Source: Balnearium lithotrophicum (lineage in GTDB: Bacteria > Aquificota > Aquificia > Desulfurobacteriales > Desulfurobacteriaceae). From it: DNA of 43,621 nucleotides. How positions within the stretch are numbered: the first letter of the stretch is position 1; each line of letters begins with the position of its first letter. The position numbers and the translations under genes are program-made. Shown one piece after another: positions 1 through 43,621 of this stretch. The DNA lies in assembly GCF_900182585.1 (NCBI RefSeq), contig NZ_FXTM01000020.1, positions 1 through 43,621 of the forward strand. Direction: 5' to 3'. The notes under the pieces were generated by a model that was not told the DNA's origin, made no database searches, and worked only from the letters and a program-made list of their open reading frames with translations.

Positions 1-95
1 TTTGAATTTCTTTAATTGTTTCATTGGTGGACACCTCCTTTTGTTGGAGTTCAAATCTTATTTTAGGGTGTCCACCTTCTTTCTGAACTTCAACA
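1..95 (-). mobile_element. 5' end of an insertion sequence, body outside the window
   Basis: These 95 bases are the exact reverse complement of 43249-43343, where the same sequence leads into a transposase gene. The element therefore points leftwards and its body lies beyond the window edge. Positions 24 to 1 on the minus strand hold the first eight codons of the transposase (MKQLKKFK), preceded by a strong AGGAGG ribosome site. The outer boundary is at about 95, where identity with the right copy stops. The insertion lies within the coding frame of the export gene that follows. No target-site duplication can be judged because the other end of the element is not visible. Confidence 0.85.
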
Positions 96-1501
96 GTTAT
101 AAGTATAAAGTAATACTTCAGAGATTTGAGAACAACCACTTATTAAAAGTTTATGAAGGCTCCTTGGACAATAAAAGATTTATGAATAAGAAATTAAAAG
201 ATGGTGATTTAGTTTTTATAAAACAGATTGTGGATATTCCTGAAAATGCCGTTTCTGTTGAAGGTTATACAACCTATCCGGGCCTTTACGAATACAAACC
301 AGGGGAGAAGTTATCAGAGATTTTGAAACCCGATATGTTCTTTCCCGATTCCAACATGAGATTTGCTCTTATAGAGAGAAGATATCCTTTAGGTTCATTA
401 CCTAAGTACTTAACCTTTTCTCCCGAAGATGTATTAAAAGGTAAGAAGGATTTAGAGCTTAAACCTAAAGATAGAATTATTCTATACAAATTTAAGGAAA
501 AAGAAATTATAGACTTTAATAAAGTTAAGGATGCTTTCCTTGTAAAAGGAGAAATAAAGTATCCAGGAATTTACGCCTATAAAAGAGGAATGAAACTTTC
601 AGACATTCTTAATCGAGATATGCTCACTTTAAATACAAACCTTTACTATGCGGAAGTAGAAAGGAGAGATTTAAAAACACTTGAAGTAACAGGAATTGAG
701 AGGTTTGCTCCTATTGATATTTTAAATGGGAAAAAGGACCTAACAATTAATAGGTTAGACATAATTAAATTCTATCCTAAGTATATATATCCACCAATAA
801 GGGTTTCTGGACTTATTAAGAAATCTTATTACCTTCCTTACCATAAAGGTTTAAAACTTTCTGAAGCTCTATCGTCTGCAAAATTCACTGAAGATATAAG
901 AAAATTGAAAGTAGTAATATTCAGACAAATTAAAGAAGGACAACCTGAAGAACAAGGAAAATTATTAGATACTTTAGGAAGAACAAGAAGCAAAGAGATA
1001 GAAGTTTCAAGAATTGAAGATAATAACACAATAGGTCTTGAAAGCAATCTTTTTGAACCAGTAAAAGAAATGAATAGTATAGCCTACACTCAAGGAACAA
1101 GGGCCAACGAATTCTTAAGCGAAAACAAAATGCTTAGAGAAGAACCTTCTGATAATGAAGAAGAAAGTACAAAAGAAAATATTAAAAATAGTAAATCTAA
1201 AACTCAAATTTATGCTGCATCTGTTTTCCTCTATGATTTACTAGTTAAAAAGAATTCGAAAGTTGATATTCTGCTAAAACCCGGTGACAAGCTTGTTATT
1301 CAGAAAGTAAAACCGGATGAAATGGTTGAAAAAGTTACAGTTTCAGGTTATGTAAGGAAACCCGGAGTTTACAAAATAAATGAGAAAACTACACTTTATG
1401 ATGTTCTAAAGGCTGCCGGTGGATTTAGAGAAAATGCCTATCCTCAGGGAATAGTTGTTCTTAGAGAATCCGTAAAAAAATGCAAAAGGAAAGGCTTTTA
1501 A
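96..1501 (+). pseudogene. SLBB-domain polysaccharide export protein, N-terminal part lost and frameshifted
   Basis: The frame reads openly through the insertion-sequence end, but recognisable protein begins just after it. It carries four SLBB (soluble ligand-binding beta-grasp) repeats. Each has the pattern V-x-G-x-x-x-x-P-G-x-Y followed by L-S-[ED]-I/A-L, starting near 250, 530, 800 and 1330. A long charged linker (about 920-1250) separates repeats three and four. Such repeats form the periplasmic ring of Wza-type outer-membrane export channels. The usual N-terminal signal peptide and Poly_export domain are missing, which fits truncation by the insertion sequence. The frame stops at 1501, just after an A7 run at about 1474-1480, and the homologous sequence continues in the next frame. 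I infer a non-functional remnant, unless a -1 slip at the A7 run and an outside start rescue it. Base composition is clearly more AT-rich than the housekeeping genes. Confidence 0.75.
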
Positions 1502-2136
1502 AGGCTATTTCCATTATGAAGCAGGAGCTTGAAAAGGAAGAAGCTGGAGTTATGCAATCGGAGTTAAATGCTCAAGAGCTGCATGCAAGACAGTCCGCCT
1601 TTGAGGCAAAGAGAAGGCTCTTAAGTGAAATGGAAAAAGCTCAGGTTACAGGAAGAATTTCTGGCATCGTTGTCCCTTACAACCTTGAGAAACTTATGAA
1701 TTCCTCGTACAACATTCTTTTAGAGGATGGAGACAAAATTTATATTCCCAAAAAACCATCGAGCATTCTCATTTTTGGAGAAGTTTACAATCCATCTGCT
1801 CTTGTTTATCAAAAGGATATGACTGTTAGAGATTACATTGCAATGAGTGGTGGTTTTACGAAGGATGCTGATAAGAAGAATGTTTTTGTTATAAGAGCAG
1901 ATGGCTCAGTAGTAAGTTCTGAAAATCTTGGTGGGAGAACATTTGATTGGAACAGCAGTGAAAATAGAATTGAGTTGGGTTCAAATAGTGTACTTGATTA
2001 TAAATTAAATCCTGGTGATGCCATAATTGTCCCCACAAAAATTCACGTTCCTGTTATGTGGAGACCTTTAATTAAAGATGTGATGCAAATTATTTATCAA
2101 GGAGCAATCACCGTCTATACAATAACGAAACTCTAA
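1480..2136 (+). pseudogene. SLBB export protein, C-terminal part in shifted frame
   Basis: This 218-residue frame continues the preceding SLBB gene. One extra A in the run at 1474-1480, or a -1 ribosomal slip there, would join them as ...ESVKKMQKERLL. It begins with an alpha-helical, Glu/Lys-rich segment (residues 1-50), typical between the last SLBB repeats of these exporters. It then has a fifth SLBB repeat (about residues 82-135: ILIFGEVYNPSALVY, then a SGGFT motif). It ends in the conserved export-protein tail with GDAIIVPTK and a hydrophobic C-terminal helix. The ATG at 1480 has no convincing ribosome site and lies inside the upstream frame, so independent expression looks unlikely. The 10-base gap to the Wzi-like gene suggests they once formed a capsule export operon. 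Confidence 0.7.
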
Positions 2137-2146
2137 GAGGGAGTTT

Positions 2147-3703
2147 ATGAAGAAAGAATTAATTCTTATCTTCATTTTATTGTTAATTTCTAAGATTTCC
2201 ATGGCACTTGAAATGCCTAGTGCCACTGTTCCAATATTTCAGTATCAAAGGGAATATCAAATTCTTGAAAGAGCAAAGGAGATAGGATTAATAAAAAATT
2301 CAGATTTGTCATTTAAGCCATTGACAAGAGAACAGTTTGCAAGGGCAATAATAGAAATATACAACAATAGAGCAATTTCTCCTTCTTTAGCTAAGAAGTT
2401 TTTTGATGAACTTTATCCAGTTTTTAAGAGTTCTGTAAATTCTGTTCTAAAAGAGGAAAATGAAAACTACATTAAGCCTGTTAATAATATATATTTTTCT
2501 ACATTCTCCCTTTCAGGAATCAATAATTACAAACTTCCTTATTCTGAAGGTTACTCTTTAAAGAATGGACTAAACAGTAGGCTTGACATTTCTTCAGAAC
2601 TTAAGTTATCACGTTTTCTTATTTATTTAGAACCGGAGTACAGATTAGAAGATATCTTAAGACTCAACAGAGGATATATAACTTGGAAGTTAGACGGTCT
2701 TAATTTCCTATTTGGTAAGGATAACATTTGGTGGGGTAACGCTGAAAATGGGGATTTACTATTCACAAATAACGTACGCCCTTGGTTAATGTTTAAGGTA
2801 GAGAACGATTCCTATAAAAAACTTCCTTGGATTTTTAAATACTTAGGAGAATGGAAATTTTCCAACATAATTGCTCAATTAGAGAAAGAAAGGGTTAGAT
2901 CATATGCCCATATTTGGGGGATGAGACTTGCGTGGAAGCCTTTTAGGAACTTGGAGATAGCAGGAACAAGAGCAATTCAGTTTGGAGGAAAAGGAAGACC
3001 CAATTACCACTCTTTACATGATTTTTGGGAACTATTTACTGCCAATAATGAAAATGTTAGAGATACAAATCCTGAGGCACACAAGTACGATAATAATCAG
3101 CTTGCTTCTATTGATATTACTTACTATTTGAATTGGCTCAATAAGTTTAATTTCCAACCGTTTAAAGGTGGAAAATTCTACTTTGTTTATGGTGGAGATG
3201 ATGCATTGAAACCTGTTGGTCCAGGAGGATTACCTCTACCAACTGGAGCTGCCCACATTTTAGGTCTTTCTCTAACAACAGGATTAACCGATTTGAAGTT
3301 TGAATACACTGAAACGACGGATGGGAATAACGGAGCAATGTGGTACAGTCATCACATGTATCCCAACGGCTACACTTATCACGGGTTTATCATCGGAAAC
3401 AATATTGGAGGAGATTCAGAAAGTTATTTTTTTAAGGTTTCAAAGGACTTTAAGTTTGCAAATGTATCTTTTTCTTACAACTACGTAGAACATGGGGTTG
3501 ATAGAAAGTCTATTCAAGAAAAAGAACATATATATTCTTTAAAAGCTAATAAGCTCTTGAATTTAAAGAATTTTAGTTTCCTTAAAGTATTTTCCACACG
3601 TCTTTATACCTCATTTATCTATGACAATATTGAGCACTATGACTATACTTCAAATAATAAAAATGTTTACTTATTCTCTATTGGATTAAACTTGCAATTT
3701 TAA
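2147..3703 (+). CDS. Capsule assembly Wzi family outer-membrane protein
   Basis: A 518-residue protein with a clear Sec signal peptide (MKKELILIFILLLISKISMA). A short helical region follows, with a motif resembling S-layer homology repeats (residues about 45-75, LTREQFARAIIEIY). The rest is a long run of alternating hydrophobic/aromatic strands typical of an 18-stranded beta-barrel. It ends in a C-terminal Phe (SIGLNLQF), the classic signal for barrel insertion by BamA. Conserved Wzi-family features include the LFGKDNIWWGNAENGDLLFTN-type stretch near residues 186-206. Wzi anchors or assembles capsular polysaccharide at the cell surface. The start is well placed behind a GAGGGAG ribosome site. 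It lies 10 bases after the broken SLBB exporter, suggesting a surface-polysaccharide operon that is now damaged upstream. AT-rich composition and lack of GAGCTC sites set it apart from neighbours. Confidence 0.8.
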   Translation: MKKELILIFILLLISKISMALEMPSATVPIFQYQREYQILERAKEIGLIKNSDLSFKPLTREQFARAIIEIYNNRAISPSLAKKFFDELYPVFKSSVNSVLKEENENYIKPVNNIYFSTFSLSGINNYKLPYSEGYSLKNGLNSRLDISSELKLSRFLIYLEPEYRLEDILRLNRGYITWKLDGLNFLFGKDNIWWGNAENGDLLFTNNVRPWLMFKVENDSYKKLPWIFKYLGEWKFSNIIAQLEKERVRSYAHIWGMRLAWKPFRNLEIAGTRAIQFGGKGRPNYHSLHDFWELFTANNENVRDTNPEAHKYDNNQLASIDITYYLNWLNKFNFQPFKGGKFYFVYGGDDALKPVGPGGLPLPTGAAHILGLSLTTGLTDLKFEYTETTDGNNGAMWYSHHMYPNGYTYHGFIIGNNIGGDSESYFFKVSKDFKFANVSFSYNYVEHGVDRKSIQEKEHIYSLKANKLLNLKNFSFLKVFSTRLYTSFIYDNIEHYDYTSNNKNVYLFSIGLNLQF

Positions 3704-4053
3704 AAATCATCGTTTCCCTTGCTAAACTTTCCTTCTTTGAAAAGTTCCAAAGCCTCGTCTAAGAATTTAATACTTTGAGATAGCAGATAAACTTTTATTT
3801 CAAAATTTTCTAATTTACTAAGAGCTCCACTTCCTATATCCTTTACAAGAACAGCCTCAATTCCCTTTTCACTGAACAACTTTGCAATGTAATTTCCCCT
3901 TCCTCTCTGGAGCTCCAATGTAGGATTCTCTAAGATTTCTAAATTTCCAGTTTCTGTATCGAAAATTGCAAAGAGATTTGACTTACCAAAGTGAGGATTA
4001 ATTAGCTTTCTTCCATTAACCTCTTTTTCAAGAATGGGAATAGTTATCCTCAT
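3700..4053 (-). CDS. NifX/NifB-type iron-molybdenum cofactor-binding domain protein
   Basis: A stand-alone 117-residue protein of the dinitrogenase iron-molybdenum cofactor family (NifX, NafY, C-terminal NifB). Visible hallmarks are the N-terminal IPILE strand, the conserved N-P-H-F-G-K-S segment at residues 19-25, and the GRGNYIAKLFSEKGIEAVLVKDIGSGA block. In the last of these, family members usually have a cysteine or glycine loop. There are no cysteines. In organisms without nitrogenase such proteins are thought to bind or carry iron-sulfur species. It starts behind GGAGGACTA-ATG and is divergent from the CooS-like gene across 141 bases, so a role in handling that enzyme's unusual cluster is possible but is inference. 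Its stop overlaps the Wzi-like stop by 4 bases on the opposite strand. Confidence 0.75.
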   Translation of the reverse strand: MRITIPILEKEVNGRKLINPHFGKSNLFAIFDTETGNLEILENPTLELQRGRGNYIAKLFSEKGIEAVLVKDIGSGALSKLENFEIKVYLLSQSIKFLDEALELFKEGKFSKGNDDF

Positions 4054-4123
4054 TAGTCCTCCATTAAAATTTCATTTAATTCTTTAACTCGGATTTACTT
4101 TGTTTTATAAATATTGTCTCTTT

Positions 4124-4165
4124 TTGACTTAAATCAAGGGAATGGAATTTCAGCGTCTTTAAGAT
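4124..4165 (+). promoter_or_regulatory. FNR-type box and -10 element upstream of the CooS-like gene
   Basis: TTGAC (4124-4128), TTAA, ATCAA (4133-4137) forms an inverted repeat differing by one base from the FNR consensus TTGAT-N4-ATCAA. A good -10 hexamer, TAAGAT, lies at 4160-4165. If transcription starts 7 bases after it, at 4172, the centre of the box is at exactly -41.5. That is the class II activator position, where the protein replaces the -35 element; no good -35 sequence is visible. A Crp/Fnr gene with a matching recognition helix lies 2.3 kb downstream. Activation is inferred from geometry, not shown. Confidence 0.6.
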
Positions 4166-4194
4166 TAATAGAGAAAACTTTTTAGGAGGTAAGG

Positions 4195-6156
4195 ATGTTT
4201 GGATTCTTTAAAAAGGGCAACGGTGGAAAGAAGGAAGAACAACAAAACTTCTGTGTTGAGTCTGACCTTTCTACAGGAGTTGGTTTAAAAATGCCCTCCA
4301 TCCATCAAAGTGTTAACTTCATGTATCAGAAGGTAAAGGAGGCAGGCCTATCAAACGTTGCTGACAGATTTGAGGCAATGGAAAAGGTTCGCTGTAAATT
4401 CTGTAAGGAAGGGGTTTCCTGTCAACTCTGTTCAATGGGACCCTGCCGTATAACGCCACAGACACCAAGGGGCGTTTGTGGAATCGATGCCCATGGAATT
4501 GTAATGAGGAACCTCCTCATTAAGGCCAATATGGGACTTGCAGCTTACACCTACCACTGCAGAGAAGCAGCCCTTACACTTCTTGAGACTGCAAGGGGAA
4601 ATACTGTTTACGAGATAAAGGACCCTTCAAAGATAGATGCTCTTGCTCAAATTTTAGGTGTTGATACTTCACTTCCGTTAGATTCAAAGGCAGAGAAGGT
4701 AGCCCAAAGGGTACTCGAAACACTATCAGAGAATAAAACTTCAACGTTCGTTGAAGCTCTCGCACCTGAAACGAGGAAAGAGGTATTTAAGAAGCTTGGA
4801 ATTACTCCAAAGGGACCGATGAATGAGCTCGTTGATTCCGTTACTCGTTCGATGACAAACATAGACGGTGACTACATAACCTTAGCCCTCGCTGCACTGA
4901 GAAACGGTGTTGCTTCAGCCTTTGGTAGCTTAGTTCCTCTGGAGATGATTCAAGACGCTCTCTATGGAACTCCATCTCCCCATGAGTGTACTGTTGACTT
5001 TGGAGTTCTTGACCCGGACTACGTAAACATACTTCCAAACGGTCACGAACCCTTTGTTGGAATGGCTCTTGTTAAACTCGCTAAGGATGAAAAGTTTCAA
5101 AAAATGGCAAGGGAAGCTGGAGCAAAAGGGTTAAAGATTGTTGGTTCCATTGAAACTGGTCAGGAGATGATGGCTCGCCTTGAATGTGATGACGTCTTTG
5201 CAGGACTTACTTCCAACTGGATTTCTATTGAGTACTTCCTCTCAACCGGTGCTGTTGATGCCTTTGTTATGGATATGAACTGCTCACTTGCAAACCTAAA
5301 AGAATATGCAGATAAGTACAACTTTAAGCTAATTGCCGTTTCAAACATAATAGGCGTTCCAGGTTCAATAAGACTTGAGTATGAACCTGGCAATGAGTCA
5401 AAGGTTGCAGAGGAAATTATTAAATTGGCCATTGAGAACTTTAAAGAGAGGAGGAACAAGCAAAAGGCCGATGTTTCCAAGTTTAAACAGAAAGCCCTTG
5501 TAGGATTTTCGGCTGAAGCGATTGTTAATGCCCTTGGAGGAAGTTTAGACCCTCTACTTGAAGTTATCAAAAGCGGTGACATTAAGGGAATAGCAGCCCT
5601 TGTTAACTGTACATCCCTTGGAAACGGACCTCAGGACAGTGTGACCGTTCAGATTGCTAAGGAACTTATTAAGAGGGATATTCTGGTCATAGGGGCAGGT
5701 TGCGGAAATGCCGGTATGCAACAGGAAGGATTGGAAACCCTTGAGGCAGCAGAAAAGTTTGCTGGCCCTAAACTTGCAGGGGTCTGTAAGGCATTGGGAA
5801 TTCCTCCTGTCCTCTCATTTGGAACCTGTACGGACACGGGAAGAATTATTATGACTGCTGTTGCCATAGCCAATGCCTTAGGAGTTGACCCTTCACAGCT
5901 TCCTGCAGTTGTTACTGCTCCTGAGTACATGGAACAAAAGGCCGTAATTGATGGATTCTCAGCCGTTGCAATGGGATTCTACACACACGTTTCCCCCGTT
6001 CCTCCGGTTACAGGGTCAGACAAAGTTGTTAAACTACTAACAGAGGAAGTTGAAGGCCTTACAGGTGGAAAGATAGCCGTAGGAGACGACCCTGTTGAAG
6101 CAGCTAAGGCAATGGAAGAGCACATCATGAAGAAGAGAGAACTTTTAGGTATATAG
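4195..6156 (+). CDS. cooS: CO-dehydrogenase-scaffold protein with hybrid-cluster-type active-site ligands (CooS-like)
   Basis: A 653-residue member of the CODH/hybrid cluster protein superfamily, full length for CooS. The N-terminal cysteine motif is C67-x2-C70-x5-C76-x2-C79-x4-C84-x10-C95. C76, C79, C84 and C95 match the B-cluster. C67/C70 resemble the CX2C D-cluster type known as [2Fe-2S] in Desulfovibrio CODH. By eye alignment to Carboxydothermus CODH-II, the C-cluster ligands are H284, C363, C472, C503 and C545, but the position of Cys295 is Glu320 (GSIETGQE). The segment before the catalytic Lys reads M-E580-Q-K582-A-V, as in Hcp. H, E, C, C, C, C, E is exactly the Hcp hybrid-cluster set. 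A Ni-free Fe-S-O cluster acting on hydroxylamine or NO is therefore more likely than CO oxidation, as reported for the deviant CooS-V. No CooF, CooC or acetyl-CoA synthase genes are nearby. The ATG follows a strong AGGAGG site. Confidence 0.85.
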   Translation: MFGFFKKGNGGKKEEQQNFCVESDLSTGVGLKMPSIHQSVNFMYQKVKEAGLSNVADRFEAMEKVRCKFCKEGVSCQLCSMGPCRITPQTPRGVCGIDAHGIVMRNLLIKANMGLAAYTYHCREAALTLLETARGNTVYEIKDPSKIDALAQILGVDTSLPLDSKAEKVAQRVLETLSENKTSTFVEALAPETRKEVFKKLGITPKGPMNELVDSVTRSMTNIDGDYITLALAALRNGVASAFGSLVPLEMIQDALYGTPSPHECTVDFGVLDPDYVNILPNGHEPFVGMALVKLAKDEKFQKMAREAGAKGLKIVGSIETGQEMMARLECDDVFAGLTSNWISIEYFLSTGAVDAFVMDMNCSLANLKEYADKYNFKLIAVSNIIGVPGSIRLEYEPGNESKVAEEIIKLAIENFKERRNKQKADVSKFKQKALVGFSAEAIVNALGGSLDPLLEVIKSGDIKGIAALVNCTSLGNGPQDSVTVQIAKELIKRDILVIGAGCGNAGMQQEGLETLEAAEKFAGPKLAGVCKALGIPPVLSFGTCTDTGRIIMTAVAIANALGVDPSQLPAVVTAPEYMEQKAVIDGFSAVAMGFYTHVSPVPPVTGSDKVVKLLTEEVEGLTGGKIAVGDDPVEAAKAMEEHIMKKRELLGI

Positions 6157-6163
6157 AGTTTTG

Positions 6164-6191
6164 CCCTCCCTTTGGGAGGGTTCAATTTCTT
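6164..6191 (+). terminator. Hairpin after the CooS-like gene
   Basis: CCCTCCC (6164-6170), loop TTT, GGGAGGG (6174-6180) is a perfect 7-bp GC-rich stem, starting 7 bases after the stop. It is followed by TTCAATTTCTT, a weak U-rich tail. It probably ends or attenuates transcription between the CooS-like gene and the ygbA-like gene, allowing partial readthrough. Confidence 0.6.
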
Positions 6192-6207
6192 ATATAGGAG
6201 AGCTCTA

Positions 6208-6540
6208 TTGGGAGCCATTGAAAGGGAAAAAGAGACTATAAGAAAGATGGTTGAAATCTACTGTTGGAAGAAGCACAAAAGGAAAAGAGGGGAGCTCTGT
6301 CCTGAATGTGAAAAACTCCTACTCTATGCATTCAAGAGGTTAGAGTTATGTCCTTTTGGAGAAGATAAACCTACTTGCAAAAAGTGCCCCGTTCACTGCT
6401 ACCTGCCTGAATATAGAGAAAAAATAAAACAAGTTATGAGATTTAGCGGTCCAAGACTTTTAATTTACAGTCCCTTAGACTGGATTGTCCACGAATTTAA
6501 GGAAAAAGTATTTATGAAGCTAAATCCCTCAAACCGTTAA
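6208..6540 (+). CDS. YgbA-type nitrosative-stress (nitrous oxide-stimulated promoter) family protein
   Basis: A 110-residue, cysteine-rich cytoplasmic protein of the family named for its NO-responsive promoter (Pfam YgbA_NO). Family features seen are the KRG-E-L-C31-x2-C34 motif, Y40-A-x-x-R-L-x-x-C48-P-F-G, C57-x2-C60-x3-C64-Y, and the closing M-R-x-S-G-P-R-L-L-x-x-x-P block. The cysteine spacing suggests an iron-sulfur or zinc site. In enterobacteria the gene belongs to NO-defence regulons; its biochemistry is not settled. I chose the TTG at 6208, behind AGGAGAG, over the upstream in-frame TTG at 6172, because 6172 lies inside the terminator hairpin. It follows the CooS-like gene by 51 bases, and its 3' end overlaps the Crp/Fnr gene tail-to-tail by 29 bases. 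Confidence 0.8.
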   Translation: MGAIEREKETIRKMVEIYCWKKHKRKRGELCPECEKLLLYAFKRLELCPFGEDKPTCKKCPVHCYLPEYREKIKQVMRFSGPRLLIYSPLDWIVHEFKEKVFMKLNPSNR

Positions 6541-7156
6541 GATTTTTAATTAAAATCCTTCCTCCTTCCTTTTCAATTAAACCTAACTTTTTAAGTTTTG
6601 AAAGCATTCTCGAAACTGTTTCCTTAGTGAGCCCCAACTCCATCGCAGCTATGCCTGTACTGAAGTTTATCTCCTCCCCTTCATTTTCATACTTCCTTAA
6701 TATGTAGGAGGAAACCTTTGAAAGAGCTGTTTTAAGGGAAAGACTTTCTATAACGTTAGTTAAGTGGATTAGTCTTTGAGCCATTACGGATAAGAGTTTC
6801 ATTCCAATTTCAGGGTCGTTTCTTATTATTTCTAAAAACTCCTTCCTTGGTATGAGTAATATTTCAGAATCTTCAATCGTCTCTGCCCAAGCAGGAAAGT
6901 TCGTTCCTGTAAAGCTTGCAGCCTCTCCAAAAAGATTTGGTTTATCAAAAATCCTTATTATCTGTTCCTTTCCCTTTGAAGTTTTAAATACCTTCACAGC
7001 TCCACTTTTAAGAATGAAGAAAAACTCGGCTCTATCGTAAGGGGAAAAGAGGGTCTTTCCTTTGTCATACTTTTTTATAGTTGAAATCTTCTTTATGCTC
7101 TCTATCTGATGTTCAGTTAACTCCTTAAAAAGAGGAATTTTTTTTAGAAACTCCAC
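6512..7156 (-). CDS. Crp/Fnr family transcriptional regulator without cysteines
   Basis: A 214-residue regulator with an N-terminal cyclic-nucleotide-binding-type beta-roll (about residues 8-115), a long dimerisation helix (116-145) and a C-terminal winged helix-turn-helix (168-190). The recognition helix carries E179-x2-S182-R183, the combination that reads TTGA half-sites in FNR, which fits the box at 4124-4137. There is no cysteine anywhere, so an FNR-type oxygen-sensing iron-sulfur cluster is excluded. A haem- or ligand-sensing mode, as in Dnr, HcpR or CooA relatives, is possible but unproven. It starts at GTG behind GAGGAGG, 16 bases after ispD, as the last gene of the long minus-strand series, while its convergent neighbours are the YgbA and CooS-like genes. 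I infer that it controls them. Confidence 0.85.
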   Translation of the reverse strand: MEFLKKIPLFKELTEHQIESIKKISTIKKYDKGKTLFSPYDRAEFFFILKSGAVKVFKTSKGKEQIIRIFDKPNLFGEAASFTGTNFPAWAETIEDSEILLIPRKEFLEIIRNDPEIGMKLLSVMAQRLIHLTNVIESLSLKTALSKVSSYILRKYENEGEEINFSTGIAAMELGLTKETVSRMLSKLKKLGLIEKEGGRILIKNLNGLRDLAS

Positions 7157-7172
7157 AAATTCCTCCTCATGG

Positions 7173-7859
7173 TTATTTGAGGAATACTTTAACTATTTCT
7201 AAATCCTCTTTAGTTGTTACTTTTATGTTCTTATAGTCTCCTGGAATAGAAACAACTGTAAATCCGTACTTTTCAAGGAGTGCAGAATCATCGGTTGCAA
7301 GGAAATTCTCCTTTAGAGCTCTCTCATGACACTCCAAAAGAACCTCAAATTTAAAGATTTGAGGAGTTTGAACTAAAATCAATCTATCCCTATCAAGTGT
7401 TCTTCTTATTAAAAAATCCCCCGGTTCAAGTGGCGTTCCTATCTCCTTCACTGTCTCCTTAGGCCTTACTCCTAAAATAACGCCGTCAGCTTCATAATCG
7501 GAGAGTGCTACAACCAACTCCTCAACTTTTGAATATTCAACAACCGGCCTTACTCCATCGTGAATTAAAACTTCCTTAGGTTTATACTCTCTTGCCTCCA
7601 ACAATCCTTTATAGACCGAGTACTGCCTCTCCGTTCCTCCCGGAACAATTGAGAGGATTTTTTTATACTTTTTCTTTAACTCTCCACCTAACTCTAACTC
7701 ATCCTCGGGGAGGACGAGAATTATTCCGTCTATGAGGGAATTCTTTGAAAATATCTCAATCGGATATTCAACTATTAATTTGTCGTACACCTTAAAGAAC
7801 TGTTTCTTTCCCCCAAATCTCTTACCAAGACCCGCTGCCGGAATAACTGCTATTCTCAC
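7173..7859 (-). CDS. ispD: 2-C-methyl-D-erythritol 4-phosphate cytidylyltransferase
   Basis: IspD transfers CMP from CTP to methylerythritol phosphate, the third step of the non-mevalonate isoprenoid pathway, in the cytosol. The 228-residue length is normal. The nucleotide-binding loop P-A-A-G-L-G-K-R-F-G-G-K-K-Q is at residues 7-20, the catalytic R/K region follows, and the conserved HDGVRP, LVQTPQIF and TDDS blocks are present in order. The start is GTG, overlapping the PIN-TRAM stop as GTGA. Linkage of carD, PIN-TRAM and ispD is a recurrent arrangement in bacteria (compare yacL-ispD in Firmicutes). No ispF lies nearby. Confidence 0.95.
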   Translation of the reverse strand: MRIAVIPAAGLGKRFGGKKQFFKVYDKLIVEYPIEIFSKNSLIDGIILVLPEDELELGGELKKKYKKILSIVPGGTERQYSVYKGLLEAREYKPKEVLIHDGVRPVVEYSKVEELVVALSDYEADGVILGVRPKETVKEIGTPLEPGDFLIRRTLDRDRLILVQTPQIFKFEVLLECHERALKENFLATDDSALLEKYGFTVVSIPGDYKNIKVTTKEDLEIVKVFLK

Positions 7860-8836
7860 TTAACTACCTCTTTAAACCTACCAAAGATTATTTTCCCCGA
7901 GGAGGTCTGAAGAATATTGTTCACCAAAATTTTAACTTTATGCCCTATTAAGTGTTTTGCATTGTCAACAACGACCATAGTTCCATCGTCCAAGTAACCC
8001 ACACCTTGGTTCTTTTCCTTTCCTTCCTTTACAAGTAGAACAACCAACTCCTCTCCTACAGCTACAACCGGCTTCAGAGCATTTGCAAGGTCGTTTATGT
8101 TGAGGATTTCAACTCCCTTTATAGAAGCTACCCTGTTTAAATTGTAGTCGGTCGTTACAAGTTTTGCACTGAGCCTTTTTGAGAGCTCCACAAGCTTTGC
8201 GTCAACGTCCTTTATCCAGGGGAAATCCCTTTCATAAATTTCAACTGGGGGCTTTTCCAGAGCTCTCATTTTTGAAACAATATCAAGGCCCTTCTTTCCT
8301 TTAGTTCTAACCATTGGGTCAGTTGAATCTGCCAGAGTTTGGAGCTCCTCCAAAACAAACCTTGGAATTACGATTTTTCCCTCAATAAATCCAAGTTTTG
8401 TTATTTCGTAAATTCTCCCATCTATTAGTGCGCTCGTGTCTACCACCTTTACACTGCAGTAGAGGGAGCTCTCCTCCTTCAGGATTTCGGTTATAGGTCT
8501 ATTCCTTCCAACTTCAACTGCAAGAAATCCGAATAGGTAAGGAAGCGTTAGAAATAGAATATCCTGAAGGTAGGTAAAGGATGAAAATATGGGAAAGAGA
8601 GAAAGGGCTATTCCCTTTGCCAGGTAGAGTCCCAAAAAGAAACCTACAGAAAAGAGGATGACCGTCTTTACTTTAATTTTCTTCTTCAGAATGAACTGAT
8701 AAAAGAGAAAGGAAGCGGCCGAGATAAAAATCCCCAGTATGAGTGACTGTGTAAGTGTGAATCCGTAATTTTTAAAAATGATGATAGTAACAAGAAGAAG
8801 TAGGAGAAGGAATCCTCCAAAAAGACTCTTTATCAC
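7856..8836 (-). CDS. Membrane PIN-TRAM domain protein (YacL type)
   Basis: A 326-residue protein with four N-terminal membrane helices (about residues 3-105), a PIN nuclease-fold domain (about 125-250) and a C-terminal TRAM RNA-binding domain (about 255-320). The PIN acidic residues are visible: VVDTSALIDGR, the EEL pair after IPRFVLEEL, and the late KLVTTDYNLN motif. The family is assigned to RNA binding or cleavage at the membrane; the substrate is unknown. Start GTG overlaps the carD stop as GTGA, and its own stop overlaps ispD by 4 bases, so the three genes are probably translationally coupled. Confidence 0.88.
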   Translation of the reverse strand: MIKSLFGGFLLLLLLVTIIIFKNYGFTLTQSLILGIFISAASFLFYQFILKKKIKVKTVILFSVGFFLGLYLAKGIALSLFPIFSSFTYLQDILFLTLPYLFGFLAVEVGRNRPITEILKEESSLYCSVKVVDTSALIDGRIYEITKLGFIEGKIVIPRFVLEELQTLADSTDPMVRTKGKKGLDIVSKMRALEKPPVEIYERDFPWIKDVDAKLVELSKRLSAKLVTTDYNLNRVASIKGVEILNINDLANALKPVVAVGEELVVLLVKEGKEKNQGVGYLDDGTMVVVDNAKHLIGHKVKILVNNILQTSSGKIIFGRFKEVVK

Positions 8837-9324
8837 GCCTTCTTAACCTCTCTCAGAATTTTCCTCATCCTCTGTTTTATCTTTTTAACAGGTTCCCCTA
8901 AAGAGAGGGCAATTTCTTCGGCAAGCTTTGAAAATGCCTCATCAAACATCCTCTTTTCTGAATAGGAGAGCTCCTTCTCCTTAGACCTGTAAGAAAGGTT
9001 CCTTACAACAGTTGCTAACTCCATAACATTTCCCGTTTTTAACCTATCAACGTTAAGTCTATGTCTGACGGTCCACTTATCACTTATATTTGTAGGGACT
9101 TCTGATAGAAACTTAAAAAGCTCCTCAATCTCCTCCTCAGAGAGAACGGGCCTTATTCCTGAGGATTCAACTGTTTCCTTTGGAATTAGTATTGACATAT
9201 TTTTTCCAATTAGGGATATCCTGTAGAAGACCACACTCTTCCCCCCTACTTCCCTCTCCTCTACTCCCTCAACAACTCCTACACCGTGGGGTGGGTATGC
9301 AACCTTATCTCCTACTTTTATCAA
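8833..9324 (-). CDS. CarD/CdnL family transcriptional regulator
   Basis: A 163-residue protein of the CarD_CdnL_TRCF family. The N-terminal Tudor-like RNA-polymerase interaction domain opens with K-V-G-D-K-V-A-Y-P-P-H-G-V-G-V-V-E-G and spans about residues 1-60. The rest is a helical DNA-binding domain (70-163) with the WTVRHRLNVDRLKTGN block. CarD binds the beta subunit of RNA polymerase and stabilises open complexes at many promoters, including rRNA promoters. The start is TTG with AGGAG seven bases upstream, 10 bases after the protease gene. Its placement in a run of biosynthetic genes is typical of growth-linked control. Confidence 0.9.
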   Translation of the reverse strand: MIKVGDKVAYPPHGVGVVEGVEEREVGGKSVVFYRISLIGKNMSILIPKETVESSGIRPVLSEEEIEELFKFLSEVPTNISDKWTVRHRLNVDRLKTGNVMELATVVRNLSYRSKEKELSYSEKRMFDEAFSKLAEEIALSLGEPVKKIKQRMRKILREVKKA

Positions 9325-9334
9325 TTTAACGCTC

Positions 9335-10210
9335 CTAATGTGGTTTCCTTATCGGCACCTCCCCCTTTTTGGGTTCACCATAGGGTATTGGAATGTACTG
9401 AACGGATGCCTGTCCGCTTGGTTGGTAGTAGAGCTCCATTAAATCGTAAACTTCATCGGGAACGTCTGTTGTCACATTGAGACCTAAGGATTTAAGAACA
9501 TCAACAGTTAATGGATAGTCGTGAGTCCAGTACCCAGAGGTTAGTATATCCGCTATTTCTCTAGCCTTCTTTTCGTCGTGTTTTTTTAACCTTAAGATTC
9601 TCTCTATCGTCTGCTTCATTTGAATTAGGGATTTCTCTGCAATATCTGCAAGTATTAAGGTTTCATCCTTAACGCTCCCCCTGTCGTGTTGGAGCTTTTC
9701 CTTCACTGCTTTTACAATTGAGGGGGCTGGAAATTGACCCAACTGCGGGTCAAGGGGTCCCATAACGGCGTTTGAGTCCATGACAATTTCATCCGCTGCC
9801 AATGCTATTAATGTACCACCGGACATTGCATAGTGGGGAATAATTACTCTAACTGGGGCTTTGTGCTTAGCAAGGGCTGAGGCTATCTGAGTCGCTGCCA
9901 GTGCCAGTCCACCGGGGGTGTGGATTATCAGGTCAATTGGCATATCTTCTGGAGTTATTCTTATTGCCCTCAGTATTCTCTCAGAATCCTCAATCGTTAT
10001 AAACCTGAAGAGGGGAAAACCCATGAAGGCAAGTCTTTCCTGTCTGTGAATCATCGTTATTACTCTTGATTTCCTCTTTTTCTCAATTTCCCTAATTAGA
10101 CGGAGTCTTGCCCATTCTAAGTTTTTCTGCTGAAAGAGAGGCCAGAGGGAGAAGAGAATAATTAATAACCAGAATAGGTCAAAGAATGAGAATCCAGGCT
10201 GTTGGTGCAT
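9335..10210 (-). CDS. Membrane-anchored SDH-type Clp-fold serine protease
   Basis: A 291-residue protein of the serine dehydrogenase proteinase family (ClpP/crotonase fold, related to SppA). One N-terminal membrane helix (residues 10-26) is followed by a positively charged segment. The fold hallmarks are the oxyanion loop HTPGG (residues 97-101), the nucleophile S130 in H-Y-A-M-S-G-G, and the D-S-N-A-V-M-G-P-L-D-P-Q block (145-156). It most likely cuts membrane or signal peptides at the inner membrane. Start ATG lies behind AAGGAGAA. It sits 9 bases after pyrC and 10 before carD, clearly in the same transcription unit. The natural substrate is unknown. Confidence 0.85.
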   Translation of the reverse strand: MHQQPGFSFFDLFWLLIILFSLWPLFQQKNLEWARLRLIREIEKKRKSRVITMIHRQERLAFMGFPLFRFITIEDSERILRAIRITPEDMPIDLIIHTPGGLALAATQIASALAKHKAPVRVIIPHYAMSGGTLIALAADEIVMDSNAVMGPLDPQLGQFPAPSIVKAVKEKLQHDRGSVKDETLILADIAEKSLIQMKQTIERILRLKKHDEKKAREIADILTSGYWTHDYPLTVDVLKSLGLNVTTDVPDEVYDLMELYYQPSGQASVQYIPIPYGEPKKGEVPIRKPH

Positions 10211-10219
10211 GATTTCTCC

Positions 10220-11500
10220 TTATTTATCTTTAAAAACAATTTTACCATTATAAATCGTTATTTTCACTCTCCCCCTTAGTCTTTTATTCAGAAACGGTGT
10301 ATTGCAGCTTTTGGATTTTATCTCCTCCTTGGTTAGAACAAACTCCTCTTCAGGGTCAAAAACAGTTACGTTTGCCCTTGAGCCGGGCTTTAAGCTTCCT
10401 ATGTCCCTCTTCCCTATAATTCTTGAGGGATTCGTTGACAGTTTCTCTATCATCTGACTCAAAGTTAGATATCCCTCTCTAACGAGGTTTAGGGATAAAG
10501 GAAGGGCAGTTTGAAGTCCTATTATTCCAAAGGGAGCTCTGCAGAACTCAACCAACTTCTCATCCTCAGAGTGAGGAGCGTGGTCTGTGGCAATTGAATC
10601 AGCAACTCCCTTTTTAAGGGCAATTCTGCAGGCTTCGACGTGGTCCTTGGTTCTTAAAGGAGGACACATCTTTGCATTTGTATTGAATCCCTCCACTGCA
10701 TCCTCAGTTAGCGTAAAGTGGTGGGGAGTTATTTCACAGGTTACTCTAACTCCATCCCCCTTAGCTTCCTCAATTATTTTCAGAGCTCCCTTACTTGAAA
10801 CGTGGCAAACATGAATGTGGGCTCCCGTTAACTTTGCAATTAGAATATCCCTCATCGTTCCTATGTCCTCAGCCTCTGGAGGCATTCCGGGAATTCCTAA
10901 CCTTGTAGAGAGTGGCCCCTCGTTCATGTGGCCGCCGGCTGATAGGGTCTTATCCTCTGAGTGGGTAAAAACGGGAATTCCCAAACTCCTTGCATAGTCC
11001 ATGGCATTTCTCAAAACCCTACTGTCCCTCGGTGACTCTCCATCGTCAGAAATTGCAACGATACCTGCTTTCACCATCAGTCCAATTTCCGCTAACTCCT
11101 CCCCTTTGAGACCCTTTGTAATAGCACCTATTGGAAAGACGTCACATAAACCTACTTCCTTTCCCCTATCCACAATGTACTTTGTCACCGATGGATTGTC
11201 GTTAACAGGGTCTGTATTTGCCATACAGCAAACAGATGTAAAACCTCCTGCAACGGCAGCTTGGGAACCTGTTTCAATGTCCTCCTTCCACTCCTGTCCC
11301 GGCTCCCTGAGGTGAGTATGGAGATCTATAAATCCTGGAGAAACGATAAGTCCTGAAACATCAATGACCTTTGTTGCTTCTACCCTATCTATCTTTTTTT
11401 CAACTTTTACTACTCTATTTCCTTCAATTAGAACATCATACGTTCCATCCAAGTTTTGAGATGGGTCTACGACTCTTCCACCCTTAAGAAGAACTCTCAT
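10220..11500 (-). CDS. pyrC: Dihydroorotase
   Basis: Dihydroorotase closes carbamoyl-aspartate to dihydroorotate in pyrimidine synthesis. The 426-residue class I-type protein has the metal motif D-L-H-T-H-L-R-E (near residue 59), the SDDG block, H-S-E-D, H-V-C-H-V-S-S-K, and the catalytic A-T-D-H-A-P-H-S motif. I chose the ATG at 11500, behind AGGAGAGG, rather than an upstream GTG at 11521. The chosen start overlaps the cytochrome stop as ATGA. In Aquifex, PyrC and PyrB assemble into one complex, and the neighbouring pyrB fits that. The intervening cytochrome gene is unusual. Confidence 0.93.
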   Translation of the reverse strand: MRVLLKGGRVVDPSQNLDGTYDVLIEGNRVVKVEKKIDRVEATKVIDVSGLIVSPGFIDLHTHLREPGQEWKEDIETGSQAAVAGGFTSVCCMANTDPVNDNPSVTKYIVDRGKEVGLCDVFPIGAITKGLKGEELAEIGLMVKAGIVAISDDGESPRDSRVLRNAMDYARSLGIPVFTHSEDKTLSAGGHMNEGPLSTRLGIPGMPPEAEDIGTMRDILIAKLTGAHIHVCHVSSKGALKIIEEAKGDGVRVTCEITPHHFTLTEDAVEGFNTNAKMCPPLRTKDHVEACRIALKKGVADSIATDHAPHSEDEKLVEFCRAPFGIIGLQTALPLSLNLVREGYLTLSQMIEKLSTNPSRIIGKRDIGSLKPGSRANVTVFDPEEEFVLTKEEIKSKSCNTPFLNKRLRGRVKITIYNGKIVFKDK

Positions 11501-11820
11501 TTCCTCTCCTGTTTGTGGCACTTTGTACAGTTTTTAGGATCTTTGGCATCAAAGGCCTTAACTCCGTTATGACAGACACCACAGAATTTACCGTTCCAGA
11601 TATCCTGCATTGTAAACTTATCGCCTCCAAACTTTCTCTTAAAAATCTTTGGATGGCAGTATGAGCAGTGTTGCTTCTTTACCTTTACGTGGTAAACGTG
11701 ACTGAAAACAACGGGGCCGTTTTTGGTTTTAAATACCAAATCCCTATTTAAAACACCTCCTTTAAAACAACCAAAGAGGAGCAAACCAGTTAGTAAGCTT
11801 AAAGCCAAGTATCTCTTCAT
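11497..11820 (-). CDS. Triheme c-type cytochrome lipoprotein
   Basis: A 107-residue secreted haem protein. A signal peptide ends in a lipobox-like L-L-F-G-C18, so it is predicted to be lipid-anchored. Three CXXCH haem sites follow: C52-H56, C80-H84 and C98-H102. H41, H44 and H51 are available as distal ligands, and the FSHVYHV pattern resembles c7/c3-type triheme domains. A periplasmic electron-carrier role is expected; the partner is unknown. The start at 11820 has GGAGG seven bases upstream; an upstream GTG extension lacks sense because it would precede the signal peptide. Both ends overlap neighbours by 4 bases (pyrB stop and pyrC start), so it is embedded in the pyrimidine operon. The divergent ccsA/ResB-like genes could supply haem attachment. 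Confidence 0.85.
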   Translation of the reverse strand: MKRYLALSLLTGLLLFGCFKGGVLNRDLVFKTKNGPVVFSHVYHVKVKKQHCSYCHPKIFKRKFGGDKFTMQDIWNGKFCGVCHNGVKAFDAKDPKNCTKCHKQERK

Positions 11821-12752
11821 TGAACTTCCTCCAAAAGTTTCTCTTTTCTTCCACATAGAATTGAAAGAACGGCCATTCTAACTGCCAAACCTGTTTCCAC
11901 CTGATTGAATATGAGGGAATTTTTATAGTTAACAACATCGTTTGTTAATTCAACTCCCCTGTTAAAGGGACCTGGATGGAGAATTAGCGTATCTAACTTA
12001 AGTCTTTCAAGTTTTTTCCCGTTGAGTCCAAAGAGCTCCGAATACTCCCTAACCGAAGGGAACGTCCTTTTTGCATTCTGTCTCTCAAGTTGAATTCTCA
12101 GGAGAATTACAACGTCAGAAACCTCCACTAACTCATCGAAGGAGGACAGAACCTTAACTCCTAAAGCTTCAGGATACCTCGGAATCATCGTTGAAGGGCC
12201 GTAAATGAAAACTTCGGCTCCCAATTTCCTAAATAGGATAGAATCTGAGCGGGCAACCCTACTGTTTGTTATATCTCCAACTATCGTAATTCTCTTTCCC
12301 TCCAAACTTCCCAATCTCTCCTTTAAAGTTACGGCATCCAAAAGTGCCTGGGTGGGATGCTGGTTTCTTCCGTCTCCAGCGTTGACAATAGAGGCATTGA
12401 TAAAGTTTTTAACCGTTTCTGGAGCTCCCTCACACGGGTGCCTCAAGACGATAACATCGGGATGCATCATGTCCAAATTCTTAACGGTGTCTATTAAACT
12501 CTCTCCCTTCTTAACGGAGCTTGCAGAGGTGCTTATGTTTATAACGTCGGCAGATAGAAACTTACCTGCCTTTTCAAAGGACGACCTCGTCCTTGTTGAT
12601 GGTTCAAAGAAGAGGTTGACAATACACTTTCCTCTAAGGACTGAAAACTTCTTTCTACCGCTCTTTAGAGCTCCCTTAACAATCTGAGAGATTGAGTAGA
12701 TTTCCTCAAAGAGCTCCTTTGTTACTTGGTCTGCAGAGATTAGGTGTTTCAT
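11817..12752 (-). CDS. pyrB: Aspartate carbamoyltransferase catalytic chain
   Basis: Catalyses carbamoyl phosphate plus L-aspartate to carbamoyl-aspartate, the committed pyrimidine step. The 311-residue protein carries the carbamoyl-phosphate loop F-x-P-S-T-R-T-R-x-S-F, the S-S-V-K-K-G-E-S loop from the adjacent subunit, HPTQALLD, the aspartate-side RIQLERQ segment and HPGPFNRG near the end. No regulatory chain (pyrI) is present nearby. ATG at 12752 shares one base with the hisD stop (TGATG), and its stop overlaps the cytochrome start by 4 bases. Confidence 0.95.
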   Translation of the reverse strand: MKHLISADQVTKELFEEIYSISQIVKGALKSGRKKFSVLRGKCIVNLFFEPSTRTRSSFEKAGKFLSADVINISTSASSVKKGESLIDTVKNLDMMHPDVIVLRHPCEGAPETVKNFINASIVNAGDGRNQHPTQALLDAVTLKERLGSLEGKRITIVGDITNSRVARSDSILFRKLGAEVFIYGPSTMIPRYPEALGVKVLSSFDELVEVSDVVILLRIQLERQNAKRTFPSVREYSELFGLNGKKLERLKLDTLILHPGPFNRGVELTNDVVNYKNSLIFNQVETGLAVRMAVLSILCGRKEKLLEEVQ

Positions 12753-14083
12753 CAAACCCTCTCTTTCTCACTTTCGGTAATTACCAATTTAAGGGCCTCT
12801 CTGACTTCAACTGCCAATCTGTGAGCCTCAAGTCCCTCACACTCTGCCAAATTCCTTGCAGCTTTATTCACCCTCTTAAAGCCTTCAGGACTTACGTAGA
12901 GAACGGAGGAGCGTTTTACGAAGTCGTAAACGCCAAGGGGAGAGAAGAACCTTGCACTTCCTCCGGTTGGAAGAACGTGGTTAGGTCCTAAAACGTAGTC
13001 TCCCAAGCTTTCACAGGTGTAATGTCCCAAAAAGATTGCTCCGGCGTGTTTAATTCTGTCAAGGAGTGAGAAGGGCTCTTTGGTTGCTACCTCTAAGTGC
13101 TCAGGAGCTACTTCATTTGCAACGTCACACGAGTGGTAAATATCCCTCGTTAAGAAGACAGTTCCAAAGTTCTCTATGGATTTCTCAGCTATTTCTCTTC
13201 TTTTGAGCTTTTTGAGTTTTTCAGAAACTGCCCTTATAACTTCTTCTGCAACTTCTTCAGAGTGTGTAACTAAAAATGAACCTGCAAGTTCGTCGTGCTC
13301 GGCCTGGGATAGGAGGTCCGTTGCAACCCAATCTGGATTGGCAGTCTCGTCAGCTATTACAAGTATTTCACTTGGACCTGCGACCATATCTATGTCAACA
13401 GTTCCAAAGAGAAACTTCTTTGCAAGGGCAACGTAAATGTTTCCAGGCCCTACAATTTTATCAACTTTAGGAATTGACTTCGTTCCAAAGGCTATTGCAG
13501 CTACACCGTGGGCTCCTCCAACTCTGTATATCTCATCAACTCCGGAGAGTTTAGCTGCAACCAAGGAGTAGGGATTAACGTCCAAGGAGCCTATCGCAGG
13601 AGTAATCATTACGACCTTTTCAACTCCAGCAACTTTTGCAGGAACGGCATTCATGATTACAGATGAGGGGTAGGATGCCTTTCCTCCCGGAACGTAGATT
13701 CCTGCACTCTCTAAAGGAGTAACCTTCTGCCCTAAGAGAATTCCCGGTTCGGTTACAAAGTAGGAGTTTTCCTTTTGGTGCTCGTGAAACTTTTTAACCC
13801 TTTCAACGGCAAATTCAATTGCGTCTACAACGTTCTTTGGAACTTTCTCAAATGCCTCCTCTATCTCCTCTTCAGAAACCTTCACGTTCTCACTGTTTAA
13901 ATCAACTCTGTCAAACTTCTTTGCATAGCTAAATACGGCACTATCTCCAAACTTTCTAACGTTTTCAATTATTTCCAAAACGGACTGAGCATACTTTGAT
14001 TCCAGTCCCTGACCTCTCGTTTTTATTCTAAGGAGCTCCGGGTCTTCCTTCCAGTTTTCCTTTCTCAAGTTAACCAGTTTCAT
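12752..14083 (-). CDS. hisD: Histidinol dehydrogenase
   Basis: HisD oxidises L-histidinol to histidine in two NAD-dependent steps, ending histidine synthesis. It is full length at 443 residues. Visible motifs are the G-I-Y-V-P-G-G block, the zinc-binding Q-A-E-H-D region, the catalytic P-E-H-L-E segment and G-P-N-H-V-L-P-T-G. It opens the minus-strand series that continues through pyrB, the cytochrome and pyrC, and starts behind AAGGAGAGAG. The rest of the his pathway is not in this window. Confidence 0.96.
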   Translation of the reverse strand: MKLVNLRKENWKEDPELLRIKTRGQGLESKYAQSVLEIIENVRKFGDSAVFSYAKKFDRVDLNSENVKVSEEEIEEAFEKVPKNVVDAIEFAVERVKKFHEHQKENSYFVTEPGILLGQKVTPLESAGIYVPGGKASYPSSVIMNAVPAKVAGVEKVVMITPAIGSLDVNPYSLVAAKLSGVDEIYRVGGAHGVAAIAFGTKSIPKVDKIVGPGNIYVALAKKFLFGTVDIDMVAGPSEILVIADETANPDWVATDLLSQAEHDELAGSFLVTHSEEVAEEVIRAVSEKLKKLKRREIAEKSIENFGTVFLTRDIYHSCDVANEVAPEHLEVATKEPFSLLDRIKHAGAIFLGHYTCESLGDYVLGPNHVLPTGGSARFFSPLGVYDFVKRSSVLYVSPEGFKRVNKAARNLAECEGLEAHRLAVEVREALKLVITESEKERV

Positions 14084-14102
14084 TCTCTCTCTCCTTAAGG
14101 GT

Positions 14103-14132
14103 TTGAACTGTTTTATTCCAAGAGATTATACT
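14103..14132 (+). promoter_or_regulatory. Sigma-70-type promoter for ccsA
   Basis: TTGAAC (14103-14108), an 18-base spacer and TATACT (14127-14132) lie 32 bases before the ccsA ATG. The -10 element overlaps a minus-strand TATAAT serving hisD. Sequence match only. Confidence 0.5.
14125..14130 (-). promoter_or_regulatory. Candidate -10 element for the hisD operon
   Basis: Read on the minus strand this is a perfect TATAAT, 42 bases before the hisD start. The -35 at 17-base spacing (TACACT, 14148-14153) matches only half the consensus. It shares four bases with the opposing ccsA -10. Confidence 0.4.
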
Positions 14133-14164
14133 TAATGGAGTTTCATTAGTGTATTGGAGGTGGA

Positions 14165-14860
14165 ATGGACAACTTAAAACTTATCTCTTTAGGAGCTCTC
14201 CTACTTTCGCTTCTTGGAGGAGCGTTTGAAAGTTCATCTCTCCTTGCAGCAGCATTTGTGACTACCTCTGGATTGCTTGTATACAGGTGTTTTGAATTTG
14301 GATATCCTCCAATATTTGACGGATTTGATACTCTTCTTCTGTTCGTAATAACCTTTTTAGGAGTAGCTCACATTTTAAAAGTTGATAAGAGATTTACAGG
14401 GTTTCTTTCTGCAATCTTTTTGTTTCCACTCCTTTTTATGCCGACAAGAGTCAGTGAAATTCCTCCCGTTATCAGGACTCCTCTATTTTTCCTTCACGTT
14501 GGAAGTGCTATCCTGTCCTACGCTCTCTTTATAAGCGCTGGAATAGTTTCTATATGGTCTCAGGTTACTAAAAAGGAGATTGAAAGTTTGAACCCCGTTA
14601 GATGGGGAGTTGCCCTATTCACACTGTCCCTTTTCTTTGGAACTCTCTGGGCGTTCCTTTCCTGGGGGGAGCTCTTTATGGTAGAACCTAAGTCTCTGTT
14701 CTCTCTGTTTTTCTGGTTCTTCAGCCTGTTCGTTCTCCATTCCGCCTTTGATGACAAATTAAAAAATTACTTAAACTGGTTAATTTTCCTAAATGCCCTT
14801 ATAGTGGTATTCCTGTTTTTAGGTGTCAACTTTATCTTTGGAGGAACACATGCCTTTTAA
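14165..14860 (+). CDS. ccsA: CcsA-type cytochrome c biogenesis (haem delivery) protein
   Basis: A 231-residue, very hydrophobic protein with about seven or eight membrane helices, matching the CcsA/CcmC haem-handling family of cytochrome c maturation system II. Histidines expected to hold haem are present: FLHVGSA (about residue 111), LHSAFDD (about 197) and the C-terminal GTHAF. The usual tryptophan-rich WWD loop appears as W-G-E-L-F-M-V-E-P-K (near residue 167), which keeps W-G, E and P-K but has lost most tryptophans. Start ATG follows GGAGGTGGA. Its last bases overlap the ResB-like start by 11. It is divergent from the operon containing the triheme cytochrome, a likely client. Confidence 0.75.
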   Translation: MDNLKLISLGALLLSLLGGAFESSSLLAAAFVTTSGLLVYRCFEFGYPPIFDGFDTLLLFVITFLGVAHILKVDKRFTGFLSAIFLFPLLFMPTRVSEIPPVIRTPLFFLHVGSAILSYALFISAGIVSIWSQVTKKEIESLNPVRWGVALFTLSLFFGTLWAFLSWGELFMVEPKSLFSLFFWFFSLFVLHSAFDDKLKNYLNWLIFLNALIVVFLFLGVNFIFGGTHAF

Positions 14861-15458
14861 CCTAAAATCTGTAAAACTATTTGGAATTTTGAACTTTCTT
14901 TTTTTCCTTTTTACTTTTGCTGTTCTACTCCAGGTAAAAATTCCGATTGGACTGACTCAAATCAGCAGTATCCACGATAAAGTTTTAGAGGTTTTAATAG
15001 TTTCGTTGGGTTCTGTTTTACTCCTGTTAGCTGTTCAAACCCTTTACTGCAGAGGAACTGGAAAACTAAAAGTACTACTACATATAACAACAGGATTATC
15101 TCTACTAACGTTAATTTTCACTCCTATTTTTTGGAAGAGTAAGACTTTCTATTTATATCCCCAAAGTTATGTTGAAGTCGAAGGGAAAAAGATAGGATTG
15201 ATTAAACTTTTAGTAAACAAAGATAAAATAAACAGCGAATTTTTTATAGAAGAAAAAGGAAAAAGAATTCTTGGAAGAGTTTCCTTTAACAAACCTTTAT
15301 TTTCCTCTTCTGGTATGCTTTGGATAAAAGGACTGTCCTTTTACAAAGGACTACCGATGGTTAAAGTTCAGTATTCTAACTTTTCTTTAGTTCCCTTTCT
15401 TTTTTTACTTCTATACGGACTTACAACTTGTATTATTATTCTTGTCATTTTAATTTGA
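14850..15458 (+). CDS. Short ResB/Ccs1-like cytochrome c biogenesis membrane protein
   Basis: A 202-residue protein with three N-terminal membrane helices (about residues 8-30, 48-66 and 75-98), an extracytoplasmic beta-rich domain (100-175) and a final helix (178-200). The FLFTFAVLLQV opening, the membrane topology and the overlap with ccsA suggest the ResB partner of system II, but it is shorter than a typical ResB (over 300 residues). I see no clear cysteine pair or ResB signature, so the call rests mainly on context and topology. I chose the ATG at 14850, behind GGAGG, over a longer frame from 14823. Its last 14 bases overlap the convergent channel gene. Confidence 0.55.
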   Translation: MPFNLKSVKLFGILNFLFFLFTFAVLLQVKIPIGLTQISSIHDKVLEVLIVSLGSVLLLLAVQTLYCRGTGKLKVLLHITTGLSLLTLIFTPIFWKSKTFYLYPQSYVEVEGKKIGLIKLLVNKDKINSEFFIEEKGKRILGRVSFNKPLFSSSGMLWIKGLSFYKGLPMVKVQYSNFSLVPFLFLLLYGLTTCIIILVILI

Positions 15459-16506
15459 AGCTTAATAACTTTAACGAGGACTTAAATCTTCTAAGTTCTT
15501 CCTTACTCCCATAAACGATCAGAACATCTCCTTTTCTAAGTAACATTTGTCGAGATGGATTGATTATCACTTTACCTTCTCTAACAAGAGCAACAATTAT
15601 TAACTCGGAAAAATTTTTTAATCCAAGTTCTATAATAGCTTTTCCTTCCAAATTTTTATTAATTTCAATTTCATCAATGTCATGCTTTTTTTCTATGAAA
15701 GACTTTGAAAACAAATCTAAGAATATATCAACTGAATAGGGCTTAATTAATTTGTAAAGATAAAATTTTGCACTGATGTAATCTAAAGATATAGGATAGT
15801 CAATACCTACAAACTTGCATTTTTGTATAAACTCAGGATTTAAACATCTTGCAATAATTTTTATTTTTGGATTAAGATATCTACATGCAATAGAAATATA
15901 TAAGTTTTTAGAATCATCATCTGAGATAGCTACTAATCCTCTGGCCTTTTCCACATTAGCATTCTTAAGAATTACATCTTTTATAATCTTGGTTTCTGAT
16001 ATGAAATAATTAAAGTCGTAATTAGGATAATTGCTAATAATTTTTTCAAAAAGGTCTTTATTTTCTAAAATAAGTACGAACTCCAAATTTGAATTTATCA
16101 AGTCCTCTATAAGATAAAGTAAATAAACATCATTTCCGTAAACTATTATGTGATTTTTCATTTTTTTTATCTTTTCTCTCATTTTTTCTTCCTTCCATAT
16201 TTCTCGATTTATAGGGTCAAATAAAAAAGCTGTAAGTTTTGAAAAAATATAGCCAAAAGTACCAATTCCAACCACTGAAATTGCAATTGTAAAGAGTCTT
16301 GCTTCTGGTGTACTTAAAGGAATAACCTCTTCATAACCTATAGTAGAAATTGTTATGAAAGTCATATACAAATAGTCTATGATACTATGATTCCAGTTAT
16401 CTAATTTTCCATATCCTATTGTACCTGACAAAAGAACCAAAATTAGCACGAGAATAGAGTTAATTTCTTGTTTTAAAAATTTCTTGGTAAGCTTTACTGT
16501 CGCCAT
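15445..16506 (-). CDS. Two-helix potassium channel with RCK-like domains
   Basis: A 353-residue ion-channel-like protein. Membrane helix one (residues 17-33), a pore loop with selectivity-filter-like T-I-G-Y-E (55-59; canonical TVGYG) and helix two (69-92) are followed by an RCK nucleotide-binding-type domain (about 117-235). A C-terminal RCK_C/TrkA_C domain (about 270-350) completes it. The Rossmann glycine motif is degenerate (V-Y-G124-N-D-V, where G-x-G-x-x-G is normal), so nucleotide binding is doubtful. Composition is distinctly AT-rich and codon use differs from both flanks, hinting at transfer. It is convergent with the ResB-like gene and divergent from ligA. Confidence 0.82.
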   Translation of the reverse strand: MATVKLTKKFLKQEINSILVLILVLLSGTIGYGKLDNWNHSIIDYLYMTFITISTIGYEEVIPLSTPEARLFTIAISVVGIGTFGYIFSKLTAFLFDPINREIWKEEKMREKIKKMKNHIIVYGNDVYLLYLIEDLINSNLEFVLILENKDLFEKIISNYPNYDFNYFISETKIIKDVILKNANVEKARGLVAISDDDSKNLYISIACRYLNPKIKIIARCLNPEFIQKCKFVGIDYPISLDYISAKFYLYKLIKPYSVDIFLDLFSKSFIEKKHDIDEIEINKNLEGKAIIELGLKNFSELIIVALVREGKVIINPSRQMLLRKGDVLIVYGSKEELRRFKSSLKLLSFKLK

Positions 16507-16537
16507 TTTTCAATTGTGTTCCTTGGCTTTAATTTTT

Positions 16538-16543
16538 ATTATA
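16538..16543 (-). promoter_or_regulatory. Candidate -10 element for the potassium-channel gene
   Basis: Minus-strand TATAAT, 32 bases before the start codon, in the divergent gap with ligA. No convincing -35. The plus-strand string ATTATAC here is repeated in two other divergent gaps. Confidence 0.3.
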
Positions 16544-16589
16544 CGCCAACTTTAAAATATAAAATATTATTATTGGAATTGACTAGTAG

Positions 16590-18785
<2,196 letters not shown>

Positions 18786-18787
<2 letters not shown>

Positions 18788-19874
18788 AAAGTTTCCTTAA
18801 CATAAAGAAGTTACCTAAAATAAAAAGGACTAAACCCTGAGCTGTTAGTAAAAGGGCATCTCTGTAGAGTTCTGCCAATGTCATCCCCTTTATTGCTATG
18901 GAGAGAGCTCCATCTATGTAGTACTTTAAGGGAGAGAGAACCGAGAGGTACTGGAGAACTTTTGGCATTGCCTCAATTGGGGTCCAGTCTCCAGATAGGT
19001 AGAGAATTGGAATCAGAACGAGAATTGTTAACTGCGAAACCTGAAGCATGTTGCTTGAGAGTGATGCTATAAACATTGAAAGTCCCGAGGATGTAAATAC
19101 ATAAATAGCGGTCAAGAGCATAAAGTCCAAGATACTTCCTTTGAACGGAACCTTAACCCAAAGGCCTATTGTGAAGAAGAGTGCAAGGAAGGTAAACGTA
19201 AGTATCAGGATTCCCATTGAAACGGTTTTTGAAACCATAAAAACGTAGTTTGAAACCGGTGAAACTGTAAGCATTTCAATGTTTCCCCTCTCCTTTTCCA
19301 AAACAACTGCTGACGCCGGAAGGAGTATCAGAAAAAGGGTAATGACCGTTAGAAGTTCCGAGTAGGCCATAAAGAGTCTACTTGATGAGTCCTGGTTGAA
19401 AAAGACCCTCGTCTTTACCTCGAAAGGAAGCTGAATGGGAAAAATTCCAAAGAGGAACTTTGAGATTATCTGAGTTGCGTAGGCAGAGAAGAGGTAACTT
19501 GCGGCAACCTCAGAGCCGTTAACAACAATTCCAACTTCCGTTTTATCTCCCCTCTTTATCCTCTTCTCAAAATTCTGTGGAATTCTTATAACTCCTAAGG
19601 CCTTATCGCTTAAGAGAACTCTTTCAAGGTCCTTATCTGAAAACAGATACCCTTGCAGTTTAAATACGGTTGACGGAAACTTTGAAACCAACTCCCTTGA
19701 ATAGTAGGAGAGGTCGTAGTCCTGGACGTAGAACTTTGCATTCCTCAAGGAAAGATTGATTCCCGTTGCCGCTAAGTATATGTCCAAAGTAAAGGCGTAC
19801 AGGGCAAAGAACAGAAGCCCTTTATTTCTGAAGAACTGGGCAATTTCCTTGTAAAGAAAAACGAGAAAGTTCAT
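18786..19874 (-). CDS. ABC-2 type transporter permease (YbhR-like)
   Basis: A 362-residue inner-membrane permease: one N-terminal helix (about 15-40), a large periplasmic domain (about 40-175), then five C-terminal helices (about 180-360). The conserved ABC-2 sequence E-R-x-x-G-N-I-E-M-L-T-V-S-P-V lies after helix two. It is the last gene of the efflux operon, and its ATG overlaps the previous permease stop as ATGA. With its partner it should form the membrane channel driven by the double ATPase, as YbhS and YbhR do in E. coli. The substrate is unknown. Confidence 0.85.
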
Positions 19875-20983
19875 CTCTCCCTCTTTTTAAAGAGAATTAC
19901 GTTCAGAGAAAAGATTGAAACGAAGAAGAATAGGAGAACCAACATATCGGGAGCTATCAGATAGAAAGGAGCAGCCTTAAAAAAAAGGGCTTTTAGAATT
20001 CTCAAGTAGTAGAAGGTGGGAATGAGATGGGCTGTAACGAGAGCTTGGGAGTCAAAGGAGGATACGGGAGTCAAAAATCCCGTGTAGAGGATGGAGGGAA
20101 CTATTGTAAATACAACCGTTCCTATAAAGGCTGCAGCCTGAGACCTGAAAAATACCGAAAGTAAAAGCCCAAAGGATACCGAAACCAAGATAAAGAGAAG
20201 CGAGGAGAGTAAAAAGAGGAGGAAACTTCCCTTGAAAGGAACCTTAAAGAGGAAAAATAGAAGAATTACTAGTACGAAATAGTTGAAAGATGAGACTAAA
20301 AAACCGAACAGTAACTTTCCCGATAGATACTCAATTTTCCTAACAGGAGAGACGTAAACGTTGTAGATAGAGCCCGATTCCTTCTCTTTGACGATTAAGA
20401 GGGCAGAAAAAACGGCAGGCGATATGGCCAAAACAACGGCCAAGGTTCCTACGGCAACAAGGTAATCTTGATTTAGTGATTCGTTAAACCAGTACCTCGG
20501 TTTAATTTCTACGGGAGACTTTAATCCTTTCTTCTTAAAGTAAGAGAGATTCTCCTTTAAAACTACTGCCTCTATGTAGCTCTTAATCGTTTCCGCCCTG
20601 TAGGGAAACATTCCATCTATCAGAGTTTGAAAAGTTCCTCTTCCCTTCTTAAAGTTTTCCTCAAATTTGAAGGGAAAGACAACAACAGCCCTTACTTCAC
20701 TATTCTTCAGTGCCTCGTCCACCTCTCTATAGGAAGAAAAGTACCTCTTTAAACGAAAGTACTCTCCGTTTGATGAAATTTTGTTTATTATCTCCCTTGA
20801 TAGATAAGACTTATCAAAATCGAGAACTCCGATGGGAACCTTTTTAACGTCCAACTTTAAACCAAACCCGAAAATTAACATCATTGAAACGGGAACTAAA
20901 ATCGTTGTTATTAGACCTATTTTGTCCTTTAAAAATTCCCTTGTTTCCTTTTTTACTATTGAAAAAATTCTTTCAAACCTCAT
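19871..20983 (-). CDS. ABC-2 type transporter permease (YbhS-like)
   Basis: A 370-residue paralogue of the downstream permease with the same layout: helix at about residues 22-42, periplasmic domain to about 170, five C-terminal helices, and the E-K-E-S-G-S-I-Y-N-V-Y-V-S-P-V coupling segment. I place the start at the ATG at 20983, behind AAGGTGG, which overlaps the ATPase stop by 11 bases; the longer frame from 21001 lacks a ribosome site. It is expected to pair with the 18786-19874 product as a heterodimer. Confidence 0.85.
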   Translation of the reverse strand: MRFERIFSIVKKETREFLKDKIGLITTILVPVSMMLIFGFGLKLDVKKVPIGVLDFDKSYLSREIINKISSNGEYFRLKRYFSSYREVDEALKNSEVRAVVVFPFKFEENFKKGRGTFQTLIDGMFPYRAETIKSYIEAVVLKENLSYFKKKGLKSPVEIKPRYWFNESLNQDYLVAVGTLAVVLAISPAVFSALLIVKEKESGSIYNVYVSPVRKIEYLSGKLLFGFLVSSFNYFVLVILLFFLFKVPFKGSFLLFLLSSLLFILVSVSFGLLLSVFFRSQAAAFIGTVVFTIVPSILYTGFLTPVSSFDSQALVTAHLIPTFYYLRILKALFFKAAPFYLIAPDMLVLLFFFVSIFSLNVILFKKRER

Positions 20984-22829
20984 TTTCCACCTTAAAAACA
21001 AACACGTCTTCCATACTCACAGTGGAGGGCTCTATCCTCCTTATGTCTATTCCTTTACTTTGCAGAAGCTCCAAATCGGAACTTTTTTGGGTAAATACCT
21101 TAACCTTCCTGCCAAACGGAACCGTTTTAAACCCTAAAGACCTGAGTTTTTCCTCGGCAGAAAAGGGATTTTCAACGTAAAGGAGGTAGGGTTTCCCCAA
21201 CTTCTCCTCAACTTCCCTTTTAAGTTCCTCGGGAGAGCCGAGGGCAACAGCCCTTCCACGGTTCATGAGAAGGACTCTGTCACAGTACTCCGTCTCATCC
21301 ATGTAGTGGGTCGTTATGAGGGCGGTAACTCCAAACTTTACAGAGAGCTCCCTTATCATCTGCCAGAATACGTCCCTCTCCGCAGGGTCTACACCTGAGG
21401 TAGGTTCGTCTAAAAACAGTACTGCAGGAGAGTGGAGAAGTGCAGAGAGGAGGGCTACCCTCTGTTTTATCCCCAGAGGAAGGGAGCTTGTAATTGTGTT
21501 TAAGTATTTCTCTATACCTAAAAGTGGAGCCGTCTCTCTGACAATTTTTCTGACGTCCTTTGGCTTTACTCCGTAAACGTTTCCCCAGTAGATTAGATTC
21601 TCAAGGACCGTTAAATCCGAATATAGGGAGAACTTTTGAGACATGTACCCTATGATTTTCTTAGTGTTTTTGTCTATTTTTCTGCCGGCTACTGAAATTT
21701 CACCCTCCGTTGGAGGGTAAATTCCCAAGATTGTCTTTATAAGTGTGGTTTTTCCCGCCCCGTTTGGCCCCAAAAGGCCGAATATCTCTCCTTTCTTTAC
21801 TGTAAACGAAACCCTATCTACTGCCGTGAACTCTCCAAATTTCTTCACAACGCCTTTAACAACGATTGCATCCTCAGGCACGGATACCTTCGGCTTAAAA
21901 GTTCCCGGAATGTGAACTCTCTTTAGTCCTACCTTTTCAACGAAGAGGTCTTCAAGCTCAGGTTTTACCTCTTCAAACTCAACGCCGTACTTTTTTGAAA
22001 TATCACTTAAAACGTTTTTCTGTTCCTCTGATAGGAGAAACCTTAAATTCTTCCCCTTTAACCTTACCGTGTTTGTGTACCTCCAGAGCTCCTCGTAAGC
22101 CTCGTAGAACTTTCCTCCCCTTCCGATAAAAACCTTTTCCTTAGTTTTAACAACGTCTTCGTACTTTCCAGAGATTAGGGAACTGCCATCCTTCATAAAG
22201 AGGAGCTCCGTTCCCCTCTCTGCCTCATCCAAGTAAGAGGTTGAAACCAAAACGGTATTTCCCTCCTCGTTAAACCTGTAGAGAAACTTCCATATGTCCC
22301 TCCTTGAAAGGGGGTCAACTCCCGTTGTCGGTTCATCTAAGATTAAAAGCTCTGGCATGTGAATGAGAATGCAGACAAGGGAAAGTTTCTGCATCATCCC
22401 GCCGGACAGTTTCCCGGCTTCCCTGTCCCTAAATTCCCATAGATTCGTTATCTTTAGAAGGAGCTCCTTCCTCCTCTCCCTCTCCTTCTTAGGTATTCCA
22501 TAGAGACTTGCAAAGAAGTCAACGTTTTCCTCAACGGACAACCGCTTGTAGAGGTTCTGACCCAACCCTTGAGGCATAAAGGAGAGTTTGTCCCTGACCT
22601 TTGAAAACTCCCTATCGTTGTTCGGGTCAACACCAAAAGTTCTTACCCTTCCTCCGTTGTAACTTAAAACTCCACAGACGGATTTAAATACCGACGATTT
22701 TCCAGCCCCGTCCGGTCCGATGAATACAAAAATATCCCCCCTGTTAACGGAGAAGGAGAGGTCTCTGACTGCAACTACCCTTCCCCTGTTGTACTCCACT
22801 TTCAAGTTTTCACACTCAACTACTTTCAC
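20973..22829 (-). CDS. Fused double ATP-binding subunit of an ABC exporter (YbhF-like)
   Basis: A 618-residue tandem ATPase. NBD1 has Walker A G-P-D-G-A-G-K-S (38-45), signature L-S-G-G-M and Walker B L-L-I-L-D-E-P-T-T. NBD2 (from about residue 315) has Walker A G-P-N-G-A-G-K-T and Walker B V-L-F-L-D-E-P-T-S, but a degenerate signature L-P-L-G-I in place of LSGGQ. The two halves are unequal and are joined by a linker of about 80 residues. It energises the two ABC-2 permeases that follow. The start is GTG, overlapping the HlyD stop as GTGA. The fused layout is that of the E. coli YbhGFSR drug exporter. Confidence 0.9.
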   Translation of the reverse strand: MKVVECENLKVEYNRGRVVAVRDLSFSVNRGDIFVFIGPDGAGKSSVFKSVCGVLSYNGGRVRTFGVDPNNDREFSKVRDKLSFMPQGLGQNLYKRLSVEENVDFFASLYGIPKKERERRKELLLKITNLWEFRDREAGKLSGGMMQKLSLVCILIHMPELLILDEPTTGVDPLSRRDIWKFLYRFNEEGNTVLVSTSYLDEAERGTELLFMKDGSSLISGKYEDVVKTKEKVFIGRGGKFYEAYEELWRYTNTVRLKGKNLRFLLSEEQKNVLSDISKKYGVEFEEVKPELEDLFVEKVGLKRVHIPGTFKPKVSVPEDAIVVKGVVKKFGEFTAVDRVSFTVKKGEIFGLLGPNGAGKTTLIKTILGIYPPTEGEISVAGRKIDKNTKKIIGYMSQKFSLYSDLTVLENLIYWGNVYGVKPKDVRKIVRETAPLLGIEKYLNTITSSLPLGIKQRVALLSALLHSPAVLFLDEPTSGVDPAERDVFWQMIRELSVKFGVTALITTHYMDETEYCDRVLLMNRGRAVALGSPEELKREVEEKLGKPYLLYVENPFSAEEKLRSLGFKTVPFGRKVKVFTQKSSDLELLQSKGIDIRRIEPSTVSMEDVFVFKVENEV

Positions 22830-24004
22830 CGTTTCTCCAGTTCAACGTAGCAGTCTGCAGGCATCCCCGGTTTTAAAACGTGGTCGGGATTTTCAAGGAG
22901 TTTCAGCTTTACTTTAAAGACCTCCTTAACTCTCTCCTCCTTCGTTTGAACCTCCTTCGGCGTAAACTCGGCCTCAGATGAAACGAACGTAACAACAACG
23001 GGAAACTTCCTGTTAGGATATGAATCAACCTTCACAAAACCTCTCTGACCTAAGTGAATTAGCCCTATTTTCCTCTCTGGTACGTAACCTTCAAAGTAGA
23101 GGTTGTCCAAGTTGTAGAGTGTAAAGAGCTTCTGCCCCGGAGCTACCACCTCCCCCAATTCAACCAACTTTTCCGTAATTGTTCCATCTATCGGAGACCT
23201 TATTGAGAGGTTTGATATTGTTGCCCTTATTTCGTCAGCTGCCCTCTTTGCCGCTTCGGCCTTTTTCCTGTAGGCCTCAACCTCGTTCTCCTTGGCTAAA
23301 ATTGTTCTTTTGAGGGCTCTAATTTCGTCAGATAGAGCTCCTACCTCCTTCCTCCTCTCCTTGGCAATTTCAACCATTCTCCTTGCAGAACTTAGCTGCG
23401 ATTGAGCTGCGGAAACTGCCGATTTTGCAGCCTCAAGGTTGGCCTTTGCCGTTTCAAAGGAGAGTTTAACGCTGTCGAAGGAGCTCTCAGAAATTACTCT
23501 CCTTCTGTAGAGGTTCCTGTACCTTACGTAGTCCTTTTTGGCCTTTTTAAATGCCGAGAGAGATCTCCTGTAGTTCGCCTCTGCCATCTTTAACTTTGAA
23601 AAGGCAGATTTTACGTTGTCCTCAGACTGTTTTATCTGGAGTTCGACTGTCTTTGAGAGCTCCGAGAGCCTCTTTTCCTCTGCAGAGAGTTTGTTCCTGT
23701 AGTAGTTGAGTTCCTCCTCCTTTGCCTTAACCGTTGAAAGGAGAGCTCTGTAGTTCTCCTCTGCCCCTTTCAACCTCTCGTTCAGCTCTTGAGAATCAAG
23801 AACGGCAAGGAGTTCTCCCCTCTTAACGTTGTCTCCCTCGTCGTGGAATATTCTCACTACCCTACCGGCGTACTTCGTCCCTACGTCGTACTCGTCTCCC
23901 TCAATTCTTCCGTTTATGTAGAGAGTTGAACTCTCCTTTTTGAAGGGAGAACAGCTAAAAAAAACAGGGAGTAGAACTAAGAGTAAAATCAGTCTTCTAT
24001 TCAT
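22826..24004 (-). CDS. HlyD-family periplasmic adaptor lipoprotein
   Basis: A 392-residue membrane fusion protein. The signal peptide ends in the lipobox V-F-F-S-C, so it is probably lipid-anchored. A biotinyl-lipoyl half (GRVVRIFHDEGDNVKRGELLAVLD, about 45-72) is followed by a long antiparallel coiled-coil hairpin (about 75-255) rich in Lys, Glu and Ala. The other lipoyl half (IRSPIDGTITEKLVELGEVV) and a beta-barrel domain complete it. It links the ABC permeases to TolC. I chose ATG 24004, behind GGAG, over the ATG at 24010. It overlaps tolC by 8 bases. Confidence 0.87.
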   Translation of the reverse strand: MNRRLILLLVLLPVFFSCSPFKKESSTLYINGRIEGDEYDVGTKYAGRVVRIFHDEGDNVKRGELLAVLDSQELNERLKGAEENYRALLSTVKAKEEELNYYRNKLSAEEKRLSELSKTVELQIKQSEDNVKSAFSKLKMAEANYRRSLSAFKKAKKDYVRYRNLYRRRVISESSFDSVKLSFETAKANLEAAKSAVSAAQSQLSSARRMVEIAKERRKEVGALSDEIRALKRTILAKENEVEAYRKKAEAAKRAADEIRATISNLSIRSPIDGTITEKLVELGEVVAPGQKLFTLYNLDNLYFEGYVPERKIGLIHLGQRGFVKVDSYPNRKFPVVVTFVSSEAEFTPKEVQTKEERVKEVFKVKLKLLENPDHVLKPGMPADCYVELEKR

Positions 24005-25283
24005 TTTCATCTCCAGTTAGCGGTTTTCCAACTGCGTATTCAAGTTTTGAAAGGGCAGTGTTGTAGTCGGCAAGGGCTGAGTTTAGAGCTTTTTTTGCGT
24101 TGTAGAGGTAGGCTATTGCATCTGTAACTTCCGTTGCAGTTCCTACGTGCTCCCTGTATCTTTCACGGGAGTCCCTTAAAAGCTCCTTTGCCTCCTTCAC
24201 CATTGACTCTGCCGTTTTTATCCTCGAAAGGGCAGATTGGAGTTCCGTGTACGCAGAGACAACCTGAAGCCTCACGTTATCCCTCGTCTGCTTTAGGATA
24301 TCCTCCGACTTCCTCCTCTCCTCCCTTGCTCTCTCAACTTCAAAGAACCTACTTCCTCCCTGAAAAATCGGAAAGTTGAGCTGAAAGGAAACTGAAAATG
24401 AGGAGTAAACATCTCCAGGATACTGGTCCGTCTTCTGGTAGGAAAGGTTTAAGAGAGTCTGAGGCAGAAACTGAGAAACCGCAAGTCTTACTCCCTCGTT
24501 GGAGCTCCTTTTCAAAAGTTTAACATACTTGATTAGAGGCCTTTCTGAGTAGGCAATTTTCAGTAGTTCGTTCAGGTTTAGATTAATCTTCCTGTAGGTT
24601 AAATTATTAGAGGGTTCAAATTCTAAGTTTGTATCTCCAACGTCGGTTTTAAGCTTTTCAAGGGCAACTTTGTAAATTGCCTCTGCCAATGTCAGCTTTT
24701 CCTCTGCGTCCCTCAGCTTAACCTCTGCTTCAAGGAGGTCTCTCCTTGGAACTATTCCCTCGTCAAAGAAGGCCTTAACATCAGAAAAGTGTTTCTTTGC
24801 AGACCTCAAGTAAACCTTTGCAGCTTCAACGTTTGCCTTTGCCTTCAGCACGTTAAAGTAGTCGCTTTTAACTTCGTAGATAACTTTATTGATAGTCTCC
24901 TTAAATAAGTAATAACTTGCCTTTTTCTGTTCATTTTTCAGTCTAACGTTATAGAGAATTCTCCCTCCCATAAAGAGAGGCTGCTTTAGGTTTACTCCAA
25001 ACTGGTAGTAGGAGTCGTTAAAGAAGGGAATGGAGAGGTTCGGAACTCCAGGAATTGGAAACTCTGGAACCTCTGACAGTTTCGTTCTTGAATAGAAGAG
25101 GTTCACTTTTGGAAAGTAGTCCGAAACGGCCTCTTTGTAGAGGAGGTCAGAAATCCTGTACTCTGACCGAGCTTTCTTTATCTCCTTATTGTCCTTAAGA
25201 GCTTTTTCTAACAGGTACGAGAGCTCCGAGCCTAAAGAGTTAACGGGCAACAACAGTATCAGGAGAACTATCAATTTTCTCAT
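23997..25283 (-). CDS. TolC-family outer-membrane efflux protein
   Basis: A 428-residue outer-membrane channel subunit with signal peptide M-R-K-L-I-V-L-L-I-L-L-L-P-V-N-S-L-G-S and two OEP repeats (about 25-215 and 225-425) of long amphipathic helices. The A-x-x-x-N-x-x-I-K/L start and the G-x-x-P/V-R-x-D-L-L-E-A-E motif (midway) are typical. The true start at 25283 has GGAGG upstream and lies inside the upstream MFS gene, giving a 44-base overlap in another frame. As the only outer-membrane gene of the operon, it probably serves both the MFS and the ABC pump. Confidence 0.87.
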   Translation of the reverse strand: MRKLIVLLILLLPVNSLGSELSYLLEKALKDNKEIKKARSEYRISDLLYKEAVSDYFPKVNLFYSRTKLSEVPEFPIPGVPNLSIPFFNDSYYQFGVNLKQPLFMGGRILYNVRLKNEQKKASYYLFKETINKVIYEVKSDYFNVLKAKANVEAAKVYLRSAKKHFSDVKAFFDEGIVPRRDLLEAEVKLRDAEEKLTLAEAIYKVALEKLKTDVGDTNLEFEPSNNLTYRKINLNLNELLKIAYSERPLIKYVKLLKRSSNEGVRLAVSQFLPQTLLNLSYQKTDQYPGDVYSSFSVSFQLNFPIFQGGSRFFEVERAREERRKSEDILKQTRDNVRLQVVSAYTELQSALSRIKTAESMVKEAKELLRDSRERYREHVGTATEVTDAIAYLYNAKKALNSALADYNTALSKLEYAVGKPLTGDENE

Positions 25284-26796
25284 CTCTTTCCTCCACGAGT
25301 ATTGCAAAGAGTAGCGTAAAAACTCCGCAGATTGTTGCAAAGAAAAATGCATCTGCAAAGGAGTGCCAGAAGGCGTGTTTAACGTAAAGGTTTGAAAGAA
25401 GAGCGTGAGCCCTGCTTGCTGCCTCGTCCGGCAGTGAGCTCCTTAGGTACTGGAAGTACCCCTGAACCTTCTGTAGAAACAGTTCAACTTGAGGAGATTC
25501 TGAGGAGACTCTTTCTGTAAGATTTACAAAGTGAGAACTTTGAGACGAGATTAGAATGTGGGTTGAAATTGCTGTTCCTACACTTCCACCTACAAGCCTT
25601 AGCAGGTTCTGAAGTGAAGAGGCGTGTCTGAGGAGCTCCCCCTTAAAGTTTCCGAGCGAGAGCTGAGAGAGGGCTGGGAAGAAGAATCCCATTCCTACTC
25701 CCCAGGGCATCAGGTAGAGAATGACCTGCAGTTTTGACATGTCTAAGTCTAATTTCTGCTGCAAGTACGTTCCAAAAACAAAGATTAAGGTTCCAACGAT
25801 TATGGAGGTTTTTTTCCTGAGAATACCTCTGTCCATCAGGAAGCCGGCAATCATGCTGAAGATTCCCGTTCCAAGGGACGGCCAGAAGAGAACTTCACCT
25901 GCAGTTATCGTTGGAAACTCTCTCAACTTTTCAAGGTACAGTGGAAGCAGAAAGTAAGAGGCGTAAACTCCCATCCCGAAAACGGTTAAGGATAAAACGG
26001 GATAACGGAAGAACTCGTACTTAAAGAGTTTCAAGTCAACCAAGGGGCTCTTTACTTTTAGCTCCCAAACGGTAAAAAGAACTGCTGAAACGAGGGAGAT
26101 GTAGAGGAGGGAGACCGTTTTTAGGGAGCTCCAGCCCCAGTCGTTTCCCTTTGAGATGGAAACTATCAAAGATGAGAGTGAAAGGCCTAAGAGTAAAAGT
26201 CCTGTTAAGTCAAAGCTCTGGTTGTGTTCTTCCTTCTTTTCCTTAAAAAGGAGGAAGAGGAAATAAACAACCAAAATACCTGGAAGTAGATTAACGTAGA
26301 AAATCCACCTCCACGAAAAGTGCTCGGTTATGTATCCCCCAAGAGTTGGTCCAAGCGACGGTCCAAAGGTTGCCCCAAGAGCAAACATTCCCATGGCAGT
26401 TCCCCTCCTTTCAGGAGGGAAAATTTCAAACAGAAGCGTCATTGTCATCGGAACGGAAAGCCCCTCACCCACTCCCTGAAGAACCCTTCCTAAAATCATC
26501 GTATCAAGGTTTGGGGAGAGTCCACAGAGAGCACTCATAACCGTAAAGAGGGAAATTCCCAAAATGTAGGTATTTCTGTGTCCCAACCTCCCGCCTAACC
26601 ATCCAACAACGGGCATTGCAACGGCAGATGCAACCATGTAGGAGATAATGACCCACTGAATCTCGTCGGTTCTTGCGTGGAACGTGCTCATCATGTGAGG
26701 GAGAGCAATGTCAACTATGGTTGTGTCAAGGAGAGTCATGAACATACCGGCAACTATGAGAATTCCGATTACGAAGGTTTTCGTTCCTTCCTTCAT
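25240..26796 (-). CDS. DHA2-family MFS drug efflux transporter (EmrB-like)
   Basis: A 518-residue proton antiporter with 14 predicted membrane helices. The DHA2 signature motifs are visible: L-D-T-T-I-V-D-I-A-L-P in helix one, the loop G-G-R-L-G-H-R-N, and motif C with repeated Gly/Pro (GATFGPSLGPTLGG). It pairs with the EmrA-like adaptor encoded just upstream (2-base gap) and with TolC downstream to form a tripartite pump. ATG 26796 was chosen, as it lies right after the adaptor stop. A longer frame exists but has no support. The C-terminal 15 codons overlap tolC. Confidence 0.9.
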   Translation of the reverse strand: MKEGTKTFVIGILIVAGMFMTLLDTTIVDIALPHMMSTFHARTDEIQWVIISYMVASAVAMPVVGWLGGRLGHRNTYILGISLFTVMSALCGLSPNLDTMILGRVLQGVGEGLSVPMTMTLLFEIFPPERRGTAMGMFALGATFGPSLGPTLGGYITEHFSWRWIFYVNLLPGILVVYFLFLLFKEKKEEHNQSFDLTGLLLLGLSLSSLIVSISKGNDWGWSSLKTVSLLYISLVSAVLFTVWELKVKSPLVDLKLFKYEFFRYPVLSLTVFGMGVYASYFLLPLYLEKLREFPTITAGEVLFWPSLGTGIFSMIAGFLMDRGILRKKTSIIVGTLIFVFGTYLQQKLDLDMSKLQVILYLMPWGVGMGFFFPALSQLSLGNFKGELLRHASSLQNLLRLVGGSVGTAISTHILISSQSSHFVNLTERVSSESPQVELFLQKVQGYFQYLRSSLPDEAASRAHALLSNLYVKHAFWHSFADAFFFATICGVFTLLFAILVEERDEKIDSSPDTVVAR

Positions 26797-26798
26797 AT

Positions 26799-28061
26799 CT
26801 ATTCCTTTGGAATTTTTACCGAAACGTTCGTTCCAGGTTTGATGCACCTAAGTGGAACGTTGAAGACTTTAATCTTTACGGGAACCCTCTGAGTTACTTT
26901 TACGTACTCCCCCTGTGACGTATCCCTCGGAATGAGCGCAAATACAGAACCTGCAGATGTTCCAACTGCGGTAACATTTCCTTTAAACTGTCCCTTACAG
27001 GTTTCAAGCTCAATCAGAGCTCTGCTTCCTTTCCTAACGTACCCGATGTCATCCTCATCAATCCAGGCAAGAACGTAGAAGGTTTTCGGGTTGTATATTG
27101 AGTAGACGGCAATTCCCGGTGAAACAAAGTCCCCCTCTTCCTTCCACTTCTTTGCAATGAGACCGTCAATTGGTGATTTAACGAGAGTGTGAGAAATCAG
27201 TAATTTTGTCTTACCAATTTGAGCTTTTAGAGAGTCTATCTGATAAGCAATCTCAGAAATCGAGGCTTTTAACTCTGAAATTTTCTTCAGGTCAGCCTTC
27301 TTTGACTCCAACTGGCTCTGTAGAGCTCCAATCCTTTCCCTTGTAGAGGAGATTTTCTCCTTTAACGAATTAACAGTGTGAGAGAATGCCTCTGCTTCCC
27401 TTAGTTTTTCCTGAGAGAGTTCTAAATTTGACTCTGCCGTTTTGAACTGTGAGAGAGCCTGATAGTAGGCCGACTTTACATCGTCAAACTGCTGCTCCGA
27501 AATGACCCTTCTTCTGTAGAGCTCTTTGTACCTTTTAAACCTCTTCTCCATTCTGTCAAGGTTTACATTTGAAGCTTCGTAGGCCTCTTTTGCCGCAGAG
27601 AGTGAAGCCTTTGCACTGTTTACAAGGACGGAATACTTAACTTCTGCCTCCTTCAAATTTTCCTTCAGGGAGGAGAGTTCCCTTTTAAGTGAATTCAGCT
27701 CAAATTCTGTTGATTTAACGCTTTCCGGAAGCTGTTTTTCCAATCTTGAAAGTTTTGTTTCAAGCTCTCTTTTCCTACTGACTAACGAGTTGAGCTTTCC
27801 CTGAAGTGAGGAGAGGTCTTTTTTTAGTGTTGAATCGTCTATCTTGAAAAGAGGTTCTCCAGATTTAACCTTCTCGTACTCTCTCTTGTAAAGTTTCACA
27901 ACGTGGCCCGACACATCCTCGGGAGAAACGTTCACAATATCGGCGTACTGATAGGCGTTGTCCGTTATGACAAACCTGTACCTCTCGTAGAGGTAGAAGA
28001 GAAACCAGAGGGTAACGGAGAGGAGTAGGAGAGCTCCAAGAAGGGAAAACAACCTCTTCAA
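26799..28061 (-). CDS. EmrA-type HlyD-family adaptor protein
   Basis: A 420-residue inner-membrane-anchored adaptor: one N-terminal membrane helix (about 4-27), a split lipoyl domain (about 38-75 and 290-320), a long coiled-coil hairpin between them (about 78-285), and a C-terminal beta-barrel. The barrel has the ALIELETCKGQFKGNVTAVG stretch common in EmrA proteins. Starts at TTG, overlapping the tetR stop (TTGA), so it depends on coupling to tetR translation. It partners the EmrB-like MFS pump. Confidence 0.88.
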   Translation of the reverse strand: MKRLFSLLGALLLLSVTLWFLFYLYERYRFVITDNAYQYADIVNVSPEDVSGHVVKLYKREYEKVKSGEPLFKIDDSTLKKDLSSLQGKLNSLVSRKRELETKLSRLEKQLPESVKSTEFELNSLKRELSSLKENLKEAEVKYSVLVNSAKASLSAAKEAYEASNVNLDRMEKRFKRYKELYRRRVISEQQFDDVKSAYYQALSQFKTAESNLELSQEKLREAEAFSHTVNSLKEKISSTRERIGALQSQLESKKADLKKISELKASISEIAYQIDSLKAQIGKTKLLISHTLVKSPIDGLIAKKWKEEGDFVSPGIAVYSIYNPKTFYVLAWIDEDDIGYVRKGSRALIELETCKGQFKGNVTAVGTSAGSVFALIPRDTSQGEYVKVTQRVPVKIKVFNVPLRCIKPGTNVSVKIPKE

Positions 28062-28627
28062 CTCTTACCTCCAAGGATTTCGTCCGTTAACTCAGAAACA
28101 AAGCTTAGAATTTCCCCTTCTGAAAGAACTTTTCCCTGAAAAATCTCATTCGAGAGGAAGAAACAGAAGGTGGTGTACTTGAATACTTGAACCTTTAATT
28201 CAAGTTCTTTTTTCGGTAAATGTGGAAACGCGGTTTGGAATATGTTCAGCAGAACCTGAAAGAGCTTTTTGGAGAACTTCATGTAAACCTCGTTTACCTC
28301 GCTCGTTAGCTTCGGAGTTTCAGACAGGAGAATTTTTAAAAAATTCCTCTTTTCCTGAAGGGATTTAATTATCTCTATTCCGGCAAACTTAACCAATTCA
28401 ACATCTGAGAGCTCCGTTTTAAATCTCCCTATCTTCTCTAAGTTGGGAATCACAGAGAACCTGTCTAAAACCTCTGAAAAGAGCTCCTTCTTACTCTTAA
28501 AGTGCCTAAAGAGTGTAACCTCAGATACACCGGCATTCTTTGCAATTTCCCTCGTTGTAGCTCCTAAATAACCCTTTTCGGAAAAACACTTGTAGGCAGC
28601 CTCTAAAATCCTGTCCTTTGTCTTCAA
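28058..28627 (-). CDS. TetR-family repressor of the efflux operon
   Basis: An approximately 189-residue regulator. The N-terminal helix-turn-helix (about residues 6-52) carries the TetR pattern I-L-E-A-A, T-T-R-E-I-A-x-x-A-G-V-S-E-V-T-L-F-R-H-F-x-S-K-x-E-L-F, and the rest is an all-helical ligand domain. I prefer the TTG at 28627, which has GAGG six bases upstream, over the GTG at 28633, whose upstream bases do not resemble a ribosome site; both give nearly the same protein. A palindromic operator lies directly upstream over the start point, implying autorepression and control of all seven pump genes. In E. coli a TetR protein (CecR/YbiH) likewise controls ybhGFSR. Confidence 0.88.
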   Translation of the reverse strand: MKTKDRILEAAYKCFSEKGYLGATTREIAKNAGVSEVTLFRHFKSKKELFSEVLDRFSVIPNLEKIGRFKTELSDVELVKFAGIEIIKSLQEKRNFLKILLSETPKLTSEVNEVYMKFSKKLFQVLLNIFQTAFPHLPKKELELKVQVFKYTTFCFFLSNEIFQGKVLSEGEILSFVSELTDEILGGKS

Positions 28628-28636
28628 CTCCACCTC

Positions 28637-28656
28637 TAAAGTAAGTGCTTACTTAA
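28637..28656. promoter_or_regulatory. Palindromic operator of the TetR-type regulator
   Basis: AAGTAAG-TG-CTTACTT (28639-28654) is a perfect inverted repeat around a 2-bp centre, with one further matching outer pair and one mismatch. It covers the expected transcription start (about 28655), downstream of the -10 at 28662-28667, a classic position for repression. Confidence 0.75.
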
Positions 28657-28661
28657 CTAAG

Positions 28662-28690
28662 AGTATAGGAAAAACCTCTTCTGACATCAA
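28662..28690 (-). promoter_or_regulatory. Sigma-70-type promoter of the efflux operon
   Basis: On the minus strand, TTGATG (28690-28685), a 17-base spacer and TATACT (28667-28662) make a good promoter reading into tetR. It lies between the purU stop and tetR, so the pump operon can be expressed independently of glmS-purU. Confidence 0.65.
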
Positions 28691-28698
28691 GGAGTTTT

Positions 28699-29550
28699 CT
28701 ACTCAAAAATGACCGTTTTATTGTCGTAAACTAAAATCTTATCCTCCAAATGCCACCTTACAGCCCTTGATAGAACAATCTTTTCAAGGTCCCTTCCCTT
28801 TCTAATCATGTCCGAAACGGTATCCCTGTGGCTTACTCTGACAACGTCCTGCTCAATTATCGGACCCTGGTCTAACTCCTCTGTAACGTAGTGGCTCGTA
28901 GCTCCAATAATCTTTACTCCCCTTTCGTAAGCCCTATGGTAGGGCTTTGCTCCTACAAAGGCAGGAAGGAACGAGTGGTGGATGTTGATTATTCTGTTTC
29001 TAAACTCGTTAACAAATCTGTTACTTAAAATCTGCATGTACCTTGCGAGGACGATTAAGTCAATCTTCTCTTTTTTTAGGAGCTCTATCTCCCTCTCCTC
29101 AACCTCTAATTTATTTTCCCTGTTCTTGGGAAAGTAGTAGAAGGGAATCTGAAACATTTCAACTACGTGTTTTAAATCCTCGTGGTTGCTCACAACCAAC
29201 TTCAGATTTCCCTTTAACTCTCCGGACTTAAATCTGTAGAGGAGGTCGTAGAGGCAGTGATCGTACTTTGATACAAATATAGCTACGTTTTTAACTTCAG
29301 AACTAAAGTGGAGCTGGTAGTCCATCTGAAACTTTTCAGCTATCGGTCTAAAGGCACTTTCTATTTCAAGCTTTGGAATTTTAAATCCTTCCAATTCCCA
29401 CTCAATTCTCATAAAGAAGATTGATTTTTGGAAATCTATGTGCTGGTCTGCATTTACAATGTTTCCGTTGTTTTCTGCTATAAACCTTGTAATTTCCGAC
29501 AGAATTCCCTTTCTATCGGGACATGAAATCAAGAGAATTGCCGTTTCCAT
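28699..29550 (-). CDS. purU: Formyltetrahydrofolate deformylase
   Basis: PurU hydrolyses 10-formyl-tetrahydrofolate to formate and tetrahydrofolate, balancing one-carbon pools. The 283-residue protein has an N-terminal ACT domain (about 1-80, S-C-P-D-R-K-G-I-L) and a formyltransferase-fold catalytic domain. The catalytic domain shows the N-I-H-H-S-F-L-P-A-F motif and the later E-E-L-D-Q-G-P-I-I-E-Q-D block. It follows glmS by 9 bases and is presumably co-transcribed with it. Confidence 0.93.
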   Translation of the reverse strand: METAILLISCPDRKGILSEITRFIAENNGNIVNADQHIDFQKSIFFMRIEWELEGFKIPKLEIESAFRPIAEKFQMDYQLHFSSEVKNVAIFVSKYDHCLYDLLYRFKSGELKGNLKLVVSNHEDLKHVVEMFQIPFYYFPKNRENKLEVEEREIELLKKEKIDLIVLARYMQILSNRFVNEFRNRIINIHHSFLPAFVGAKPYHRAYERGVKIIGATSHYVTEELDQGPIIEQDVVRVSHRDTVSDMIRKGRDLEKIVLSRAVRWHLEDKILVYDNKTVIFE

Positions 29551-29559
29551 TTCTCCTCC

Positions 29560-31386
29560 CTACTCAACTGTAACGCTCTTTGCAAGGTTTCTCGGCTGGT
29601 CAACGTCGTAACCTAAAAAGTCTGCAATGTAGTATGCAAAGAGCTGCAGAGGCACAACATTAACTATAGGTGATAAGAACTCATCTACTTCCGGAACATT
29701 TATCACGTAGTCGGAGAGTTCGTAAACCTCCTTAATTCCCGGGTTTGTAACAGAGATAACCTTTCCTTTCCTTGCCTTTACCTCTTCAATGTTTGAAACA
29801 ATTTTCTCAAGAACCTTCCCCTCTGTTGCAACAAAGACGGAAGGGACGTTTTCGTCAATCAGTGCAATTGGCCCGTGTTTCATTTCACCTGCTGGATACC
29901 CTTCTGCATGAATGTAGGAAATCTCCTTGAGTTTCAGAGCTCCTTCAAGGGCTATCGGATAGTTTACGTGCCTTCCAAGATAAAGAGCATCCTTTGACCT
30001 GTAAAACTCTAAAGCTATTTTCTTAACAACCTCCTCCTCCCTTTCAACATTTAGAAAGGATTCAATCTTACCCGGAACCTCCATCAGAAGTTTTAATCTC
30101 CTATCAAACTCAGAACTGTCTAAAACTCCCCTCTCTCTCCCCAAAAGCAGTGATAGCATGAAGAGAACCGTTAACTGAGTTGTAAAGGCCTTAGTTGAAG
30201 CAACGCTTATTTCGGGACCAGCATAGGTATAAATAACGGAGTCGGCCTCCCTTGTTGCAGTTGAGCCGATAACGTTACAGACAGTTAAAACCTTAGCTCC
30301 CTTTTCCTTTGCAAGCCTCATTGCTGCCAGCGTATCGGCAGTTTCCCCAGATTGCGTTATCGATACAACAAGTGTATCCTCAGTTAAAACGGGATTTCTG
30401 TACCTGTACTCGGAAGCGTAATCAACCTCTGTTGGTATATTTGAAAAATTTTCAATGTAAAACTTTCCTACTAAACCTGCGTGGTACGAGGTGCCGCAGG
30501 CAACAATCTGAATTCTCCTTATTTTGTTTAAGTCAATTCCATCCAACTTCCCATCGGTTATTAATTTATAGTTACCGCTTACCGTATCTGAAATGGCTCT
30601 CGGCTGTTCGTTTATCTCTTTAAGCATAAAGTGTTTGTATCCCGCCTTTTCTGCCTGTGAAATACTCCAGGGAATGGTTACTTCTTTCTTTTCCTTTTTA
30701 ACTCCAGCAAAATCAAAAATACTTACACTGTCAGACTTAATTACTGCTGCCTCAAAGTCATCCAAGAAAACTACCCTGTTTGTATAGGGAAGGAAAGCTG
30801 GAACGTCGGATGCGACAAAGTTTTCTCCATCCCCCAATCCTATTACTAAAGGACTGTCCTTTCTCGCAACAAAGATGGTTTCAGGCTCGTGGAGCGTAAT
30901 AACTGCAACTGCAAATGAACCCCTTAATTTCTTTAGTCCCTTAAAGAATGCGCCTAAAAAACTTTCAGCAGTTTTAAACTCCTCCTCTATTAGGTGAACA
31001 ATTACCTCTGTATCTGTGTCTGAGAGGAACTTGTGCCCCTTCTTTAGGAGCTCCTTCCTCAAATCTGAGTAGTTCTCAATAATTCCGTTGTGGACAATCG
31101 CAATCTTTCCATCACAGCTTAGATGAGGGTGTGCATTTTCATCGTTCGGTTCGCCGTGGGTGGCCCAGCGGGTATGACCAATTCCAGTGCTTGAAAAGAC
31201 CTGTTTTTTCCGAAGGTCTATCTCAAGGTTTCTTATTTTTCCCCTCTTCTTGTAAACGAAAATTTTGTTTTCCAAGAGGAGGGCAATACCTGCCGAATCG
31301 TATCCCCTGTACTCAAGCCTTTTCAATCCATCTACTATTACATCTTTTGCGTTGTCCTTTCCAACATATCCCACAATTCCACACAT
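29560..31386 (-). CDS. glmS: Glutamine-fructose-6-phosphate aminotransferase (isomerising)
   Basis: GlmS makes glucosamine-6-phosphate from fructose-6-phosphate and glutamine, the entry to peptidoglycan and lipopolysaccharide amino sugars. It has 608 residues. The N-terminal glutaminase domain uses C2 as nucleophile (M-C-G-I-V-G-Y) with G-H-T-R-W-A-T-H-G. Two SIS sugar-phosphate domains follow, with C-G-T-S-Y-H-A-G, S-Q-S/T-G-E-T-A-D-T and the C-terminal L-A-K-S-V-T-V-E. Start ATG has GGAGAAAG upstream. No glmS riboswitch is possible in the 58-base leader. Confidence 0.97.
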   Translation of the reverse strand: MCGIVGYVGKDNAKDVIVDGLKRLEYRGYDSAGIALLLENKIFVYKKRGKIRNLEIDLRKKQVFSSTGIGHTRWATHGEPNDENAHPHLSCDGKIAIVHNGIIENYSDLRKELLKKGHKFLSDTDTEVIVHLIEEEFKTAESFLGAFFKGLKKLRGSFAVAVITLHEPETIFVARKDSPLVIGLGDGENFVASDVPAFLPYTNRVVFLDDFEAAVIKSDSVSIFDFAGVKKEKKEVTIPWSISQAEKAGYKHFMLKEINEQPRAISDTVSGNYKLITDGKLDGIDLNKIRRIQIVACGTSYHAGLVGKFYIENFSNIPTEVDYASEYRYRNPVLTEDTLVVSITQSGETADTLAAMRLAKEKGAKVLTVCNVIGSTATREADSVIYTYAGPEISVASTKAFTTQLTVLFMLSLLLGRERGVLDSSEFDRRLKLLMEVPGKIESFLNVEREEEVVKKIALEFYRSKDALYLGRHVNYPIALEGALKLKEISYIHAEGYPAGEMKHGPIALIDENVPSVFVATEGKVLEKIVSNIEEVKARKGKVISVTNPGIKEVYELSDYVINVPEVDEFLSPIVNVVPLQLFAYYIADFLGYDVDQPRNLAKSVTVE

Positions 31387-31444
31387 AACTCTTTCTCCAA
31401 GGATTATTATTTGTTTTAAAGTATATCAGGAGAAGGAGGATATT

Positions 31445-32842
31445 TTGAGGGACTACCTGTGCGAGGATACGATTGCCGCAATAGGAACTCCTTTAGGAAA
31501 GGGAGCAATAGGAATAGTGAGAATTTCTGGTAAGAGAGCTCTACCCATTTTAAAGGAAGTTTTTAGGAGAAAATCCGGAGAAAGGGTTGAGAGCTTTGAG
31601 AATAGAAAAATGACATACGGCATTGTTGTCGATGAGTTCGAAGAACCTATCGATGAAGTTTTGGTAGTTTTCATGGGGGCTCCCTACACGTTTACCGGTG
31701 AGGATGTTGCTGAAATTCACTGCCACGGTGGAATTGTTGTGACGAGAAAGGTTTTAAGGGAGGTTTTAAAGAGGGGAGCCAGGCTTGCAGAGCCAGGAGA
31801 GTTTACAATGAGAGCTTTCCTCCACGGCAAGATAGACCTTACACAGGCTGAGGCCATAAACGAACTAATTGAGGCAAGGAGTGAACTCTACGCTAAGGTT
31901 GCAGTGAAACAGCTTGAGGGAAGTCTGTCAAATAAAATAAGGGAAATCAGGGATAGGCTACTTGAAACAAAGGCGTTTATAGAGGCAGCAGTTGACTTTC
32001 CAGACGAGGAGATTGAAATCTTAGAGACCGGGAAAATAAAGGAGAAACTCTTTGAGGTAAAGGATGAAATAGAAAAACTTTTAAAGACTTACAGGGAAGG
32101 GAGGTTGATAAAGGAAGGAATAAAGGTTGCAATCGTTGGAAGGCCAAACGTTGGAAAGTCCTCTCTTCTAAATGCCATTTTGATGGAGGAAAGGGCAATC
32201 GTAACGGAAATCCCAGGAACGACGAGGGACGTTATAGAGGAAACTGTAACGTTCAAGGGACTTCCTCTACGCCTTGTGGATACTGCTGGAATAAGGGAGG
32301 CTGGTGATATAGTTGAAAAAATCGGCATAGAGAAAAGTATAGAAAAGCTAAAGGAAGCAGACGTTGTCCTCTTTGTAATTGACGGTTCAGCAGGATTCGT
32401 TGAGGACGACAGGAGAATTCTTAAACTGATTGAAAATAGGGATAACGTTATTCTTGTAATCAACAAGAAGGATGCAGGATTAAGGGTAAAGTGTGAGAAG
32501 CTTAGGAACCTTTTTAAACACTGTGTAGAAATCAGTGCTAAGAACCTTGATGGAATAGATGAGCTTGCAGAGAGGATAATGGAACTTGTAGTTTTGGAGC
32601 CTGAATCCATCTTGGATGGCAACGAAGTTGTTTTAACATCTGAAAGACACTACGAGCTTCTAAAGAGGGCAAAGGAGAGTTTGGACAAGGTTTTAACCTC
32701 AATAGATTCTGGTTATGAGTCTCCTGAGTTTCTCTCAATTGATATTGACGAGGCCTTGAAGTCCCTTGGAGAAATAGTAGGAGAAGTGACAACTGAAGAC
32801 ATGTATGATATTATATTTTCCCGATTTTGTATAGGAAAGTAA
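31445..32842 (+). CDS. mnmE: tRNA modification GTPase
   Basis: MnmE works with MnmG to modify wobble uridines (cmnm5U) in tRNA. The 465-residue protein has an N-terminal folate-binding domain (1-120), a helical domain interrupted by a Ras-like G domain with G-R-P-N-V-G-K-S (about 229), D-T-A-G and N-K-K-D, and the invariant C-terminal F-C-I-G-K. The start is TTG at 31445 with AAGGAGGA just upstream. A longer open frame reads back into glmS but has no supported start. The stop is 2 bases from the next gene. Confidence 0.95.
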   Translation: MRDYLCEDTIAAIGTPLGKGAIGIVRISGKRALPILKEVFRRKSGERVESFENRKMTYGIVVDEFEEPIDEVLVVFMGAPYTFTGEDVAEIHCHGGIVVTRKVLREVLKRGARLAEPGEFTMRAFLHGKIDLTQAEAINELIEARSELYAKVAVKQLEGSLSNKIREIRDRLLETKAFIEAAVDFPDEEIEILETGKIKEKLFEVKDEIEKLLKTYREGRLIKEGIKVAIVGRPNVGKSSLLNAILMEERAIVTEIPGTTRDVIEETVTFKGLPLRLVDTAGIREAGDIVEKIGIEKSIEKLKEADVVLFVIDGSAGFVEDDRRILKLIENRDNVILVINKKDAGLRVKCEKLRNLFKHCVEISAKNLDGIDELAERIMELVVLEPESILDGNEVVLTSERHYELLKRAKESLDKVLTSIDSGYESPEFLSIDIDEALKSLGEIVGEVTTEDMYDIIFSRFCIGK

Positions 32843-32844
32843 GA

Positions 32845-33753
32845 ATGAAGGACGGAAAGGATAAGTTTCAGATAATCCTGATTAAGGATGAGCTTGCAAA
32901 TTACCTAAGGCTTAGCATATCTAAAAAGGTTCTCCTTACCTTTGTTTCCATATTGAGTATAAGTTTTGTATTCTTTGCTTTTTATTCTGTTTACGCTTTT
33001 TTAAAACTTAAAAAGTACAACTCTGAAAAAAAAGTTCTTCTGTCAAACATTGAAAGTTTAGAAAGAAACTTGAATGAGGTTAAAAGGGAAAACAGTCAAC
33101 TCCACGAAAAAGTCTCTATTCTTGAAAAGGAGAGGAGAGAAACAGTCCAAGAGTTAGCCAGGAGAATAGAGATAATAAACTCTCTAATGAAAAAAGTCGG
33201 ACTAAACGTGAAGGAAAAAGGGGGAGAAGGAGGTCTTTCAATTCCCCTTTCCAAAATTTTTACAGAAGATGATGTTGATTTTGACAGCAGAGATGTTATC
33301 AAACAGATAGATAGCTTAATTAAAAGGTTTAACCACGTCCCTATAGGATATCCAACCTATGGAAGAATAACATCTCCCTACGGATTGAGGGTAAATCCTG
33401 TTACGGGAAAGTTAGAATTTCACTTAGGTGTTGATATAGCAAACTACTGGGGTACTCCAATAAGAACACCGGCAGATGGTAGAGTTATAAAGGCTGGTAA
33501 GTGCGGTTTAATGGGCAGGTGCATTGAAATTGACCATGGGAACGGAGTAAGGACCTACTTTGGCCACATGTCAAAACTTCTTGTTAGAAAAGGACAGTTT
33601 GTTAAGAAGGGAGAAATTATAGGTTTGATGGGAAGTACAGGTAGAAGTACAGGACCGCACCTTCACTATACTATTAAAGTCAACGGTAAGATTGTTAATC
33701 CTAAATTGTTCTTGGAGGCCGTAAGGAATGTTAGGAAAAAAGAAGGAAGGTGA
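32845..33753 (+). CDS. M23-family murein endopeptidase, membrane-anchored
   Basis: A 302-residue cell-wall hydrolase. An N-terminal cytoplasmic stretch precedes a membrane helix (about 30-52). A coiled coil (about 55-120) and a C-terminal LytM/M23 domain (about 175-295) follow. The zinc motifs are present: F-H-L-G-V-D (H-x3-D) and the later H-L-H-Y (H-x-H). It likely trims peptide cross-links in peptidoglycan. ATG 32845 begins right after the mnmE stop. Its last 26 bases overlap a bactofilin gene, a pairing seen in many bacteria where bactofilin positions the peptidase for cell-shape control. Confidence 0.9.
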   Translation: MKDGKDKFQIILIKDELANYLRLSISKKVLLTFVSILSISFVFFAFYSVYAFLKLKKYNSEKKVLLSNIESLERNLNEVKRENSQLHEKVSILEKERRETVQELARRIEIINSLMKKVGLNVKEKGGEGGLSIPLSKIFTEDDVDFDSRDVIKQIDSLIKRFNHVPIGYPTYGRITSPYGLRVNPVTGKLEFHLGVDIANYWGTPIRTPADGRVIKAGKCGLMGRCIEIDHGNGVRTYFGHMSKLLVRKGQFVKKGEIIGLMGSTGRSTGPHLHYTIKVNGKIVNPKLFLEAVRNVRKKEGR

Positions 33754-34099
33754 GGCAGGAGAGGTTAAAAGTATTCTCTCTGAAGGTCTGAAGATTGAAG
33801 GAAACATAATTTCTGAGGGAAAAATTAGGATAGATGGAATTGTTGAAGGAGATGTAAAGGGCGATTTTGTTGTTTTAGGGGAAACTTCAAAAATAAGAGG
33901 AAATCTGAAGGTGAAAAACCTAATTTCAATGGGGGAAGTTGAGGGAAATATATTGGCTGAGTACGTTGAAATTAAGAAAAGTTCAAGAATAAAAGGGGAT
34001 ATAACTACTCAAAGTTTATCCGTTGAACCGGGAGCATCGATAGAGGGAAGCGTTAAGTCTGGAAACTTCGTTTCTTCATCAAGTGAAATAGAGGAGTAA
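33728..34099 (+). CDS. Bactofilin
   Basis: A 123-residue polymer-forming cytoskeletal protein. The central beta-helix (about residues 18-112) shows repeated six-residue turns with alternating hydrophobic and glycine positions (E-G-N-I-I-S-E-G-K, D-G-I-V-E-G-D-V-K-G, and so on). It is flanked by short polar tails, the C-terminal one rich in Ser and Glu. Bactofilins self-assemble without nucleotide and recruit M23 peptidases. The start is embedded in the end of the upstream peptidase gene. Its final 91 bases are overlapped by bioW on the other strand. Confidence 0.92.
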   Translation: MLGKKKEGEAGEVKSILSEGLKIEGNIISEGKIRIDGIVEGDVKGDFVVLGETSKIRGNLKVKNLISMGEVEGNILAEYVEIKKSSRIKGDITTQSLSVEPGASIEGSVKSGNFVSSSSEIEE

Positions 34100-34848
34100 C
34101 CTACAACTTCCGAGACGATAATCGGTTTTTTCTCCAAGTATTCTATAAATTCTTCAACATTTATCTTCTCTTTAACAAAAATTGCCCTACCTCCAAATGG
34201 AAAGCCCTTAGGTTTTAGGTTGAAAATCCTAAAATACCCTACTTTAGGGATTGAGAAGTAACCAGTTGTATAGTCTGGGTCGTCAGATACGCAGAGCTCC
34301 CCCAAAACTCCTGGGTAGTTAAGGATTTTTGTAGTTAAAGTTAGGGCTTCTTTAAGGTTTTCTGTAAATCTGTCTCCAGCCGATTTCTTTAGCTTTCTCG
34401 TTGCCTCTTTAGAGATGTCCAAATAGGATGCCCTTACACCTCTCTCCCTGTCAGGTTCCAACCTCCTTCCCGAAGGTACTTCGACTATCATTGCTCCCCT
34501 CATGACCCTACCTGACGGAGAGGCTCCCCTAAGAATTAGGGAGTAGATGGACAGTCCTAAATTTTCAGGGATACATGCCCTTCTAAACAGTAAGGTTAAT
34601 ACTTCTTCTATCGGTAGCTCTGTCTTCAGTTCATAAATTGGAGGAGCTTTAAGGTATACCGGTTTTTCCTTTAGCTTTTCAACTTTTATGGAGATGAAGT
34701 CGGCCTCACCTCTACTGTGTTCTCTTGCTCTCCAGTAGAGCTCTCCAACTACCTCTTCAACTTGGTGTTCTGGGACTATTCTCTCAGCACCTGAAATGTG
34801 AATGCCTTCCTTAGAGCTCCTCATCTTTATGCTGAAGAGCTTCTCCAT
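34009..34848 (-). CDS. bioW: 6-carboxyhexanoate-CoA ligase (pimeloyl-CoA synthetase)
   Basis: BioW activates pimelate to pimeloyl-CoA with ATP and CoA, feeding biotin synthesis. The family signatures are clear: S-I-K-M-R-x-S near the start, H-I-S-G-A-E-R-I-V, H-S-R-G, R-G-A-M-I-V/D-E-V, E-x-G-V-R-A-S, and the late E-L-C-V-S-D-D-P-D-Y-T-T-G-Y. At 279 residues it is slightly long. About 25 C-terminal residues extend past the usual family end and lie over the bactofilin 3' end. Start ATG has AAGGTGG upstream and overlaps mscS by 38 bases. Other bio genes are not in this window. Confidence 0.9.
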   Translation of the reverse strand: MEKLFSIKMRSSKEGIHISGAERIVPEHQVEEVVGELYWRAREHSRGEADFISIKVEKLKEKPVYLKAPPIYELKTELPIEEVLTLLFRRACIPENLGLSIYSLILRGASPSGRVMRGAMIVEVPSGRRLEPDRERGVRASYLDISKEATRKLKKSAGDRFTENLKEALTLTTKILNYPGVLGELCVSDDPDYTTGYFSIPKVGYFRIFNLKPKGFPFGGRAIFVKEKINVEEFIEYLEKKPIIVSEVVGYSSISLDEETKFPDLTLPSIDAPGSTDKL

Positions 34849-35968
34849 TTAGGACCACCTTCAAGGGATTTCTAAACCAGAGGTCGTTCTGTGGAAATGG
34901 AATTTCTACTCCGTTTTCCCTGAAAAGCTTGTTTATTCTCTCATGAAGTTTTGACTTAACATCAAAGGCTATATCCTTCCCTTCAACATAGTAGATGAGT
35001 TTAAAAATTAGGGCACTGTCACCAAACTGAGTGAAGTAAACCGATGGTGGTGGATTGTTCAAAACTCCGTCTATCTCTGATGCGGCCTTTAAGAGGAACT
35101 CCTTAACCTTATCAACATCGGATGTGTAGGAAACTCCAACCTCAACAAAATCCTTCACTTTAGGGTCTGGATAGAGTGAATTTTCTATGATTCCTTCTGT
35201 TAATTTTGAGTTTGGAACCGTTATAAGGTTGTTTCCAGAAATGGTTAAAATTCTCGTTGTCCTAAGTCCGATGTCGTAAACGTAACCTTCAACATCAATG
35301 TCTTTTATGTAAACCCTGTCTCCTATTCTAAACTGCCTGTCCGTAACAAGTAAAATTCCCGAAATAAAGTTCTTGACAGTATCCTGAGCTGCAAGACCTA
35401 CAGCCAAGGAACCTACTCCCAACGATGCGACCAAGGAAGTAACGTTAAATCCTAACCTATCTAAGACGGCTATTAGAGCAATCAGGACGATGAAGACGTT
35501 AATAACCTTCGAAATCATCGAATAATAGGTATCCACCAAGGGGGCTTCATTTACGGCTACGCTCTTCCTTACTTTCTGGGAAAGTTTTTCCAGAATAAGG
35601 TCAACTAATTTGATAGAGATAAATGTTGCTATAGAAACGTACAGAATAAAGAAAATTAAGTTGAAAATTTTCATCAACTTAACAGGAACGGGAAGCTGTA
35701 CAATGGCTAAATTCAAAAATAACATTGAAAAGAAGTAGGATATCCAGGAGGACAAACCTATAATTATCTTTTCCCCTTTTGTTACTTTCTTATCAATGAG
35801 AGCCAATCGAAGTAAAAATCTCTTTATTATTTTTTTTCCATACAGTGGAATCAAGGACAAAATTAAAAATAGGAAGAAAAACAAGTATTCAGGTTTTAAC
35901 CATGGAACACTTGAAAGTAAATCTGAAAAGTTCTTCTGTATTAAAGAAAACACTCCAAAATCCTTCAA
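34811..35968 (-). CDS. MscS-family mechanosensitive channel
   Basis: A 385-residue channel that opens under membrane tension to release solutes. About four or five membrane helices are followed by the pore helix with the Gly/Ala-rich pattern S-L-V-A-S-L-G-V-G-S-L-A-V-G-L-A-A-Q-D. A MscS beta domain follows (F-R-I-G-D-R-V-Y-I and G-Y-V-Y-D-I-G-L-R-T-T), then a C-terminal alpha/beta domain to about residue 370. Start TTG has AGAGGA upstream, 9 bases after dtd. It overlaps bioW by 38 bases. Confidence 0.92.
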   Translation of the reverse strand: MKDFGVFSLIQKNFSDLLSSVPWLKPEYLFFFLFLILSLIPLYGKKIIKRFLLRLALIDKKVTKGEKIIIGLSSWISYFFSMLFLNLAIVQLPVPVKLMKIFNLIFFILYVSIATFISIKLVDLILEKLSQKVRKSVAVNEAPLVDTYYSMISKVINVFIVLIALIAVLDRLGFNVTSLVASLGVGSLAVGLAAQDTVKNFISGILLVTDRQFRIGDRVYIKDIDVEGYVYDIGLRTTRILTISGNNLITVPNSKLTEGIIENSLYPDPKVKDFVEVGVSYTSDVDKVKEFLLKAASEIDGVLNNPPPSVYFTQFGDSALIFKLIYYVEGKDIAFDVKSKLHERINKLFRENGVEIPFPQNDLWFRNPLKVVLNGEALQHKDEEL

Positions 35969-35977
35969 GTTGTTCCT

Positions 35978-36427
35978 CTACTTAATATCATCATTTGTTA
36001 GGATAATCGTAACGGGACCGTCGTTGATAAGGTGGACCTTCATATCTGCCCCAAAAATTCCCGTCTTAACAGGAACTTCCCTCCTCTTACACTCCTCAAC
36101 AAAGAGGTTAAAGAACTCCTCAGCCCTTATCGGTTCCTCCGATGATTGAAAGCTTGGACGCCTTCCCTTTCTACAGTCTGCAGCCAACGTAAAGTTAGGA
36201 ACAGCCAGAATCTCACCGTTAATATCCTTAACGGATAGGTTCATCTTTCCTAAGGAGTCCTCAAAAATTCTCAAGTTAACAACTTTATCTGCCATTTTCT
36301 CAACAAAGGACTTTAAATCCCCCTTTTCAAATCCCACTAAGACAACCAATCCCTGACCAATTTCAGAAACGGTCTCACCTCCTACAACAACCTTTCCCGA
36401 TAGAACCCTCTGAATACAAGCCTTCAT
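35978..36427 (-). CDS. dtd: D-aminoacyl-tRNA deacylase with variant SQxTL motif
   Basis: Dtd removes D-amino acids (and glycine) wrongly attached to tRNA. The 149-residue protein has the N-terminal M-K-A-C-I-Q-R-V, the catalytic loop ending in T80-L81, the K-G-R-R-P-S-F block and the cross-subunit G-P motif (D-G-P-V-T). The first motif, normally S-Q-x-T-L, reads P77-N-F-T-L, so two residues lining the substrate pocket differ from the family. The start ATG is 3 bases after the marC stop. Confidence 0.9.
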   Translation of the reverse strand: MKACIQRVLSGKVVVGGETVSEIGQGLVVLVGFEKGDLKSFVEKMADKVVNLRIFEDSLGKMNLSVKDINGEILAVPNFTLAADCRKGRRPSFQSSEEPIRAEEFFNLFVEECKRREVPVKTGIFGADMKVHLINDGPVTIILTNDDIK

Positions 36428-36430
36428 TTC

Positions 36431-37042
36431 CTACCCCTGAATCCATAAATGTTTTATTCCATCAACGATAAACTGAGAACCTAAAGCTCCAACAAACAGA
36501 CCAAATATCCTAACGGTCACCCCAATCCCCGTTTTACCCAATCTCCTTGAGAACCAAGCCGAGTTCAGTATAAAAAAGTAAATTACGAAAACTGAAATTA
36601 CAACAGCCAGAAAAAGCTGAAAAAGTCCAGATAGACTGTGAACCTCCTCCTTAAAGATTAGGAGAGCCGTAAAGGCTCCTGGACCGAACAGGATGGGAAT
36701 GCCTATGGGAATAACAGAAATGTCGTCCTTTTCCGCTGTTGCACTCTCCTCTCTATCTGTGTGTTTTGTTTTAGGTGGATGGGCCTGAAGCATTTGAAAT
36801 GCCATGTGAAGTAGAATGAGACCACCGAAAATCTTAATGCTGTAGATATTGACACCTAAGAGTTTTAAAAGTGTATCTCCTGCAATTATGGTAACAATAG
36901 AGGCTATGAGTACTGTTAGGGAGGATTTAAAGGCAATCTTCTTAACTTCCTTTGCTGAAGTTACAATCGTTGCAACGAGAATTGCAGCAAATATGGGGTC
37001 TATAATTGATACGAGGGATATGAGAAACTTTAAAAATGCCAA
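36431..37042 (-). CDS. MarC family integral membrane protein
   Basis: A 203-residue protein with six membrane helices. The MarC/NAAT family pattern is visible: I-D-P near the start, A-F-K-S, G-G-L-I-L-L-x-M-A-F-Q-M-L with a charged cytoplasmic loop after it, and I-G-I-P-I-L-F-G-P-G-A-F. Family members have been described as neutral amino-acid transporters, though most functions are unproven. Start TTG has GGAGGAAG upstream and overlaps the prenyltransferase gene by 13 bases. Confidence 0.88.
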   Translation of the reverse strand: MAFLKFLISLVSIIDPIFAAILVATIVTSAKEVKKIAFKSSLTVLIASIVTIIAGDTLLKLLGVNIYSIKIFGGLILLHMAFQMLQAHPPKTKHTDREESATAEKDDISVIPIGIPILFGPGAFTALLIFKEEVHSLSGLFQLFLAVVISVFVIYFFILNSAWFSRRLGKTGIGVTVRIFGLFVGALGSQFIVDGIKHLWIQG

Positions 37043-37905
37043 CTCTTCCTCCAGAGGAAGTCGGCAAGTGTAAAGAAAAACACCGTTAGTGATATGTAAC
37101 CATTGAGGTTGAAGAATGCATATCCTATCTTTGACCTATCCCTTGAAACTATTAAGTGCTCCTTAACCATAAAAACAGCTGAAATCAGTATTCCTAAGTA
37201 GTAGAGAAGTCCCAAATCTTCCATCAAACCAACAGAAATGAGACCCAATAGTGTTATCAGGTGAAAGAGTTTTGAGAGAAGGAGAGCTCTATCCTCTCCC
37301 AACTTTGAAGGAATTGAGTAGATTCCCTCTCTCCTGTCAAACTCCACATCCTGAAGGGCATAGATAATGTCAAACCCTGCAATCCAGAATGCAACAGAAA
37401 TAAACAACAGTATTCCAGTCAAATCAAACGTTCCCCTTATTGCTATCCATGCTCCCAAGGGAGCAAGGGCAACGGCAATTCCAAGAACTATGTGACACAA
37501 TGCAGTAAATCTCTTTGTAAAGGAGTAGAGAGTCAGAATGAAAATAGCCAATGGAGAAAGTTCAAAGGCAAGTTTGTTAAGCTTGTATGCCGAGTAAACC
37601 ATAACAGCAAAGCCTAAAACAGCAAGAACATAAGCTTCTGTCCTCTTAACAATCCCCCTTGGAATGTGTCTATTCGCAGTTCTCGGGTTCTTTGCATCAA
37701 TCTCAGCATCTATTGCCCTGTTTAAACTCATTGCAGCAGTTCTTGCTCCAAAGAGGGCAACGGATATCCAGAAGAGCTGATAGAGTGAGGGAATTCCTTT
37801 GGCAGCAATGAGTGCCGCTGTAAGGGCAAATGGAAGGGCAAAAACGGTATGTTCAACCTTTATAAGCTCCATGTAGTTCTTTATCTTTCCAAAAATTTCT
37901 TCCAT
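37030..37905 (-). CDS. UbiA-family prenyltransferase, MqnP-like
   Basis: A 291-residue integral membrane enzyme that attaches a polyprenyl chain to an aromatic acid. The two Asp-rich motifs are present: N-R-A-I-D-A-E-I-D (about residues 62-70) and Y-A-L-Q-D-V-E-F-D (about 180-188), among eight or nine membrane helices. The N-R-x-x-D-x-x-I-D-x-x-N-P-R-T form is typical of the subgroup used in menaquinone synthesis by the futalosine pathway (MqnP), which Desulfurobacteriaceae would need. A role in ubiquinone synthesis is unlikely in an anaerobe. The start overlaps the HAD gene stop (TAATG). Confidence 0.85.
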   Translation of the reverse strand: MEEIFGKIKNYMELIKVEHTVFALPFALTAALIAAKGIPSLYQLFWISVALFGARTAAMSLNRAIDAEIDAKNPRTANRHIPRGIVKRTEAYVLAVLGFAVMVYSAYKLNKLAFELSPLAIFILTLYSFTKRFTALCHIVLGIAVALAPLGAWIAIRGTFDLTGILLFISVAFWIAGFDIIYALQDVEFDRREGIYSIPSKLGEDRALLLSKLFHLITLLGLISVGLMEDLGLLYYLGILISAVFMVKEHLIVSRDRSKIGYAFFNLNGYISLTVFFFTLADFLWRKSWHF

Positions 37906-38705
37906 TACCCTTCTTCCTCAATGAGTTCAATACACTCACCTACGTTATTAAAAACATAATCGGGCCTAAGGTTTTTCTCTATTGAGTTAAGGATTGAAAT
38001 ATCCCTGTACTTCCCACTTAGAACGAAAACTGTCTTAAACCCTACTCTCCTCTTTCCCTCTGCAAGGTCTGTGAATGGGTCATCGCTCACCATGTAAACC
38101 TTTTCAGGTTCAGAGATTCCTAATAGCTCAAAAGCTCTTTTAAAGTACTCCTCAGAGGGTTTTCCAAATGAAACCACAGTTTTATTTCCTGCGTACGACA
38201 GCGCAGTTGCAAGGGCTCCAACGCTCGGCCCCACGAGCCCATCGGGGTCAAGAATTACCCTGTTCATATGGAAGGAAAAGAGCTTTGCGTTTTCAAGAAC
38301 CAAAGCTGAAGTTGCTATCTTGAGTTTTTCGTAGTTAATCTCCCTGTCCCTTCCGACAACAACAGCATCAACCCTATGGTCGTTCCTTACCTCAAATCCC
38401 TCCTCCCTGAAAAACTCCTTAATCTTCTCCGTTCCTAAAAAGTAGAGTCTTTTAACGTTCTCTTTTCTTAAAAACTCTCTGGCCAAAAGTGAGGGAGAGA
38501 GAAGTTTTCTCCTGTTAACATTAAATCCCTTCTCCTTCAGTATCTCTATTAAAACGTCTGGCTTTTCCGTCGAGTTGTTTGTTGCAACTATCCAGGGAAT
38601 GCCTTTTCTGTCTAAATATTCAGTAAACTCTAAAGCCTCTAAAAATGGGGTGTAACTTTTATCCCTCACCAAGGTTCCCTCAAGGTCTAAAAGGAAACCT
38701 ACCAT
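37905..38705 (-). CDS. HAD-IIA family hydrolase (NagD-like)
   Basis: A 266-residue haloacid-dehalogenase-type phosphatase with a cap between motifs II and III, as in NagD and p-nitrophenyl phosphatases. Motif I is D-L-E-G-T, with Glu where the general acid Asp is usual. Motif II is A-T-N-N-S-T, motif III is the K in F-G-K-P-S-E-E, and motif IV is V-S-D-D-P-F-T-D. The substrate is unknown. It is the first gene of the six-gene operon down to bioW. The start codon at 38705 has GGGAGGA upstream. Confidence 0.87.
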   Translation of the reverse strand: MVGFLLDLEGTLVRDKSYTPFLEALEFTEYLDRKGIPWIVATNNSTEKPDVLIEILKEKGFNVNRRKLLSPSLLAREFLRKENVKRLYFLGTEKIKEFFREEGFEVRNDHRVDAVVVGRDREINYEKLKIATSALVLENAKLFSFHMNRVILDPDGLVGPSVGALATALSYAGNKTVVSFGKPSEEYFKRAFELLGISEPEKVYMVSDDPFTDLAEGKRRVGFKTVFVLSGKYRDISILNSIEKNLRPDYVFNNVGECIELIEEEG

Positions 38706-38733
38706 TTAATCCTCCCATCCTTTAATCTCGGCG

Positions 38734-38739
38734 ATTATA
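38734..38739 (-). promoter_or_regulatory. Candidate -10 element for the HAD-to-bioW operon
   Basis: Minus-strand TATAAT, 29 bases before the HAD gene start, with an A/T-rich stretch upstream but no clear -35. It lies in the 96-base divergent gap with lysS. Confidence 0.35.
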
Positions 38740-38801
38740 CACTACCAAATTTAAAAAAAATCGGCTAACTTTTAAGGGGCAAACTTGGTAAGGAGAGAGA
38801 T

Positions 38802-40349
38802 ATGGCAGAGGAGAGAATTTTAGAGCAGAGAAAGGAAAAAGTAGAGAAACTGAAGGAACTTGGTTATGAACCCTACGCATACAGGTACGAAACAAACGCA
38901 AAGGCGGGAGAACTCTTAGAGAAGTTCGGAAGAGTTAAGGAAGGAGAGGAAAGGGAGAATGAGGAGCTCCCGAAAGATGAGTTTTCATTGGCCGGAAGAA
39001 TAATGTCAATGAGAGTTATGGGAAAGGCCGCCTTTTTCCACATTCAGGATGAGAGCGGAAGGATTCAGTGTTACATAAGGAAGGACTCCGTTGGAGAGGA
39101 GTTCTACAACAAGGTATTTAAGAAGCTCATAGACATTGGGGATATTGTAGGAGTGAGGGGAACACTGTTTAGGACGAGAACAGGGGAGCTCACTCTTGAA
39201 GTAAAGGAAATGGTACCTCTAACAAAATCCTTAAGACCTCTACCGGAAAAGTGGCACGGCCTTAAGGATACAGAGAAAAGGTACCGCCAGAGGTACTTGG
39301 ACTTAATAGTAAACCCTGAAGTGAGGGAAATTTTCAGGACGAGAACAAAAGTTATTAAGAAAATAAGGGAGTTTTTGGACAGTAGGGGATTTATAGAAGT
39401 TGAAACTCCAATTTTGCAGCCTATCGCCTCTGGAGCTGCTGCAAGGCCTTTCATCACACACTACAACGCCCTTGATATTGACGTTTACCTGAGAATTGCT
39501 CCAGAGCTCTACCTCAAAAGGCTTTTAGTCGGTGGAATTGAAAGGGTCTACGAGTTAGGTAAGAACTTTAGAAACGAGGGAATAAGCACACGCCACAACC
39601 CAGAGTTTACTATGGTTGAGTGGTACATGGCCTACGCAGACTACAACGACCTTATGGAGATGACCGAGGAGCTCTTTGAGTTTCTCTTAGACGAGATATT
39701 CGGAAAGGGAGTAAGGGAAATAGAGTACCAGGGAGAAAAACTCTCCTTTAAAAGGCCCTTCAGGAGGATTTCCTACTTAGGGGAGCTGTCAAGGAAAACG
39801 GGACTTACCGAGGAGGAGCTCCTCCACGACGAGGATAAGGTGCTTCAGAAGGTAAAGGAGGTTGGAATAGAGAGGGCTGAAGAACTCTCTCACTTTAAGA
39901 GGGTTCAAGAGCTCTTTGAGGCATTGGTTGAGCCGGAACTAATACAGCCAACCTTCGTAGTTGACTTTCCAAAGGCCATTTCTCCACTTGCAAAGGAGAA
40001 GAGGGGAAATCCGGAATTGGTAGAGAGGTTTGAGCTCTTTGTCTTTGGAAGGGAAATAGCAAATGCCTACACAGAACTTAACAATCCTAAGGAGCAGGAG
40101 GAGAGGTTCAAGCAGCAGCTTGAGGAAAGGGCAAAGGGCGATGAGGAGGCAATGGAGTACGATGCAGACTTCATTACTGCCCTTGAGTACGGAATGCCTC
40201 CAACGGCAGGTGAAGGTATAGGAATAGACAGGCTTGTTATGCTCTTTACAAACAAGGATTCAATAAGGGAGGTTTTACTCTTCCCTCAGCTGAGGCCTGA
40301 AAAGAGGTGTGGAGAGGAAATCTGCCAGTTGGAACCTGAGGAGAAATGA
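38802..40349 (+). CDS. lysS: Lysine-tRNA ligase (class II)
   Basis: LysRS charges tRNA-Lys. The 515-residue protein has an N-terminal OB-fold anticodon-binding domain (about 55-155, [11 protein letters not shown]) and a class II catalytic domain. Motif 1 lies around residues 185-215. Motif 2 is [15 protein letters not shown], and motif 3 is [10 protein letters not shown] near residue 470. Start ATG has AAGGAGAG upstream. Its stop overlaps the lolC start (ATGA), so it heads a four-gene operon ending in tyrS. Confidence 0.97.
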
Positions 40350-41575
40350 ACCCACTTTTAAAGTGGTTAGCCCTTAGAAACTTAAAACCTAAAAAGGGCT
40401 ACCTATCCTTTGCGTTTCTTATAGCCGTTTTGGGGGTGGTCGTTGGAGTGGCCGCCCTGATAGTTGTCAATGCAGTAATGACGGGATTTCAGGATGCAAT
40501 AAAGGAGAGGTTACTTTCAGCAAATGCAGACATCATCGTAATGAGGAGGGGAGGAGCTCCCTTTGTTAAGTACAGGTATGCAGAGAGGAAAATATCTGAA
40601 ATTCCCCACGTTGTAGGAACTGAACCCTTCATCTACGTTCCCGTTATGGCTACAACGGGAAGGGCTGACACTGCATCAAGTGCCTCATTGAGGGGATGTG
40701 TACCTGAGAAGGAGCCAAAGGTTACCTCAATCCCAAAACACATAGTACTTGGAGATTGGGAGCTCTTTAAAAGAAACCCTAGTGGAGTTGTGATAGGAAG
40801 GCAGCTTGCCGATACTTTGGGAGTAACACTTGGAGACCAGATAAAGTTGATTTCACCGATAGGAAGGAAAACACCCTTTGGCGTCTTTCCAAGAACTGCT
40901 ACCTACACAGTTGTCGGAATATTTGAAGTGGGAATGTACCAGTTTGACTCATCCTTAGTCCTTGCCCATATAGAGACTGTCAGAAGGGATTTCGGATTTG
41001 GAGACTTAGTCACAGGAATAATGGTAAAGGTTGATAAGTTGGAAAGTGTTAAAGGAGTTGAAAAGGAAATAGAGAAAACACTTGGAAAGGACTACGTTGC
41101 TGAGGATTGGATTTCACTTAACAAGAGTCTCTTTTCAGCCCTGAAGCTTGAAAAACTTGCAATGTTTTTAATCCTAACCCTCATAGTAATAGTTGCCTCC
41201 TTCAACATATCGAGTCTTTTAATGATGAACGTGAACAACAGGGCAAGGGAGATAGCAATACTGAAAACTGTTGGAGCTCTAAACGGCTTCATCCTAAAAG
41301 TCTTCGTTCTCCAGGGCTTCTTTATAGGGCTGATAGGAACGGCAATTGGAGAAGTACTGGGAATAGGAATTTCCATTTTTGGGGAAAAGTACAAACTAAT
41401 ACCCCTTCCTCCAGACGTTTACTACATAGACCACCTTCCCTTTAAACTTCACCTAACAGACTGTTTGGTTGCAGCTGCTGCAGCTATATTAATCAGTACA
41501 GTAGCAACAATCTACCCGGCGCTGAGGGCAGCAAAAACAGACCCTGTGAAAGTTCTTAGGATGGGAGAAGACTAA
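40346..41575 (+). CDS. Lipoprotein-releasing ABC transporter permease (LolC/LolE type)
   Basis: A 409-residue inner-membrane protein with membrane helix one at about 22-48, a large periplasmic MacB-like domain (about 50-265) and three C-terminal helices (about 270-295, 320-345 and 375-398) forming the FtsX domain. The last part has the usual L[18 protein letters not shown] coupling sequence. It extracts mature lipoproteins for transfer to the outer membrane, which suits the lipoprotein genes seen here. No LolD ATPase gene is adjacent. It overlaps lysS by 4 bases and abuts the acetyltransferase gene with no gap. Confidence 0.9.
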
Positions 41576-42091
41576 TTGAAGGGAAAAATTAGAAAGGCAA
41601 GGATAAGCGATGCTGAGGAAATTCAGTTCTTAATTAACGAGTATGCTAAACAGGGCCTTATGCTTCCAAAGACGCTTCAGAGTATCTTTGAGGATATAAG
41701 GGAGTTCTGGGTTTACGAGGAGGATGGAAAGATACTCGGTAGCTGTGCCCTAAAAATTTTCTGGGATGACCTTGCAGAGGTTCGCTCTTTAGCGGTCGCT
41801 CCAGAGCACACGAAAAAGGGAATAGGAACTGCCCTTGTGAAAGCAGCCCTTGAGGAGGCTAAGGAGCTTGGAATCCCAAGGGTTTTTACACTAACTTATC
41901 AGGTTGGATTTTTCGAAAAGTTGGGATTTAAAGTTATTGATAAGGAAAAACTACCCCAGAAAATCTGGAGGGACTGTATAAACTGTGTAAAATTCCCAAA
42001 CTGCGACGAAACTGCTTTGGAAATAAATCTCTTGGAGAGGAAGAATGACACCAGAAGAACAGTTAAAAGTGATAAAGAGAGGAACGGCTGA
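41576..42091 (+). CDS. GNAT acetyltransferase, short ArgA (N-acetylglutamate synthase) type
   Basis: A 171-residue GNAT-fold enzyme. The acetyl-CoA pyrophosphate loop is visible in [16 protein letters not shown] (about 71-86), and F-F-E-K-L-G-F follows. The tail [21 protein letters not shown] is characteristic of the stand-alone N-acetylglutamate synthases that begin arginine synthesis in many anaerobes and actinobacteria. The start is TTG directly after the lolC stop, with GGGAG eight bases upstream. The last 47 bases overlap tyrS, so the final residues are constrained by two frames. Confidence 0.82.
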
Positions 42092-43286
42092 GATAATAAA
42101 TGAGGAGGAGCTCTTAGAGAAACTGAAATACGGAAGGAAACTTAGAGTAAAGGCCGGATTTGACCCAACAGCTCCAGATTTACACTTGGGTCATACAGTT
42201 CTACTCTGGAAGTTAAGGGATTTTCAGGAGTTGGGTCACGAGGTTTACTTTTTAATCGGTGACTTTACTGCAATGATAGGGGACCCGACGGGAAAAAATG
42301 AGACAAGGCCTCCACTTACAAGGGAGCAGGTTTTGAAGAATGCAGAAACCTACGCTCAGCAGGTTTTTAAGATACTCGACCCTGAAAAAACTGTAGTCGT
42401 ATTCAACAGCGAGTGGTTGGGCTCAATGACTGCAGCAGACCTGATAAAACTCACTTCAAAGTATACTGTAGCAAGGATGCTTGAAAGGGACGACTTTGAG
42501 AAGAGATTCAAGGAAGGAAGGCCTATCCACATTCACGAATTCATCTATCCCTTACTCCAGGGGTACGATTCTGTTGAGCTTAAAGCGGACGTTGAATTGG
42601 GAGGGACAGACCAGAAGTTTAACCTCCTCATGGGAAGGCACCTTCAGAGGGAGTTTGGACAGGAGGAACAGGTCTGCATAATGATGCCAATACTTGAGGG
42701 GCTCGATGGTGTTCAGAAGATGAGCAAATCCCTTGGAAACTACATAGGAATCTTGGAGCCCCCTGAGGAGCAGTTTGGAAAGGTAATGAGGATTTCCGAT
42801 GAGCTAATGTGGAGGTACTACAGACTCGTTACGAGAATTCCCGAAGAAGAGATAGATGAAATGGAAAGACTTGTTAAGGAAGGGAAGCTCCACCCTATGG
42901 AGGTTAAAAAGAAACTTGCTGAAACGATAGTCAGGATCTTCCACGGAGAGGAGGCTGCAAAACGGGCAAGGGAGCACTTTGAGAGGGTATTTTCAAGGAG
43001 GGAGCTCCCTGAGGAGATTCCAGAACCAAAAGTTCAGGTTCCTGAAAATCCCGTCTGGCTCCCAATTTTATTAAGGGAGACTGGACTTGTAAAGTCGACG
43101 AGCGAGGCCAGAAGGCAGATTAGGGGAGGCGGAGTAAGAATTAACGGAGAGAAGGTTAAAGATGAACAGTTAAAAGTTGACGTACTAAAAGGAGAGTTAA
43201 TTCTTCAGGTTGGAAAGAGACGCTTTGTCAAGATAAAGCCGGAGAACGTGTTGAAGTTCAGAAAGAAGGTGGACACCCTAAAATAA
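42045..43286 (+). CDS. tyrS: Tyrosine-tRNA ligase
   Basis: TyrRS charges tRNA-Tyr. The 413-residue class I enzyme has the HIGH-type motif D-L-H-L-G-H-T (about residue 47), the tyrosine pocket G-T-D-Q-K-F-N, the K-M-S-K-S motif (about 225-229) and a C-terminal S4 RNA-binding domain (about 340-400, with R[13 protein letters not shown]). ATG 42045 has GGAGAGGAAG upstream. From 43249 on, the DNA is identical to the insertion-sequence end. The last twelve or so codons and the TAA at 43284-43286 are therefore supplied by that element. The core fold should be intact. Confidence 0.96.
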
Positions 43287-43318
43287 GATTTGAACTCCAA
43301 CAAAAGGAGGTGTCCACC
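43250..43318 (+). repeat. Interleaved inverted repeats in the IS leader
   Basis: Four arms occur in the order A-B-A'-B'. A is GTTGAAGTTCA (43250-43260), B is GGTGGACACC (43268-43277), A' is TGAACTCCAAC (43291-43301, one mismatch to the complement of A), and B' is GGTGTCCACC (43309-43318, perfect complement of B). The A-B and A'-B' gaps are both 7 bases. B' overlaps the last two bases of the AGGAGG ribosome site (43305-43310) and ends just before the ATG at 43320. The same set lies inverted at 26-94. Confidence 0.85.
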
Positions 43319-43319
43319 A

Positions 43320-43621
43320 ATGAAACAATTAAAGAAATTCAAAGGTGCATCCCTGCACATATCAAATACACCCTTCAAAAAAACAATCAAAAGAGGAACG
43401 AAAATCAAAACCAAACTCGACCTAACAAAAGACCCAAACGTGAGAAAAAGACTTAAATGGATTCAACACTACGAAAAACACCAAAATGCAAGACTAACCT
43501 GCAGATACTTCGGAATAAGTCCAACCACCTTCTACAAATGGAAAAATAGATACAAAAAGTACGGTTTAGAAGGCCTCAAAGACAGAAACAAAAGACCTCA
43601 CAGAGTAAGACAACCTCAGAT
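43320..43621 (+). CDS. Transposase with N-terminal helix-turn-helix, partial
   Basis: The first 100 residues of a transposase, open to the window end. A basic N-terminal tail (MKQLKKFKGASLHISN...) precedes a helix-turn-helix with W-I-Q-H-Y-E-K-H-Q-N-A-R-L-T-C-R-Y-F-G-I-S (about 46-66), then T-F-Y-K-W-K-x-R-Y-K-K-Y-G-L-E-G-L-K-D-R (70-89). This is the pattern shared by IS481- and IS3-type integrase-core transposases. The DDE core lies outside the window. Start ATG follows AGGAGG by nine bases. Coding is markedly A-rich compared with tyrS. Confidence 0.85.
   Translation, partial: MKQLKKFKGASLHISNTPFKKTIKRGTKIKTKLDLTKDPNVRKRLKWIQHYEKHQNARLTCRYFGISPTTFYKWKNRYKKYGLEGLKDRNKRPHRVRQPQ

Follow-up and report, generated by a model that had tools for sequence, protein, structure and literature searches.

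Which regulator acts on the palindrome ahead of the CooS-like gene of Balnearium lithotrophicum, and what is the product of that gene for? In the 43.6 kb of DNA that we analysed (the window), the palindrome TTGACTTAAATCAA (positions 4124-4137, centre 4130.5, no strand) is an operator of the HcpR/DNR/FNR type with the family consensus TTGAC-nTAn-GTCAAgg, and a pattern scan showed it to be the sole exact TTGAY-N4-RTCAA palindrome present. About 0.3 such sites are expected in the window by chance, so that judged on the window alone the palindrome would not beat chance; it stands above chance because it is conserved across the family genomes. All 22 Desulfurobacteriaceae genomes searched have an exact TTGAY-N4-RTCAA upstream of the orthologous operon, and the FNR-type box of the original prediction is therefore a real control site. 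The half-sites TTGA and TCAA are invariant in the 22 genomes, the central TA is nearly so, and GG usually follows, giving the family box consensus TTGACnTAnGTCAA. Within the box, the 10 specified bases have a mean pairwise identity of 0.91, compared with 0.40 in the 40 bp upstream and 0.31 in the spacer that separates the box from the -10 hexamer.

Taken by itself, the TTGAY-N4-RTCAA motif did not define a regulon. The genome-wide scan proposed with the original prediction detected a site at a ferredoxin gene (described below), but the B. lithotrophicum genome contained 10 exact palindromes against 7 for a reversed control pattern, most of them intragenic. The original prediction saw no equally good box at the other promoters examined; this is true of the window but not of the rest of the genome, where the ferredoxin gene has one. 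A refined motif, TTGAYNTANRTCAA, was also set aside after it was run over the family, as many of its matches away from cooS fell at a constant position inside one biotin-carboxylase-type gene (L006, L108-L110, L112-L114, L122 and L125-L127). Because the intragenic position is the same each time, these matches are probably a coding coincidence, and they are a warning against scans that use the motif only.

The hexamer TAAGAT (4160-4165, plus strand) is the likely -10 element, and geometry only predicts a transcription start at 4172 (plus strand). The arithmetic of the original prediction holds, with the box centre at -41.5, and no competing -35 was found, as there is no -35-like hexamer 16-18 bp before TAAGAT. 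A TANNNT hexamer stands at offset 36 from the box start in 18 of the 18 genomes outside genus g7, and this constancy gives strong support, at the level of sequence, to a class II geometry for the box. The A and T at two key positions of the hexamer are kept in all 22 family genomes; the -10 of g7 is weaker and retains these two bases and not the first. With a dyad at the predicted -41.5, a -10 and no consensus -35, the promoter has the layout of a class II Crp/Fnr-dependent promoter, and the conserved box and constant -10 offset support the view that the downstream gene has an FNR-family operator in the class II position. A ribosome binding site, AGGAGG, follows at 4184-4189 (plus strand). A dyad at -41.5 without a -35 is the standard position of an activator. 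This position argues against the box being a repressor site or being bound by some other protein encoded in the genome, an alternative that we find decidedly unlikely. Repression has a precedent in HcpR2 of Desulfovibrio desulfuricans, which is thought to repress hcp (PMC5701242).

A divergent Nitro_FeMo-Co (NifX/NafY-like) gene (3700-4053, minus strand) shares the intergenic region with the CooS-like gene; genes with this domain adjoin cooS-V in most of the family, and the box overlaps the possible -35 of the divergent gene. The box could thus serve mainly this gene, or both genes by activating one and repressing the other. The palindrome does lie between the two, overlapping that -35, and an AATATT tract is spaced suitably for a divergent -10. 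However, the nifX-like gene is 0.9-1.7 kb away in G009, G011, G016, G019 and G021 and the box still stays with the cooS operon, while the constant -10 offset points to cooS, which makes this reading quite unlikely. The operon of G019 and G021 begins with a cupin gene ahead of cooS, and there the box stands upstream of the cupin gene, remaining with the operon head. We assign the box to the cooS operon because it is retained where the NifX-like gene is distant and because it precedes the cupin gene in these two genomes. Upstream of the box is a conserved A/T tract, AAATATT (4109-4115, no strand; its AAATAT columns match in 14-18 of the 22 genomes), possibly an alpha-CTD (UP-like) contact or the -10 region of the divergent gene. 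Cupin_2 genes were seen in two unrelated phyla, either within the CooS-V operon or next to the regulator gene (L060:6994-7329, L061, and L205 at L244:1075-1464).

The likely binder of the box is encoded at 6512-7156 (minus strand), a Crp/Fnr-family regulator that lacks the FNR cysteines and has the recognition helix LTKETVSR. The sequence LGLTKETVSR is invariant in genera g1-g6, and its E, S and R are invariant across the family. Two further proteins with a cNMP domain were found in the genome, both of about 160 aa and ending ahead of any HTH, so that the 6512-7156 product is the only full-length Crp/Fnr candidate found there; this argues against another binder. The family-invariant ExxSR helix and the lack of a second full-length Crp/Fnr protein thus favour the protein named in the original prediction as the likely binder. 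A structure model of the regulator had a mean pLDDT of 80.5 and a pTM of 0.54.

The prediction had also implied FNR-type, anaerobic control, that is, a true FNR-like switch that senses O2 or redox state, with cooS-V simply expressed under anaerobic conditions. The motif TTGAY-N4-RTCAA fits the FNR consensus too, the ExxSR helix is FNR-like, and the NCBIfam FNR model gives the regulator 63 bits, although this is below FtrB at 93. Nevertheless, the ligands of the N-terminal Cys cluster of FNR are absent from every regulator orthologue, and the proteins have the Crp/Fnr domains without Fe-S cysteines that characterize HcpR and DNR. Among named solved relatives, the family profile is closer to DNR (122.7 bits) than to CooA (96), CRP (91) or FNR (89), all being PDB scores. 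In addition, the family has been described as one of strict anaerobes (PMC5441870) and the content of the operon is NO-related. We regard an FNR-like switch as unlikely, and the consensus of the box fits the HcpR motif TTGAC-N4-GTCAA, which has been described as wyTTGACnnnnGTCAArw in Geobacter, Desulfuromonas and cyanobacteria, before hcp and the ferredoxin-like frdX (Rodionov 2005, PMC1274295). With TTGACnTAnGTCAA, the family has the delta-proteobacterial type of HcpR operator, TTGAC-N4-GTCAA before the gene of a hybrid-cluster protein.

The HcpR1 recognition helix is defined by Ser or Pro at residue 180 and Glu at 181. Glu181 is present in the Desulfurobacteriaceae regulators, and residue 180 is Lys in g1-g6 and Ala or Val in g7; Ser occurs at this position in the regulator relatives of L205, L246 and L248. 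We found no His, Met or Cys conserved in the first 118 residues of the regulator and no evident counterpart of Met68, the heme ligand of P. gingivalis HcpR, which belongs to a different HcpR branch (PMC12750200). Because a conserved candidate heme ligand and a Met68 counterpart are both missing, we only infer that the regulator senses NO.

The downstream gene (4195-6156, plus strand) encodes a protein of 653 aa of the Prismane/CODH family that is of CooS-V type (structural group D-1), with Glu320 in place of the C-cluster Cys295. Its best solved match is 7b7q (669 bits; the next scores 426), which is Carboxydothermus CooS-V according to its Glu-bearing motif and PMC9311411, and the two proteins share 51% identity over the aligned copy. 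Cys295 is replaced by Glu in 20 of the 20 family sequences aligned, whereas the remaining ligands, the His and four Cys, are unchanged. A further mark of group D-1 as defined by Inoue et al. is also present, a Glu, shared with Hcp, that stands two residues ahead of the catalytic Lys (PMC6344411). It therefore has the features of CooS-V and lacks the complete C-cluster ligand set of a functional Ni,Fe CO dehydrogenase. Neither is it an Hcp, as it reaches 50 bits with TIGR01703 against a cut-off of 360.8. A true Hcp over the cut-off was found in none of the 22 family genomes, and across the 61 genomes sampled a single one turned up, in a relative at the level of the order.

Carboxydothermus CooS-V holds a [4Fe-3S-nO] hybrid cluster, neither oxidizes CO nor reduces CO2 and converts hydroxylamine slowly. 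Its potentials lie about 300 mV lower than in Hcp, from which the authors suggest a different function (PMC9311411); the slow turnover and the low potentials count against an Hcp-like role of the enzyme here. By analogy, the 4195-6156 product is predicted to be a hybrid-cluster hydroxylamine/NO reductase. The alternative is CO-responsive control of a genuine CO dehydrogenase that serves CO2 reduction, as proposed for Thermovibrio ammonificans (PMC5441870). The protein does score 786 bits to the TIGR01702 equivalog, over the cut-off, it was detected in the T. ammonificans proteome (PMC5441870), and the regulator is detectably related to CooA (96 bits). But with Cys295 exchanged for Glu in every aligned family sequence, that of G013 included, with CooS-V of this C295E type devoid of CO activity (PMC9311411) and with CO activity largely lost in a C295E mutant of CooSII (PMC6344411), we consider CO-responsive control highly improbable. 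As the enzyme has lost a metal ligand needed for CO chemistry, the locus is better read as a switch for nitrogen-oxide stress than as part of CO metabolism; the latter, suggested by the first description of the gene as CooS-like, gives way to a C295E CooS-V-type protein encoded beside a YgbA_NO gene.

This ligand exchange bears on a published claim. Giovannelli et al. reported that the NiFeS-coordinating residues are retained in the type V CodH of T. ammonificans and that this enzyme may reduce CO2 to CO, which served an argument for an ancestral reductive acetyl-CoA pathway in Aquificae (PMC5441870). The CooS of G013 is 87.1% identical with that of G007 and 37.7% identical with the second CODH of G007; since these values match the 87% and 38% given in PMC5441870, G013 is very probably T. 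ammonificans and G007 D. thermolithotrophum. The G013 CooS carries GSIETGQE, in which the first C-cluster cysteine is missing, and this contradicts the published view of the Thermovibrio CODH as an enzyme with intact NiFeS ligands that could turn CO2 into CO. Other members of the class (L063-L067, from G041, G054, G058, G056 and G050) have a second, Persephonella-type group of CooS with GSLCTGQE, and we rejected it as the same group, the Cys being kept. These proteins have APEYYNNDA at the position of the catalytic Lys of CODH.

Next to cooS-V is a YgbA_NO family gene (6208-6540, plus strand; start codon uncertain, TTG at 6208 used), identified by PF11756 with 128 bits against a gathering score of 25. 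In E. coli, the NO-sensitive repressor NsrR has ygbA among its targets (PMC1274295). The genes for cooS-V, ygbA_NO and the Crp/Fnr protein are side by side in every family genome where the assembly covers them; the Crp/Fnr gene is convergent with ygbA in the window and co-oriented and downstream in genus g7. A stable, terminator-like hairpin (6163-6181, plus strand) lies between cooS-V and ygbA, with equivalents (L044-L062) in all family genomes examined, in which the stem is kept and the sequence varies. Because this conserved hairpin separates the two genes, expression of ygbA may depend on read-through from cooS-V.

Our analysis establishes the conserved box with its geometry, the conserved grouping of the three genes, the replacement of Cys295 by Glu, the ExxSR helix and the lack of Hcp. 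The natural reading, by analogy, is that CooS-V stands where Hcp stands elsewhere, in an HcpR-type regulon. We think it probable that CooS-V takes the place usually held by hcp and is activated by an HcpR/DNR-type regulator to cope with nitrosative stress. A Crp/Fnr activator of this type, most likely the 6512-7156 product, would bind the palindrome, and the dimer at -41.5 would contact RNA polymerase as a class II activator; cooS-V would then be switched on, with some read-through into ygbA. The trigger would most likely be NO or another reactive nitrogen species. The C295E hybrid-cluster product would reduce hydroxylamine, and possibly NO, in its host, and on that ground would take over the job that Hcp, absent from the family, does in other anaerobes.

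A second probable target is the gene of an 85-aa polyferredoxin at G000:C7, which has an exact box followed by TATTTT at offset 36; exact boxes were present at 8 of the 16 orthologues read. The frame of this gene (L155:1925-2527, corresponding to G000:C7:28724-29326; orthologues L129-L146) runs through a conserved in-frame TGA (CPEDAFL-[TGA]-GxxCSS) into a second ferredoxin part. A hairpin of the type TCCTCCrGTTyGGAGGA directly follows the TGA in most orthologues read, the protein sequence is conserved on both sides of the TGA, and the genome has SelB. From these sequence features the polyferredoxin looks like a selenoprotein. An Rfam scan of the ferredoxin locus gave nothing at gathering score, a tRNA scan around selB gave nothing, and a literature search found no paper that joins selenoprotein, ferredoxin and Desulfurobacterium.

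Outside the family, an exact box precedes 2 of the 68 testable CooS-V loci, where 0.15 are expected (two were reached in 4 of 400 simulations). The first is in an Actinomycetota MAG (L205), with a cupin gene, a Crp/Fnr gene (helix SETISR), the box TTGACTTAAGTCAA and cooS-V in a row. The second is in a deltaproteobacterial MAG (L209), where TTGACATTAGTCAA and then TATATT at offset 36 precede the CooS-V gene; this genome also encodes a homologue of the regulator (208 bits, helix SETLSR). Nearer relatives (L173-L175, 70-72% identity) have TTGA-N6-TCAA palindromes at a similar place. Most other CooS-V genes have no box, so that the link between the two is not universal. No ygbA was found adjoining CooS-V at the 68 loci, and no relative was found in viral contigs. 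The record L173 is titled Gammaproteobacteria, and its CooS-V is 72% identical to that of the window, like the Aquificota records L174 and L175; it is possibly a mislabelled MAG.

The genome also encodes a nitrate reductase of the Nap type, which at 534 bits falls short of the NapA cut-off and whose gene is clustered with one for an octaheme HAO-like protein; no NrfA exceeded the cut-off in the genome. The nitrate reductase of T. ammonificans has been described as monomeric (PMC5441870). The octaheme HAO-like gene (L278:12263-13690, in G000:C2; L279:3312-4688) is frameshifted in the B. lithotrophicum assembly and intact in G013. For Nautilia it has been proposed that HaoA reduces nitrite to hydroxylamine and that Hcp/Har, supplied by a 4Fe-4S donor, acts in the following step (PMC3701875). 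By analogy, CooS-V and the polyferredoxin could fill the roles of Hcp/Har and of this donor. A bolder proposal, which we put forward as speculative and rather doubtful, is that CooS-V is the missing cytoplasmic hydroxylamine reductase of nitrate ammonification (Nap, then the octaheme HAO-like nitrite reductase), fed by the box-controlled polyferredoxin as a new selenoprotein, with a single HcpR-type regulator in control of the whole route. A role in detoxification is safer to claim, because g7 and G007 keep the module without a full NapA, which also counts against activation for nitrosative stress. A 2026 survey of genomic context saw no clear pattern for clade D CooS-V and noted that a role in stress lacks proof (PMC13056359); the conserved HcpR-type operator, the YgbA_NO neighbour and the lack of Hcp give CooS-V a concrete, testable role.

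Among known systems, the HcpR regulon (PMC1274295) resembles the locus in its operator consensus TTGAC-N4-GTCAA, in a Crp/Fnr regulator without FNR cysteines and in a prismane-family hybrid-cluster target together with a ferredoxin-like gene in anaerobes. It differs in that the target is Hcp there and CooS-V here, where ygbA adjoins, and in residue 180 of the helix, S or P there and K (or A/V) here; our regulator, placed by its PDB scores, is a putative member of this group. Pseudomonas DNR, the closest named solved relative, is an NO-responsive activator without Fe-S cysteines and has the site TTGAT-N4-ATCAA, but its targets are denitrification genes. For the enzyme, the counterpart is CooS-V of Carboxydothermus hydrogenoformans (group D-1, clade D), with 51% identity, Cys295 likewise replaced by Glu and the other C-cluster ligands kept. 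The reverse-HURM pathway of Nautilia (PMC3701875) shares Nap, an octaheme HAO-like gene without NrfA and a candidate 4Fe-4S donor; Nautilia, however, uses Hcp/Har for hydroxylamine, whereas the Desulfurobacteriaceae, without Hcp, would need CooS-V.

Follow-up and report, generated by a model that had tools for sequence, protein, structure and literature searches.

What does a protein do that is annotated as a Ni-containing CO dehydrogenase (CODH) and carries the cluster ligands of the hybrid cluster protein (HCP)? This question was raised by a 653-residue open reading frame at positions 4195–6156 (+), preceded by a good ribosome-binding site, in a 43,621-nucleotide stretch of Balnearium lithotrophicum DNA (the window). 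A preliminary description, made from the sequence alone, had given the coordinates and length of the frame correctly and had expected it to be annotated as a Ni-CODH but not to oxidise CO. The annotation was as predicted: the protein scored 786 bits against the NCBIfam model TIGR01702 (CO dehydrogenase) and 50 bits against the hydroxylamine reductase model TIGR01703, far from the 360.8-bit cut-off of the HCP family, to which it does not belong by sequence. Pfam identified one Prismane domain.

A CODH scaffold with hybrid-cluster ligands

The MAFFT alignment placed H284, E320, C363, C472, C503, C545 and E580-Q581-K582 exactly where the preliminary description had put them by eye. These positions correspond to H259, E295, C338, C449, C480, C521 and E556 of CooS-V from Carboxydothermus hydrogenoformans. 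Through the CooS-V/HCP equivalences of PMC9311411, they supply the His, two Glu and four Cys of the HCP hybrid cluster, which supports the view that an HCP-type ligand set sits in a CODH scaffold. The Cys295 of Ni,Fe-CO dehydrogenases is absent, as Glu320 stands in its place, and an active Ni-CODH was rejected. In the same alignment, CODH-IV shows Cys where the window protein has E320, and H-E-K in place of its E580-Q581-K582.

The protein also carries the marks of structural group D-1, defined by Inoue et al. in 2019 (PMC6344411). The other five C-cluster ligands are kept, the catalytic Lys ends an EQK motif, with Glu two positions ahead of it, Tyr replaces the acid-base His93 (AYTYHCR, Y118, against AHVDHAY), and the D-cluster is of type III (Gly41 to Cys), with C70 where CODH-IV has Gly. 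All nine ligand and motif residues were identical in every complete Desulfurobacteriaceae orthologue, so the pattern in the window is not a chance one. Two further features, a cysteine (Cys122) adjoining the TYH motif and an extended N-terminus (residues 1–34) that contains another Cys, occurred only in some of the Desulfurobacteriaceae orthologues.

The best solved relative was CooS-V of C. hydrogenoformans (PDB 7b7q; 669 bits, 51% identity), with the best true CODH at 426 bits. An AlphaFold model built from 12 D-1 relatives, of moderate confidence (pLDDT 72.7), also had CooS-V as its best structural match (TM 0.88, 50% identity). In the phylogenetic tree, a branch with 100/99 support parted all D-1 rows from the CODH rows; the single HCP row sat on an extremely long branch of unsure placement, so that it carries no conclusion about where HCP arose. 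A D-1 gene from a contig labelled as a Gammaproteobacteria MAG (L011) nested among those of the Aquificota and is probably misbinned.

In the CooS-V structure, Glu295 and Glu556 are named as cluster ligands (Jeoung et al. 2022, PMC9311411). According to the same study, the recombinant protein contains no nickel and has no CO activity, NO reduction was not detected, and hydroxylamine is reduced very slowly (kcat 0.13 s-1). Its cluster potentials lie ~300 mV below those of HCP, and the cluster is redox-morphing, reduction opening the [4Fe-3S] cluster. The preliminary description had held that the window protein surpasses CooS-V by having the second HCP glutamate. This does not stand, as CooS-V itself has Glu556 (YMEQKA), and the full set of HCP catalytic-site residues, second Glu included, had been reported for group D-1 in 2019 (PMC6344411); a window protein more HCP-like than CooS-V was rejected. 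By its sequence, the window protein is an ordinary D-1/CooS-V orthologue. It would form a CODH-fold homodimer, with an active site that would hold an Fe-S-O hybrid cluster rather than a Ni-Fe C-cluster, given ligands identical to those of Carboxydothermus CooS-V. It does not appear to be a CO dehydrogenase and is expected not to oxidise CO. The chemistry of CooS-V is already known, and the window protein alone adds one more member.

This assignment bears on carbon fixation in Thermovibrio ammonificans, for which a 'type V CodH' has been proposed to carry out the CO2-to-CO step of a partial reductive acetyl-CoA pathway (PMC5441870). That protein was detected in the proteome from nitrate-reducing growth, and its expression, together with the NCBIfam annotation of the window protein as CODH, speaks for a working CO2-reducing enzyme. 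However, in the T. ammonificans orthologue (L037) Glu occupies the Cys295 position and the EQK motif is present, exactly as in CooS-V, and the same Glu is present in every complete relative. Judged from the alignment, the reported conservation of its NiFeS ligands breaks down at the Cys295 position, which contradicts the published basis for the CO2-to-CO step. CooS-V, with the same ligands, lacks nickel and CO activity, and the C295E variant of CODH-II is reported to be Ni-deficient and inactive with CO. A CO2-reducing CODH feeding this pathway is thus very improbable.

Distribution of prismane-family proteins

The Desulfurobacteriaceae are marine-vent organisms, and the named relatives were MAGs of this family. 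A prismane-family match was present in all 22 Desulfurobacteriaceae genomes, which are not independent samples, and CooS-V was the only such protein in 20 of them. The other two (G008 and G014) contained, beside CooS-V, a true CODH that has Cys at position 295 and a full cysteine set (L019 and L018, respectively). No HCP was found in the 22 genomes by a search that detected E. coli Hcp as a control. The view that genes of the CooS-V type are found only alongside other CODHs does not apply to this family.

Across 136 Aquificota genomes, the ygbA gene that neighbours cooS-V in the window was found in 27, namely the 22 Desulfurobacteriaceae (f1) and five of family f5, and in none outside these two families. 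Of the five ygbA-bearing f5 genomes, the four that were compared, all but G133, have a D-1 CooS-V. The one sister genome with an HCP (G135) lacks ygbA, and the other aligned Aquificota prismane proteins were of the Cys-type variant. Among these, proteins of families f3 and f4 (L113–L116, L121:6514-8397 and L123:5100-6995) retain every C-cluster cysteine, but the E-x-K of CODHs is N-N-D in them, with Asp instead of the catalytic Lys563, and their His93 region contains THD. From their sequences, they look like an undescribed CODH variant.

The cooS-V–ygbA operon, its promoter box and its proposed regulator

The preliminary description had also pointed to an NO-stress neighbour, and this was found immediately downstream as a ygbA-family gene (PF11756, E 3e-37) at 6172–6540 (+), the listed TTG start of which is uncertain. 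The E. coli ygbA is a member of the NsrR regulon, which responds to NO and also includes hcp-hcr (PMC5320621). The neighbour is weightier than could be told from the window alone: ygbA follows cooS-V in the same direction in 22 of 22 Desulfurobacteriaceae genomes, with a conserved HcpR-type box and a regulator, and this block is kept where synteny beyond it is lost. Elsewhere, the stretches examined around readable D-1 genes of other Aquificota and of one Clostridia contig contained no homologues of ygbA or of the other window neighbours.

Upstream and divergent lies a small NifX-like protein with a Nitro_FeMo-Co domain (3700–4053, −), found before cooS-V in the 19 loci that reach that far, and possibly a cluster carrier. 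In T. ammonificans and G009, the NifX-like gene is followed by one for a cysteine-rich protein that resembles DUF1847 by eye, and the two may form a cluster-handling pair.

The box, TTGACTTAAATCAA at 4124–4137 (+), precedes cooS-V and is conserved in all 19 other readable loci, each with a perfect TTGAY-N4-RTCAA palindrome upstream of the operon. In 283 kb of these loci, the pattern matched 20 times, and 19 of the matches were at the promoter of the cooS-V operon, with ~1.5 expected in all as estimated from shuffles of the window. Where a small cupin-like gene is inserted before cooS-V (in G009 and, by box position, in G012), the box lies further upstream. A −10-like hexamer, TAAGAT, is located at 4160–4165 (+), 29.5 bp from the box centre. 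In most Desulfurobacteriaceae promoters, a TATAAT-like hexamer likewise lies at an offset of 36 bases, counted from the start of the box to that of the hexamer, which is class II activator spacing (site centred at −41.5); no other offset gave a mean hexamer match as high as the 3.8 of 6 found there.

The box fits the HcpR consensus of the hcp/frdX regulon, wyTTGACnnnnGTCAArw (Rodionov et al. 2005, PMC1274295). Next to ygbA, at 6512–7156 (−), is the proposed activator of the operon, a Crp/Fnr-family protein with no cysteines and an FNR-like recognition helix (LTKETVSR; LT[KV]ETVSR across relatives). A TTGAC-N4-GTCAA-type box before a hybrid-cluster gene and a Crp/Fnr regulator without the FNR cysteines are the marks of an HcpR-type regulon, and both were found here. 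The regulator gene runs against ygbA in most genera but with it in genus g3, and the two thus stay neighbours despite the change of orientation. It encodes the only HTH_Crp_2 protein above the cut-off in the genomes of the window organism and T. ammonificans, and its closest named NO-related structure was DNR. HcpR1 is reported to have Ser or Pro at recognition-helix position 180; the regulator has Lys there, or Val in genus g3, and it is therefore not filed as HcpR1 by descent.

A second perfect box precedes a dicluster ferredoxin gene in 10 of the 17 genomes that could be evaluated, with no clear −10 spacing; this ferredoxin together with cooS-V recalls the hcp and frdX pair. Beyond these two genes, perfect matches in the genome-wide search were mostly intragenic and near the control count in genome G000, so the regulon looks very small.

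A proposed role in nitrosative-stress defence and its precedents

Taken together, CooS-V probably defends against reactive nitrogen rather than serving carbon fixation. We propose, with a probability of roughly 70%, that a CooS-V-type Fe-S-O enzyme in an operon with ygbA, activated in response to NO by its Crp/Fnr neighbour, reduces hydroxylamine or NO in Hcp's place. NO or a derivative would be sensed by the cysteine-free Crp/Fnr protein, possibly through heme as in HcpR-type regulons, and this protein would activate cooS-V–ygbA through the TTGAY-N4-RTCAA box at the class II position. The [4Fe-3S] cluster of CooS-V, which would open on reduction like that of the Carboxydothermus enzyme, would then pass electrons to hydroxylamine or NO and regain them from a low-potential ferredoxin. 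CooS-V would thereby take the place of Hcp in the HcpR-type nitrosative-stress operon of other anaerobes. The universal presence of cooS-V, the lack of HCP, the invariable ygbA, the restriction of ygbA among Aquificota to the two families with D-1 CooS-V, the HcpR-like box with its class II spacing, the sole regulator next door, the box at the dicluster ferredoxin gene and the detection of T. ammonificans CodH under nitrate-reducing growth speak for this role. The D-1 loci elsewhere without ygbA, the regulator without the HcpR1 Ser/Pro, the ferredoxin box without clear −10 spacing, the low cluster potentials of Carboxydothermus CooS-V and the non-independence of the genomes speak against it. 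Its main weakness is the low activity of Carboxydothermus CooS-V, for which NO reduction was not detected.

The same slow turnover and redox-morphing cluster would suit a redox or NO sensor, or a chaperone, with no catalytic role, as was suggested for clade D in a 2026 genomic-context study that linked this clade to regulators. However, the operon already has a sensor-type regulator of its own, and all cluster ligands are kept in CooS-V, which make a non-catalytic role improbable.

Alternatively, CooS-V could be the hydroxylamine reductase of nitrate ammonification, with Nap producing nitrite, an octaheme HAO producing hydroxylamine and CooS-V producing ammonium. This is consistent with the absence of NrfA above the cut-off in the 22 Desulfurobacteriaceae genomes, with an 8-heme HAO-family gene that closely precedes nap in T. 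ammonificans and relatives, with the detection of T. ammonificans CodH under nitrate growth, and with a TTGAC-N4-GTCAA site in the Nautilia har promoter (PMC2628731). Yet the operon and its box are no less constant in genus g3 and G008, where a full-length NapA is lacking, so detoxification would be the simpler role for all members to share. CooS-V turns over slowly, T. ammonificans has a putative NirA, and relatives of the HAO family may themselves reach ammonium. The closest solved relative of the nap-adjacent cytochrome was 4qo5, an Ignicoccus enzyme that reduces nitrite and hydroxylamine. A dedicated ammonification step is on balance unlikely, if less so than the sensor. In assembly G000, the nap-adjacent octaheme HAO-family gene is frame-broken (L125, G000:C2:36000-54000, at ~11400–11650, − strand); it is intact in T. 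ammonificans and other relatives, and the break is either an assembly error or a pseudogene.

The defence reading can be extended, tentatively, to a cytoplasmic hydroxylamine/NO reductase that replaces Hcp and completes a Nap and octaheme-HAO route of ammonification or detoxification under one NO-sensing regulator, in which case the reported carbon-fixing CODH would be a nitrogen enzyme. CooS-V-type proteins have a solved structure without a known physiological role, and a culturable vent family with CooS-V as its usual only prismane protein, under an NO-type switch, offers a clean test system.

What is new is the surroundings of CooS-V, here the sole hybrid-cluster enzyme, fixed with ygbA and under a dedicated HcpR-like switch. 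This combination was not found in the literature consulted, and the 2026 genomic-context study does not include ygbA. The window protein shares the seven cluster ligands, the EQK motif and the extra D-cluster Cys with Carboxydothermus CooS-V (7b7q), which differs in occurring beside four CODHs and an HCP, whereas in the Desulfurobacteriaceae cooS-V is usually the sole family member and is accompanied by ygbA and the regulator. With group D-1 (PMC6344411), it shares the replacement of the first C-cluster Cys by Glu and of the acid-base His by Tyr, the retained Lys, the type III D-cluster and the HCP-like Glu, but the contexts reported for that group are COG1063 and HypAB and include neither ygbA nor a TTGAC box. 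Nautilia profundicola, for which a route through Nap, reverse HAO and HCP has been proposed (PMC2628731), likewise has Nap and an octaheme HAO-family cytochrome, no NrfA, and a TTGAC-N4-GTCAA promoter site at the gene of its hybrid-cluster enzyme; in the Desulfurobacteriaceae, CooS-V stands instead of HCP and is kept even where full-length NapA is missing. Finally, the HcpR-Hcp-FrdX regulon (PMC1274295) has in common with this locus a Crp/Fnr regulator without the FNR cysteines, the TTGAC-N4-GTCAA box, and a hybrid-cluster enzyme together with a ferredoxin gene, but here that enzyme is CooS-V, not Hcp, and the regulator has Lys or Val at the specificity position.
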